From assembly GCA_025351925.1 (NCBI GenBank), contig JANXVC010000221.1, positions 1 to 47,834 of the forward strand: a stretch of 47,834 nt of DNA, in the 5' to 3' direction. Position numbers and translations under genes: made by a program. Within the stretch, counting starts at the first letter, position 1. The number at the start of each line of letters is the position of its first letter. The DNA comes from Rhodospirillales bacterium. Its GTDB lineage: Bacteria; Pseudomonadota; Alphaproteobacteria; Acetobacterales; Acetobacteraceae. Under the pieces are notes generated by a model. It saw only the letters and a list, made by a program, of their open reading frames with translations. It was not told where the DNA came from and did no database searches. This document shows positions 1 to 47,834 of the stretch, piece after piece.

Positions 1-169
1 CGCGCAGCGCAACCTGTTTGAGAACCGCGACCTGCAGCCGACGGCCGACCTGCGGGAGATCGGCAAGGGCCTGCTCGCCGCGCATTTCGGGCTGGACACG
101 GCGGCATTGCTGCAGGTGTTTACTGGCAATAAGCAGGTGCAGCCGATGGTCCGGCTGCTGCGGGGATAG
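1..169 (+). CDS. C-terminal fragment of a DUF1501-like protein (5' end outside window)
   Basis: Frame 2 reads ...AQRNLFENRDLQPTADLREIGKGLLAAHFGLDTAALLQVFTGNKQVQPMVRLLRG-stop, typical of DUF1501 C-termini. Confidence 0.7.
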   Translation, partial: AQRNLFENRDLQPTADLREIGKGLLAAHFGLDTAALLQVFTGNKQVQPMVRLLRG

Positions 170-200
170 CGCCCGGCGGTTCGCCTGGTCGCTCACCGGA

Positions 201-271
201 CCTAAGCAGGGTTGCATGGCCTGGGTCACAGATGAGTCTTTAAAAGTCCAGGCCACGCAACCCTGCTTAGG
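201..271. repeat. Long inverted repeat / stem-loop (24-nt arms, one mismatch, 23-nt loop)
   Basis: CCTAAGCAGGGTTGCATGGCCTGG (201-224) versus CCAGGCCACGCAACCCTGCTTAGG (248-271). Confidence 0.9.
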
Positions 272-459
272 TTGTTGTCTGTGCGCAGACTGATAAACGT
301 CTGCTTAAAGCTTTTTCGATCGAACTGGATCGAAAACGATCTTTAGCTATCTGTTTTACCGAGCAACTTTATTTGACAAAGAGCAGATTGGTCGGATGTT
401 GCTCTACTTGCAGGCAGGGCTACTCGGATGCCGAGTTGGCCGCGACGTTTCGGCTTAGG

Positions 460-610
460 TCGAGGCCAACGGCATCTGGTTGAACAGGGCGGCGGGAACC
501 CGGTCCTTCGACGTCCAGTTAAATCTCCCGCGTCGCCTTTTCCCAATAGGTGGCGTCATACGTCGGCGCAAAGTCGGGTGCCTCGGCAAACGCGGTGCGC
601 GACGCTGTGG
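460..610 (-). pseudogene. Possible frameshifted coding remnant
   Basis: Minus strand reads RTAFAEAPDFAPTYDATYWEKATRE then, after a frameshift, FNWTSKDRVPAALFNQMPLA; no intact ORF. Confidence 0.25.
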
Positions 611-827
611 TCGAGGCCATGCTGCGAGTCGGCTTTGCTCACGAACACCAGCTTATTGCGTACTAAAACGTAACGGACGCGCGCGATGGTTTCGACGACC
701 CTATCCAACATTAAGTTGTATAACAAATTCTAGTGAGGAGAAAGCGGGCTCAGACGGAAGATCGTTGTCGAGTAGTGCAAAAGGCGGCTGCTATGTCAAT
801 TAACGCTCACTGAACATTGAATTAACA

Positions 828-1121
828 ATGTTTGGAGATCTCGTGAAACCTATTCTCAAGCTGCCGTCACTCCGTTATGTTGCGGCGCAGCGAATATTGG
901 GGTGCACGGACATGGCGTTGCTGCGCGATACGGAGGACCGGTCTATGCCGGCCCGGGTCTATCCAGCCTCCGAGGGTGCGGATGACTGGATCGTTGAACC
1001 GCCTGCACTCAATGACTTGACCGTGGTTGAGCCTCGAATGTTCACCGGTCGGGCCGCTTTGCTCAACGCATTGGAGTATGCCCACTGCCACTACGGCAGC
1101 GCACTCTATCTCTCCCGATAA
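828..1121 (+). CDS. Small hypothetical protein (97 aa)
   Basis: ORF with C-terminal FTGRAALLNALEYAHCHYGSALYL; no overlapping better candidate. Confidence 0.45.
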   Translation: MFGDLVKPILKLPSLRYVAAQRILGCTDMALLRDTEDRSMPARVYPASEGADDWIVEPPALNDLTVVEPRMFTGRAALLNALEYAHCHYGSALYLSR

Positions 1122-1146
1122 CTGCACGACATCATCGCGATGCGGC

Positions 1147-1196
1147 CGTGGGCTGCAGCCTGATTTGCACCCTCCGGCTAGAGGGCTAGGCCCACG
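1147..1196. terminator. Nested hairpin between convergent genes, possible bidirectional terminator
   Basis: CGTGGGC (1147-1153)/GCCCACG (1190-1196) enclosing CCCTC/GAGGG. Confidence 0.4.
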
Positions 1197-1213
1197 CGTG
1201 CTTCTGCCACCGA

Positions 1214-2437
1214 TCAGGGTATTACTGCAAAACCAGCGAGCCGGGCATAGCCCTGGGTGATATTCGTCAGCTCTGCTTCCGTCGCAACCTCGTCCACCCG
1301 GGCAAACCCTAGCGGCGCGCGGCTGGCAACTAGGTCAATCACCCGTTCCGGGCCGCCGACGCGGTTGGACCGGACCACTCCGGTCGTCGCCGGCAGGCGC
1401 TCCGCCTCATAGGCCAGCAACGCCGCGGCAGGAGGCTGCTCAAGCAATAGGTCGGCCAGGCAGCGCGCGTCCAGGATAGCCTGCGACGCACCGTTGGAAC
1501 CAACGGGATACATCGGATGCGCCGCATCGCCGAGCAGGGTCACCCGGCCGCTCGACCAACAGGGCAGTGGGTCGCGGTCGCACATCGGATACTCGAAGAT
1601 CTCCGGGGTCGCCGCGATCATGGCCTCGACATCGACGAAGGGCAGCGCCAGGCGTCCGGCCAGATGGCGGAACGCCTCGGGCTGCCCGGCACGCGCCCAG
1701 TGCTCACGTCCGGGCGGCGGCGCGCTCGCCTCGGCGACTCGCGCATAGATCACCCAATTCGTCAGGCGCCGGTCCGGTGCGGCGCCGGGCGCGATCGGAT
1801 ACAGCACCAGTTTGGCCACGCCGTCGCCCGCGACGACCATCGCGTCGCCGCCGTCGAAGGCCGGCCAGTCCACCGCGCCGCGCCACATCTGGATGCCGTT
1901 CCAGCGCACGCCGGGGTCAAGCGGGTGCAAACGCGCGCGCAGCCAGGAGTGAATGCCGTCCGCGCCGATAAGAACGTCGCCTTGGATGTCCCGCGTTGCC
2001 CCGTCGAAGGCGGTGAATTGGGCAGTCACGCCGTCGGCGTCCTGATTGAAACCAGTCAGCCGCTGACCGGCCTGCACCGACCCGGCGCCGAGCCGTTTGA
2101 AAACGGCGTCCCACAACATGCAGTGCAATCGTCCGCGATGGGCGGAGAACTGCGGCACGTCATGGCCGGCATGGATGCCGCGCGGCTCGGTCCAGATGCG
2201 CTGCCCCAAATGGTTCATGTAGGTCAGCCGCCGGGTGCGGACCGCGACGGCGTCGAGCCGAGGCAGCAGGCCGAGCCGGACCAGCTCGCGGATGGAATGC
2301 GGCAGGACGTTGATGCCGACACCGAGCGGCCGAATTTCTGTCGCCGCCTCGAACACCGCGCAGGCGACGCCGCGCGCGTGCAGCATCAGCGCCAGGACGA
2401 GGCCGCCGATGCCGCCGCCCGCGATGAGCACCCGCAT
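1214..2437 (-). CDS. FAD-dependent monooxygenase / flavin-dependent oxidoreductase (PHBH-like)
   Basis: N-terminal MRVLIAGGGIGGLVLALML Rossmann GxGxxG; VTLLGDAAHPMYPVGSNGASQAI motif. Confidence 0.88.
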   Translation of the reverse strand: MRVLIAGGGIGGLVLALMLHARGVACAVFEAATEIRPLGVGINVLPHSIRELVRLGLLPRLDAVAVRTRRLTYMNHLGQRIWTEPRGIHAGHDVPQFSAHRGRLHCMLWDAVFKRLGAGSVQAGQRLTGFNQDADGVTAQFTAFDGATRDIQGDVLIGADGIHSWLRARLHPLDPGVRWNGIQMWRGAVDWPAFDGGDAMVVAGDGVAKLVLYPIAPGAAPDRRLTNWVIYARVAEASAPPPGREHWARAGQPEAFRHLAGRLALPFVDVEAMIAATPEIFEYPMCDRDPLPCWSSGRVTLLGDAAHPMYPVGSNGASQAILDARCLADLLLEQPPAAALLAYEAERLPATTGVVRSNRVGGPERVIDLVASRAPLGFARVDEVATEAELTNITQGYARLAGFAVIP

Positions 2438-2459
2438 GCCTCAGGCTCTCAGGCCGGCA

Positions 2460-3290
2460 TCAGCGGGGTGCGGCACGGATCATGCGCAGCATCGCCGTCA
2501 TGAGCGGCGAGGCCGGGTCGGCCAAGGGCGCGATGGCGGTAAAGTGGTTCGCGCCGGGCAGCAGGTCCCAGGTGCCGCCCCAGGCTTCGGCGATGCTGCT
2601 GCTCTGGCACAGGTACTCTGTCCCCTCGGCTTCGCCGACCGCGGCGTGCAGCGGCAGGCCTGGAGCGGGCAGGAACAGCGGCGACAGGCGGCGGGCGGCG
2701 GCGGCGTCGAGGCCAAGCGCGCCGTTGACGCTGGTCGCCAGCAGCCGTGTCAAGTCGAACAGGCCGCTGATCGCGCACCCGGCATGGACGGCGGCTGGCG
2801 GCAGTCCGTGCGCCGCCCAGTCGGTTGCGAGCAGCATGGCCGTGAGGTGGCCGCCGGCGGAATGGCCGCAGGAGAAGACCGGGCGTCCATGCCGGCGAAC
2901 GAGGAAAGCGGCGGCGTTGCGCAATTGCTCGACGATGGCCGCAAGGGTGACCTGCGGACATAGATCGTAGGAGGGGATGGCTAGCGCTACGCCGTGGGCG
3001 ACGAAGCCCTGGGCGAGATGGCTGAACCAGGAGCGGTCCAGCGCCTGCCAGTAGCCACCATGGATGAACAGGGCGACCGGCCCGTCGCGGCGCTGGTCCG
3101 GCCAGAACAGGTCAAGCCGCTGCCTCGCGCTATCTCCGTAGGCGAGATCGAGTTCGGAATGCGGGTGTGCCGCCCGGAACGCCGCCGCGTCCTGCTTCCA
3201 GGACTGCATGATATCCGCATGCTCCGGCACCTTGGCGCGGTTGTTGTATTCGGCCTCTAATAGCCGGGCCTCCAGCAGCGGGTCGATCAA
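2460..3290 (-). CDS. Alpha/beta hydrolase (kynurenine-formamidase-like / BD-FAE type)
   Basis: FIHGGYWQALDRS oxyanion motif, GHSAGGHL nucleophile elbow. Confidence 0.82.
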   Translation of the reverse strand: MIDPLLEARLLEAEYNNRAKVPEHADIMQSWKQDAAAFRAAHPHSELDLAYGDSARQRLDLFWPDQRRDGPVALFIHGGYWQALDRSWFSHLAQGFVAHGVALAIPSYDLCPQVTLAAIVEQLRNAAAFLVRRHGRPVFSCGHSAGGHLTAMLLATDWAAHGLPPAAVHAGCAISGLFDLTRLLATSVNGALGLDAAAARRLSPLFLPAPGLPLHAAVGEAEGTEYLCQSSSIAEAWGGTWDLLPGANHFTAIAPLADPASPLMTAMLRMIRAAPR

Positions 3291-3799
3291 GGCTGGCCGG
3301 CTTTTGGCAGTGCGAGCGGATCGAAGGCGTAGTCCTCCGGTTTCAGGAAATGCACCTCGCGCTGCGCGGCCTCGCGGACCACCTGCTCGGGATCATTGAG
3401 GTTATGCAGAACGTCGAACAGCTCACGCAGGCGTCGGCTAGGCGCCACCCAGAACATCGCCCGCGTCGGTACATCGCTGAGATTATAGTAGCCGTGCGGA
3501 ATACCGGCCGGCAGGCGCACCAGGTCGCCGGCGCGCGCTTTATGATGCTTTCCATCGAGGTAGAGGTCGAACTCGTTCTCGATTACGTAGATGAACTCGT
3601 CCTGGGTCGGGTGGACGTGCGGCGGCACGAAGGTACCGGGCGGATCGTAGGTCTCGAAGGCAAAGGCGTTCGTCCCCTCCGCCTTGAGATAATACGTGTG
3701 GCCGAGGATGCTCCACACCACCTCATCGAGGCCGCTGCCGGCTTGGGTGATGCCGGGATCAAGCCCGACCTGAACCTGGTTGGCGCCTGCCCTCTTCAT
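3287..3799 (-). CDS. Cupin domain-containing protein
   Basis: PPHVHPTQDEFIYVIENEFDLYLDGK and GDLVRLPAGIPHGYYN cupin motifs; 4-nt overlap with neighbours. Confidence 0.85.
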   Translation of the reverse strand: MKRAGANQVQVGLDPGITQAGSGLDEVVWSILGHTYYLKAEGTNAFAFETYDPPGTFVPPHVHPTQDEFIYVIENEFDLYLDGKHHKARAGDLVRLPAGIPHGYYNLSDVPTRAMFWVAPSRRLRELFDVLHNLNDPEQVVREAAQREVHFLKPEDYAFDPLALPKAGQP

Positions 3800-5343
3800 C
3801 GCACGGTCTCCTCCGCCGCCAAATCGTGACCTGGCGCTGTTTCAAGCAGCTTGGCATACGCCTTCGGGCTGATGGGCGCGAGGTGGGCCGCAAGCACGTT
3901 GGCGGGCTTCTTCTTGGCGCCCATATCTTCCATCAACTCGTCGAAATGCGCATGGTGGAACGGCGCGATGCACAGCCCGCCATAGGTCGCTGCCACCTTG
4001 CGGTCGCCGCGCTTCCATTCGAGCGTGCGGGCGATGTCGGCCTGCATGGCGGCCTCTGTCGGCTGCCGCTTGAGTGTGCCCTCGAAGTAGCGCGTCAGCC
4101 AATGCGCGCCGAGCTCCGCCGACAGGGCGCTGGCAAAGCTTGAGTTGAAACCCACGAAACCGAGGCCGGGCAGATCGGGATTGATCATCATGCGATGCAG
4201 CCGGTACTGGCCGTCGGGGTCAATCAACCGCGCCCGCGTGTCCGTGTCGAGGAAGGGCAGGTGCTGCGACCAGCCGATCGCCAGCACGACAGCGTCGGCG
4301 GCGATCTTGGCGCCGTCAACGATCGCGTGGCCCGGCTCGTATCCGGTGATGTTGCCCTTCACCACGCGGATGCGCCCATCACGAATAGCCTTGTAGAAGC
4401 CGGGCGTCTCGATGCTGGTGGCGCAGTGGATGCCGTCCTCGATCCGGGTGTCCGGGCGCAGGCCGGCCTTTTTGAGCCCGAACTGCAGGCCAAGCAGCGC
4501 CTCGAGCCCCCGCCAGTTCGCCCAGATCATCGGCGCCAGCAGCTTGCGTGCGAGGCGGCCGGCGCGGCTCGGCCCCCATGGCATGAACATCGCCTCCGAG
4601 GCGCGGCAGTAGAGGATGTTCTTGAAATTGATGACGCCGCCGAAGAAGTATGGGATTTTCCAAGTGGCTTGCCGGTAGATCACCGAGACGGTGCGCGCGC
4701 CTTTAGCGAGGGCGTCCATCGCGATGTCGGTCGCCGACTTGGAAAACCCGACCACCACGACGTCGCGGTCCCTGGCCACCGCGCCGTCCACGTACTGCGA
4801 CGAGTGCCGGATCGAGCCGCCGGCCGCCGCGAAGGCCTCGTCGCCCGGCAGCTTCAGGGTTTTTGGCGTGCTGAACTGGCCGGTCGCCACCACCACAAGG
4901 TCAAAATACTCGGTCTGCACGGGCCCGATCCCTGCGGCATTATCGGCGCCGCGCAGCGTGACAGACCAACCACGCCCACTGGGTTCGCGCGACATGGACA
5001 AGACTTCGGTGTGGAACCGGATGCAGGGGCGCAGGCCGAAATGCTCTGCGTAGGCGTTGAGATAGGCGTGCATCTGCGCTCCGCTCGGCCATTCTGGGTA
5101 CTCGGCCGGCATTGGGAAGTCGCTGAAGCAATACAGGTCGCGCGGTGTCTGCGTCTGCACCCCGGGATAGGACCGGGCGGGTTCCCAGACCCCGCCGAGG
5201 TCGCCGCTTTTCTCGACGACCGTCACGTCGTAGCCTCGGCCGCGCATCACCTTCGCCGCGACGAGACCGCTGATCCCTGCGCCGATCACGATGATCCTGC
5301 GGTCTTGGCCGGCGGGCTTGGGTGTCAAACCAACATCAGGCAT
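3796..5343 (-). CDS. NAD(P)/FAD-dependent oxidoreductase, flavin-containing monooxygenase (FMO/BVMO-like)
   Basis: IIVIGAGISGLVAAKVMRGRGYDVTVVEK; second Rossmann DVVVVGFSKSATDIA. Confidence 0.85.
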   Translation of the reverse strand: MPDVGLTPKPAGQDRRIIVIGAGISGLVAAKVMRGRGYDVTVVEKSGDLGGVWEPARSYPGVQTQTPRDLYCFSDFPMPAEYPEWPSGAQMHAYLNAYAEHFGLRPCIRFHTEVLSMSREPSGRGWSVTLRGADNAAGIGPVQTEYFDLVVVATGQFSTPKTLKLPGDEAFAAAGGSIRHSSQYVDGAVARDRDVVVVGFSKSATDIAMDALAKGARTVSVIYRQATWKIPYFFGGVINFKNILYCRASEAMFMPWGPSRAGRLARKLLAPMIWANWRGLEALLGLQFGLKKAGLRPDTRIEDGIHCATSIETPGFYKAIRDGRIRVVKGNITGYEPGHAIVDGAKIAADAVVLAIGWSQHLPFLDTDTRARLIDPDGQYRLHRMMINPDLPGLGFVGFNSSFASALSAELGAHWLTRYFEGTLKRQPTEAAMQADIARTLEWKRGDRKVAATYGGLCIAPFHHAHFDELMEDMGAKKKPANVLAAHLAPISPKAYAKLLETAPGHDLAAEETVR

Positions 5344-5555
5344 TGTCGCCTCCGTATTAAAACAAACACCGCAAGCTCAAAATTCAACCAAGTATCCGGC
5401 CACGAAGGGCTTTAGGTGTCGATGGTAACGACGTAGTCGGGGCTTTCAAGCGAATAAGGGGAGCATCACGGCATTGCCACTCGGGCCGTGGTAACTGCCC
5501 GTGCCTTGCGCAAGGCCGACGTCCCGCTCGGCAATTCGACCGAAAAGGGTATGGG

Positions 5556-5822
5556 CTAGCTCTTGGGTTGCTTGGGCTCCAGCTCATCGAGGCGCACCTG
5601 CAGCGTCCTGATCTGGCGCGACATCCCCGACACCTCTTGGCTGAGCAGACGCAGTTCGGCCCGCGTGCCATCTGCTGCCTCATGCGCGCGGTCAGCCCGC
5701 CCCATGTTGACGCCGATGTCGTCGCGGATGCTGGAGAGCTGGGCATTGATCCGGTCCGTCTTGCCCTCCAGGCGAAGCATTGCCGCCAGGATCATGCTTG
5801 GTGCGTCGTCGCTCATCGTCAA
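5556..5822 (-). CDS. Small predicted coiled-coil hypothetical protein
   Basis: 88 aa ORF, helical heptad-like MTMSDDAPSMILAAMLRLEGKTDRINAQLSSIRDDI... Confidence 0.55.
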   Translation of the reverse strand: MTMSDDAPSMILAAMLRLEGKTDRINAQLSSIRDDIGVNMGRADRAHEAADGTRAELRLLSQEVSGMSRQIRTLQVRLDELEPKQPKS

Positions 5823-5918
5823 AAATCCAGTTTCGCAAGAGCAGCTGGTTTAAATTGAAAGCGGCTGAACAATCAAATCTTACCGCTTTCATTGATTTTT
5901 CCTGTCTGGCCGCGTCGG

Positions 5919-6554
5919 CTACGCCCACCCGTGCAGCGCATGGCTGTCAATCCGCCCGACGCCCGCCTCGCCCATCGCCCGCCAAGCCCGGTCCAGCGAG
6001 CCCTGCGTGTCGATCGCCCGGCACGCATCCTCGACGACGTGCGCCTCGAACCCGGATGCCGCAGCGTCGAGCGCACTCCAGGCCACGCAGAAATCGGTGG
6101 CGAGCCCCACGAGGAACAACCGCCGCAGGCCGCGCTCGCGCAGGTAGCCAGCGAGGCCCGTGGGCGTGCGCCGGTCTGCCTCAGTAAAGGCGGAGTAGCT
6201 GTCCACCACGCGGCGGAACCCTTTGCGGATGACCAGCTCCGCCCGCGGCAGGTCCAGCCCTGGCGCAAATCCGGCGCCATCACTGCCCTGCACGCAGTGG
6301 GTGGGCCACAGCATCTGTTGCCCATACGGCAGCTCGACCTGCTCAAAAGGCGCTCGGTCAATATGGTTGGCGGCAAACGAGACATGCTCGGCCGGGTGCC
6401 AATCCTGCGTCAGCAGGACATGGCCGAACAGCAGGCCCAGGCGGTTGATGGGCGCGACTACGGCGTCGCCGTCGGGCACTGCCAGGGCACCGCCGGGCAG
6501 GAAGTCGCGCTGCACGTCCACCACGAGCAGAACGTCATCGGGCAACAAGGGCAT
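5919..6554 (-). CDS. pncA: Nicotinamidase (isochorismatase family)
   Basis: VVDVQRDFLPGGALAVPDGD, LTQDWHP, WPTHCVQGSDGA, GLATDFCVAWSALDA; start chosen at internal ATG (MPLLPDDV). Confidence 0.9.
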   Translation of the reverse strand: MPLLPDDVLLVVDVQRDFLPGGALAVPDGDAVVAPINRLGLLFGHVLLTQDWHPAEHVSFAANHIDRAPFEQVELPYGQQMLWPTHCVQGSDGAGFAPGLDLPRAELVIRKGFRRVVDSYSAFTEADRRTPTGLAGYLRERGLRRLFLVGLATDFCVAWSALDAAASGFEAHVVEDACRAIDTQGSLDRAWRAMGEAGVGRIDSHALHGWA

Positions 6555-6645
6555 CTCCAAAAACTCTCCTGATGTTTGCACGGTCGATTTTGGTGCTGCC
6601 CGATCGCGCACGCCCCGTCCTAAGCTACTGCCAAAGGGGACCGGC

Positions 6646-8454
6646 ATGGCAGTAGCAATCGAGGCAGCGTCCCATCTCGGCGGCCCGATGCGCGAGGCGT
6701 TGGTCATCCTGGGCGCCGCCGCCATCGTCATCCCGCTATTCCATCGCCTGCGCATCAGCACGGTACTCGGCTTCATGCTGGTGGGCGTGCTGGTGGGGCC
6801 GTCCGGCCTGGGTGCGCTAACCGGTAGGGCGCCCTGGCTGTCGTTCGTCACGATGTATGACCGGGAGCGCATCGCGTCGGTGGCCGAGCTGGGCGTCGTG
6901 CTGCTGCTGTTCATGATCGGACTCGAATTATCGTTCGAGCGCATCCTGCTGATGCGACGCCTGGTATTCGGCCTTGGCGCACTGCAGGTTTCCGTGTGCG
7001 CGCTGGCGGTGGGCGGCATTGCGGCGCTGCTCGGCGTGACCCCGGCGGGTGCGGCGGTGATCGGGGTGGCGCTCGCGATGTCATCCACCGCGATCGTGGC
7101 GCAGGTGCTGGCCGATGAAGGCCGGGTTGCCAGCCTGGTCGGCCGCGCCAGCTTCGCCGTGCTGCTGTTCCAGGATCTAGCCGTGGTGCCGGTGCTGTTC
7201 ACCCTTGGCGTGCTGGGCCAAAAAAGCGCTGCGGGGTGGGGCGCGTTCGCGTTGGCAATCGGCCAGGCGCTGGCGGTGATCGTCGGCCTGGTGGGCCTGG
7301 GCCGCCTCGTGCTGCGCCCGCTGTTCCGCAGCGTGGCGCACACCCGCAGCCCGGAGCTGTTCATGGCCGCCTGCCTGCTTGTGGTGCTGGCGACCGGTCT
7401 CGCGGCGGCGGCGGCGGGCCTGTCGATGGCTCTGGGCGCGCTGATCGCTGGGTTGCTGCTGGCCGAGACCGAGTATCGCCGGCAAATCGAGGTGACGGTC
7501 GAACCCTTCAAGGGCCTGCTGGTGGGTGTGTTCCTCATCTCGATCGGGCTCACCGTCGATCTCGGCCGCGTCGCGGCGCAGCCCGGCGCGGTGCTCGGGG
7601 CCGCCCTCGGCCTGATCGCGCTGAAGGCCGGCATCACCGCAGCCCTCGCCCGCACCATGAGATTGCGCTGGGTGGTGGGAGTGCCGACCGGCCTGCTGCT
7701 CGGACCCGGCGGCGAGTTCAGCTTCGTCATCCTTGGCCTGGGCGCCAGCATGGGGCTGATCGGCCCCGACCTGGCCGGGTTCGGCTTCATCGTGGCGGCG
7801 CTGACGATGGCGGCGATCCCGCTGCTGTCCCGCCTGGGCGCACGGCTGGCGGTCCGCCGCGCGGCGCCCATCGACCCCAACTTGCTGCCCCCCGACATGG
7901 AGGGCGACGCGCCGCGGGTGATCCTGGCCGGCTTCGGCCGCGTCGGTCGCACCGTCGCCGCATTGCTGGACGCCCACCGCATTCCCTACGTCGCGCTGGA
8001 CAGCGACGCCGCCCGGGTGGGCGCGAGCCGCCGGGACGGCCACCGTGTGTATTACGGCGACGTGACGCAGCCCGCGCTGCTGCGCCGGGTCGGCCTGGGC
8101 GCCGCCCGGGCGCTGGTGGTGACGATCGACGACCGGGTCCGCGCGGACGCGGTGGTGCGCACCGGCCGCGCCGAACGGCCGGACCTGCTGATTGTCGTGC
8201 GCGCACGCGACGGGCGGCACGCGGCGCAGCTTTATGCCCTCGGCGCGTCGGACGCAGTGCCGGAGACGATCGAGGCCAGCCTGCAGTTGGCCGAGGCCGT
8301 GCTGGTCGATCTCGGCATTCCGATGGGCCCGGTCCTGGTCTCCATCCACGAGAAGCGGGCGGAGTTCCAGGCCGAGATCAAGGCGGCGGTGCCCGGCGCC
8401 GCGGTCCGGTCATTGGGGCAGACGCGCCTGCGACGACCCGTGCCGGCGCCTTAG
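6646..8454 (+). CDS. Monovalent cation:proton antiporter-2 (CPA2, KefB/KefC-like) with TrkA-N domain
   Basis: Multiple TM segments, VGPSGLGALTG, then RVILAGFGRVGRTVAALLDAHRIPYVALDSD. Confidence 0.9.
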   Translation: MAVAIEAASHLGGPMREALVILGAAAIVIPLFHRLRISTVLGFMLVGVLVGPSGLGALTGRAPWLSFVTMYDRERIASVAELGVVLLLFMIGLELSFERILLMRRLVFGLGALQVSVCALAVGGIAALLGVTPAGAAVIGVALAMSSTAIVAQVLADEGRVASLVGRASFAVLLFQDLAVVPVLFTLGVLGQKSAAGWGAFALAIGQALAVIVGLVGLGRLVLRPLFRSVAHTRSPELFMAACLLVVLATGLAAAAAGLSMALGALIAGLLLAETEYRRQIEVTVEPFKGLLVGVFLISIGLTVDLGRVAAQPGAVLGAALGLIALKAGITAALARTMRLRWVVGVPTGLLLGPGGEFSFVILGLGASMGLIGPDLAGFGFIVAALTMAAIPLLSRLGARLAVRRAAPIDPNLLPPDMEGDAPRVILAGFGRVGRTVAALLDAHRIPYVALDSDAARVGASRRDGHRVYYGDVTQPALLRRVGLGAARALVVTIDDRVRADAVVRTGRAERPDLLIVVRARDGRHAAQLYALGASDAVPETIEASLQLAEAVLVDLGIPMGPVLVSIHEKRAEFQAEIKAAVPGAAVRSLGQTRLRRPVPAP

Positions 8455-8463
8455 ACCAATGTT

Positions 8464-8501
8464 GTCCTGACTGGAAACGTGCTTGCGTTGCCAGACAGGA
8501 C
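8464..8501. terminator. Hairpin between convergent genes, probable bidirectional terminator
   Basis: GTCCTGACTGG (8464-8474)/CCAGACAGGAC (8491-8501), one mismatch. Confidence 0.55.
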
Positions 8502-8541
8502 GACGAAATTGATCGCTTAAACAAATCAGAGAAGCTTGGTA

Positions 8542-9363
8542 TTATCCGGCACGGTTGCGCCGGAGCAAAAGCTGGTCCACCAGGATCGGCACCAGCAGCA
8601 CAAGCACCAGCAGCACGGCCAGCGCGTTGGCGAGGTTGGGGTCGGTGAATACGTCGCCGGCAACCAGCTCGCCGATGCGGATGGTGACCAGGTTGGCGCC
8701 GCCGCCGATCAGCGCATAGGCGGTGGCGTAGGTGCCCATGGCGTTGGCGAACAGCAGAATAAAGCTGCCGATCAGGCTGGGCGCCAGCACCGGCAGGCCG
8801 ATGCGCCACCAGAAGGTCAGGCGGGAGGCGCCCATCAGCCGGGCCTGCTCGGCGAGGTCCGGGGTCAGCGCATCCAAACTTGGGAACAGCACCAGCACGG
8901 CGAACGGCACCTGAAAATAGGCATAGACCAGCGTCAAGCCTTGCAGCGAGTAGATGTTGAAGTCCTGCACCAATCCAGAGCGCACCAGCAGCAGCGTCAC
9001 CACGCCGTTCACCCCGGCGAGGATGGTGAAGGCCAGCGCCAGCGGCACGCCGACGAAGTTGCTGGCGACATTGAACAGCGTCAGGAAACGCCGCTGCACC
9101 GGAGCGGACCGCCGGTGCAATGCCAGGCTGAGCGGCAGGCCGATGCCGAGGCCGACGGCGCTGGTCATCAGCGAGATGTTGACGCTGGTGACGAAGGCGC
9201 CGCGGTAGAAGCGGCTGCTGAGCAGGGTGGCGTAGTTGGCGAGCGACCACTCGCCAGCGCGCACGAAGCTGCCGGCGAGCACGGACAGCACCGGCAGCAC
9301 CTCGAAGCCCAACACGGCCAGCAGAAACGGCGCCGCCCAGAGCGCTACGACCGGACGCCCCAA
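8542..9363 (-). CDS. ABC transporter permease
   Basis: LMGASRLTFWWRIGLPVLAPSLIGSFI EAA-loop-like region, six TM-like segments; start uncertain (TTG at 9363). Confidence 0.85.
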   Translation of the reverse strand: MGRPVVALWAAPFLLAVLGFEVLPVLSVLAGSFVRAGEWSLANYATLLSSRFYRGAFVTSVNISLMTSAVGLGIGLPLSLALHRRSAPVQRRFLTLFNVASNFVGVPLALAFTILAGVNGVVTLLLVRSGLVQDFNIYSLQGLTLVYAYFQVPFAVLVLFPSLDALTPDLAEQARLMGASRLTFWWRIGLPVLAPSLIGSFILLFANAMGTYATAYALIGGGANLVTIRIGELVAGDVFTDPNLANALAVLLVLVLLVPILVDQLLLRRNRAG

Positions 9364-9374
9364 AGTTGGCGGCC

Positions 9375-10433
9375 TTACATCTCGGTCAGCACCTTTTCCT
9401 GCCATAGCGCCGGGACTTGGCGGGCGCCCTCGCTCCAGAGCTGCGGGTTGATCGGCCGGGCCTTGGCATACTGCGCGGCGGGCAGCAGCTTGGCCTTGGC
9501 GGCGTCGGACAGGGTCAGGTGGTCCACCCGGATCGGCCGCGCATAGCCGTCCGCGAGGTTCGCCTGGCCCTCGTCGCTGAAGATGTACTCCCGCACCAGC
9601 ATCGCCGCGTTCGGGTTCTTGGCAAATTTGTTGATGATCGTGGAGTAGCCGCTGGTGACAGAGCCGTCGGACGGGATCACCACGTCGAAGCGGTTGCCGC
9701 CCACTTTGTCGCGATAGCTCAGGGCGTTGAAGTCCCACAGCAGGCCGACCTGGATCTCGCCGCGTCCCATGTTGGCCGGGAGGGCGTTGATGGTCAGCAG
9801 GCGCTTCTGCTTGGCGAGCTTTGCAAATAGCTGCATGGCCGGGTCGAGCCGGCGTTCGTCGCCGCCCATGGCGATCGTGCAGGCCAGCACGGCGGCGTTG
9901 GACTGCGACGCCTTGCCCACGTCCCCGGCGGCGACCTTGTAGGTGCCGGACAGCAAGTCCGCCCAGGATTTCGGCGGGTTCGGCAGGTCTTTCGACACCA
10001 CGAAGGCGATGGTTCCGGTGTAGGCCAGCATCCACCGACCCTCGGCGTCCCGCGCCCACTCGGGAAGCTGGGCGAAGGTCGTTGGCTTATAGGGGGCGGC
10101 CAGGCCGCGCTCCACCGCCACGCTGCAGAAGTCGAAACCGACGTCGCCAATGTCGCCCGAGGCGTTGGAGCGCTCGGCGGCGAACTTCGACAACTCCTCG
10201 GCGCTGCTCATGTCGGTGTCGGTGTGCTTGAGGCCGTACTTCGCGGTGACCGCCTTCCAGGTTGCCTCCCAGTTAGCCCAGTCGTCCGGCATGCCTAGGC
10301 TGTTGACCGCGCCCTCCTTGCGCGCTCGCTCGATCAGGTCGTCGAGTGGGGCCGCGTGGGTGCGGCCGGCGAGCAGAGCGGCGGCGGCGCCTAGGGGCAG
10401 GGTCAGGCCGGCGCGGCGGGTGATGGGGGTCAT
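9375..10433 (-). CDS. ABC transporter extracellular substrate-binding protein
   Basis: Signal peptide LTLPLGAAAALLAGRTHA; ...AYTGTIAFVVSKDLPNPPKSWADLL; family 1-type solute-binding fold. Confidence 0.87.
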   Translation of the reverse strand: MTPITRRAGLTLPLGAAAALLAGRTHAAPLDDLIERARKEGAVNSLGMPDDWANWEATWKAVTAKYGLKHTDTDMSSAEELSKFAAERSNASGDIGDVGFDFCSVAVERGLAAPYKPTTFAQLPEWARDAEGRWMLAYTGTIAFVVSKDLPNPPKSWADLLSGTYKVAAGDVGKASQSNAAVLACTIAMGGDERRLDPAMQLFAKLAKQKRLLTINALPANMGRGEIQVGLLWDFNALSYRDKVGGNRFDVVIPSDGSVTSGYSTIINKFAKNPNAAMLVREYIFSDEGQANLADGYARPIRVDHLTLSDAAKAKLLPAAQYAKARPINPQLWSEGARQVPALWQEKVLTEM

Positions 10434-10519
10434 GAGGGTCCCGGGTTGTTGCGATCCGACGACGCTGCCGGACCGTGCAGCGGTACGTCAACCGTCGCAC
10501 GATGACAACGCTTGCAGGC

Positions 10520-10879
10520 TCACGCCATGAAGGCTGCGTGCAGGACACCCACAGCGCCGGCGCCGAGGATCAGGCTGCGCGAAAGCGCACCATGGAAGTC
10601 GTAGTCGGGATGGCGCAGGAAGGCCCGGTGCAGGGCGACGTGGATCACGAAAAACGCGTCGGCGGCAGCCTGGAACCAGAACCGCACGTCGGCGGACGGA
10701 TGGGCCGCGAGCCAGACGATGGCCGCGACCAGGGGCACGTGGACCAGGATGAAAGCGTCGCGCCCCTGGGTGTCGGGCAGGCTGCGCAGGACGGGCAGCA
10801 GGCGCCACTCGCGGCCCCGCATTGCGTCCAGCTCGTGCGCGAGCAGGAGCGAGAAGCCGAGGCTGAACAGCGTATCCAT
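10520..10879 (-). CDS. Small membrane protein (DUF6713-like)
   Basis: MDTLFSLGFSLLLAHELDAMRGREWRLLPVL... hydrophobic 119 aa. Confidence 0.65.
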   Translation of the reverse strand: MDTLFSLGFSLLLAHELDAMRGREWRLLPVLRSLPDTQGRDAFILVHVPLVAAIVWLAAHPSADVRFWFQAAADAFFVIHVALHRAFLRHPDYDFHGALSRSLILGAGAVGVLHAAFMA

Positions 10880-10903
10880 GATCAGGCGCCCCGAGCCGGA
10901 TCG

Positions 10904-11344
10904 TCAGATTGTTTTGCGGCCTGCCATGACGAAAGCGAGCGCCAAGCAGACGCCCGCGCCCCAGAACAGCCATGCCGCCGCGGGCAGGATGCTGGCGGCG
11001 TCGGCGCCATAAAGCTGCGGCGCCCAGGTCAATGCCACCCCGTCACAGGGCAGTGCCGCCGCTGACGCGATGGCGACGCCGGGCACGAGCTGCTCTGGCG
11101 TCAGCGCTGCGGTACGCTGGCATAGCCGCACCAGCAGCCAGGCGCTGGGGATACAGGCCATAAATAGCAGCACGCTGATGGTCGGACTTGCGAACCAGCC
11201 TGTTGGCATGACGTAGCGGATCAGCAGGGCAAACAGCAGCCAGAGCGCGACGCCCAACGCCACCAGGCTCACAGCCTGCCCGCGGCGCAGCTGGCCGCCG
11301 ATGGTGGCAGCGTTTTGGTTGTATGTGCCGGAATATGTTTGCAT
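10904..11344 (-). CDS. Hypothetical integral membrane protein
   Basis: Four TM-like segments, divergent from the TetR gene. Confidence 0.65.
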   Translation of the reverse strand: MQTYSGTYNQNAATIGGQLRRGQAVSLVALGVALWLLFALLIRYVMPTGWFASPTISVLLFMACIPSAWLLVRLCQRTAALTPEQLVPGVAIASAAALPCDGVALTWAPQLYGADAASILPAAAWLFWGAGVCLALAFVMAGRKTI

Positions 11345-11353
11345 CGTGACCTC

Positions 11354-11375
11354 CTATGTAGCGCTCGCTACGTAG
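11354..11375. promoter_or_regulatory. Palindromic candidate TetR operator 1
   Basis: CTATGTAGCGCTCGCTACGTAG, 22 bp, one mismatched pair. Confidence 0.65.
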
Positions 11376-11383
11376 CAGGCTCA

Positions 11384-11399
11384 CGTAGCGCGTGCTACG
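11384..11399. promoter_or_regulatory. Palindromic candidate TetR operator 2
   Basis: CGTAGCGCGTGCTACG, same GTAGC...GCTAC half-sites, centre 27 bp from operator 1. Confidence 0.6.
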
Positions 11400-11407
11400 G
11401 AAATCGT

Positions 11408-11968
11408 ATGAGCGTCCGAGACAACCGCCGAGAGGCCGCGCTGGAGCGCATGGCCGACCATCTGCTGCTTCAAGGGCTGAGCGGCGCGAGCCTGCGTCCG
11501 CTGGCCGCCGCCGCCGGAACCAGCGACCGCATGCTGCTTTACTACTTCAAGGACAAGGATGAGTTGCTGACGGCGACGCTCGGTCGGGTCACGGCGCGGC
11601 TGGCCGGATTGCTGGACGATGCCGCGCCCGGGCAGAAGCCGTTCGCGACGCTGCTGGTGGAACTCTGGGCCGCATTCCGCAGCCCGGCCTTGCAGCCCTA
11701 CATGCGGCTTTGGATCGAGCTCGCCGCGCGTGCGGCCCGCGATGAGATGCCGCATCGCGCTATCGCTGGCGAGATCGCGGACGGGTTCCATGCCTGGGCA
11801 GCGGATCGGCTGCAGGTCGAGCGGGAGGCGGACCGTCTTCCGCTTGCAGCCCTGCTGCTGGCAACCGTGGACGGGCTTGCATTGCTGGACGCGGTCGGGC
11901 GGGGCGGCATGGCGGATAGCGCTGCGAGTGCGGCTGCAGCCGCAAGGCTGCCGAGACCCCAGCGTTAA
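11408..11968 (+). CDS. TetR/AcrR family transcriptional regulator
   Basis: N-terminal HTH: LERMADHLLLQGLSGASLRPLAAAAGTSDRMLLYYFKDKDELLTATL. Confidence 0.9.
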   Translation: MSVRDNRREAALERMADHLLLQGLSGASLRPLAAAAGTSDRMLLYYFKDKDELLTATLGRVTARLAGLLDDAAPGQKPFATLLVELWAAFRSPALQPYMRLWIELAARAARDEMPHRAIAGEIADGFHAWAADRLQVEREADRLPLAALLLATVDGLALLDAVGRGGMADSAASAAAAARLPRPQR

Positions 11969-13341
11969 GCGTAACGGTCCCGCGAGCCGGACGATGAGGT
12001 TTCCAAGCCGAACACCCGCTCCATTTCCCGGCGGAACCGGATCGTTGCATCGGCCTCGTCGAAGGCCACGTCCTGCCAGCGCACCGGTTGGCCCATCGCG
12101 ACCGGCCGTGTTAGCACGAGGTTGTGGGCGAGGCCGATCGGCAGGCAGCCCGCGGCCAGCGACGCCTGCGCCGGCATCAGCTTGCCGAACACCGTGGCGC
12201 CGCCCTCGCCGTCCAGGCGCTCGCCGGGTGACAGCGCGCGCTTGGCGGTCGCGACGACGTCGCCGCGAAAGCCGCGCGTCGTCCCGGTGGGCTCGCCGCG
12301 CAGCATGACGCTGGCGACGGAGACGCCGAGTTCGAGGCCGATCAGGTGGTAGGGCTTGTACATCGCGCTGTAGCGCCCGGTGGTGTCGGTTTTCAGCCCA
12401 TACTCGGCGAAGCAGCGGCGCACGTAGTCCGACGGGGCCTCGAACGTCACGTAAACGCCCCAACGCAAGTCGCGGAACACCGGGCGGGCGTCGCGCTCCA
12501 GCGACGACACGACCTCGACGGTGCCCTTCTGCGCCAGGATGCCGCCGTCGCCGCGCGGGCGCAGCAGGTTGGGCAGGTCATCGACGCCGCAGGGCGGGAA
12601 GGCGAGGCCGTCCGCCGCCGGATCGAGGCCGGTGGCGTTCGCCACCACGGCCATCTCGAGCGCCGATTTGGTGCCATCGAGGAAGGAGTTGAACATCTGC
12701 GCGTTAAAGCCGCCGCCCGCCACCTGCTCCTCGGTGAGCCCGTAGTGGCCCCAAACCGTCGCGGGGGTCGAGGCGTGATAGATCGGCAGGTACTTGGTGC
12801 CCTTGCCGGCGCACACGACCTCGAACCCGGCGGTGCGGGCCCAGTCCACCAGCTCGGCAATCAGCGCTGGCTGGTCGCCATAGGCGAACGAATACAGGAT
12901 GCCGGCCTCGGTCGCGCGCTGGGCCAGCAACGGGCCGGCCAGCGCGTCGGCCTCGACGTTGACCATGACGACATGCCGCTTGTGCTTGCAGCACAGCAGC
13001 GCGTGGCGGATGCCGGCGGCCGGGCTGCCGGTGGCCTCGACGATCACGTCGATGCCGTCCGCTGCGATCAGGGCCTCGGCGTTATCGACGATATAGGTCG
13101 TGCCGTCGCGCCGTGCCTGGGCGAAGGAGGCCGCAGCGCCGCGCTCCTCTGGCCAGCCGACACGCTGCATTGCTTGCCGGGCGCGGGACACGTCGAGGTC
13201 GGCGATGCCCATGACGTGCAGGCCGGGGGTGCGCGGCGCCTGCGATAGGAACATCGAGCCGAACTTGCCGGCGCCGATCACCCCGACCCGGATGGGCGTT
13301 CCGGCCTCCTGCAGCGCCGCTAGCTTAAAAGATAGGCTCAT
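11965..13341 (-). CDS. NAD(P)-dependent oxidoreductase, homoserine-dehydrogenase/SAF-domain-like
   Basis: IRVGVIGAGKFGSMFLSQAPRTPGLHVMGIADLD; IDVIVEATGSPAAG. Confidence 0.82.
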   Translation of the reverse strand: MSLSFKLAALQEAGTPIRVGVIGAGKFGSMFLSQAPRTPGLHVMGIADLDVSRARQAMQRVGWPEERGAAASFAQARRDGTTYIVDNAEALIAADGIDVIVEATGSPAAGIRHALLCCKHKRHVVMVNVEADALAGPLLAQRATEAGILYSFAYGDQPALIAELVDWARTAGFEVVCAGKGTKYLPIYHASTPATVWGHYGLTEEQVAGGGFNAQMFNSFLDGTKSALEMAVVANATGLDPAADGLAFPPCGVDDLPNLLRPRGDGGILAQKGTVEVVSSLERDARPVFRDLRWGVYVTFEAPSDYVRRCFAEYGLKTDTTGRYSAMYKPYHLIGLELGVSVASVMLRGEPTGTTRGFRGDVVATAKRALSPGERLDGEGGATVFGKLMPAQASLAAGCLPIGLAHNLVLTRPVAMGQPVRWQDVAFDEADATIRFRREMERVFGLETSSSGSRDRYA

Positions 13342-13365
13342 GGCGCGCGTTCTTTCTTGTTTGCC

Positions 13366-14538
13366 TCATTCGGCGGCGATCTCGGCGGCGTAGCGCTGCG
13401 TCGCCGCCTCCACCGCCTTGGCGTGCACCTCCGACAAAGCAGGGCGCGCCGCCTGCGCACGCTGGACGGCGTCGATTGTCGGCTGATAATGCCCCTGGAA
13501 GCGCGGCATCACGTGGCGCGCGATCAGCTCGTAGCTGCGCAACGTCGCCTGCTGGTCGGCCCAGTTGTGCGCAAGCATCAGGTACGCGCCGAAGCCGCCG
13601 TTGGACTGCGCGTGCAGCCGCTCGATCTGCGCCGTGCACATGTCCGGCGTGCCGATCGCGCCGAAGCCGGACTCGTTGATGAACGCGATCATCTCCTTCA
13701 CGTTCGACCCCGGCATCGACATCTGCGGGAACGCCGCGACCGCCTGGAAGTAGTTGAACCACTGCTCGATGCCGTATTCCACGTCGCGGTAGGCCTGCTC
13801 CATCGTCTCCGCGCAGTGCACGAGCCCGACCAAGCGCCACTTCGAACGGTCCACCGCCCGGTTGTGCCGCCGCGCCTGCTCCTCGACCACGTTCCAGTGC
13901 AGCGCCAGCGCGTCGAACCCGGCCGCCGTGGTGGCGCCGATCGACAGCAGGCCGATGCCGTGCTTGCCCGCCAGCCGCGGCCCGGTCGGCGAGGCCACGG
14001 CGGCAACCGAGATGTCAAACAGTGGGTTGGAATAGGGGCGCAGATGCAATTGGGCGTCGTGCAGGTCCCAGCGGTCATTCTTGAACGTCACCGGCTCCTC
14101 GGTCGTGAGCAGCCGCATGATGATGTCGAGGCTCTGGTCCAGCAGCTCGCGGGTCTGCGACTGCGAGAGGCCGATCATGGCGGCGTCGGTCGGCAGCGAT
14201 CCCGGACCGGCGCCGAACATCACGCGCCCGCGGGTCAGGTGATCCAACAGGACGATGCGCTCCGCCACCCAGAGCGGGTTGTGATATGACAGGCTGACGA
14301 CGCCGGTGCCGAGGCGGATGCGCCGGGTGCGCTCGGCCGCGACGGCGATGAAGATTTCCGGCGAGGCGCTGATCTCGCTGCCGGCGGAGTGGTGCTCGCC
14401 GAACCAGGCCTCGTCATAGCCGCAGCGGTCAAGCCACTGGATCAGCTCAAGGTCGCTTTCCAGCGCCAGGGTGGGGTTGATGCCCGGCTTGTGGAACGGG
14501 GCCAGGAAGATGCCGAAACGCAGACGGGATTGTGCCAT
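13366..14538 (-). CDS. LLM class (luciferase-like) flavin-dependent oxidoreductase
   Basis: RFGIFLAPFHKPGINPTLALESDLELIQWLDRCGYDEAWFGEHHSAGSEISASPEIFIAVAAERT. Confidence 0.92.
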   Translation of the reverse strand: MAQSRLRFGIFLAPFHKPGINPTLALESDLELIQWLDRCGYDEAWFGEHHSAGSEISASPEIFIAVAAERTRRIRLGTGVVSLSYHNPLWVAERIVLLDHLTRGRVMFGAGPGSLPTDAAMIGLSQSQTRELLDQSLDIIMRLLTTEEPVTFKNDRWDLHDAQLHLRPYSNPLFDISVAAVASPTGPRLAGKHGIGLLSIGATTAAGFDALALHWNVVEEQARRHNRAVDRSKWRLVGLVHCAETMEQAYRDVEYGIEQWFNYFQAVAAFPQMSMPGSNVKEMIAFINESGFGAIGTPDMCTAQIERLHAQSNGGFGAYLMLAHNWADQQATLRSYELIARHVMPRFQGHYQPTIDAVQRAQAARPALSEVHAKAVEAATQRYAAEIAAE

Positions 14539-14709
14539 GTTGCCTCCTTGCAAGCCTCTACGGGTGCCTGGAGGCATGGTGCGACGATCGCGGGGGATGG
14601 GCAACAGCGGAGTGCCCGGCGGCAGCCAAAGTTCGGCCTATGCCGGAGTCCGCTCCGGCGATGCGGGCAACCTTAGCCTTGCAGCTTCATCGCGTTTTGC
14701 TTTCTCTAT

Positions 14710-14892
14710 TTAGGTCAGCTCAGCGACGCGCAGAGGCGGTTCGCTGGGGCCGTTGGGGATCGGAACGGGCTCCTCGGCCGGCGGTTCCTCGACCGGCGCC
14801 GGGTCGTCCGGATCGTGTCCTGGCGGGATCTGACGCCCCGGCGGCGGAATAGGATCAGGCAGCGGGCTTGGCTGCTGCAGGCGCTGGGACAT
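14710..14892 (-). CDS. Small proline-rich hypothetical protein
   Basis: MSQRLQQPSPLPDPIPPPGRQIPPGHDPDDPAPVEEPPAEEPVPIP... Confidence 0.5.
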   Translation of the reverse strand: MSQRLQQPSPLPDPIPPPGRQIPPGHDPDDPAPVEEPPAEEPVPIPNGPSEPPLRVAELT

Positions 14893-15006
14893 GGAATTTC
14901 CTTTCATGGGGCGGACACACCGGTTGCGGTGCAGCAGCAACACGTCCGCCGAGGCAGGGTTGTCGGCGGAGGTTGTTTTCAAGGATTTTCATCCGCCAGC
15001 GGTCGT

Positions 15007-16203
15007 TTAGGGCACCGTGCGGGCAATGCGCCAAACGGTGCCATTGGCGTCCTCGCTGACCAGCAGCGAACCGTCTTGAGCGACTGTTACGCCGACCGGG
15101 CGGCCCCAAACCTTATTCTGGGCGGTGACGAAACCGGTGGCGAAATCTTCATACTCGCCGGTCGGCACGCCATCGCGCAGCCGGATGCGCACCACCTTAT
15201 AGCCGGTCACCGCCGATCGGTTCCATGAACCGTGCAGCGCCACGAACAGGTCGCCCCGGTATCCAGCCCAGGCACCATCGGCCGGATAGACGGTAAGGCT
15301 CAGCGGCGCGGAGTGCGGCTGGATCAGCACGTCGGGCAGAGTGACATGGGCCGCGAGTTCGGGATGCTTGCCGGGGTGGCGCGGGTCCGGATGTGCGCCG
15401 ATGTAGTACCAGGGCCAGCCGTAGAACGCCGCCGGCTGCACCCGCGTCACGTAGTCCGGCGGCAGGTCATCGCCCAGGCCGTCGCGCTCGTTCACCGCGC
15501 ACCACAGCGCGCCGTTCGGCTGCATGGCCAGGCCGACGCAGTTGCGTATGCCCGTCGCGAATGGCCGGCCGCCATGGCCTTCGGGATCATACTCGCGCAC
15601 CTCGGCCCGGCCCTCCTCGCCCTGGTCGGACACGTTCGACGCTGAGCCGACCGAGACGAACATGCGGCGTCCGTCCGGGCTGAATGCCACGTCGCGCGTC
15701 GAGTGCCCGCCGCTCGGGATGCCGTCCACGACGACCTGCGCCGGCCCGGAGGCACGCAGCTCGCCCGGCGTGTAGGGATAGCGCACGACCCGCTCGGTCT
15801 CCGCGACATAGACGAAGCGCGGTGCGGGACCGGGCGGCCAGAAGGCGATGCCGAACGGGGCGCTGAGGCCGGCCGCAAACACCGAGGCCTGGTTGCCGCG
15901 CAGCACGCGGACCTGGCCCGCGCCGGTTTCGGCCAGGAACACGTCGCCATTCGGCGCGGTCCGCAGGGTGCGCGGCTGTTCCAGGCCGGACAGCAGCAGC
16001 GTCGCCTCGAAGCCGGCGGGGACCTTCAGCGTGGCGCCGGGCGGGCGGGGCACGACGCCGGGCGAGCGGGCGGCCGAACGGGTCTCGAAAGGTTTCGGCA
16101 GTGCGCCCGAGTCGATGCGATGGCGCTCGCCGGGCGTGTCCATGGACGCCTCGCCTGCGCCGCCGCACAGCGCAAGCGCGAGCAGTAGAACATTGTAACG
16201 CAT
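15007..16203 (-). CDS. PQQ-type sugar / L-sorbosone dehydrogenase-like beta-propeller, exported
   Basis: Signal peptide; VPAGFEATLLLSGLEQPRTLRTAPNGDVFLAETGAGQVRVLR; ALHGSWNRSAVTGYKVVRI. Confidence 0.87.
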   Translation of the reverse strand: MRYNVLLLALALCGGAGEASMDTPGERHRIDSGALPKPFETRSAARSPGVVPRPPGATLKVPAGFEATLLLSGLEQPRTLRTAPNGDVFLAETGAGQVRVLRGNQASVFAAGLSAPFGIAFWPPGPAPRFVYVAETERVVRYPYTPGELRASGPAQVVVDGIPSGGHSTRDVAFSPDGRRMFVSVGSASNVSDQGEEGRAEVREYDPEGHGGRPFATGIRNCVGLAMQPNGALWCAVNERDGLGDDLPPDYVTRVQPAAFYGWPWYYIGAHPDPRHPGKHPELAAHVTLPDVLIQPHSAPLSLTVYPADGAWAGYRGDLFVALHGSWNRSAVTGYKVVRIRLRDGVPTGEYEDFATGFVTAQNKVWGRPVGVTVAQDGSLLVSEDANGTVWRIARTVP

Positions 16204-16311
16204 AGGTTTCTCCGGGTGGGAACGGCAGCATCTACCTGGGAGCGGCCGGCGCTAAAAGCTAGTCCTGGACTTGCGACCCCGGCCTGCCGCATGAGGGGGA
16301 CGGCGTTCACC

Positions 16312-16351
16312 AGGCGCTTCGTCCCAGACCCAAGCGCTTTGTCCCAGACAT
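16312..16351. repeat. Two tandem 20-bp imperfect direct repeats upstream of the RNR gene
   Basis: AGGCGCTTCGTCCCAGACCC / AAGCGCTTTGTCCCAGACAT, 16/20 identical. Confidence 0.8.
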
Positions 16352-16362
16352 GGAGTCCGACC

Positions 16363-18687
16363 ATGCCCGCACTTGACCATCCGTCCGCAGCAGGCCTGTC
16401 CACGATGCCGGGCGCGCTCACGCCGCTGTCGCCGGATGGGCTTACATCCATCGCGACGTTCATCTGGCAGCAGAAGTACCGGCTCCGGCAGGCCGATGGC
16501 ACGCCGGTCGATCGGGAGATCGTCGATACCTGGCGCCGGGTGGCGAACGCCCTGGCGCAGCCGGAGACCGACCCGGCGCTATGGGCCGAGCGATTCATGG
16601 CGGCGATGGACGGGTTCCGCTTCATCCCTGCCGGCCGCATCATCGCGGGTGCTGGCAGCGGCCGCCGGGTGACCCTGTTCAACTGCTTCGTCATGGGCGA
16701 GATCGAGGACGACCTCGGCAGCATCTTCGCCAATTTGCGCGAGGCGGCGCTGACGATGCAGCAGGGCGGCGGCATCGGCTATGATTTTTCGACATTGCGG
16801 CCCAAGGGCGCGCTGGTGCGCGGAGTCGGCGCCGATGCGTCCGGCCCATTGTCGTTCATGGACGTGTGGGACGCGATGTGCCGCACGATCATGTCCGCCG
16901 GCGCGCGACGCGGCGCCATGATGGCGACGCTGCGCTGCGACCATCCGGACATCGAGGCCTTCATCGACGCGAAGCGCGAGCCGGGCCGCCTACGCAGCTT
17001 CAACCTCTCGGTGCTGATTACCGACGCCTTCATGGCGGCGGTCGAGGCTGACCTGGATTGGGCGCTGGTGTTCGACGGGCAGGTGTTCCAGACGGTCAAG
17101 GCCCGGGCGTTGTGGGACCGCATCATGCAGGCGACCTTTGCGTACGCCGAGCCCGGCGTGCTGTTCATCGACCGGATCAACGCCCGCAACAACCTGGCCT
17201 ATTGCGAGACGATCCGCTCGACCAACCCGTGCTCCGAGCAGCCGCTGCCGCCCTATGGCGCCTGCCTGCTGGGTTCGGTGAACCTGAGCCGCCTGGTGCT
17301 CGACCCGTTTACCAAGTCGGCACGCCTCGACGAGGCCGCGCTCGACGACCTGGTCGCCACCGCGGTGCGCATGCTGGACAACACGATCGACGTCTCGGGC
17401 TTCCCGCTCGAGGAGCAGCGGCAGGAGGCCTATGCCAAACGGCGGGTTGGCCTGGGCGTGACCGGGCTGGCGGACGCGCTCATCATGTGCTGTGTAACCT
17501 ATGGCTCCGATGCGGCGGTCGCGCTGGCGGACCGCTGGACCGCACGGATCAACCGGGCTGCGTATTTGGCGTCGGCGGCGCTGGCGGCGGAGAAGGGGGC
17601 GTTCCCGCTCTATGACCGCGACGCCTATCTGGCCGGGGAGACCGTGCGGGGGCTCGATGCCGACGTGCGCGCGGCGATTGCCGAGCACGGCATCCGCAAC
17701 GCGCTGCTGACCTCGATCGCGCCGACCGGGACGATTTCGCTTTGGGCAGACAATGTGTCGAGCGGGATCGAGCCGATCTTCGCCCTGGCCTACACGCGCC
17801 GGGTGAAAAATCCGGACGGCACTTTGCGGGAGGAGGAGGTGTCGGACCACGCCGTGCGCCGCTACCGAGCGCTGTTCGGGGCGGAGGCGGAGCTGCCGGG
17901 CTACTTCGTGACGGCGCAGACGCTCACGCCGCGCGACCACGTGCGGATGCAGGCGGCGGTGCAGCGCAACGTGGACAGCGCCATTTCAAAGACGGTGAAC
18001 TGCCCGGAGGACATCAGCTTCGAGGCGTTCAAGGACATCTACCTCGACGCCTATGCGAGCGGCTGCAAGGGCTGCACGACCTATCGGCCGAACGCGATCA
18101 CCGGATCGGTGCTGGAGGTGACGCCGCCGGCAGAAAAACCGCTGATAGTGGAGCCGCTTGCACAGGCTCACGGGCTATCGGAGCCGCTGCACCGTGAGGA
18201 GAAGCTGACCGGCGCCACATACAAGCTGCGCTGGGCGGATAGCGAGCACGCGCTGTATGTAACGATCAATGACATCGAGCAGGACGGTCATCGCCGTCCA
18301 TTCGAGATCTTCATCAATTCCAAGAATATGGATCACTACGCCTGGGTGGTCGCGCTGACCCGGATGATCAGCGCCGTGTTCCGCCGCGGCGGCGACGTGG
18401 CGTTCGTGGCGGAGGAGCTGAAGGCGGTGTTCGATCCGCGCGGCGGTCAGTGGCAGAACGGCCGCTACGTGCCGTCGCTGATCGCGGCGATCGGCGGCAT
18501 CCTGGAGCGGCACATGATTGGAACCGGTTTCCTGCCCGCTTTGGCAGGGGAGGCGGAGCCAGCGTTGGCCTTCACCGCCGCCGACCGTCCTTTGGGCCCG
18601 TTCTGCCCGAAGTGCAGCCAGCCCGGCCTCGTGAGGGAGGCCGGATGCCTGAGCTGCCACCACTGCGGCTGGTCGAAGTGCGAGTGA
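16363..18687 (+). CDS. nrdJ: Adenosylcobalamin-dependent (class II) ribonucleoside-diphosphate reductase
   Basis: NPCSEQPLPPYGACLLGSVNLSRL active-site motif; APTGTISLWADNVSSGIEP; C-terminal CPKC...CHHCGWSKCE zinc motif. Confidence 0.93.
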   Translation: MPALDHPSAAGLSTMPGALTPLSPDGLTSIATFIWQQKYRLRQADGTPVDREIVDTWRRVANALAQPETDPALWAERFMAAMDGFRFIPAGRIIAGAGSGRRVTLFNCFVMGEIEDDLGSIFANLREAALTMQQGGGIGYDFSTLRPKGALVRGVGADASGPLSFMDVWDAMCRTIMSAGARRGAMMATLRCDHPDIEAFIDAKREPGRLRSFNLSVLITDAFMAAVEADLDWALVFDGQVFQTVKARALWDRIMQATFAYAEPGVLFIDRINARNNLAYCETIRSTNPCSEQPLPPYGACLLGSVNLSRLVLDPFTKSARLDEAALDDLVATAVRMLDNTIDVSGFPLEEQRQEAYAKRRVGLGVTGLADALIMCCVTYGSDAAVALADRWTARINRAAYLASAALAAEKGAFPLYDRDAYLAGETVRGLDADVRAAIAEHGIRNALLTSIAPTGTISLWADNVSSGIEPIFALAYTRRVKNPDGTLREEEVSDHAVRRYRALFGAEAELPGYFVTAQTLTPRDHVRMQAAVQRNVDSAISKTVNCPEDISFEAFKDIYLDAYASGCKGCTTYRPNAITGSVLEVTPPAEKPLIVEPLAQAHGLSEPLHREEKLTGATYKLRWADSEHALYVTINDIEQDGHRRPFEIFINSKNMDHYAWVVALTRMISAVFRRGGDVAFVAEELKAVFDPRGGQWQNGRYVPSLIAAIGGILERHMIGTGFLPALAGEAEPALAFTAADRPLGPFCPKCSQPGLVREAGCLSCHHCGWSKCE

Positions 18688-18705
18688 CGGGCGGGTGTCA
18701 GAAAG

Positions 18706-19149
18706 TCAGGATCGTGTCGGGGACAGGAGGCCGATCCGGGTCATCAAGACATCCACCAGCGCCGGCAGCCGGGCGATCCGCGACAGCCGCAGAAACCGTC
18801 CGACCGGCGTGATGCTGCTGGAAGCTGTTGGAGCATCCTGCCCGCCGCCATCCCGGTAGGTCGTGCGGAAGCGGCGCAGGAAGACGACGCGGCCGTCGGC
18901 GGCGATGCTCGGCGACCTTGTTATAGCCGGGCCCGCGGACGTGACCAGAACGGCAAGTCCGGCCAAAAACATTACCGGCAGAGCGAGCGCCAGGGCGATC
19001 ACGCACCTTGCGCGGACGGTCCAGTCCGAGATTCCTGCGGCCAGGGATCGGCCTGGGCTATGGTCTGGGATTGGCCGAAGCTCAACGCTGTTTGGGCTTG
19101 ATGCGAGGCCCGACTTTATGTGCGGCGACATTCCATCCGTCCCGATCAT
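18706..19149 (-). CDS. Truncated/mini bacterial sugar transferase-like protein
   Basis: VVFLRRFRTTYRDGG...TPVGRFLRLSRIARLPALVDVLMTRIGLLSPTRS resembles PF02397 core. Confidence 0.55.
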   Translation of the reverse strand: MIGTDGMSPHIKSGLASSPNSVELRPIPDHSPGRSLAAGISDWTVRARCVIALALALPVMFLAGLAVLVTSAGPAITRSPSIAADGRVVFLRRFRTTYRDGGGQDAPTASSSITPVGRFLRLSRIARLPALVDVLMTRIGLLSPTRS

Positions 19150-19311
19150 CGTAAACGTGAGGAGCGTGTTAGCACGTTTCCCGTAACGTTACGTCAAAAT
19201 TCATTGTGCAAAAGCTAAGATTGCATAAACGCAATATAAGGATGCGCCGCATTGACCTCTGGTCGGGCAATCGCGTTCATAAGCGCCACAGCAAATGGCA
19301 GGAGCGATCGC

Positions 19312-20163
19312 ATGGCCATTCAGTATGAAGCGCGCGTGCCGCAGGCCGCCCACCAGCAAACCCAGCAGGAATACGAGCAGACAGTCTCGACTGGCGGCAT
19401 CAGCTATCTCGAGGCCGGCCCGCCGGACGCGGCGCCGATCGTTTTCCTGCATGGGATCGGCGGCGCGGCGCGAATGTTCCGCGCGCAGCTCGACCATTTC
19501 GGCGCGAGCTACCGGGCGATCGCCTGGAACATGCCGGGCTATGGCAACTCGACCCCGTTGCCGCTGGTGTCGATCGACGCGCTCGCGGCGGCGTTGGCCG
19601 GGTTCATCGAGGAGCTCGGCCTGGATCGCCCGGTGCTGGCCGGTCACAGCCTCGGCGGCATGATCGTCCAGCGCTTGCTGACGATGGCGCCGCATGCCGC
19701 CCGCGCCGTAGTACTGGCGCAGACCAGCGCCGCTTTCGGCAGCCGTGACCCGGCCTGGCAGGCGGAGTTCCTGTCGGCGCGGCTCGGTCCGTTGGACGCT
19801 GGCAACAGCATGGCGGCGTTGGCGCCGGCGATGGTGGCTGACATGGTCGGCCCGGACGCCGATCCCGCGGGCGTCGCCCTGGCGCGCGATTGCCTGGCCC
19901 ATACGCCGGACAGCACTTATCGGGACAGCGTCATGGCGATGCCGGATTTCGACTGCCGGGCCGCGCTGGCGGACATCGCCGTGCCCATCTTGGTATTGTC
20001 CGGCACGCTGGACACCGCCGCCCCGCCGTCCGGGATGCAGCGCATGGCCGCCCGCATCCCTGGCGCGCAGTATGTCGCGCTGGAGGGCGCCGGGCACCTC
20101 GCCCATCTTGAGCAGCCGCGGGCGTTCAACGCGGCCGTGGAGCGGTTTCTTCGCGGCCTGTGA
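19312..20163 (+). CDS. Alpha/beta hydrolase
   Basis: VFLHGIGGAARMF, LAGHSLGGMIVQRLL, LEGAGHLAHLEQP. Confidence 0.9.
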   Translation: MAIQYEARVPQAAHQQTQQEYEQTVSTGGISYLEAGPPDAAPIVFLHGIGGAARMFRAQLDHFGASYRAIAWNMPGYGNSTPLPLVSIDALAAALAGFIEELGLDRPVLAGHSLGGMIVQRLLTMAPHAARAVVLAQTSAAFGSRDPAWQAEFLSARLGPLDAGNSMAALAPAMVADMVGPDADPAGVALARDCLAHTPDSTYRDSVMAMPDFDCRAALADIAVPILVLSGTLDTAAPPSGMQRMAARIPGAQYVALEGAGHLAHLEQPRAFNAAVERFLRGL

Positions 20164-20273
20164 CATGTGCTGGTGCTGCGCCGCTAAGCCTGCCGTGTGG
20201 GCTGGAGAGTCCAGCCAAATAGCTGTATGCCACTAGGGGTGGAAAACGTACCCACGGCGAGCGGAGAGGCCGA

Positions 20274-21470
20274 ATGAACATCCATGAATACCAGGCGAAG
20301 GAGCTGCTGCGCGGCTATGGCGTGGCGGTTCTGCAGGGTTTCGTCGCCTGGACGCCCGAGGAGGCGGCGCTCGCGACCGAGAAGTTGCCCGGCCCGGTGT
20401 ATGTGGTGAAGTCGCAGATCCATGCGGGCGGCCGTGGTGCCGGGCATTTTGAGCATGACCCCGCCGGCAAGGGCGGCGTGCGCCTGGCGAAATCCGCCAC
20501 CGACGCGCTCGAGGCGGCACAGGCGATGATCGGCAATGTGCTGGTGACCAAGCAGACCGGCGCCGCCGGCCGCCGGGTCAGCCGGGTGTATGTCGAGGCC
20601 GGCTGCGACATCAAGCGCGAGCTGTACTTGTCGCTGCTGGTGGACCGCGAGACGTCGCGCGTCACCATCGTCGCCTCGACCGAGGGCGGCATGGAGATCG
20701 AGCACGTGGCGGAGACCCAGCCCGACCGGATCATGCGGGTCGCCGTGGACCCAGCCACCGGCATCTTCCCATTCCACGCCCGCAAGCTCGCCTTCGGCCT
20801 GAGGCTGGAAGGCAAGCAGGTCGCCTCGTTCACCAAGTTCGTGCTGGCGATGTATCGCGCCTTCACCGAACTCGACTGCGCGATCGTCGAGATCAACCCG
20901 CTGGTAGTGACTGGGGCCGGCGACATCGTGGCGCTCGACGCCAAGGTGAGTTTTGACGACAACGCCCTGTATCGGCAGCCGGAGCTCGAGAAGCTGCGCG
21001 ACGAGGCGGAGGAGGACCCCAAGGAGCTGGAGGCCGCCAAGTACAGCCTGAACTACATCGCGCTGGATGGCACGATCGGCTGCATGGTGAACGGCGCCGG
21101 CCTCGCGATGGCGACGATGGACATCATCAAGCTGTATGGCGGCGCTCCAGCCAACTTCCTCGACGTCGGCGGCGGCGCTACCAAGGAGCGGGTGACGGCG
21201 GCGTTCAAGATCATCCTGTCCGACCCGCACGTCGAGGGCATCCTGGTCAACATCTTCGGCGGCATCATGCGCTGCGACGTGATCGCGGAGGGCGTGATCG
21301 CGGCCGCGCGTGAAGTCAGTCTGGGCGTGCCATTGGTCGTACGGCTGGAAGGCACCAATGTCGATTTGGGCAAGGAGCTCCTGGCCAAATCCGGCCTGCC
21401 GATCGTCAGCGCCGACAACCTGGCCGACGCCGCCGAAAAGGTCGTCCGCGCCGTGAAGGAGGCCGCATAA
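20274..21470 (+). CDS. sucC: Succinate-CoA ligase (ADP-forming) beta subunit (or malate-CoA ligase beta)
   Basis: [60 protein letters not shown]. Confidence 0.93.
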
Positions 21471-22345
21471 TGGCCGTGCTCGTCAACGCCGACACCCGCG
21501 TCATCACCCAGGGGTTCACGGGTGCGCAGGGCACCTTCCACTCCGAGCAGGCCATCGCCTATGGCACCAAGGTCATGGGCGGCGTGACGCCGGGCAAGGG
21601 CGGCAGCCGGCATTTGAACCTGCCGGTGTTCGACACGGTGGCGCAGGCGCGGGAGGCGACGGGCGCCACGGCGTCGGCGGTTTATGTGCCGCCGCCGTTC
21701 GCCGCCGACGCCATATTGGAGGCGATCGATGCCGAAATCCCGCTGATTATCTGCATCACCGAGGGCATCCCGGTGCTCGACATGGTGCGGGTGAAACGGG
21801 CGTTGTCCGGCACGAAGTCGCGGCTGATCGGACCGAATTGCCCCGGCGTCATCACGCCCGAGGCCTGCAAGATCGGCATCATGCCCGGCCACATCCACCG
21901 ACGCGGCACGGTCGGGATTGTGAGCCGCAGCGGCACGCTGACCTATGAGGCCGTCAGCCAGACCACCGCGGCGGGTCTCGGTCAGAGCACGTGCGTCGGC
22001 ATCGGCGGCGACCCGGTAAAGGGGACCGACTTCATCGAAGTGTTGGAGATGTTCCTGGCCGATCCGGAGACGCGGAGCATCATCATGATCGGCGAGATCG
22101 GCGGGCAGAGCGAGACCGACGCCGCCGAGTTCATTGCCCGCAGCAAGATCAAGAAGCCCACTGTCGGCTTCATCGCCGGCGTGACCGCACCGCCGGGCCG
22201 GCGCATGGGCCATGCGGGTGCGGTGATCAGCGGCGGCAAGGACACCGCGGCGGTCAAGTTCGAGGCGATGCGCATGGCCGGCATCCACGTTGCCGAGAGC
22301 CCGGCAGCGCTTGGCAGCACCATGGTCCGCGCGCTGCAGGGGTGA
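21470..22345 (+). CDS. sucD: Succinate-CoA ligase alpha subunit
   Basis: [61 protein letters not shown] overlap with sucC. Confidence 0.93.
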
Positions 22346-22350
22346 TGTAT

Positions 22351-23280
22351 TCAGTCCGGAGACGACGGGCTGCGTGGGTGACGCTCGCGTTGTGTCAGCC
22401 AGGCGTCGAGCAGCATATGCGGCAGCGTAAGCGCCGCGAGGCCTTGTATGGTCAGCGACAGCAGACGCTCCGGGACGGGGCCGCCATAGAACGGCCAAAG
22501 TCCGGCGCCGATCAGCAGCGTCAATGCGGTGATCGGCAGCGCCAGCAAGATGGCGCTGCGACCGTCCTGGACCCGGGGAGCGCGCATGGGATTGCGGATC
22601 AAAGCGGCGGTATGCGCTGGCGCATGCACGCCGACGAAGTAGATCGCGAACGCAGTCAGCGGCGGGAGCACAACGAAGACACCGGCGAGCAAGTATGGCA
22701 CGATAAGCACGCGCCCGCGCCCGCATAGCACGGTATGGCCGCTCCACACGATGGCCAGTGCGAGCCAAGCCAGCGAGGCGGTCCATAGCCAATCCGGCGG
22801 GTGCGGCAGCGGTGTTCCGGCAGCGGTTGCGAATACAGCGGTCGTCGCAGCCGGGTGGACCAGCGTCGGCACGGCGATCGGCAGGCCGCCCCCCATAACG
22901 GCCTCGAGATGAGTGCCTGACGGCGCATCCTCGGTGCCAAAATGCCAGACCGAAGCCGTTAGGAAGGCCGCAAGCGTCGATACCGGCGCTATGTGCCAGG
23001 CGAGAAGCACCAGCGCGAACAGGCTGAGATAGGGAAGCGAGAACGCCGGGAACCAGGCCAAGCCGAGCCGCGGCCGCAATAGTGCCCGAGCGATCTCGCC
23101 ATCCAGCGCGCCATGCGGCACGCCGAGTATGATGATGGCGAGGAGCGCGCAGATATACTGCAGGCCCAATGGCAGGACCGCGCTGAACGCCAAGGCCGGC
23201 CCTGCGAGCAGGACCGGCCAGGCAGGCAAGCGCAAGGGGGCGGCCGGCCGCCTCTCAGCCAACATAGCGGCCAGGCCCAT
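22351..23280 (-). CDS. blh: Brp/Blh family beta-carotene 15,15'-dioxygenase (retinal-forming)
   Basis: IIILGVPHGALDGEIARALL, SVWHFGTEDA, membrane protein; begins 4 bp after the rhodopsin stop. Confidence 0.85.
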   Translation of the reverse strand: MGLAAMLAERRPAAPLRLPAWPVLLAGPALAFSAVLPLGLQYICALLAIIILGVPHGALDGEIARALLRPRLGLAWFPAFSLPYLSLFALVLLAWHIAPVSTLAAFLTASVWHFGTEDAPSGTHLEAVMGGGLPIAVPTLVHPAATTAVFATAAGTPLPHPPDWLWTASLAWLALAIVWSGHTVLCGRGRVLIVPYLLAGVFVVLPPLTAFAIYFVGVHAPAHTAALIRNPMRAPRVQDGRSAILLALPITALTLLIGAGLWPFYGGPVPERLLSLTIQGLAALTLPHMLLDAWLTQRERHPRSPSSPD

Positions 23281-23284
23281 GGCT

Positions 23285-24040
23285 TTAGGCGGCCTTGCGC
23301 AGCGGTGCAGCGCGCCCGGTCTCCGCGAGATCGCGTTCGGTCGCCTTGGCATCCGACGCGACGGTCATCAGCCCATAGACGACCTTGGCGACGACATCGA
23401 GGATCGCGATGGACAAGACGCTGGCGGTATCGCCGATGTAGTTGAGGCCATCGGGCGCCACGGCGAGGATCAACGGATAGATCAGCCAGAGAACCGACAA
23501 GATCACCGCATTGCGGCGGTAGGTTGCCTGGATGTCATCCCGCTCCAGCGCATTGGCCTGCATGTGCGAGACCCAGATGACGTAATAGACGCCCAGGAAG
23601 GCGATGCAGGACACGAGGAACCAGGTCCACTTGATCCACGCCACCTCCGACGCGCCGAAGAACAGCGCCGTGAAGATCATCAAGAGGTCGGCCAGCACCG
23701 CTCCCGCAATTGCTCCGGCGCGCTTTGGGCCGGAATGCATGGCCGTCATGGACAACGTGACCAGCAGCAACGGCGTGGTGAAGGTCCAGTCGATATATCG
23801 GGCAAAGTAGAAGATGCGTCCGGCGCCGGTCCCGGCAGCGGCAGCGTCGGCACCGAGAATGATCGCGCCCTGACCGGTGGCCATTGCGAAGTAGGAACAG
23901 GCCGCGATGATCGGCACGATGCCGTGCAGCACCGTATGCAGTTCCTCGGCAGCAGTGCGGCGCTTGCCGGTTGCGAGGATCAACAGGCCGCCACCCGTCA
24001 TGATGAAGGTCGTCAGCCAAAGTATCGTATGCGAATCCAT
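23285..24040 (-). CDS. Microbial (type I) rhodopsin, bacteriorhodopsin-like
   Basis: Helix C ARYIDWTFTTPLLLVTLSM; helix G SIAILDVVAKVVYGLM with retinal Lys; 7 TM-like segments. Confidence 0.95.
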   Translation of the reverse strand: MDSHTILWLTTFIMTGGGLLILATGKRRTAAEELHTVLHGIVPIIAACSYFAMATGQGAIILGADAAAAGTGAGRIFYFARYIDWTFTTPLLLVTLSMTAMHSGPKRAGAIAGAVLADLLMIFTALFFGASEVAWIKWTWFLVSCIAFLGVYYVIWVSHMQANALERDDIQATYRRNAVILSVLWLIYPLILAVAPDGLNYIGDTASVLSIAILDVVAKVVYGLMTVASDAKATERDLAETGRAAPLRKAA

Positions 24041-24044
24041 GTAT

Positions 24045-24072
24045 TGTGCTCGTCAAAGTTGAAGCGAGCACA
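24045..24072 (-). promoter_or_regulatory. 5'UTR hairpin abutting the rhodopsin start codon
   Basis: TGTGCTCG/CGAGCACA perfect 8-bp arms, 12-nt loop; 4 nt upstream of ATG on minus strand. Confidence 0.5.
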
Positions 24073-24126
24073 TAAAGCAGAGTTGAGGATGACGGGTTTG
24101 CGGGCTTGCCGGATAAGTGAACTTAC

Positions 24127-25356
24127 TTACAAGTGATGCAGCACCGGACGGGCGCGCGTGAAAGAATGTCGGCCGTTCTTTATGCCCCAAAGTGTTTGTG
24201 CGATCATTGCGACGGCATCGACCGGGCTATGGGCGTCGATCGCCACCAGATTGGCCGCATTGCCAACAGCAATGCCGTATCCCGGCAACCGCAGCAGCCG
24301 CGCCGCCGATCCCGTGATCATGTCCAGGCATCCCGCCAGCTCCGCCGGCCGCGCGACATGGCACACATTGGCGTATAGGTTCGCCATCCGGACCAGCGAA
24401 CCGTCGCCATAAGGCGTGAATGGGTTCAGCACGTTGTTGGTCGCCAGCGAGCACGTCACCCCGGCGCGCCGCAGCGGCTCGGCCGGCACCACGCCGCGCG
24501 GAACCGCATGATCGTGGCTGCGGCCCATCAGATAGAGGTCGGTGGACGGCAGGATCGTGACCGCAACCCCGGCGCGGGCCAGCAGCCCCGCAACTTCGTC
24601 GTAGCGCGGCCGCGGCACCAATGAGAGCTGCGTCGCGTGCCCGACCGTAACCCGCCCGCCCCAACCGTACTCCTCGGTCTTGCGGCACACGTATTCGATC
24701 TGCATGCCGTCCGTGGTCTCGGCGAGGTCGAGATGCATGTCGATATCCACGTCGAACTCGCGGGCGATGGCGAAGATGCGGTCGATCTGCCCGCGCGGGT
24801 CCGTGTCGGTGTAGGGCGCGGCACCGAGCACCTTGGCGCCGCGACGCAGAGCCTGCATCAACAAATCCTCGGTCCCCGGGCTGTTCAGCAGGCCCTCCTG
24901 TGGGAACACGCAGAGCTCCATTTCGACGGCCCAGGCATAGTCCCGCGCCAACTGGCTGACGCCCTCGAAGCCGGCCATGCCGATCACGGGATCCAGCTCG
25001 ACATGGGTGCGGACGTGCATTGTGCCGTGGGCGATGCAGCGCTGGAGCGTCTGACGGCCGCGGGCATAGACGTCCTCGGCGGTGAAGCCCCGCTTGGCCT
25101 TCGCCGTCTCCCGCACTGCCTCGGCCAGCGTGCCCTCCTCGGCGCGGCAGCGGTCCAGGATGCAGGTCTTGTCGAGGTGGATGTGCGTCTCAATCAGGCC
25201 GGGCACGACCAAGCAGTCCTCGGCGTCGAGCTCCGGCCCATCGCCATGCAAAGCGGGCTCGATGGCGGCGATGCGGCCCGCTGCAATGCCGATGTCGCAG
25301 GTGCGCAACGCCTCCCCATCGAGAATACAGGCGCGGCGCACTATAAGCTCAAGCAT
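24127..25356 (-). CDS. Amidohydrolase family protein (cytosine-deaminase/CodA-like)
   Basis: VPGLIETHIHLDKTCILDR; HGTMHVRTHVELDP; HLDLAETTDG; ATNNVLNPFTPYGDGS. Confidence 0.88.
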   Translation of the reverse strand: MLELIVRRACILDGEALRTCDIGIAAGRIAAIEPALHGDGPELDAEDCLVVPGLIETHIHLDKTCILDRCRAEEGTLAEAVRETAKAKRGFTAEDVYARGRQTLQRCIAHGTMHVRTHVELDPVIGMAGFEGVSQLARDYAWAVEMELCVFPQEGLLNSPGTEDLLMQALRRGAKVLGAAPYTDTDPRGQIDRIFAIAREFDVDIDMHLDLAETTDGMQIEYVCRKTEEYGWGGRVTVGHATQLSLVPRPRYDEVAGLLARAGVAVTILPSTDLYLMGRSHDHAVPRGVVPAEPLRRAGVTCSLATNNVLNPFTPYGDGSLVRMANLYANVCHVARPAELAGCLDMITGSAARLLRLPGYGIAVGNAANLVAIDAHSPVDAVAMIAQTLWGIKNGRHSFTRARPVLHHL

Positions 25357-25386
25357 AGGTCCGCAAATGTCCCGTCTTGGCTGCGT

Positions 25387-25965
25387 TCAGCTAGTGCGGC
25401 GCTTGCCGAACAGCTCCAGCCGCAGCGAGATCAGGTCGAAACCAAGCTGCTCGGCGATCGAGCGGATCAGCTTCTCGTGCTCGGCATTCTTGAACTCCAG
25501 CACATGGCCGGTCTCGACGTCGATCAGGTGGTGATGCTGGCCGTGATCGGTCGGCTCATAGCGCGAGCGCCCGTTGCCGAAGTCGCGGCGGTGCAGGATG
25601 CCCTTTTCCTCGAACAGCCGCACGGTGCGATACACCGTGGCGATCGAGATATGGGCGTCGAGCTGGACGGCGCGGCGATACAACTCCTCGACGTCCGGGT
25701 GGTCCTCGGCCTCGGACAGCACGCGGGCGATGACCCGGCGCTGCCCGGTCATCTTCAGCCCGTGCTGCACGCATAGCCGCTCGATGCTCTGTCCCGCACG
25801 GTCGAACTGCGGCGCCGCCGTCTTCGCCGGACGCGCGGCGGCGGCCTTTGGCCTGACGCCGCCCTGCCGTGCCAGATCGCTCAATCGAACACTCCGATCT
25901 CCGGCGCCCGGAGGGTCCAGGCGCCGAGCCTTCTTTGCGCCCGGGCGGCTGTTGGCGTCAAACAC
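25387..25965 (-). CDS. Fur family transcriptional regulator (Fur/Mur-like)
   Basis: LKMTGQRRVIARVLSEAEDHPDVEELYRRAV...ISIATVYRTVRLFEEKGI...HGQHHHLIDVETG; start uncertain (GTG overlapping FTR1 stop). Confidence 0.9.
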   Translation of the reverse strand: MFDANSRPGAKKARRLDPPGAGDRSVRLSDLARQGGVRPKAAAARPAKTAAPQFDRAGQSIERLCVQHGLKMTGQRRVIARVLSEAEDHPDVEELYRRAVQLDAHISIATVYRTVRLFEEKGILHRRDFGNGRSRYEPTDHGQHHHLIDVETGHVLEFKNAEHEKLIRSIAEQLGFDLISLRLELFGKRRTS

Positions 25966-26815
25966 GATGTGGCTCCCTAGCGCGTTGTGGCGCAGTGGTG
26001 ACCGGCTGCGATCCAGCGGGATGCGAAGCGGCCCGGCCGGCCACCAGCAACGCCGCCAACGTCGCGCCATACACCGCAAGTTGCAACCCCGCCGGACGGT
26101 CGGTGTAGCCAACCAAGGCGTGCAGCGCGCGGCCGATGATGCTCTTTTGATCCAGCACGGCCGAGCTATCCCAGATCTGGGCGCCCCAGGCCGGCAGCAG
26201 GTCGGCCTGGATCAGGAACCCCGCCGCCTGCGCCGCCATGCCCGCCGCCAGCAACGACAGCATGATATTGGTGACGCGGAACAGCTGCCGGGTTGGGATG
26301 CTGACGAGCCCGCGATACAGCAGGGCCGCGACCGCGCCGCCGCCCAGCAGGCCCAAGACACCGCCACTCAGCAGTGCTAACCCGCCATCGCCGCCGACCG
26401 TGAGGCCATACAGGAACAGCGCGACCTCCGACCCCTCCCGCAGCACCGCGACGCCGACCACGACCGCGAGCGCCATCAAAGTGCGGCTGCCGTCCGACAC
26501 GCCGCGGCCGAGCGCCTTCATCTCGCCAGCCATCTCCCGCCCGTGCCGCGCCATCCAGACGTTGTGCCAGCCCAGCATGACGGCGGCGATCAGCAGGATG
26601 CCGGCATTGAACACCTCCTGTCCGGAGCCCTGCATCGCGTCGCCGATCGCGCCGGCGAACGCCGCGACCAGGCAAGCGCCCAACAGGCCGCCCAGCACGC
26701 CGCCCGCCACCCATCCGGCCCGCCCGGCCACGCCGCGGGTGGCGCTGAGCACGATGCCGAGGATCAGCCCCGCCTCGAACACTTCGCGGAATACGATCAG
26801 CGCGCTTGCCAGCAT
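25958..26815 (-). CDS. FTR1 family iron permease (EfeU-like)
   Basis: Two RExxE motifs (FREVFEAGLI; LREGSEVALFLYG), multi-TM. Confidence 0.92.
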   Translation of the reverse strand: MLASALIVFREVFEAGLILGIVLSATRGVAGRAGWVAGGVLGGLLGACLVAAFAGAIGDAMQGSGQEVFNAGILLIAAVMLGWHNVWMARHGREMAGEMKALGRGVSDGSRTLMALAVVVGVAVLREGSEVALFLYGLTVGGDGGLALLSGGVLGLLGGGAVAALLYRGLVSIPTRQLFRVTNIMLSLLAAGMAAQAAGFLIQADLLPAWGAQIWDSSAVLDQKSIIGRALHALVGYTDRPAGLQLAVYGATLAALLVAGRAASHPAGSQPVTTAPQRAREPHRV

Positions 26816-26819
26816 GGCC

Positions 26820-27164
26820 CTATTCTCCGGCTGCGATCAGCACGCCGCGCGCCTGATCCTGGTGGAACTCGTCGGCGAATGGATAGTGCCCCGCGGTCAG
26901 CGGTCCAACCCGGATTGAGGCCTCGCGCCCGGCGGAGATGATTTTCTCGGCGCCGAGCTCGTGGCTTTCGAACTCGGCAGGGGTGTCGTCGGCGTTATGC
27001 ACGATTAAAATCAGGCGCTTGCCGGCCGGCACAGCGAGCTCGGCCGGGTCGAAGGTATGGTTCTTAATTGTCAGGCGGAACGTCACGGGATCGTCGGCCC
27101 GGACCGGGACGGACATTGCCATCAAGGTGGCGAGAGCGGTGACGCCCGTCAGATAGACCCGCAT
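26820..27164 (-). CDS. Periplasmic cupredoxin-domain protein, probable iron-uptake partner
   Basis: Signal peptide; FRLTIKNHTFDPAELAVPAGKRLILIVHNADDTPAEFESHELGAEKII (Cupredoxin_1-like). Confidence 0.87.
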   Translation of the reverse strand: MRVYLTGVTALATLMAMSVPVRADDPVTFRLTIKNHTFDPAELAVPAGKRLILIVHNADDTPAEFESHELGAEKIISAGREASIRVGPLTAGHYPFADEFHQDQARGVLIAAGE

Positions 27165-27191
27165 GGAACGCTTCCTGAAGTTGTTGCAACC

Positions 27192-27210
27192 GACTCTCAT
27201 TTGCATTATC
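27192..27210 (-). promoter_or_regulatory. Candidate Fur box
   Basis: GATAATGCAAATGAGAGTC, 13/19 to classical GATAATGATAATCATTATC. Confidence 0.45.
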
Positions 27211-27221
27211 TCCCTCCCAGA

Positions 27222-27236
27222 TGCAAGTGGTTTGCA
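27222..27236. promoter_or_regulatory. TGCAA-N5-TTGCA palindrome in divergent promoter region
   Basis: TGCAAGTGGTTTGCA. Confidence 0.5.
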
Positions 27237-27251
27237 ATTGGAGGGCATGTG

Positions 27252-28115
27252 ATGCGGCAGCGGAGGACAGCAATGTGGGGCGGCCTGGCGGTCGTGGCAG
27301 CTGGTACCTGGCTCGCGGCAACGCAGCCGACTGGCGCCGCGCCAGCCCTGCGCCCCGAGTTCACCGCCGCGATCTGCAACGCGCATCCGCCCCGCCTGAC
27401 GCATGCCTATGCTCGCGGGATCGCATTCGTGGCGCCTGGCACCGTCACTGCGGTTGCCGATACCGCCATCAGCAGCGAGGATCATGCCGAGCTGCTGTTC
27501 AAGATGGGCCTGCTGGAGGGCCATCTGATGGTCGGGCGCGAGCTGATCGACGCCAACCAGACCCAGCTGGCGCTGCCGCATTTCGGCCATCCGATCCGCG
27601 AGCTGTACGACGACATCTCCGGCGAGCTGCAGCGCCGCGGCGTCACCGGCTTCGACGGCGAGCTGATCGCGCTCGAGGCCTTGGCCGCCGGCAAGCCGAC
27701 CGACCCGGCGACATCAGCGCAGTACGACAAGGTGATCCGCATCATCGCCGCGGTGCGCGCCACTGTGCCAGCGGGACTGCTGGACAATGAGCGCTTCATG
27801 CTCGGCGTGCTGGGGGAGATCGCGACGATTTCGTCCGAAGACTACAGCGAGTCGATCGAGGGTGGGCGGATCGAGAAGCCGGTCGAGTATCACGATAGCC
27901 GCGGCTACTTGGAATACGCCGACAAGGAACTGCGGCGCCTGGAGGGGCGGCCTGACCTGCGCGGTTCGCCGGGCCTGGTGCTGGCGCGCGCGAAGCTTAC
28001 GGAGCTGCGCGCCATCACCGGGATGCTGCTTCCACCGGAGCGCCCGCTGCTGTCGGTCGCCGCCTACAAGGCGATCGTCGCACAGTTCAAGCAGGCGGCC
28101 GCACTCCGCGCCTGA
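27252..28115 (+). CDS. Uncharacterised exported alpha-helical protein, divergent from iron operon
   Basis: N-terminal signal-like WGGLAVVAAGTWLAATQPTGAAPA; HAELLFKMGLLEGHLMVGRELI; no family recognised. Confidence 0.75.
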   Translation: MRQRRTAMWGGLAVVAAGTWLAATQPTGAAPALRPEFTAAICNAHPPRLTHAYARGIAFVAPGTVTAVADTAISSEDHAELLFKMGLLEGHLMVGRELIDANQTQLALPHFGHPIRELYDDISGELQRRGVTGFDGELIALEALAAGKPTDPATSAQYDKVIRIIAAVRATVPAGLLDNERFMLGVLGEIATISSEDYSESIEGGRIEKPVEYHDSRGYLEYADKELRRLEGRPDLRGSPGLVLARAKLTELRAITGMLLPPERPLLSVAAYKAIVAQFKQAAALRA

Positions 28116-28147
28116 TCGGGTCGCGTCTGTCTTGAGGGTCTGATCAA

Positions 28148-28717
28148 TTGCACGGCGTCTATTCCGATACGGCCCTGGTGCTGCCCAGCGACTGGCTGGT
28201 CTGGCTGGCCACCAGCTCTGTCCGTCTGGCGGTCTATCGGCTGCAGGGCTGGCACGGGCCGCTCCGGCTGCTGCACGTCGGCGGCACCGCCGCGTTCTTC
28301 GGTGCGATCGTGCTGCTGGATCTACGGCTTTTGGGCCTGCTGGGCCGCGACATCGCCCTCGACGCGCTGGCGCGGGTCGTGCTGCCGATCACCCATGCGA
28401 GCTTTGCCGTTACCATGCTGTCCGGTGTCCTGCTGTTCCTCTACGACCCGATCCAGACCGGCAGCCATAGCTGGTTCCTGCCCAAGCTGGTCCTGCTTGG
28501 CGCCGCCATGGCCAACGCGGCGGCGTTCAGCGTGCCTCGGCGCATCGGCCTGAGGCGCATCGGCGGCGGGACACTGACCCGGCATGCGCGGCTAGCCGGC
28601 GCCCTGTCGCTGATCCTGTGGACCGGCGTGATTGCCAGCGCGACCGCCAACCACGAGGAGCGGCCATTGTTGCGCGGACGCAGCATTAGCCGGCCCTCAC
28701 TGCAGACGCTGGAATAA
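28148..28717 (+). CDS. Membrane protein (DUF6644/DUF2214-like)
   Basis: LRLLHVGGTAAFFGAIVLLDLRLLG, four TM-like segments; TTG start. Confidence 0.7.
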   Translation: MHGVYSDTALVLPSDWLVWLATSSVRLAVYRLQGWHGPLRLLHVGGTAAFFGAIVLLDLRLLGLLGRDIALDALARVVLPITHASFAVTMLSGVLLFLYDPIQTGSHSWFLPKLVLLGAAMANAAAFSVPRRIGLRRIGGGTLTRHARLAGALSLILWTGVIASATANHEERPLLRGRSISRPSLQTLE

Positions 28718-28789
28718 AATCCGCCAACAGGGGTTAACAGCCAAGCCTATTGGAATCATGGTGTCGGCGACCGTGTTGCCGGAGTCTGC

Positions 28790-30652
28790 GTGCCGACTCG
28801 ACCGCTTCGCACCCATCAGGCCCATGTGGCCGCCATCGTCCAGGCCATCGCCGTCGGTGAGGCCGCCGAGGTCGCGGACATTCTCGCCGCCGTCACCCCC
28901 GGTGGCGGCAAGAGCCTGCTGCCGGTCATCGCCGCCGCCGTGCTGATCGGCGCTGGGGTCGTGGACCGCATCTGCTGGGTGGTGCCGCGCGACAGCCTGC
29001 GCCTGCAGGCCGAGGAGGCCTTCGCCGACCCGGCCTGGCGCACCACCCTGAGCCATGCCTTGTCGGTGCGTGCCGCCGGCAACAATCCGGACCCATGCCG
29101 CGGCCTGGCCGGCTATGTCACGACATACCAAGGCATCGCCGCCGCCCCGGACCTGCATCTGGCCGAGTTCCGCCGTCACCGTTATCTGCTGATCGTTGAC
29201 GAGGTGCATCATTTACCGGCCCTGTCCGACATGACGCCTGAGCCGCTGGTGGATGGCGCCGCCGACGAGGCCTCCGGCTGGAGCCGTGCGCTGCAGCCCT
29301 TGCTGGAGACGGCGCGGCTGCGGCTGCTACTATCTGGGACGCTGGAGCGCGCGGATGGGCGCGGCATCCTATGGCTGCCGTATCGCCCCGGGCAGCGGGC
29401 GGCGACGCGGGAGGTGGATATGCTGGCGCCGGGCTGGGCCGTGGTGGGCTACAGCCGCGCCCAGGCGCTGGCTGAGCGCGCCGTGCTGCCGGTGACCTTT
29501 GGCGCGCTGGACGGCGAGGCGCGCTGGCTCGACCCCGAGATCAAGCAGGCGGACGGCTCGCCGGCGGAGGTCGGGCCGCACCGGCTGTTCGGTCACTGGC
29601 CGACCGAGACCACGCGGCCGGCGCTGTTCACCGCGCTGCGCACCGGCTTTGCCGACGAGCTGCTGCGCCAGGCGTTCGACGCGACGCGCCGGCTGCGGGC
29701 CAGCCGCCGTTCGGAGCGCGGGGAGGGGCGGGGCCTCGGCAAGCTGCTGGTCGTCGCCCCGGACCAGGCCTCGGCCCGGCGCTACCAGGAGGTCGTGCGT
29801 GCTTGGCTGCCGCGCGCCCAGCACGACACCGTGCGGCTGGCCACCAGCGACGAGCGCGATGCGCGGGAGACGCTGGCGAGCTTCCGCCTGCGGGCGGAGC
29901 CGACGATCCTGGTGACGGTGGCGATGGCCTATGAGGGCCTGGATGCGCCGGAGGTTGCCGTCGTCGCGGCCTTGACCCATATCCGCAGCCGGCCGTGGCT
30001 GGAGCAGATGGTCGCACGCGCCACCCGCGTCGATCCGCACGCCGGCCCGTATGCGATGCAGCGCGCGCTGGTGTTCCACCCGGACGATCCGCTGTTTGCC
30101 CGCTTCCGCCACCGGATCGAGACCGAGCAGGGCACCCTGGCGCGGACGCCCATCCCGAAACGCCAGGGGCGGCTGCCGTTCTGGCTGCAGGGCCGGTTGG
30201 ATAAGACGGACCCGGCAAAGGGCATCGTCCCGCTCAGCAGCAATGCACTGGCCCTGCGCTACGCCGTGCTCAAGCCCGGGCCCGATTTCGTCGCCGGCGC
30301 ACCTGCCGCGCAAAGCGAATTGATGGAGCTGCCGAGCGTTGCCGAGCGCCGCCTGCGCCGCCGCGTCGGCGAGATGGTGGCGGCGCAGGCAGTTGAGGAT
30401 GAGGGTGCGCTGCATCAGGGGCGCGGCCAAGGCGGCTATCACCGCTACAACGCCGTGCTGAAACGCGTGCTGGGCAAAAGTCGGGCGGCGATGACGCTGC
30501 AGGAGCTGGAGGCCGCGGTCGGCTGGCTCGAGCGCAATCGGTTGTACGACAGCCTGCATGTGTTGGAGGGTGACGCGCGCTATGCCTGGACGGCTCGGCA
30601 GCGTGGCGAATGGACCCCGCCGGTCGGCCGTCCTCCTTCCCGGCGGGATTGA
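28790..30652 (+). CDS. DEAD/DEAH-box SF2 helicase family protein
   Basis: Walker A VTPGGGKS, motif II IVDEVHH, LLLSGT, ATRVDP motif VI-like; GTG start. Confidence 0.82.
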   Translation: MPTRPLRTHQAHVAAIVQAIAVGEAAEVADILAAVTPGGGKSLLPVIAAAVLIGAGVVDRICWVVPRDSLRLQAEEAFADPAWRTTLSHALSVRAAGNNPDPCRGLAGYVTTYQGIAAAPDLHLAEFRRHRYLLIVDEVHHLPALSDMTPEPLVDGAADEASGWSRALQPLLETARLRLLLSGTLERADGRGILWLPYRPGQRAATREVDMLAPGWAVVGYSRAQALAERAVLPVTFGALDGEARWLDPEIKQADGSPAEVGPHRLFGHWPTETTRPALFTALRTGFADELLRQAFDATRRLRASRRSERGEGRGLGKLLVVAPDQASARRYQEVVRAWLPRAQHDTVRLATSDERDARETLASFRLRAEPTILVTVAMAYEGLDAPEVAVVAALTHIRSRPWLEQMVARATRVDPHAGPYAMQRALVFHPDDPLFARFRHRIETEQGTLARTPIPKRQGRLPFWLQGRLDKTDPAKGIVPLSSNALALRYAVLKPGPDFVAGAPAAQSELMELPSVAERRLRRRVGEMVAAQAVEDEGALHQGRGQGGYHRYNAVLKRVLGKSRAAMTLQELEAAVGWLERNRLYDSLHVLEGDARYAWTARQRGEWTPPVGRPPSRRD

Positions 30653-30734
30653 GACCTATTAACGCGCCTGTGATGCGGTGCAACAATTTCAAACGCAATC
30701 AGGGTTGCATTCCGACCTGCCCCAGCCAATGTGT

Positions 30735-30820
30735 CGGTCGCAGCACAATGGTTCGCCACTGTGTTTGCAGGACGTTTCCTCCCTAAACTTGGCGGTGCCT
30801 TCGGGCGCCGCCTTTTTTTT
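30735..30820 (+). ncRNA. Candidate alpha-r8/mmgR (suhB)-like small RNA
   Basis: 5' hairpin (30740-30768), single-stranded GACGTTTCCTCCCTAAACTT (30771-30790), terminator GGCGGTGCC-TTCG-GGCGCCGCC-T8. Confidence 0.65.
30791..30820 (+). terminator. Rho-independent terminator with UUCG tetraloop
   Basis: GGCGGTGCC TTCG GGCGCCGCC TTTTTTTT. Confidence 0.9.
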
Positions 30821-30845
30821 GCAAAATCGCATGGTAAATCGTAAT

Positions 30846-31451
30846 ATGAAGAATTTCCTTCTCGCGTCGATCTTGGCGATTGGGCTCCTGCCTGCTGCCG
30901 TTTCTGCAGCCGATGCGCCGCCGCCGTGCCCGCCCGCCTTCGGTGTCGTGGACCGTAGCGTCGGGGCAACCGCCATCTATTTGGGCGCCAATCCTGCCGA
31001 TCATGAGCTATGCCGCATGAAGCGCGGTAATGACGTCGAAGAGTTCTACTTCGGTACGTGGAACAAGGTCTGGCCGGGCGCCGATGCGGCGCATCAGGCG
31101 CTCAAGCAGGTGTATGCCGGTCCGCCCGGAACATCCGTGACATTCGACGTGTCAGCCGGGCCTGGCCTGCAGTGGCACGATACGATCCGTAATGGCGGGA
31201 CCGAAGACCTCAATGTGCTGGGCCAAACATTCCACACGATGCGAGTCGTCCATGAACGCGAGGGCTTCGACGGCAATAGCTACCACTCGATCATCACGTC
31301 ATGGAAAGACGTCATAACCGGGATGAGCATCTATCAAAACTATCAGCACATCAGTGGACATCCGGAGCCTGGGACGTCCTGGGATCCGGTGTCGATCACT
31401 GGTGGAAGAAACCTAAGTTTTACGGCAGATCCGCTTAACTTGCGGCGATGA
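30846..31451 (+). CDS. Secreted hypothetical protein
   Basis: Signal peptide MKNFLLASILAIGLLPAAVSAADA; 201 aa. Confidence 0.75.
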   Translation: MKNFLLASILAIGLLPAAVSAADAPPPCPPAFGVVDRSVGATAIYLGANPADHELCRMKRGNDVEEFYFGTWNKVWPGADAAHQALKQVYAGPPGTSVTFDVSAGPGLQWHDTIRNGGTEDLNVLGQTFHTMRVVHEREGFDGNSYHSIITSWKDVITGMSIYQNYQHISGHPEPGTSWDPVSITGGRNLSFTADPLNLRR

Positions 31452-32643
31452 AGCTTGCGATGCGCGGCAGGATCTCCGTGCGCCACTTCCTGCCGTTGAA
31501 GATGCCGTAATGGCCGACGCCGGGCTGCAGGTACTGCACCCGGCGCTCCAGCGGGATGCCGCTGCACAGGGTCTGCGCCGCGATCGTCTGGCCCGGCGCG
31601 GAGATGTCGTCCAGTTCGCCCTCGACGGTCATCAGGGCCGTCCGCTCGATTGCCGACGGCACTACCCGCTCGCCGCGCACCATCATGCGGCCATCGGCGA
31701 GGTCGTGCTTCTGAAAAAATGTTTCAACGGTCTGCAGGTAGTAGCTCGCGGGCACGTCCATGACGGCGAGGTACTCGTCGTAGAACCGGCGATGGGCGGC
31801 CGCACTATCTTCGTCGCCCTGGACCAAGTGGTCGAACATGCGGCGATGCGCCTCGATATGGCGATCCGGGTTCATCGAGATGAATGCGGCGAGCTGCAGA
31901 AAGCCCGGATAGACCTTGCGGAATGCGCCGAGGTGCCAGGGCGGCACAGTCGTGGTGACGTGGTGCTCAAACCAGTCGATCGAATGTTCCTGGGCGAGCT
32001 TGGTCACGACGGTCGGTGCGGCGCGAGTGTCCACGGGACCGCCCATCAGCGTCATGCTGCGCGGCTGCGCCGGGTCGTTGCGTGCGGCCATGAGCGACAC
32101 GGCCGCGATCACCGCAGGTGCCGGCTGGCAGACGGCGACGACATGCGTGTTGGGGCCGAGGTGCTGCAGGAAGCCGATCACGGTCTCGACATAGCTGCTG
32201 AGATCGAAGTCGCCGTGCAGCAACGGGACGATCTTAGCATCCCGCCAGTCGGTTACGAACACCTCGAATCCGGCGTCAACCATGTCCTGCACCGTACCGC
32301 GCAGCAGGGTCGCGTGGTGGCCGCTCATGGGCGCGACCAGGAGGATGCGCCGACCGATCGCGCCAGGAGCCTGGAAGCGCAACAGCCGGACGAAGGGCTG
32401 ATCCAGCTCGATCGTCTCATGCAGCGGCTCCTCGGCTCCGCGGCTGAGCTTGATGTTCCAGTCCGGCTTGCCGCGCGGGCGCAACACATCATTCGCCACA
32501 TCGGCCCAGGCGACGGCGGCGCGGCTGCCCCAGGTCAGCAAGTCCGGCCCCGGCGCCGACCGCAGTATGGTGCTCGCCGCGCGGGCCCAGGCGCGAGCCG
32601 GCAAAAGAGACGCGGCTGCAGCATCGTGCAAAGCGTAAATCAT
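31435..32643 (-). CDS. phaZ: Intracellular polyhydroxyalkanoate (PHB) depolymerase
   Basis: ILLVAPMSGHHATLLRGTVQDM, VFVTDWRDAKIVPL, VVAVCQPAPAVIAAVSLMAA, GVGHYGIFNGRKWR. Confidence 0.93.
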   Translation of the reverse strand: MIYALHDAAAASLLPARAWARAASTILRSAPGPDLLTWGSRAAVAWADVANDVLRPRGKPDWNIKLSRGAEEPLHETIELDQPFVRLLRFQAPGAIGRRILLVAPMSGHHATLLRGTVQDMVDAGFEVFVTDWRDAKIVPLLHGDFDLSSYVETVIGFLQHLGPNTHVVAVCQPAPAVIAAVSLMAARNDPAQPRSMTLMGGPVDTRAAPTVVTKLAQEHSIDWFEHHVTTTVPPWHLGAFRKVYPGFLQLAAFISMNPDRHIEAHRRMFDHLVQGDEDSAAAHRRFYDEYLAVMDVPASYYLQTVETFFQKHDLADGRMMVRGERVVPSAIERTALMTVEGELDDISAPGQTIAAQTLCSGIPLERRVQYLQPGVGHYGIFNGRKWRTEILPRIASFIAAS

Positions 32644-32675
32644 TCAGTGGATGTCTCACATTTAAGGCGAAGAGA

Positions 32676-33107
32676 CTAGTCGTCTCGTCGTCCGATCACC
32701 GGTAATGAAAAAAGCAGGTCGTCTTGTGAAGCCAAAGGTGTTTTTTTACGTGGAACAGCAACGGCGCGGAGACGGAGGAGTTCATCCAGCATCCGGTCCA
32801 TCGTCTGCCAGATTGGTTCCTCTCCAATTCTCTCCTTCATGATTAACCGGTGTGCGGCGAGCGTCACATTCAGCGTGCCGCGAGTCGTCTCAGGCCGGGC
32901 GGAGCGCATCTGAACCAGCGCCTTCTCGACCTCATCCTGCGGCAGCGCCATCACTGCCGCGATGGCGTCCGGCTCGGCGCCAGCCCGGCGCATGCGACGC
33001 GCCTGGCTGACCTGCTTGGCCGAAAGCGCAATCGTAGGTCGCAGCTGCTGCGTTCGGCGGGACATCTCCCCCGACCCGCTGCCCGGCGCCTTGCCCTTAA
33101 ATGCCAT
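32676..33107 (-). CDS. Hypothetical protein with HTH-like region
   Basis: LSAKQVSQARRMRRAGAEPDAIAAVMALPQDEVEKAL. Confidence 0.6.
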   Translation of the reverse strand: MAFKGKAPGSGSGEMSRRTQQLRPTIALSAKQVSQARRMRRAGAEPDAIAAVMALPQDEVEKALVQMRSARPETTRGTLNVTLAAHRLIMKERIGEEPIWQTMDRMLDELLRLRAVAVPRKKTPLASQDDLLFSLPVIGRRDD

Positions 33108-33501
33108 TGAAAGAACCGCAGTCTATGCAGGCCATCATCCGCCTCGCAGGCTGATCCCGCCGCCAACCGGCACACATACAGAAGGCATATAGGATGCCTG
33201 ATCAGGGTTGACGATCGCCTCGTTGCCTTATTGTGTTGCGTGGGTCACACGTTAACATATAACCTTAGCTGTGGGTGTGAGGCAGAATAATCTACTTGTA
33301 GTAGGAAACCAGTTTTGTTTCCTTGATCGGAGCCGACGCTAGACGCGGCGCAATGCGGGCGGATGGCTTTGGTCAATTTTGCGGCATGCCGCGCATTGAT
33401 CGCGGATTGTGGCCGGACCGTGCCGCAACCCGAAGCCCGTCCGGCGGCGTTGCACCAGATAGAGCCTGGCACTAGCCTTGGCGTTCCTGGGAGATATTCC
33501 A

Positions 33502-33852
33502 ATGCAAAGCAACGAATTAGAAACGATTGCAGCCTCCATACAGGACGCGCTCCACCGCGCCTATGCGCTGGGGCGCAGTGACGCGCTGCGGCGGGTTATG
33601 GAGATCGTTCAGGCGGACGACCTCGGGTCAAAGACGGTGGCGCTGCTGAGCCATAGCGAGCCACCCGCCAAGGAGCCGCCGCAGATAGAGGCGGCAGACG
33701 CGGAACCCGAGATCGAGGCGAGCGTCCCGCCACCCAGCGACGCCGCGCACAACGACAATGTCGAGCGCGAGCCGCACCAGGCTCCCTCGCCGCCAGGGTC
33801 CATCAAGGATTTCCTGCTGGACTACCTGTATCCACTCGGCGCCAAGAAGTAG
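33502..33852 (+). CDS. Hypothetical protein
   Basis: MQSNELETIAASIQDALHRAYALGRSDALRRVME...; acidic/proline linker. Confidence 0.6.
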   Translation: MQSNELETIAASIQDALHRAYALGRSDALRRVMEIVQADDLGSKTVALLSHSEPPAKEPPQIEAADAEPEIEASVPPPSDAAHNDNVEREPHQAPSPPGSIKDFLLDYLYPLGAKK

Positions 33853-33857
33853 CCGCC

Positions 33858-34151
33858 GTGTCGGTGGAGGCGCATCATGGCCGGGCTTTGCTGGAAGAGG
33901 CGCAGCTTGCGCTCGACCGCGTGCATCGGGCGGCGCTCGCGGCCAATGCTGGGGAGATTCGGCGTGGTCTCGATTTGGCGATCACAGCGCTGCGTGGGGC
34001 TCGGTCTGCGGGCCTCAGCGCCGATGCGGAGCAGGCGATTGGGACCGTGCAGGGCAATTTGGAGGCGGCGCGAGCGGACCTGGACGGCGGCGCGCTGGTA
34101 GAAATGGAGAAGCTGATCGAGACGGCCCGCAGCAGCCTCGCGACGCTTTGA
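33858..34151 (+). CDS. Small helical hypothetical protein
   Basis: 97 aa, MSVEAHHGRALLEEAQLALDRVHRAALAANAGEIRRGLD; 5 bp after preceding gene. Confidence 0.6.
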   Translation: MSVEAHHGRALLEEAQLALDRVHRAALAANAGEIRRGLDLAITALRGARSAGLSADAEQAIGTVQGNLEAARADLDGGALVEMEKLIETARSSLATL

Positions 34152-34173
34152 TGCGTGTGGCTCCGAGCCCCGT

Positions 34174-35832
34174 CTATGGCGCCTCCGCGCCGTAGATTGT
34201 CAGGTCGAGCCGGCGGCCGGTCGAGTAGTCCAGCCCTTTGATCTCGGCGAGGGCACGCGGCGCAATCCCCAAAATCTCCAGCCGGGCCTGGAACGCGGCG
34301 GCCTCCCGCGTTCCAATGAGGGCTAGGCCGCAGGATTGATGGGCGGCGAGGTGGTCGGCGGCAGCAGCTGCGTTGACCAGCCTGGTCTCCCTGCCGACCG
34401 TGAACACCAGGCTGGGCTCGCTGTAGGAGGCCGAAGCGAGCACGCTGTTTGGACAGGGCCGCACGGCGGCGACCGCAGCGGCGATGCGCGGGCTGAGCCA
34501 GATGGTGGTGAGCTCGGGCAGCACGAGCGCGTAGGCGCTGGCGAACAGGACCAGCGCCGACCCGCCGGCGAGGGCGAGCGCCGGGCGCGGCCGAAGGCTC
34601 CATGCCGCCCAAGCCGACAGGACGATGAGCGCGATGCCGGCCAGGCCCGCCAGGATCGGCAGCGCGTCGATCTCGCCCTGCAGCACCCACAGCAGCACCG
34701 GCCCTGCCACCCCCAGCGCCACGCCGATCAGCAGCCATGCCACGCCGTAGATCCGCCCGATCCAGCGCCAGGTCCGGCCAAACCGCCAGGCGCCCGGCGC
34801 CAGAACGGCGGCGGCGGTCAGGCAGGCGATCGCCGGATAGGTCGGCAACACGTAGTGCGGCAGCTTGGTCGCCACCGACTCGAACAGAAGCCAGGTCGGG
34901 ATAATCCAGACCAGCAGGAAGCGCACTTCCGGCCGGCGCCGCCGCGCCCAGACGAAGGGGAGCGCCAGCACGGCAAACAGCGAGCCCGGCCAGAAGCTCG
35001 CTGCGAATACGCCGAGGTAGTAGCCTGGCGGGAAACCATGCGCCTGCTGGCCTTGCGCAACCTTGCCGAGGAAGTTGTCGCCGACCGACTTGGCGAAGAA
35101 GTCGCCGCCGCTGGCGACGCCGATCGCCACGCACCACGGCAGCACGATCGCGAGCATCAGCGGGATGCCCCATTTCGCGTGCAGGCCGCGCAGCCATGCG
35201 GTCCGGCGTTCTGATATGACCAGACCCAAGATCGTGCCCCAACTGACCAGCAGGATCAGCGGCCCTTTCAGCATCAGCCCGGCGCCAAGCGCGATCCAGT
35301 GCAACGCCGCCCAGCGCCGCCGGGTCACGACGCCTGCGCTCGCGTCGAGATAGATGCGCAGCAGGCTGGCCTGCGCGACCAGGATGGTGGCGAGCAGGGT
35401 GGCGTCGATCTTGGCCATGCGAGCCTCCGCCCCCATCAGCAGCGACGTCGCCAGCAGCGCCGCCGCCACCATGCCGGCGGACGCGCCGAACAGCGTGCTG
35501 CCGATCCACCCCGTCAGCAGGACCGCGGCGATGGCGCCGAGCAGGGATGGGATGCGGTAGGCCCAGGGCTCGCGCGCGGCCGGGTCGCTGAATGCGGCGA
35601 CGGACAGGGCCTCGAGCCAGTATATGCCGGCGGGCTGCAGGTAGCGCGGGCGGTCCTGGAAACGCACGTCGATGAAGTCGTGGGTCTCCAGCATCTGCGA
35701 GGTAGCCTGCATGTAGCGGGACTCGTCGCGGTCGATCGCCGGCAGGCGGGAGCGGCCCGGCAGGAACAGGATCAGCGCGACCAGGGCTAGTGCCGCGTAG
35801 TGCCGCAGCCGGAGCGGTTTGCCTTGTGTCAG
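34174..35832 (-). CDS. Glycosyltransferase family 39 (ArnT/PMT-like) membrane protein
   Basis: PAIDRDESRYMQATSQMLETHDFIDVRFQDRPRYLQPAGIYWLEAL; start uncertain, overlaps upstream GT2 stop. Confidence 0.87.
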   Translation of the reverse strand: MTQGKPLRLRHYAALALVALILFLPGRSRLPAIDRDESRYMQATSQMLETHDFIDVRFQDRPRYLQPAGIYWLEALSVAAFSDPAAREPWAYRIPSLLGAIAAVLLTGWIGSTLFGASAGMVAAALLATSLLMGAEARMAKIDATLLATILVAQASLLRIYLDASAGVVTRRRWAALHWIALGAGLMLKGPLILLVSWGTILGLVISERRTAWLRGLHAKWGIPLMLAIVLPWCVAIGVASGGDFFAKSVGDNFLGKVAQGQQAHGFPPGYYLGVFAASFWPGSLFAVLALPFVWARRRRPEVRFLLVWIIPTWLLFESVATKLPHYVLPTYPAIACLTAAAVLAPGAWRFGRTWRWIGRIYGVAWLLIGVALGVAGPVLLWVLQGEIDALPILAGLAGIALIVLSAWAAWSLRPRPALALAGGSALVLFASAYALVLPELTTIWLSPRIAAAVAAVRPCPNSVLASASYSEPSLVFTVGRETRLVNAAAAADHLAAHQSCGLALIGTREAAAFQARLEILGIAPRALAEIKGLDYSTGRRLDLTIYGAEAP

Positions 35833-36611
35833 GACTCGATGACCTTGTGCGGGAGGGTAGTGCGGCTGCGCAGCCAGATCACGCCGAGCATATCGCCGAT
35901 GCCGACCAAAGCGCGGCCGAAGTTTGTGTACTTCGATTGGCCGCCCAGGCGCGCGCGGTGCGATACCACCTTGCAGAGCAGCGGATGGCCATAGGCCTGG
36001 AACAACGCCGGCAGGAAACGGTGCATGCCCTCGAACGCCGGCAGCCGCAGGAAATCGTCGCGGCGGAATGCTTTGAGGCCGCAGCCAGTGTCCGGGCACT
36101 GGTCGGCCAGCACGGCCTGGCGGAGGCCGTTGGCGAAACGGGTCGCCAGGCGCCGGGACAGCGTGTCATGGCGGCGGAGCCGGATGCCGGCCACCAAGGG
36201 CGGCGCGCCCGGGGCGGCGAGGCCGAGCGCCAGCATCCCCGGAATGTCGGCCGGGTCGTTCTGGCCGTCGCCGTCCATGGTGGCGACCCACTCGGAGCGG
36301 GCGGCGGCGACGCCAGTACGCAGGGCGGCCGTCTTACCGCAGCGCCGGTCGTGCCGCAGCAAGCGCAGTCCGGGGTGGGTGGCGGCCAGCGGCAGGATGG
36401 TGTCGGCGGTGGCGTCGGTGCTGCCGTCGTCGATGAACAGCACCTCGAACGGCTGCAGGCCGGCCAGCGCCGTGGTCAGCTCATCGAGGACGGACGTGAC
36501 GTTCTCCGCCTCGTTGAACACCGCGATGACCACGGACAGGCGCGGCTGGGCCGGCGACCGCGGGTCGGGGTGGGTGGGCGCGGGATCCATTCGACGTATC
36601 TTTCCTGGCAC
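35829..36611 (-). CDS. Glycosyltransferase family 2 (dolichol-phosphate-mannose-synthase-like)
   Basis: LSVVIAVFNEAENVTSVLDEL, FIDDGSTDAT, MDGDGQNDPADIP. Confidence 0.92.
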   Translation of the reverse strand: MPGKIRRMDPAPTHPDPRSPAQPRLSVVIAVFNEAENVTSVLDELTTALAGLQPFEVLFIDDGSTDATADTILPLAATHPGLRLLRHDRRCGKTAALRTGVAAARSEWVATMDGDGQNDPADIPGMLALGLAAPGAPPLVAGIRLRRHDTLSRRLATRFANGLRQAVLADQCPDTGCGLKAFRRDDFLRLPAFEGMHRFLPALFQAYGHPLLCKVVSHRARLGGQSKYTNFGRALVGIGDMLGVIWLRSRTTLPHKVIES

Positions 36612-36676
36612 GAACCGCCTGCATGGCCCAGGATCGGGGCCGTCGCAATGCCCGAGGTCACACAGGCTCCCAGAGC

Positions 36677-38680
36677 CTATAGCGTGAGAGTCGCCAGGTA
36701 GTCTTTCAGCGCGGCATCTGCGTCGTCAGCCGCGCGCTGCGCCGCGTCGGACTGGGCCTGCAGGGTCGCGAGCTGGGTCTCCTGCTGCTGCAGCTGGCCC
36801 AGGAAGCGGCGCTGGAGCTCGCTGTTCGCCGGCACCGCCGCAAGGTTCTTCCGCACGCGGTCCTGATCCGCCACGAGCGCGGCGCGGCGGTCGGTCAGGC
36901 CACGGGCGGCGGCACTGCGCCGGTCGAGCTCGGTCCGCAGCCCGGCCGCCCGCGTCATGGCGGCGCGCAGCTCCGGGGCTAGCCGGCCTTCCTCCGCCAT
37001 CGCCAGCAGCCGCGGCGTGCCGGCGTCGGCCAGCACGATGCGCTCGCTTCGCGGACGCTCCAGCACCACCTCGACCGTCTCGGTCACGCCGGGCGGGATG
37101 GCGCGGGTGATGCGGTACTGCGTGGGCGTGAGGCCGATAGGTCCGCTGGGCTCGACGAGGCTCCATCCGTCGCGCCGCGGCTGCTCGATCAGCACGGTCC
37201 GGCCGGGGCCGGCTTGGGTGGTGATGCGGTAGGTCGTCGTCGCGCGCTCCCGCCGCAGCAGCTCCAGCACGCCGCTCGCGGCACGGCCGGAGGTGACGTG
37301 GCTGTCGGCGCCCTGCGATGTGTCGATGCTGATGGCGAGGTCGGCGGCGAAGCTCAGCAGACGTTCGGCGCCGGGCTGCACGACGGGCAGGCGGGCGTCG
37401 CCGATGAATCTCGCGCTCCCGTCCGCTCGCCGCTCGAACAGGGTAACCAGTCCTGGCGGCAGCGCGCCGGCGCCGTCATTGGTCAGCAGCAGCGCGACGA
37501 GCGGGTGATGCGGGTCGGCGTCTGGCTGGAACAGCGACACGCGGCGGGCGGGAATCGTACGGCTCACGATGGGCAGCAGCATGGTCTCGCCCGACGCGGC
37601 GGTGACCCGGCCGGCCAGCCGGAACTCGACCTGCGCCATGGATTGACGGGTCTCCGACGGCGGTGGCGGCGCTGACGCGGCATCTGTCTCCTGCAGCCGC
37701 CTGACAAACGGCGCCGGCGCCATCGGTGGCGACGGCGGCGATGCCAATTGCTGTGCCGCCTGGAGCGGCACGGCGCCGGCGTCGAGCGGTGGGGTGGTGC
37801 GGTTCGGCACCTCGACTGGCGCCTCGGGCCGGGTGGTGAACACGGCTTCGTAGAGCGGCTGATGATACAGCACGGGCTGGCCCGAGGTCAGCAGCACCTC
37901 GACGTTGCGCCAGTCCTGACCGCTCAGGTTCTCGACGACCGCGAAGCCCTGCAGCGCGGCCGGGCCAGGCGCGTCCCCGTCCGGAATGGTCAGGCGGTAG
38001 GAGGCCTTCCAGACCGGCGCCGGCACGACGTAGCCGAAGCGCACTGAACGCCGGCCGCCGTCGCTTAGGCTTAACTGCACGGTTCGGCGGTCCTGCACGC
38101 GCTGCGCCGCGATCGCGGTCAGGGCGGACGCGATCTGCCGCCGCAGCGGCTCCGATTCGAACTCGACGCCGGGCATGTCCTGCAGCACCGCGGTGGCGAT
38201 CCCCGTGTCGGTCGCGATGGTCAGTCGATGCCGGGTCAGCGTGCCGCCATTGTCAGGCAGCGCGGTGTCGAACGGCGTCACGGCGAGAATATGCCCGGCG
38301 ATCCCCGTCGCGGGTACGCGCACCGCCTCGCCGATCAGGGCGCCCAGCAGCGCTTCGGGACTGTTGAACGCGGCGGGGCCGAACGGCAGGGGCCGGAAGC
38401 TTTCGGTCAGCGGCTCGCGGCCTGGCAGGCGCAGGCTGGGCAGGCCGCCGGCGGGGTCGTCCACGCGCAGGCTTTTCAGCAGGTCATCGACCTGGTCGAG
38501 CGGCACGGCGAGCGGCAGCGTCGCTGCACCTTCCACGTCCGCGGTGAATTCGAACTGGCCGACGCCGCCGGATGACAGCGTGACACGATCCAGGACAGGC
38601 TCGGCGAGGACGGGTTCGGCGGCAAGCGCCGGGCTGGCGACGACCAGCAGCAGGACAGCGCGGATGACTGCTTTTGGCAT
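36677..38680 (-). CDS. DUF4139 domain-containing exported protein
   Basis: VPAPVWKASYRLTIPDGDAPGPAALQGFAVVENLSGQDWRNVEVLLTSGQPV; signal peptide; C-terminal coiled coil. Confidence 0.87.
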   Translation of the reverse strand: MPKAVIRAVLLLVVASPALAAEPVLAEPVLDRVTLSSGGVGQFEFTADVEGAATLPLAVPLDQVDDLLKSLRVDDPAGGLPSLRLPGREPLTESFRPLPFGPAAFNSPEALLGALIGEAVRVPATGIAGHILAVTPFDTALPDNGGTLTRHRLTIATDTGIATAVLQDMPGVEFESEPLRRQIASALTAIAAQRVQDRRTVQLSLSDGGRRSVRFGYVVPAPVWKASYRLTIPDGDAPGPAALQGFAVVENLSGQDWRNVEVLLTSGQPVLYHQPLYEAVFTTRPEAPVEVPNRTTPPLDAGAVPLQAAQQLASPPSPPMAPAPFVRRLQETDAASAPPPPSETRQSMAQVEFRLAGRVTAASGETMLLPIVSRTIPARRVSLFQPDADPHHPLVALLLTNDGAGALPPGLVTLFERRADGSARFIGDARLPVVQPGAERLLSFAADLAISIDTSQGADSHVTSGRAASGVLELLRRERATTTYRITTQAGPGRTVLIEQPRRDGWSLVEPSGPIGLTPTQYRITRAIPPGVTETVEVVLERPRSERIVLADAGTPRLLAMAEEGRLAPELRAAMTRAAGLRTELDRRSAAARGLTDRRAALVADQDRVRKNLAAVPANSELQRRFLGQLQQQETQLATLQAQSDAAQRAADDADAALKDYLATLTL

Positions 38681-38816
38681 GAGTGCTCCATCCGCACGAT
38701 CTTAACTTTATAGCAATGTTTATGGGCCAGAGTGCCGTCGGGCCACAAGACGTGGCTGTGCAAAAAGCAGGTGCGGCTGCCCGGGTTGGGTCAGCGGCAG
38801 TGAAAGGTAAGACGTC

Positions 38817-39734
38817 ATGTCGCTCAACTCGGTCAATACGAACATCGGCGCACAGGTTGCGCTGGCGTCGCTGAACTCCACCAATACGGCGCTTCAGGCC
38901 GCGCAGAAGCGTATTTCCACCGGCTACCGCGTAGCGGATGCGACGGATGACGGCGGCGCCTATGCCGTGGCGCAGCGGGTGCGGTCGGATGTCGGCGCGT
39001 TGACCAGCGTGAACGAGCAGCTTGGCAACGCCAAGGGCCTGGTGGGCACATCGCTCAGCGCATTGGGTAAGATTTCCGACAGTGTGAACACTGCGAAGGG
39101 GCTGCTGGTGAAGATCGCCGACAACAGCATCGCGCAGGATCAGCGCGACCAGTATGTCGCGTCGTATAAAACCTTGCTGACCCAGGTCGCGAACTACGTC
39201 GATAACTCGACCTATAACGGCCAGAGCCTGCTGGGCAAGGTCGCGGGTGCTGCTGTCACAGCAGGCACCAGCAAGTCGGTCATCAACAGCGAGCTTGGCA
39301 GCACGGCGACGATTTCGGCGGCCGACAACAGCGGGCTGGCGAACACGCTGGCGACGCTGATCGGCTCGACGTTCAGCCGGTCGGCAGGCGGGGTGGACTC
39401 GTTCGGGACCATCGCGGTGGGCGCTGACCAGACATCGGCCTCGACGGCGCTGACTGCGACCACCGGTGCAACGGCGTTCACTACGGCGCTGAAAGGTATC
39501 GCCAACCAAGTGAACCAGACCGGCGCTGATTCGAACCTGCTGGACGCGACGATCACGTTCAACAGCGCGAAGATCGACAGCCTGAACGCCGGTCTGGGCG
39601 CCCTGATCGACACCGATCTTTCGAAGGAGTCGGCCCGGCTGCAGGCGCTGCAGATCAAGCAGCAGTTGGGCACTCAGGCGCTATCGCTCGCCAACCAGGC
39701 ACCGCAGAGCCTGCTCAGCCTGTTCAAGGGTTAG
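38817..39734 (+). CDS. Flagellin
   Basis: MSLNSVNTNIGAQVALASLNSTNTALQAAQKRISTGYRVADATDDGGAYAVAQRVR; C-terminal helical ALQIKQQLGTQALSLANQAPQSLLSLF. Confidence 0.95.
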   Translation: MSLNSVNTNIGAQVALASLNSTNTALQAAQKRISTGYRVADATDDGGAYAVAQRVRSDVGALTSVNEQLGNAKGLVGTSLSALGKISDSVNTAKGLLVKIADNSIAQDQRDQYVASYKTLLTQVANYVDNSTYNGQSLLGKVAGAAVTAGTSKSVINSELGSTATISAADNSGLANTLATLIGSTFSRSAGGVDSFGTIAVGADQTSASTALTATTGATAFTTALKGIANQVNQTGADSNLLDATITFNSAKIDSLNAGLGALIDTDLSKESARLQALQIKQQLGTQALSLANQAPQSLLSLFKG

Positions 39735-39802
39735 CGCAGGTCTAGCAGGGAGGTATCGCCCGCGAGGGGCAACCCCGCTGGCCCGATTGGCAAGGCGGCG
39801 GA

Positions 39803-39866
39803 TCACGCGCGTGACGTAGCTCGTTAACGCTAGCAGCTGCTACGTGCCGCAGCTGTGGCTGCTACG
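39803..39866. repeat. Cluster of palindromes after flagellin
   Basis: TCACGCGCGTGA (39803-39814), ACGTAGC...GCTACGT (39814-39820/39839-39845), TAGCAGCTGCTA (39831-39842). Confidence 0.7.
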
Positions 39867-39904
39867 GGTCGAAGGTCCTGGAGTGGATCTTAAGTCGGCG
39901 GGGT

Positions 39905-40246
39905 TCAGGCCGCCTTGGTCAGCTTAAAATCGACGTGCACCGCGTCATAGGCGAACACCACGCCTCGCCCAGCGCGCTCGATCACGCCGGCATGGATCAG
40001 CGCGGTCACGTCGCCATGCACGGCCTTGACGTCACGTCCGACCCGGCGCGCCACCTCGCGTATCGCCATCTCGCCCTGTCCCGTCATGGCATGCAGGATG
40101 GCCCAGCGTTTGGTCGTCAGCGTTCGCCAGAGCAGCTCGACCGAGGCGAACGAGATGCGCGCGCCCTGCGCCTTGCCTTCAAAGGCGGCCTGGAAGCGGC
40201 GGTTCACGTCCTCACGCGACGCTACCGAAAGGGTTACTGTGTTCAT
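39905..40246 (-). CDS. HVO_A0114-family putative DNA-binding antitoxin
   Basis: LLWRTLTTKRWAILHAMTGQGEMAIREVARRVGRDVKAVHGDVTALIHAGVIERAGRGVVFAYDAVHVDF. Confidence 0.8.
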   Translation of the reverse strand: MNTVTLSVASREDVNRRFQAAFEGKAQGARISFASVELLWRTLTTKRWAILHAMTGQGEMAIREVARRVGRDVKAVHGDVTALIHAGVIERAGRGVVFAYDAVHVDFKLTKAA

Positions 40247-40527
40247 GCAGGCCTCCATTGATCCACGTCGTGCCAGAAATCCGTCAAAAGCTGGCCGGGT
40301 GTCGTAAAGCGGTAGGGCGTTTCGATGCTGCCAATGTGCTTGTGGTCGCCTTTCCCAGCCTCGTTGTCGTAGCGCAGCACGCAGACCTCTAGGACGACAT
40401 AGGCCAGGGCATACTTGTAGCCATGGGCCGATCCAAGCACCGGCTGCGGCACCTGCCACACCCGCAACTCGACGAAGGCATCGGTGCGTAGCTGTTGGCG
40501 TTCATTGAGCAGCAGCCGAGCCTTCAT
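40243..40527 (-). CDS. TumE-like toxin (DUF6516 type)
   Basis: DAFVELRVWQVPQPVLGSAHGYKYALAYVVLEVCVLRYDNEAGKGDHKHIGSIETPYRFTTPGQLLTDFWHDV; 4-nt overlap with antitoxin. Confidence 0.8.
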   Translation of the reverse strand: MKARLLLNERQQLRTDAFVELRVWQVPQPVLGSAHGYKYALAYVVLEVCVLRYDNEAGKGDHKHIGSIETPYRFTTPGQLLTDFWHDVDQWRPA

Positions 40528-40558
40528 GTTGGAGTTTGAACCAACATTATGGATGTTG
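40526..40558. promoter_or_regulatory. Candidate TA autoregulatory operator
   Basis: ATGTTGG (40526-40532), CCAACAT (40541-40547), ATGTTG (40553-40558) alternating half-sites over the toxin start. Confidence 0.6.
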
Positions 40559-40588
40559 TCAACTGCTCCATCAACACCGGGGTCGGTT

Positions 40589-42013
40589 TCAGGGCAGCCG
40601 CGCCAGCAGCCGGGCGGCCAGCCGTGGCTTTGGCGCGAATAGCCGTGGAGTAAAGCGGGTGCCGGCGGCGCGCTTGCCGGCCTCGGAGCGCGTGGGGTAC
40701 GGCACGATCATGCCGGCCAGCGCCGAGAGTTTCATTCGCTGTGTGATCGCCAGCGTCCACATTCCGATCATTTCGCCGGCATGCGGCGCCAGGATGCCGG
40801 CGCCCAGCACCCGGTTGCCAGCCACCACCAGCTTGACCATGCCGGCGGTGTCGCCCTCGGCCACGGCGCGGTCATTATCCGCGAGCGGCCAGCGCAGCGT
40901 CTCGACCGGGTGGCCGGCGGCGCGAGCCTCCGCTTCGGTCAGGCCGGTCTGGGCCAGCTCGGGGTCGGTGTAGGTGACGCGGGGCAGGGCCGCGTAGTCG
41001 AGCCGGGCCGGCAGGCGGAACAGCGCGCGGCGCACGATAATGCCGGCGTGGTAGCTGCCGACGTGGGTGAAGTAGCGAGGCCCAATGCCGTGCGGATCGG
41101 CGACGTCGCCGGCCGCATAGACGAAACGGTTGGTCCGGCTGCGCAGTCCCGCGTCGGTGTCGATGCCGCGGGCGGTGGCGGCCACACGGCCGGCCGCGAG
41201 GTCCAATCGCTCCAATGTCGGCCGCCGGCCGACGGCAACCAGCAAGTGGCTGCCGGCGATGCTGCGGCCGTCCGCCAGCTCCAAGACCGGGCCGGGGCGG
41301 ACGGCGGTGGCCTGCGCATGCTCGATAATGGTGACGCCGTCGGCCTGCAACGCGCTGCGCAGGCCGGCAATCAGCTCCGGGTCGTCCTTCGCGCCGATCG
41401 TGCCCGACTGTACGAGGGTGACGCGGCAGCCGAGCCTAGCGTGCGCCTGCGCCATCTCCAGGCCGATCGGGCCGCCGCCCAGGATCAGCAGGTGCTCCGG
41501 CGCGTCCTTCAAGTCGAACAGGGTGTCGTTGGTGAGGAATGGCACGTGGTCGAGGCCGGGCAGGTCGGGCACGACGGGGCGGCTGCCGGTGGCGATGACG
41601 ATGCGGCGGGCGGTTATGCGCCGTGTCTCCGTGCCGATGGTGACTGCCAGCGCGTCGCGCGCCACGAAGCGTGCGGTGCCCTGCAGGACTGTGGCGCCCA
41701 GACCTTCGTAGCGTTCGACAGAATCGGCCGGGGCCAGGGCGGCGATGGCGCCGTGCACGTGCGCCTGCACGCTGGGCCAGTCGATATCGGGGGAGGGCGC
41801 ATGGACGCCGTAACGCCTGGCGCGGCGGACGGCGTGGGCCGCGTGCGCCGCCGCCAGCAGCGCCTTGCTGGGCACGCAGCCGACATTCAGGCACTCGCCG
41901 CCCATGCGCCCGCGCTCGATCAGGGCAACGCGCAGGCCGAGCTGGGCCGCGACATACGCGGTAGATAGCCCGGCCGCGCCGGCGCCGATTACGGCGAGGT
42001 CAAGATCCCTCAC
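40589..42013 (-). CDS. Pyridine nucleotide-disulfide oxidoreductase (MerA / dihydrolipoyl dehydrogenase-like)
   Basis: DLAVIGAGAAGLSTAYVAAQLG, GGECLNVGCVPSKALL redox-active CxxxxC; GTGA overlap with SulP gene. Confidence 0.9.
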   Translation of the reverse strand: MRDLDLAVIGAGAAGLSTAYVAAQLGLRVALIERGRMGGECLNVGCVPSKALLAAAHAAHAVRRARRYGVHAPSPDIDWPSVQAHVHGAIAALAPADSVERYEGLGATVLQGTARFVARDALAVTIGTETRRITARRIVIATGSRPVVPDLPGLDHVPFLTNDTLFDLKDAPEHLLILGGGPIGLEMAQAHARLGCRVTLVQSGTIGAKDDPELIAGLRSALQADGVTIIEHAQATAVRPGPVLELADGRSIAGSHLLVAVGRRPTLERLDLAAGRVAATARGIDTDAGLRSRTNRFVYAAGDVADPHGIGPRYFTHVGSYHAGIIVRRALFRLPARLDYAALPRVTYTDPELAQTGLTEAEARAAGHPVETLRWPLADNDRAVAEGDTAGMVKLVVAGNRVLGAGILAPHAGEMIGMWTLAITQRMKLSALAGMIVPYPTRSEAGKRAAGTRFTPRLFAPKPRLAARLLARLP

Positions 42014-43614
42014 GCGTCGGGACACTGGGCCACCGCAAGCGCCAAGGTGCTGTAATATCGCCGTTTTGGCCCCAGCCGAACCAGCCCGGCGCGCAGCAGT
42101 TTTCGCAGCACCCGCCCGTTCGCCTCGCACATCAGCACCGGCACGCCGTGGCGTTCCAGGCCGCGCATCGCCTGACCCAGTGATTGCAGCCCCGTCACGT
42201 CGATGAACGGCACGTTGCCCAGGCGGAGCACGACGGCGCGGGCGCGGGCCGGGGTGTCGGCCAGGGCACGCTCCAGACTATCGACCGCTCCGAAGAAGAA
42301 CGGGCCGTCGATGCTGAACACCAGCACGCCGGCAGGGATGCCCTCGGCGGCGACGGCGCGTACCTCGACCGAACTCGCCATGCGTCGGAGGAACTGCAGC
42401 ATCGCCAGGATGACGCCGATGTTCACCGCGATCACCAGGTCGGTCAGCACGGTCAGCGCGAAGGTGATGAGCAGGATAACGGAATCGGCGGTCGGCGCCG
42501 TGCGCGCCATGCGGACGAACTGCGGGGCGTCGCTCATGTTCCACGCCACGACGAACAAGATCGCCGCCAGCGCCGCCAGCGGGATGCGCCCGGCAAGCGG
42601 CGCCAGCACCAGCAGGACCAGCACGAGGGTCAGCGAGTGCACGATGCCGGCCAGCGGGCCCGTCGCGCCGTTGCGCACGTTGGTCGCAGTGCGGGCGATG
42701 GCGCCGGTCGCCGCGATGCCGCCAAAGAACGGTGCGGCGATGTTGGCGAGGCCCTGGCCGATCAGCTCCTGGTTCGAATTGTGCCGTGTGCCCGCCATGC
42801 CGTCGGCAACCACGGCGGACAGCAGCGATTCGATGGCGCCCAGCATGGCGATGGTGAAGGCGGACGGCAGCAGCGCGATCAGCCGGTCGAGGCTGACATC
42901 GGGCAAGGCGAAGCGCGGTAGGCCGACCGGGATTGCGCCGAAGGTGCTGCCGATGGTGGCGACGCTCGGGAAGCCGAACGCGGCCTGGATCGCGGTCGCG
43001 GCCAGCAGCGCGACGACCGGGCCCGGCACCCGGCGCATCCCCGGCACGCGCGGGCCATAGACGACGAGCAGCAGGCTGAGCAGCGCGAGGCCGGTTGTGA
43101 TTGGGTCGAATTGCGGCAGGACATGGATCAGATTCCAGAGCTTGTTATGGAAGTGCAGGCCGCCGGTTTTGGGCAACCCAAAGAAATCATGCCACTCGCC
43201 GACCCAGATGATCACGCCGATGCCCGCGGTGAAGCCGACGATGACCGGGGCGGGGATGAAGCGGATCACGCCGCCGAACCGGGCAAGGCCGAGCGCGGTC
43301 AGCATCACGCCCGCCATAATGGTCGCGAGCAGCAGCCCGTCCACGCCGAACGACGCGACGACGCCGGCCAGGATTACGATGAACGCGCCGGTCGGCCCGG
43401 CGATCTGCATCCGGCAGCCGCCGAACGCCGAGACAATCAGGCCGGCGATGATGGAGGTGTAGATGCCCTGCTCGGGCCGCACGCCCGACGCGATGGCGAA
43501 GGCCAGCGCCAAAGGCAGGGCCACGACGCCGACGATGACACCGGCGATGATGTTGGGCAGCCATTGCCGGCGTTGAAATAATCCGGCCCGCGACGCTTCA
43601 AGGAGAGCGATCAT
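42010..43614 (-). CDS. SulP family inorganic anion transporter with STAS domain
   Basis: NIIAGVIVGVVALPLALAFAIASGVRPEQGIYTSIIAGL; C-terminal STAS RLGNVPFIDVTGLQSL. Confidence 0.92.
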   Translation of the reverse strand: MIALLEASRAGLFQRRQWLPNIIAGVIVGVVALPLALAFAIASGVRPEQGIYTSIIAGLIVSAFGGCRMQIAGPTGAFIVILAGVVASFGVDGLLLATIMAGVMLTALGLARFGGVIRFIPAPVIVGFTAGIGVIIWVGEWHDFFGLPKTGGLHFHNKLWNLIHVLPQFDPITTGLALLSLLLVVYGPRVPGMRRVPGPVVALLAATAIQAAFGFPSVATIGSTFGAIPVGLPRFALPDVSLDRLIALLPSAFTIAMLGAIESLLSAVVADGMAGTRHNSNQELIGQGLANIAAPFFGGIAATGAIARTATNVRNGATGPLAGIVHSLTLVLVLLVLAPLAGRIPLAALAAILFVVAWNMSDAPQFVRMARTAPTADSVILLITFALTVLTDLVIAVNIGVILAMLQFLRRMASSVEVRAVAAEGIPAGVLVFSIDGPFFFGAVDSLERALADTPARARAVVLRLGNVPFIDVTGLQSLGQAMRGLERHGVPVLMCEANGRVLRKLLRAGLVRLGPKRRYYSTLALAVAQCPDA

Positions 43615-43668
43615 AGCCGGTCAGACTCCAGGGCGGTGGGGCGTCGCACCTGTTTGGCTGTAGCCGGG

Positions 43669-44334
43669 TCAACCGGCGGCGTCCACGCCCTTCCGCGCCA
43701 GCACGGTCCTCGCCCGGCGTCCAACCAGCACGGTGACGGCGATGGTGGCGACCAGGCCCAGTGCGACGAACGCCCATCTCAGCGCGCCGCCGCCCGAGGA
43801 CGCCCGGCCGACCACGCCGAGATAGACATACAGCGCGCAGCCCGGCGCGATGCCGAAACCGGTGGCGGCCACATAGGGCCAGAAGGCGACGCTGCTGGCG
43901 CCGCACGCGTAGTTCTGCAGGTTGAACGGCACGAGCGGGCTCAATCGCAGCAGGGCGATGACGCGCCAGCCCTCGTCGGCGACGGCGCGGTCCACGGCGC
44001 GCAGTCCGGGACGGTTGGCGATGATGCGGGCGACCCGGTCGCGCACCAGATAGCGCGATACGAGGAAGGCGAGCGATGCGCCGAGGGTTGCGGACAGCAA
44101 TGCGAGGGGGAAACCCCAGAACCCATAGATCAGCCCGGCGCCGATGGTGAACGGCGCCGCCGGGAACAGCACCACCAGCGCGCCCGCATACGCCGCGCCA
44201 TAGATCAGCACGCCCCAGACGCCCATGCCCTCAATCCACCCGGTGAAGCCCTGCATCCAGGCCTGCACCGGCAGCAGCCACCAGGCGGCGAACATGGCCG
44301 CGAGCGACAGCATGAGGAGGGCCCAGCGCCTCAA
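43669..44334 (-). CDS. TVP38/TMEM64 family membrane protein
   Basis: LFPAAPFTIGAGLIYGFWGFPLALLSATLGASLAFLVSRYLVRD; LRLSPLVPFNLQNYACGAS. Confidence 0.9.
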   Translation of the reverse strand: MRRWALLMLSLAAMFAAWWLLPVQAWMQGFTGWIEGMGVWGVLIYGAAYAGALVVLFPAAPFTIGAGLIYGFWGFPLALLSATLGASLAFLVSRYLVRDRVARIIANRPGLRAVDRAVADEGWRVIALLRLSPLVPFNLQNYACGASSVAFWPYVAATGFGIAPGCALYVYLGVVGRASSGGGALRWAFVALGLVATIAVTVLVGRRARTVLARKGVDAAG

Positions 44335-44341
44335 CGCCGGC

Positions 44342-45286
44342 TCAACGGCTGCAGGCCGCTCCGCCCAGCACGCAGAATCGGGCGCAGTGCGGGTGGTTCA
44401 GCGGCACCGGGCGGGAGGCTTCGGCGAGGGTGGCGCCGAGCTCGAACTCGGCCTCGTATGGCAGCAGGGTGCAGGCGATCACGGCTGGGCGCAGGGCGTT
44501 ACGGCGTTTCACGACCATGCGGGAGGAGGCGCACATGACTGAGGCCGGCGATTTGCCGAGGATGCCCCAGCAGGCCTCGGTGATCTCCGGCACATCGACC
44601 GCGGCGTCCATCTCGGGGAACAGCATCAGGCGCACCGGGTCGCTGGCGTCAATCGGGATGGCGTTTGCGGCGAACAGGCGGGCGAAGCCGGCGCGGACGG
44701 TGGGTTCAGGCTCGCCGGAGAACAGCCGGCCGGCGACGTCCAGCGCGAAACCGCGCGTGGCGAGCCAGCGCAGGCCTTCGAGTGTCGGCTCCCAACTGCG
44801 CGGCCCGCGCTCGGCCTCGTGCTGGATGGGGTCGTAGTGATCGACGGAAACGCGCAGCCGCAGGCGGTCGCCATGCCGGGCGCGCAACGCGTCTAGGCCG
44901 TCGGCGACCTTCATCATCGGCCGCATCGCGTTGGTCAGCACCAGCGCCTCCATGCCGCGGGACAGCGTGTCGTCCAGCATGGGCAGCAGGTCCGGGCACA
45001 TGAACGGCTCGCCGCCGGTGAAGCCCACAGTGCGGACCGGCAGCGCGTCGCGGGCGATCTCATCCAGGTAGGCGCGGACCTCGGCTTGGTTGAGGTAAAC
45101 GAGGCGGTCGTTGCGCGGCGAGCTTTCGATGTAGCAGTTGCGGCAGGTAAGGTTGCACAGCGTGCCGGTGTTGAACCACAGCGTCTCCAGCGCATGCAGC
45201 GCCACATGGGCGCGGCGCTCGCCCTTGGCGGTGATGCCGGGATCACGGAACTTGGCGGGGTCGAGCGTGGGGGTGTGCTGCAGCAT
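44342..45286 (-). CDS. Radical SAM protein
   Basis: TLWFNTGTLCNLTCRNCYIESSPRND (CxxxCxxC); TVGFTGGEPFM. Confidence 0.92.
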   Translation of the reverse strand: MLQHTPTLDPAKFRDPGITAKGERRAHVALHALETLWFNTGTLCNLTCRNCYIESSPRNDRLVYLNQAEVRAYLDEIARDALPVRTVGFTGGEPFMCPDLLPMLDDTLSRGMEALVLTNAMRPMMKVADGLDALRARHGDRLRLRVSVDHYDPIQHEAERGPRSWEPTLEGLRWLATRGFALDVAGRLFSGEPEPTVRAGFARLFAANAIPIDASDPVRLMLFPEMDAAVDVPEITEACWGILGKSPASVMCASSRMVVKRRNALRPAVIACTLLPYEAEFELGATLAEASRPVPLNHPHCARFCVLGGAACSR

Positions 45287-45299
45287 GGTTGGTATCTAG

Positions 45300-45977
45300 G
45301 TGCAAACTTGGCCGGCGGGAACCTTGACGGCGGTGATGCCGACGCTGAATGCCGCGTCCGTGTTGCCGGGGGCACTCGCGGCGCTGGGCGGATTGGCTGA
45401 CATCATGGTGTCGGACGGCGGCAGCGCGGATGGGACGGCGGATATCGCGCGGGCCGCGGGGGCCGTGGTCGTCGCGGGGCCGCGCGGCCGGGGTGTGCAG
45501 ATCGCGGCGGGGATTGCCGCGGCGCGGTCGCCGTGGCTGCTGCTGCTGCACGCCGACACGCGGCTTGCGGCGGGCTGGGCTGCGGCGGCGGCGGCGCATA
45601 TGCGGATGGCGCCGGACCGGGCGGGGTATTTTCGATTTGCGCTCGACAGCGCTGATCCAAGGGCGCGCAGGCTGGAGCGCGCGGTGGCTTGGCGCTGCCG
45701 GGCGCTGGCACTGCCGTATGGCGACCAGGGGCTGCTGATCGCGCGCGACGTGCTTGAGGCGGCGGGCGGCGTGCGTCCGCTGCCGCTGATGGAGGACGTG
45801 GATCTGGTCCGCCGCCTGGGCCGTGGCCGCCTGGCGCCGCTGCCAGTCGATGCCGTGACCTCGGCCGTACGGTGGGAGCGCGACGGCTGGCGGCGGCGGT
45901 CGGCCCGCAACCTGGCATGCCTGGCGCTGTGGCACGCGGGGGTGCCGCCGGCGTGGATCGCGGCGATATACCGGTAA
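45300..45977 (+). CDS. Family 2 glycosyltransferase, TIGR04283-like
   Basis: LTAVMPTLNAASVLPGAL, VSDGGSADGTADIAR, GPRGRGVQIAAGIAAARSPWLLLLHADTRL, YGDQGLLI, MEDVDLVRRL. Confidence 0.87.
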   Translation: MQTWPAGTLTAVMPTLNAASVLPGALAALGGLADIMVSDGGSADGTADIARAAGAVVVAGPRGRGVQIAAGIAAARSPWLLLLHADTRLAAGWAAAAAAHMRMAPDRAGYFRFALDSADPRARRLERAVAWRCRALALPYGDQGLLIARDVLEAAGGVRPLPLMEDVDLVRRLGRGRLAPLPVDAVTSAVRWERDGWRRRSARNLACLALWHAGVPPAWIAAIYR

Positions 45978-47414
45978 TCAGGCGGTGTAGGCGACATTAA
46001 GGTAGCCGACCCCGCCGGTGCTGCCGGTCGAGAGGGTGAACCGGTTCTGCGCCTCGGCGAAATCCACGCGGGCGAACGTCACCGAGACATTCGCGCCGTC
46101 GCCAAGGTCCGCGTGGATCGTGGCGCCCTGGAAGCCCCCGGCGCCGTCCGCGGCGGTCCACGAGAAGGTGCTCCGCCCGGCCTGGAAGCCGAACAGCGTC
46201 ATCGCGTCGCCGGGGTGGAAGTTGAGGATGCTGCTCCAGCCCGGGCCGTTGCGGCCATCCACGAAGAAGGTGTCCGTGCCGCCATCCGCACCGGTGCCGC
46301 CCGCCATGAAGTTCGATCCGCCGCCGCCGTCCAGCACGTTGCTGCCGCCCGTGACCAGCAGCGCGTCGTCGCCGGGGCCGCCCTTCAGGAAGGCGTTCGG
46401 CGAAAGCGCCGCGATGCCTGCCTGGTCGTTGCCCGCCCAGATATACTGGCGCTGCAGGCCGCCGACCGGGCCGGCATAGGCGCCGGCGGCGTCGAAGGAG
46501 GCCAGGCCCAGGGTGACGTCTTTGAGCTCGATGTCCTGTGTTGGCGGGGCGACCTTGGTGGTGATGTCCGTCGAGGGGATGCTGCTCCCGTTGGGCGTTG
46601 TCGTGGTCACGGTGAAGTCGGACTGCTGGTAGGCGCCGTCGAAGGCGATGCTGGCGACCAAGGTCCCGTTGTCCGACAACGTCAATACGCCGCTCGCTGC
46701 CCCGGTACTGGCGTAGGCGGCGCTGGTGACGGCCCGGCCAAACAGGGTGATGGTGTCAGGTGCTGCAAAACCGGCGATGCGGCCCTGGAACACGACAAGC
46801 TCGTTGACCGTCAGGGAGGTCGCGCGGCCGGCGCCGGCGATGAAGCGGTAGGTCTGGCCGGGGCCGGGCGGGGCCGCGACGACGTGCGCCTGCTCGAAAA
46901 GCTGGACCGTGCCGGTGCCGCTGCGCAGCGAGGCCAGGTTGGCGACCGCAGCACCAGCCGATGGGTTCCAGACCGAGATGACGCCGTCGTTCTCGATCGA
47001 TCCGAACGGCGGCCGGCCGAGGCCGACGAGCAGCGCCGGCCCGTCCACGACATTGATCGTGCCGGTGTTGCGCAGCACCCCGGCGATCCCGGTCGGCCCA
47101 GTCGCGGAGAAGACGTTGATCGAGCCTCGGACGGTGACGATGCCCTGGTTGCCGACCTGCCCGACGGTGTTCAACGTGTTCAGCCCGCCTGTGCCCGAGA
47201 CGGTGAGCCGCGTGTCGGGCGCGAGCGTCGTGCCGTCCCCAAGGTTGAACCCGCCCGCGCTGACGATGGCGAGGCCCTGCAGCGTTCCGCCCGATGCGGT
47301 CACCGTGCCCGAGTTGATGAGAGCGATGTCGCCGGGCTGCGGCACGCCGGCTGGGGACCAATCGGCTGCGCTGTCGAAGCGGTTGGTCGAGCCGTCCCAG
47401 GTTCTGATGGACAT
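45978..47414 (-). CDS. Secreted-type protein with RTX/calcium-binding-like C-terminal region
   Basis: FLKGGPGDDALLVTGGSNVLDGGGGSNFMAGGTGADGGTDTFFVDGRNGPGW; N-terminal repetitive beta region. Confidence 0.75.
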   Translation of the reverse strand: MSIRTWDGSTNRFDSAADWSPAGVPQPGDIALINSGTVTASGGTLQGLAIVSAGGFNLGDGTTLAPDTRLTVSGTGGLNTLNTVGQVGNQGIVTVRGSINVFSATGPTGIAGVLRNTGTINVVDGPALLVGLGRPPFGSIENDGVISVWNPSAGAAVANLASLRSGTGTVQLFEQAHVVAAPPGPGQTYRFIAGAGRATSLTVNELVVFQGRIAGFAAPDTITLFGRAVTSAAYASTGAASGVLTLSDNGTLVASIAFDGAYQQSDFTVTTTTPNGSSIPSTDITTKVAPPTQDIELKDVTLGLASFDAAGAYAGPVGGLQRQYIWAGNDQAGIAALSPNAFLKGGPGDDALLVTGGSNVLDGGGGSNFMAGGTGADGGTDTFFVDGRNGPGWSSILNFHPGDAMTLFGFQAGRSTFSWTAADGAGGFQGATIHADLGDGANVSVTFARVDFAEAQNRFTLSTGSTGGVGYLNVAYTA

Positions 47415-47719
47415 GGCGTTTCCCCCCACGCGGTGATCGCTGCCGATGGTTTGGCAGATCAATTTTACGCTCTGCCAATGATTGCATCGAGGGCACGTGC
47501 TGCATAGGGCGGAAGTGGGCTAGACTGTGCTGGCGTGGCGACAGTCACTTTAGCCACGTCCTGCTCGCGATTCCAATAGCGTTAAGAGGTGAAGTGGGAT
47601 GGGCTATAAATCCAATTTGCCCGTGCTTTGCTGAATCCCCTCGTGGGACGTGGGCTGATGTCTTAATCCGAAGTAGATTACGTGTCACTTTGAACTTTGA
47701 ATAAAATATTTGTTTCTGC

Positions 47720-47834
47720 TCAACCCGGGTAGGGAGTGGCCTGCCCGCGTAGGGTTTGCTGGATAGCCTGGTAGGCGCCCATGCCACGGCGTGCGGCGGT
47801 GCCGATGACGGAGCGCACGCCGGCGAACAGGTCA
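47720..47834 (-). CDS. C-terminal fragment of a transposase, IS66-like (continues beyond window)
   Basis: Minus strand reads DLFAGVRSVIGTAARRGMGAYQAIQQTLRGQATPYPG-stop. Confidence 0.45.
   Translation of the reverse strand, partial: DLFAGVRSVIGTAARRGMGAYQAIQQTLRGQATPYPG

Follow-up and report, generated by a model that had tools for sequence, protein, structure and literature searches.

Genomic context of the rhodopsin locus

The rhodopsin gene examined here lies in a 47,834-nucleotide stretch of contig JANXVC010000221.1 (hereafter the window), which belongs to a lichen-associated Acetobacteraceae genome (GCA_025351925.1; G000), congeneric with the lichen MAG from which locus L003 comes. The gene (positions 23285-24040, minus strand) encodes a microbial rhodopsin of 251 aa (PF01036, E=5e-40), an assignment based also on alignment, residue conservation, a phylogenetic tree and an AlphaFold2 model. 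On the same strand it is followed by blh (22351-23280), encoding a Brp/Blh beta-carotene 15,15'-dioxygenase of 309 aa (PF15461, E=1e-39; TIGR03753, 1e-50), which scores 172.6 bits against TIGR03753 and is thus above the curated cut-off of 95.25. The blh start was placed at the ATG at 23280; a longer reading frame listed from 23352 (333 aa) overlaps the rhodopsin gene. Only 4 bp (23281-23284, minus strand) separate the rhodopsin TAA (23287-23285) from the blh ATG (23280-23278), a spacing implying translational coupling within one operon. Profile matches and sequence therefore confirm the initial annotation of a self-contained module for opsin and retinal synthesis with its two genes 4 bp apart.

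The pairing is widespread among related rhodopsins. Among the matches listed, 57 of the 60 loci of the clade delineated below have blh directly downstream of the rhodopsin gene and on its strand, often at a distance of 4-5 bp or with a 1-bp overlap. Since genomes of the same genus keep the gene at 82-84% identity and in the same gene order, the locus is not a product of chance. In one same-genus MAG (L004 2640-2800, equivalent to L050), blh is absent between the rhodopsin gene and sucD with the neighbours retained, an apparent local loss.

The downstream neighbours are the convergently transcribed sucC-sucD (20274-22345, plus strand; succinate/malate-CoA ligase beta and alpha subunits, NCBIfam equivalog matches), whose order is matched in same-genus loci L004 and L005. 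Upstream lies a cytosine-deaminase-like amidohydrolase (24127-25356, minus strand; PF07969), whose place in the gene order is shared by the genus's three other genomes and which has, as far as is known, no functional tie to the rhodopsin. Across the genus Fur - amidohydrolase - rhodopsin - blh - sucD - sucC is a conserved gene order at a fixed place. A Fur-family regulator, an FTR1-type iron permease and a cupredoxin-domain protein (window 25387-27590, minus strand) form an iron-uptake cluster adjoining the rhodopsin locus on its upstream side.

Carotenoid supply and other phototrophy genes of the host

Neither a lycopene cyclase nor a full-length crtI was found on the contig of the window, and both are encoded elsewhere in this genome, on other contigs, which bears out the earlier expectation that beta-carotene must come from elsewhere. 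A second rhodopsin, with a DTE motif, is located on contig C269 (7231-12199; L068), where its neighbours are a polyprenyl (GGPP-type) synthase, a phytoene-synthase-like gene, a lycopene cyclase and a second blh. Contig C486 (L075) carries a further blh and lycopene cyclase together with an intact crtI, and with these two contigs the beta-carotene supply is accounted for. In the C269 cluster crtI persists only as an N-terminal remnant (L068 8970-9197; 76 of 504 positions). The crtB-crtY-blh part of C486, which has no rhodopsin match, is 83.5% identical to the C269 copy, and the two copies represent either a paralogous cluster or a strain mixture.

The source genome also encodes pufL, pufM, pufC, bchC, bchX, bchY and bchZ on contig C256 (L076). 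Each of the genus's four genomes combines reaction-centre genes with the DTT rhodopsin, so that dual phototrophy is a genus-wide potential, and the host is, on its gene content, a potential dual phototroph. Dual phototrophy as such is already known (PMC7701988), and a survey of lichens that maps such lineages reported bacteriochlorophyll-based phototrophy in lichen Acetobacteraceae, with rhodopsins unmentioned (PMC11542873).

Helix C motif and conserved residues

Alignment of the helix C segment ARYIDWTFTTPLLLVTL to bacteriorhodopsin (bR) equates D84 with bR85, T88 with bR89, L92 with bR93 and T95 with bR96, giving a DTT motif. These assignments agree with the residues first read from the sequence, namely D85, T89 and T96 in bR numbering, the lack of a carboxylate at bR96, and a leucine at bR93 that is consistent with green absorption. 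Both the retinal lysine K219 (bR216) and the counterion D215 (bR212) are present; together with the PF01036 match and a seven-helix model, K219 identifies the protein as a type-1 rhodopsin. The proton-pump residues of the bR type (D85, T89 and D212) are accordingly intact, and T95 occupies the position at which DTD and DTE pumps have their carboxylate donor.

In helix B, H39 occupies the position of bR T46. This histidine is invariant among the matches listed (60/60 within the clade, 5/5 among the mirror proteorhodopsins, 65/65 in all), as are D84, T88, Y188, D215 and K219. Glutamate E32 is likewise invariant in the clade (60/60 of the matches listed) and is absent from the mirror proteorhodopsins; it lies on the same helix face as H39, two helical turns away at helix B's cytoplasmic end. 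The initial annotation had allowed for another carboxylate supplying the donor. None was found at the donor site among the conserved acidic residues, of which only E32 fits the location, and E32 is probably too far away to stand in directly for D96. The proposal of a donor-independent photocycle, for its part, overlooked the invariant H39. On the clade tree the bR96 residue changes at least eight times among Gly, Ser, Thr and Ala and H39 never does; because residue 96 drifts while H39 stays fixed, H39 rather than residue 96 is the constrained element.

Phylogenetic placement

Close relatives of the window rhodopsin (53-84% identity) come from lichen- or leaf-associated Acetobacteraceae, Beijerinckiaceae and Methylobacterium, and have DTT, DTS, DTA or DTG motifs. 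A maximum-likelihood tree computed without the bR96 column placed the protein inside a clade of 60 sequences (support 100/97) comprising, among the matches listed, Methylobacterium and lichen or phyllosphere Acetobacteraceae, with 40 DTG, nine DTS, eight DTT and three DTA members. Together with SpaR, PspR and their relatives this group forms a clade of 65 sequences (support 100/98). Placement within the mirror proteorhodopsin (SpaR/PspR) clade alone was rejected (p-AU 0.018).

The 60-sequence clade corresponds to the group that Okhrimenko et al. 2023 called "MpR-like", in which a DTT rhodopsin is already listed and which is sister to the mirror proteorhodopsins SpaR and PspR (PMC10154332). MpR itself was represented in the tree set by two Methylorubrum relatives with E32/E33/D35 and a DTG motif. 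The residues E32, E33 and D35 (MpR numbering) are given as features of "most" MpR-like members (PMC10154332); the window rhodopsin has E32, E33 and H35 at these positions, and D35 is found in 32 of the 60 clade members among the matches listed. The DTT motif, initially regarded as an oddity outside the known groups, therefore falls within a published DTG/DTS/DTA/DTT assemblage, a placement of the kind that the initial annotation had itself named as counting against it, and the protein is a real and intact addition to a described, thinly characterised clade. To our knowledge, no DTT rhodopsin of this clade has been functionally assayed.

The best tree does not have a single origin of DTT, and a constraint to a single origin was not rejected (p-AU 0.15). 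The DTS copies of Methylobacterium and of a "Betaproteobacteria" lichen MAG (L006, L009 and L010) nest among Acetobacteraceae sequences, suggesting horizontal transfer, or MAG misbinning, in lichen and leaf habitats.

Comparison with characterised rhodopsins

With the MpR-like DTG and DTS rhodopsins of Methylobacterium the window protein shares the clade, invariant H39 and E32, the rhodopsin-blh pair and a non-carboxylate at bR96; it differs from the DTG members in having Thr rather than Gly at that position, and identity to the Methylobacterium proteins is 53-72%. The mirror proteorhodopsins (SpaR 8anq, PspR 7w74 and PaR) constitute the sister clade and have in common with it the fold, the histidine at the bR T46 position (SpaR H37, equivalent to H39), D85/T89/Leu93, S141/C142 and, in Sphingomonas and Pantoea, the rhodopsin-blh operon. 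They are ~40% identical to the window protein and lack its E32. The SpaR signatures H32 and E92 are missing from the window protein (L34 and S103). Of the SpaR positions H32, H33, S121 and S199, H32 is L34 and S121 is G129 here, and H33 and S199 are matched by H35 and S207. In the PDB, the best fold match to an AlphaFold2 model of the window rhodopsin (mean pLDDT 88) was SpaR 8anq (E=2e-15); the leading structural matches also included 7w74, the DTG rhodopsin of Pseudomonas putida. The glycylhalorhodopsin of Salinarimonas soli (8xx8) has a similar fold and 39% identity, but differs in its TTG motif, the lack of an acceptor Asp and a Gln at the H39 position.

SpaR is an outward proton pump at acid pH, and its H37, which in the crystal structure lies close enough to the bR96 residue (S84) for a hydrogen bond and opens onto a cytoplasmic cavity, has been proposed as a donor or gate (PMC10154332). 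Outward pumping confined to acid pH and inhibition by zinc are counted among the traits of the SpaR clade. As substitution of H37 by Lys, Arg or Asn still permits pumping, this histidine may be a gate and not an obligate donor, and above pH 6 the Schiff base of SpaR is reprotonated from the bulk (PMC10154332). Replacement of residue 96 by Asp or Glu, suggested in the initial annotation, has already been made in SpaR (S84D/E), where M decay was faster and pumping lower (PMC10154332).

Proposed function and alternatives

The gene pair is in our view probably an operon of opsin and retinal synthase whose opsin, from the MpR-like DTG/DTS/DTA/DTT clade, is a light-driven outward proton pump. An outward pump with histidine-based proton uptake is favoured because H39 is invariant, because SpaR H37 provides an analogy and because SpaR is the best structural match. 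For the ion, its direction, the pH dependence and the proton path we infer the following. Light would isomerise the retinal bound to K219 and the Schiff-base proton would pass to D84, as comparison with bR and SpaR suggests. The Schiff base would be reprotonated from the cytoplasmic side without a helix C carboxylate, a proton entering the cytoplasmic cavity and reaching the Schiff base via H39 of helix B, which would be expected to hydrogen-bond T95 as SpaR H37 does S84; E32 might plausibly collect protons. If it behaves like SpaR, the protein should pump best while H39 is protonated, under acid conditions such as those of lichens, and would be slow at neutral or alkaline pH. Against a proton pump stand the Li+/Na+ transport reported for MpR, the only assayed member of the clade, the absent SpaR signatures H32 and E92, and the possibility that SpaR H37 is a gate.

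The main rival, a light-driven Li+/Na+ pump, is in our estimate unlikely. Cho et al. 2021, cited in PMC10154332, reported MpR (Methylobacterium populi, DTG) to be such a pump, and it is on this report that the label "sodium pumps" for the MpR-like clade rests in PMC10154332. The window protein shares its clade with Methylorubrum and Methylobacterium rhodopsins of the E32/E33/D35 pattern, and E32 is invariant in this clade and missing from the proton-pumping sister clade. However, the claim comes from a single protein, on a branch of ~55% identity, the helix C motif is DT(T) rather than NDQ with a proton acceptor and counterion of the bR type intact, and D35 of MpR is replaced by H35. A further reading, which we hold to be quite unlikely, is that the DTT branch has a clade-specific E32-H39-T95 route carrying H+ or Na+/Li+ depending on pH and operating, in acid lichens, in the same cell as a bacteriochlorophyll photosystem and a second, DTE rhodopsin, so that one bacterium would have three light-energy devices.

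Very unlikely, in our judgement, is a pump without a donor, or a slow photocycler, whose Schiff base takes its proton directly from the bulk by way of a wide cavity; H39 would then be only a gate and the protein perhaps mainly a weak pump or a sensor. Such a mechanism would accord with the missing carboxylate at bR96, with the bulk reprotonation of SpaR above pH 6 and with the tolerated H37 substitutions (PMC10154332). Against it stands the invariance of H39 in 65/65 sequences among the matches listed. There is also no transducer gene beside the rhodopsin, the next gene being blh in 57/60 loci of the matches listed. A blh gene beside a rhodopsin is usual for pumps. Membership of the marine FArhodopsins (DTT/DTL/DNI), proteorhodopsin-derived proteins reported to show neither retinal binding nor pumping in E. 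coli (PMC10308929), has next to no chance of being correct, as the identical triplet is all that is shared and the tree rejects it, with the proteorhodopsin-family DTT and DNI sequences remote from the window protein across a 100/100 branch.

The window rhodopsin draws its interest from the fixed histidine, the choice between H+ and Na+, and the potential dual-phototroph host. With the bR96 residue free to drift among Gly, Ser, Thr and Ala in this clade and the helix B histidine fixed, classification of rhodopsins by three-letter motif is misleading. The protein makes a DTT representative available for deciding between H+ and Na+ pumping in the MpR-like clade, and it comes from a genus of lichen Acetobacteraceae in which two rhodopsins and a photosynthetic reaction centre are paired in one genome.
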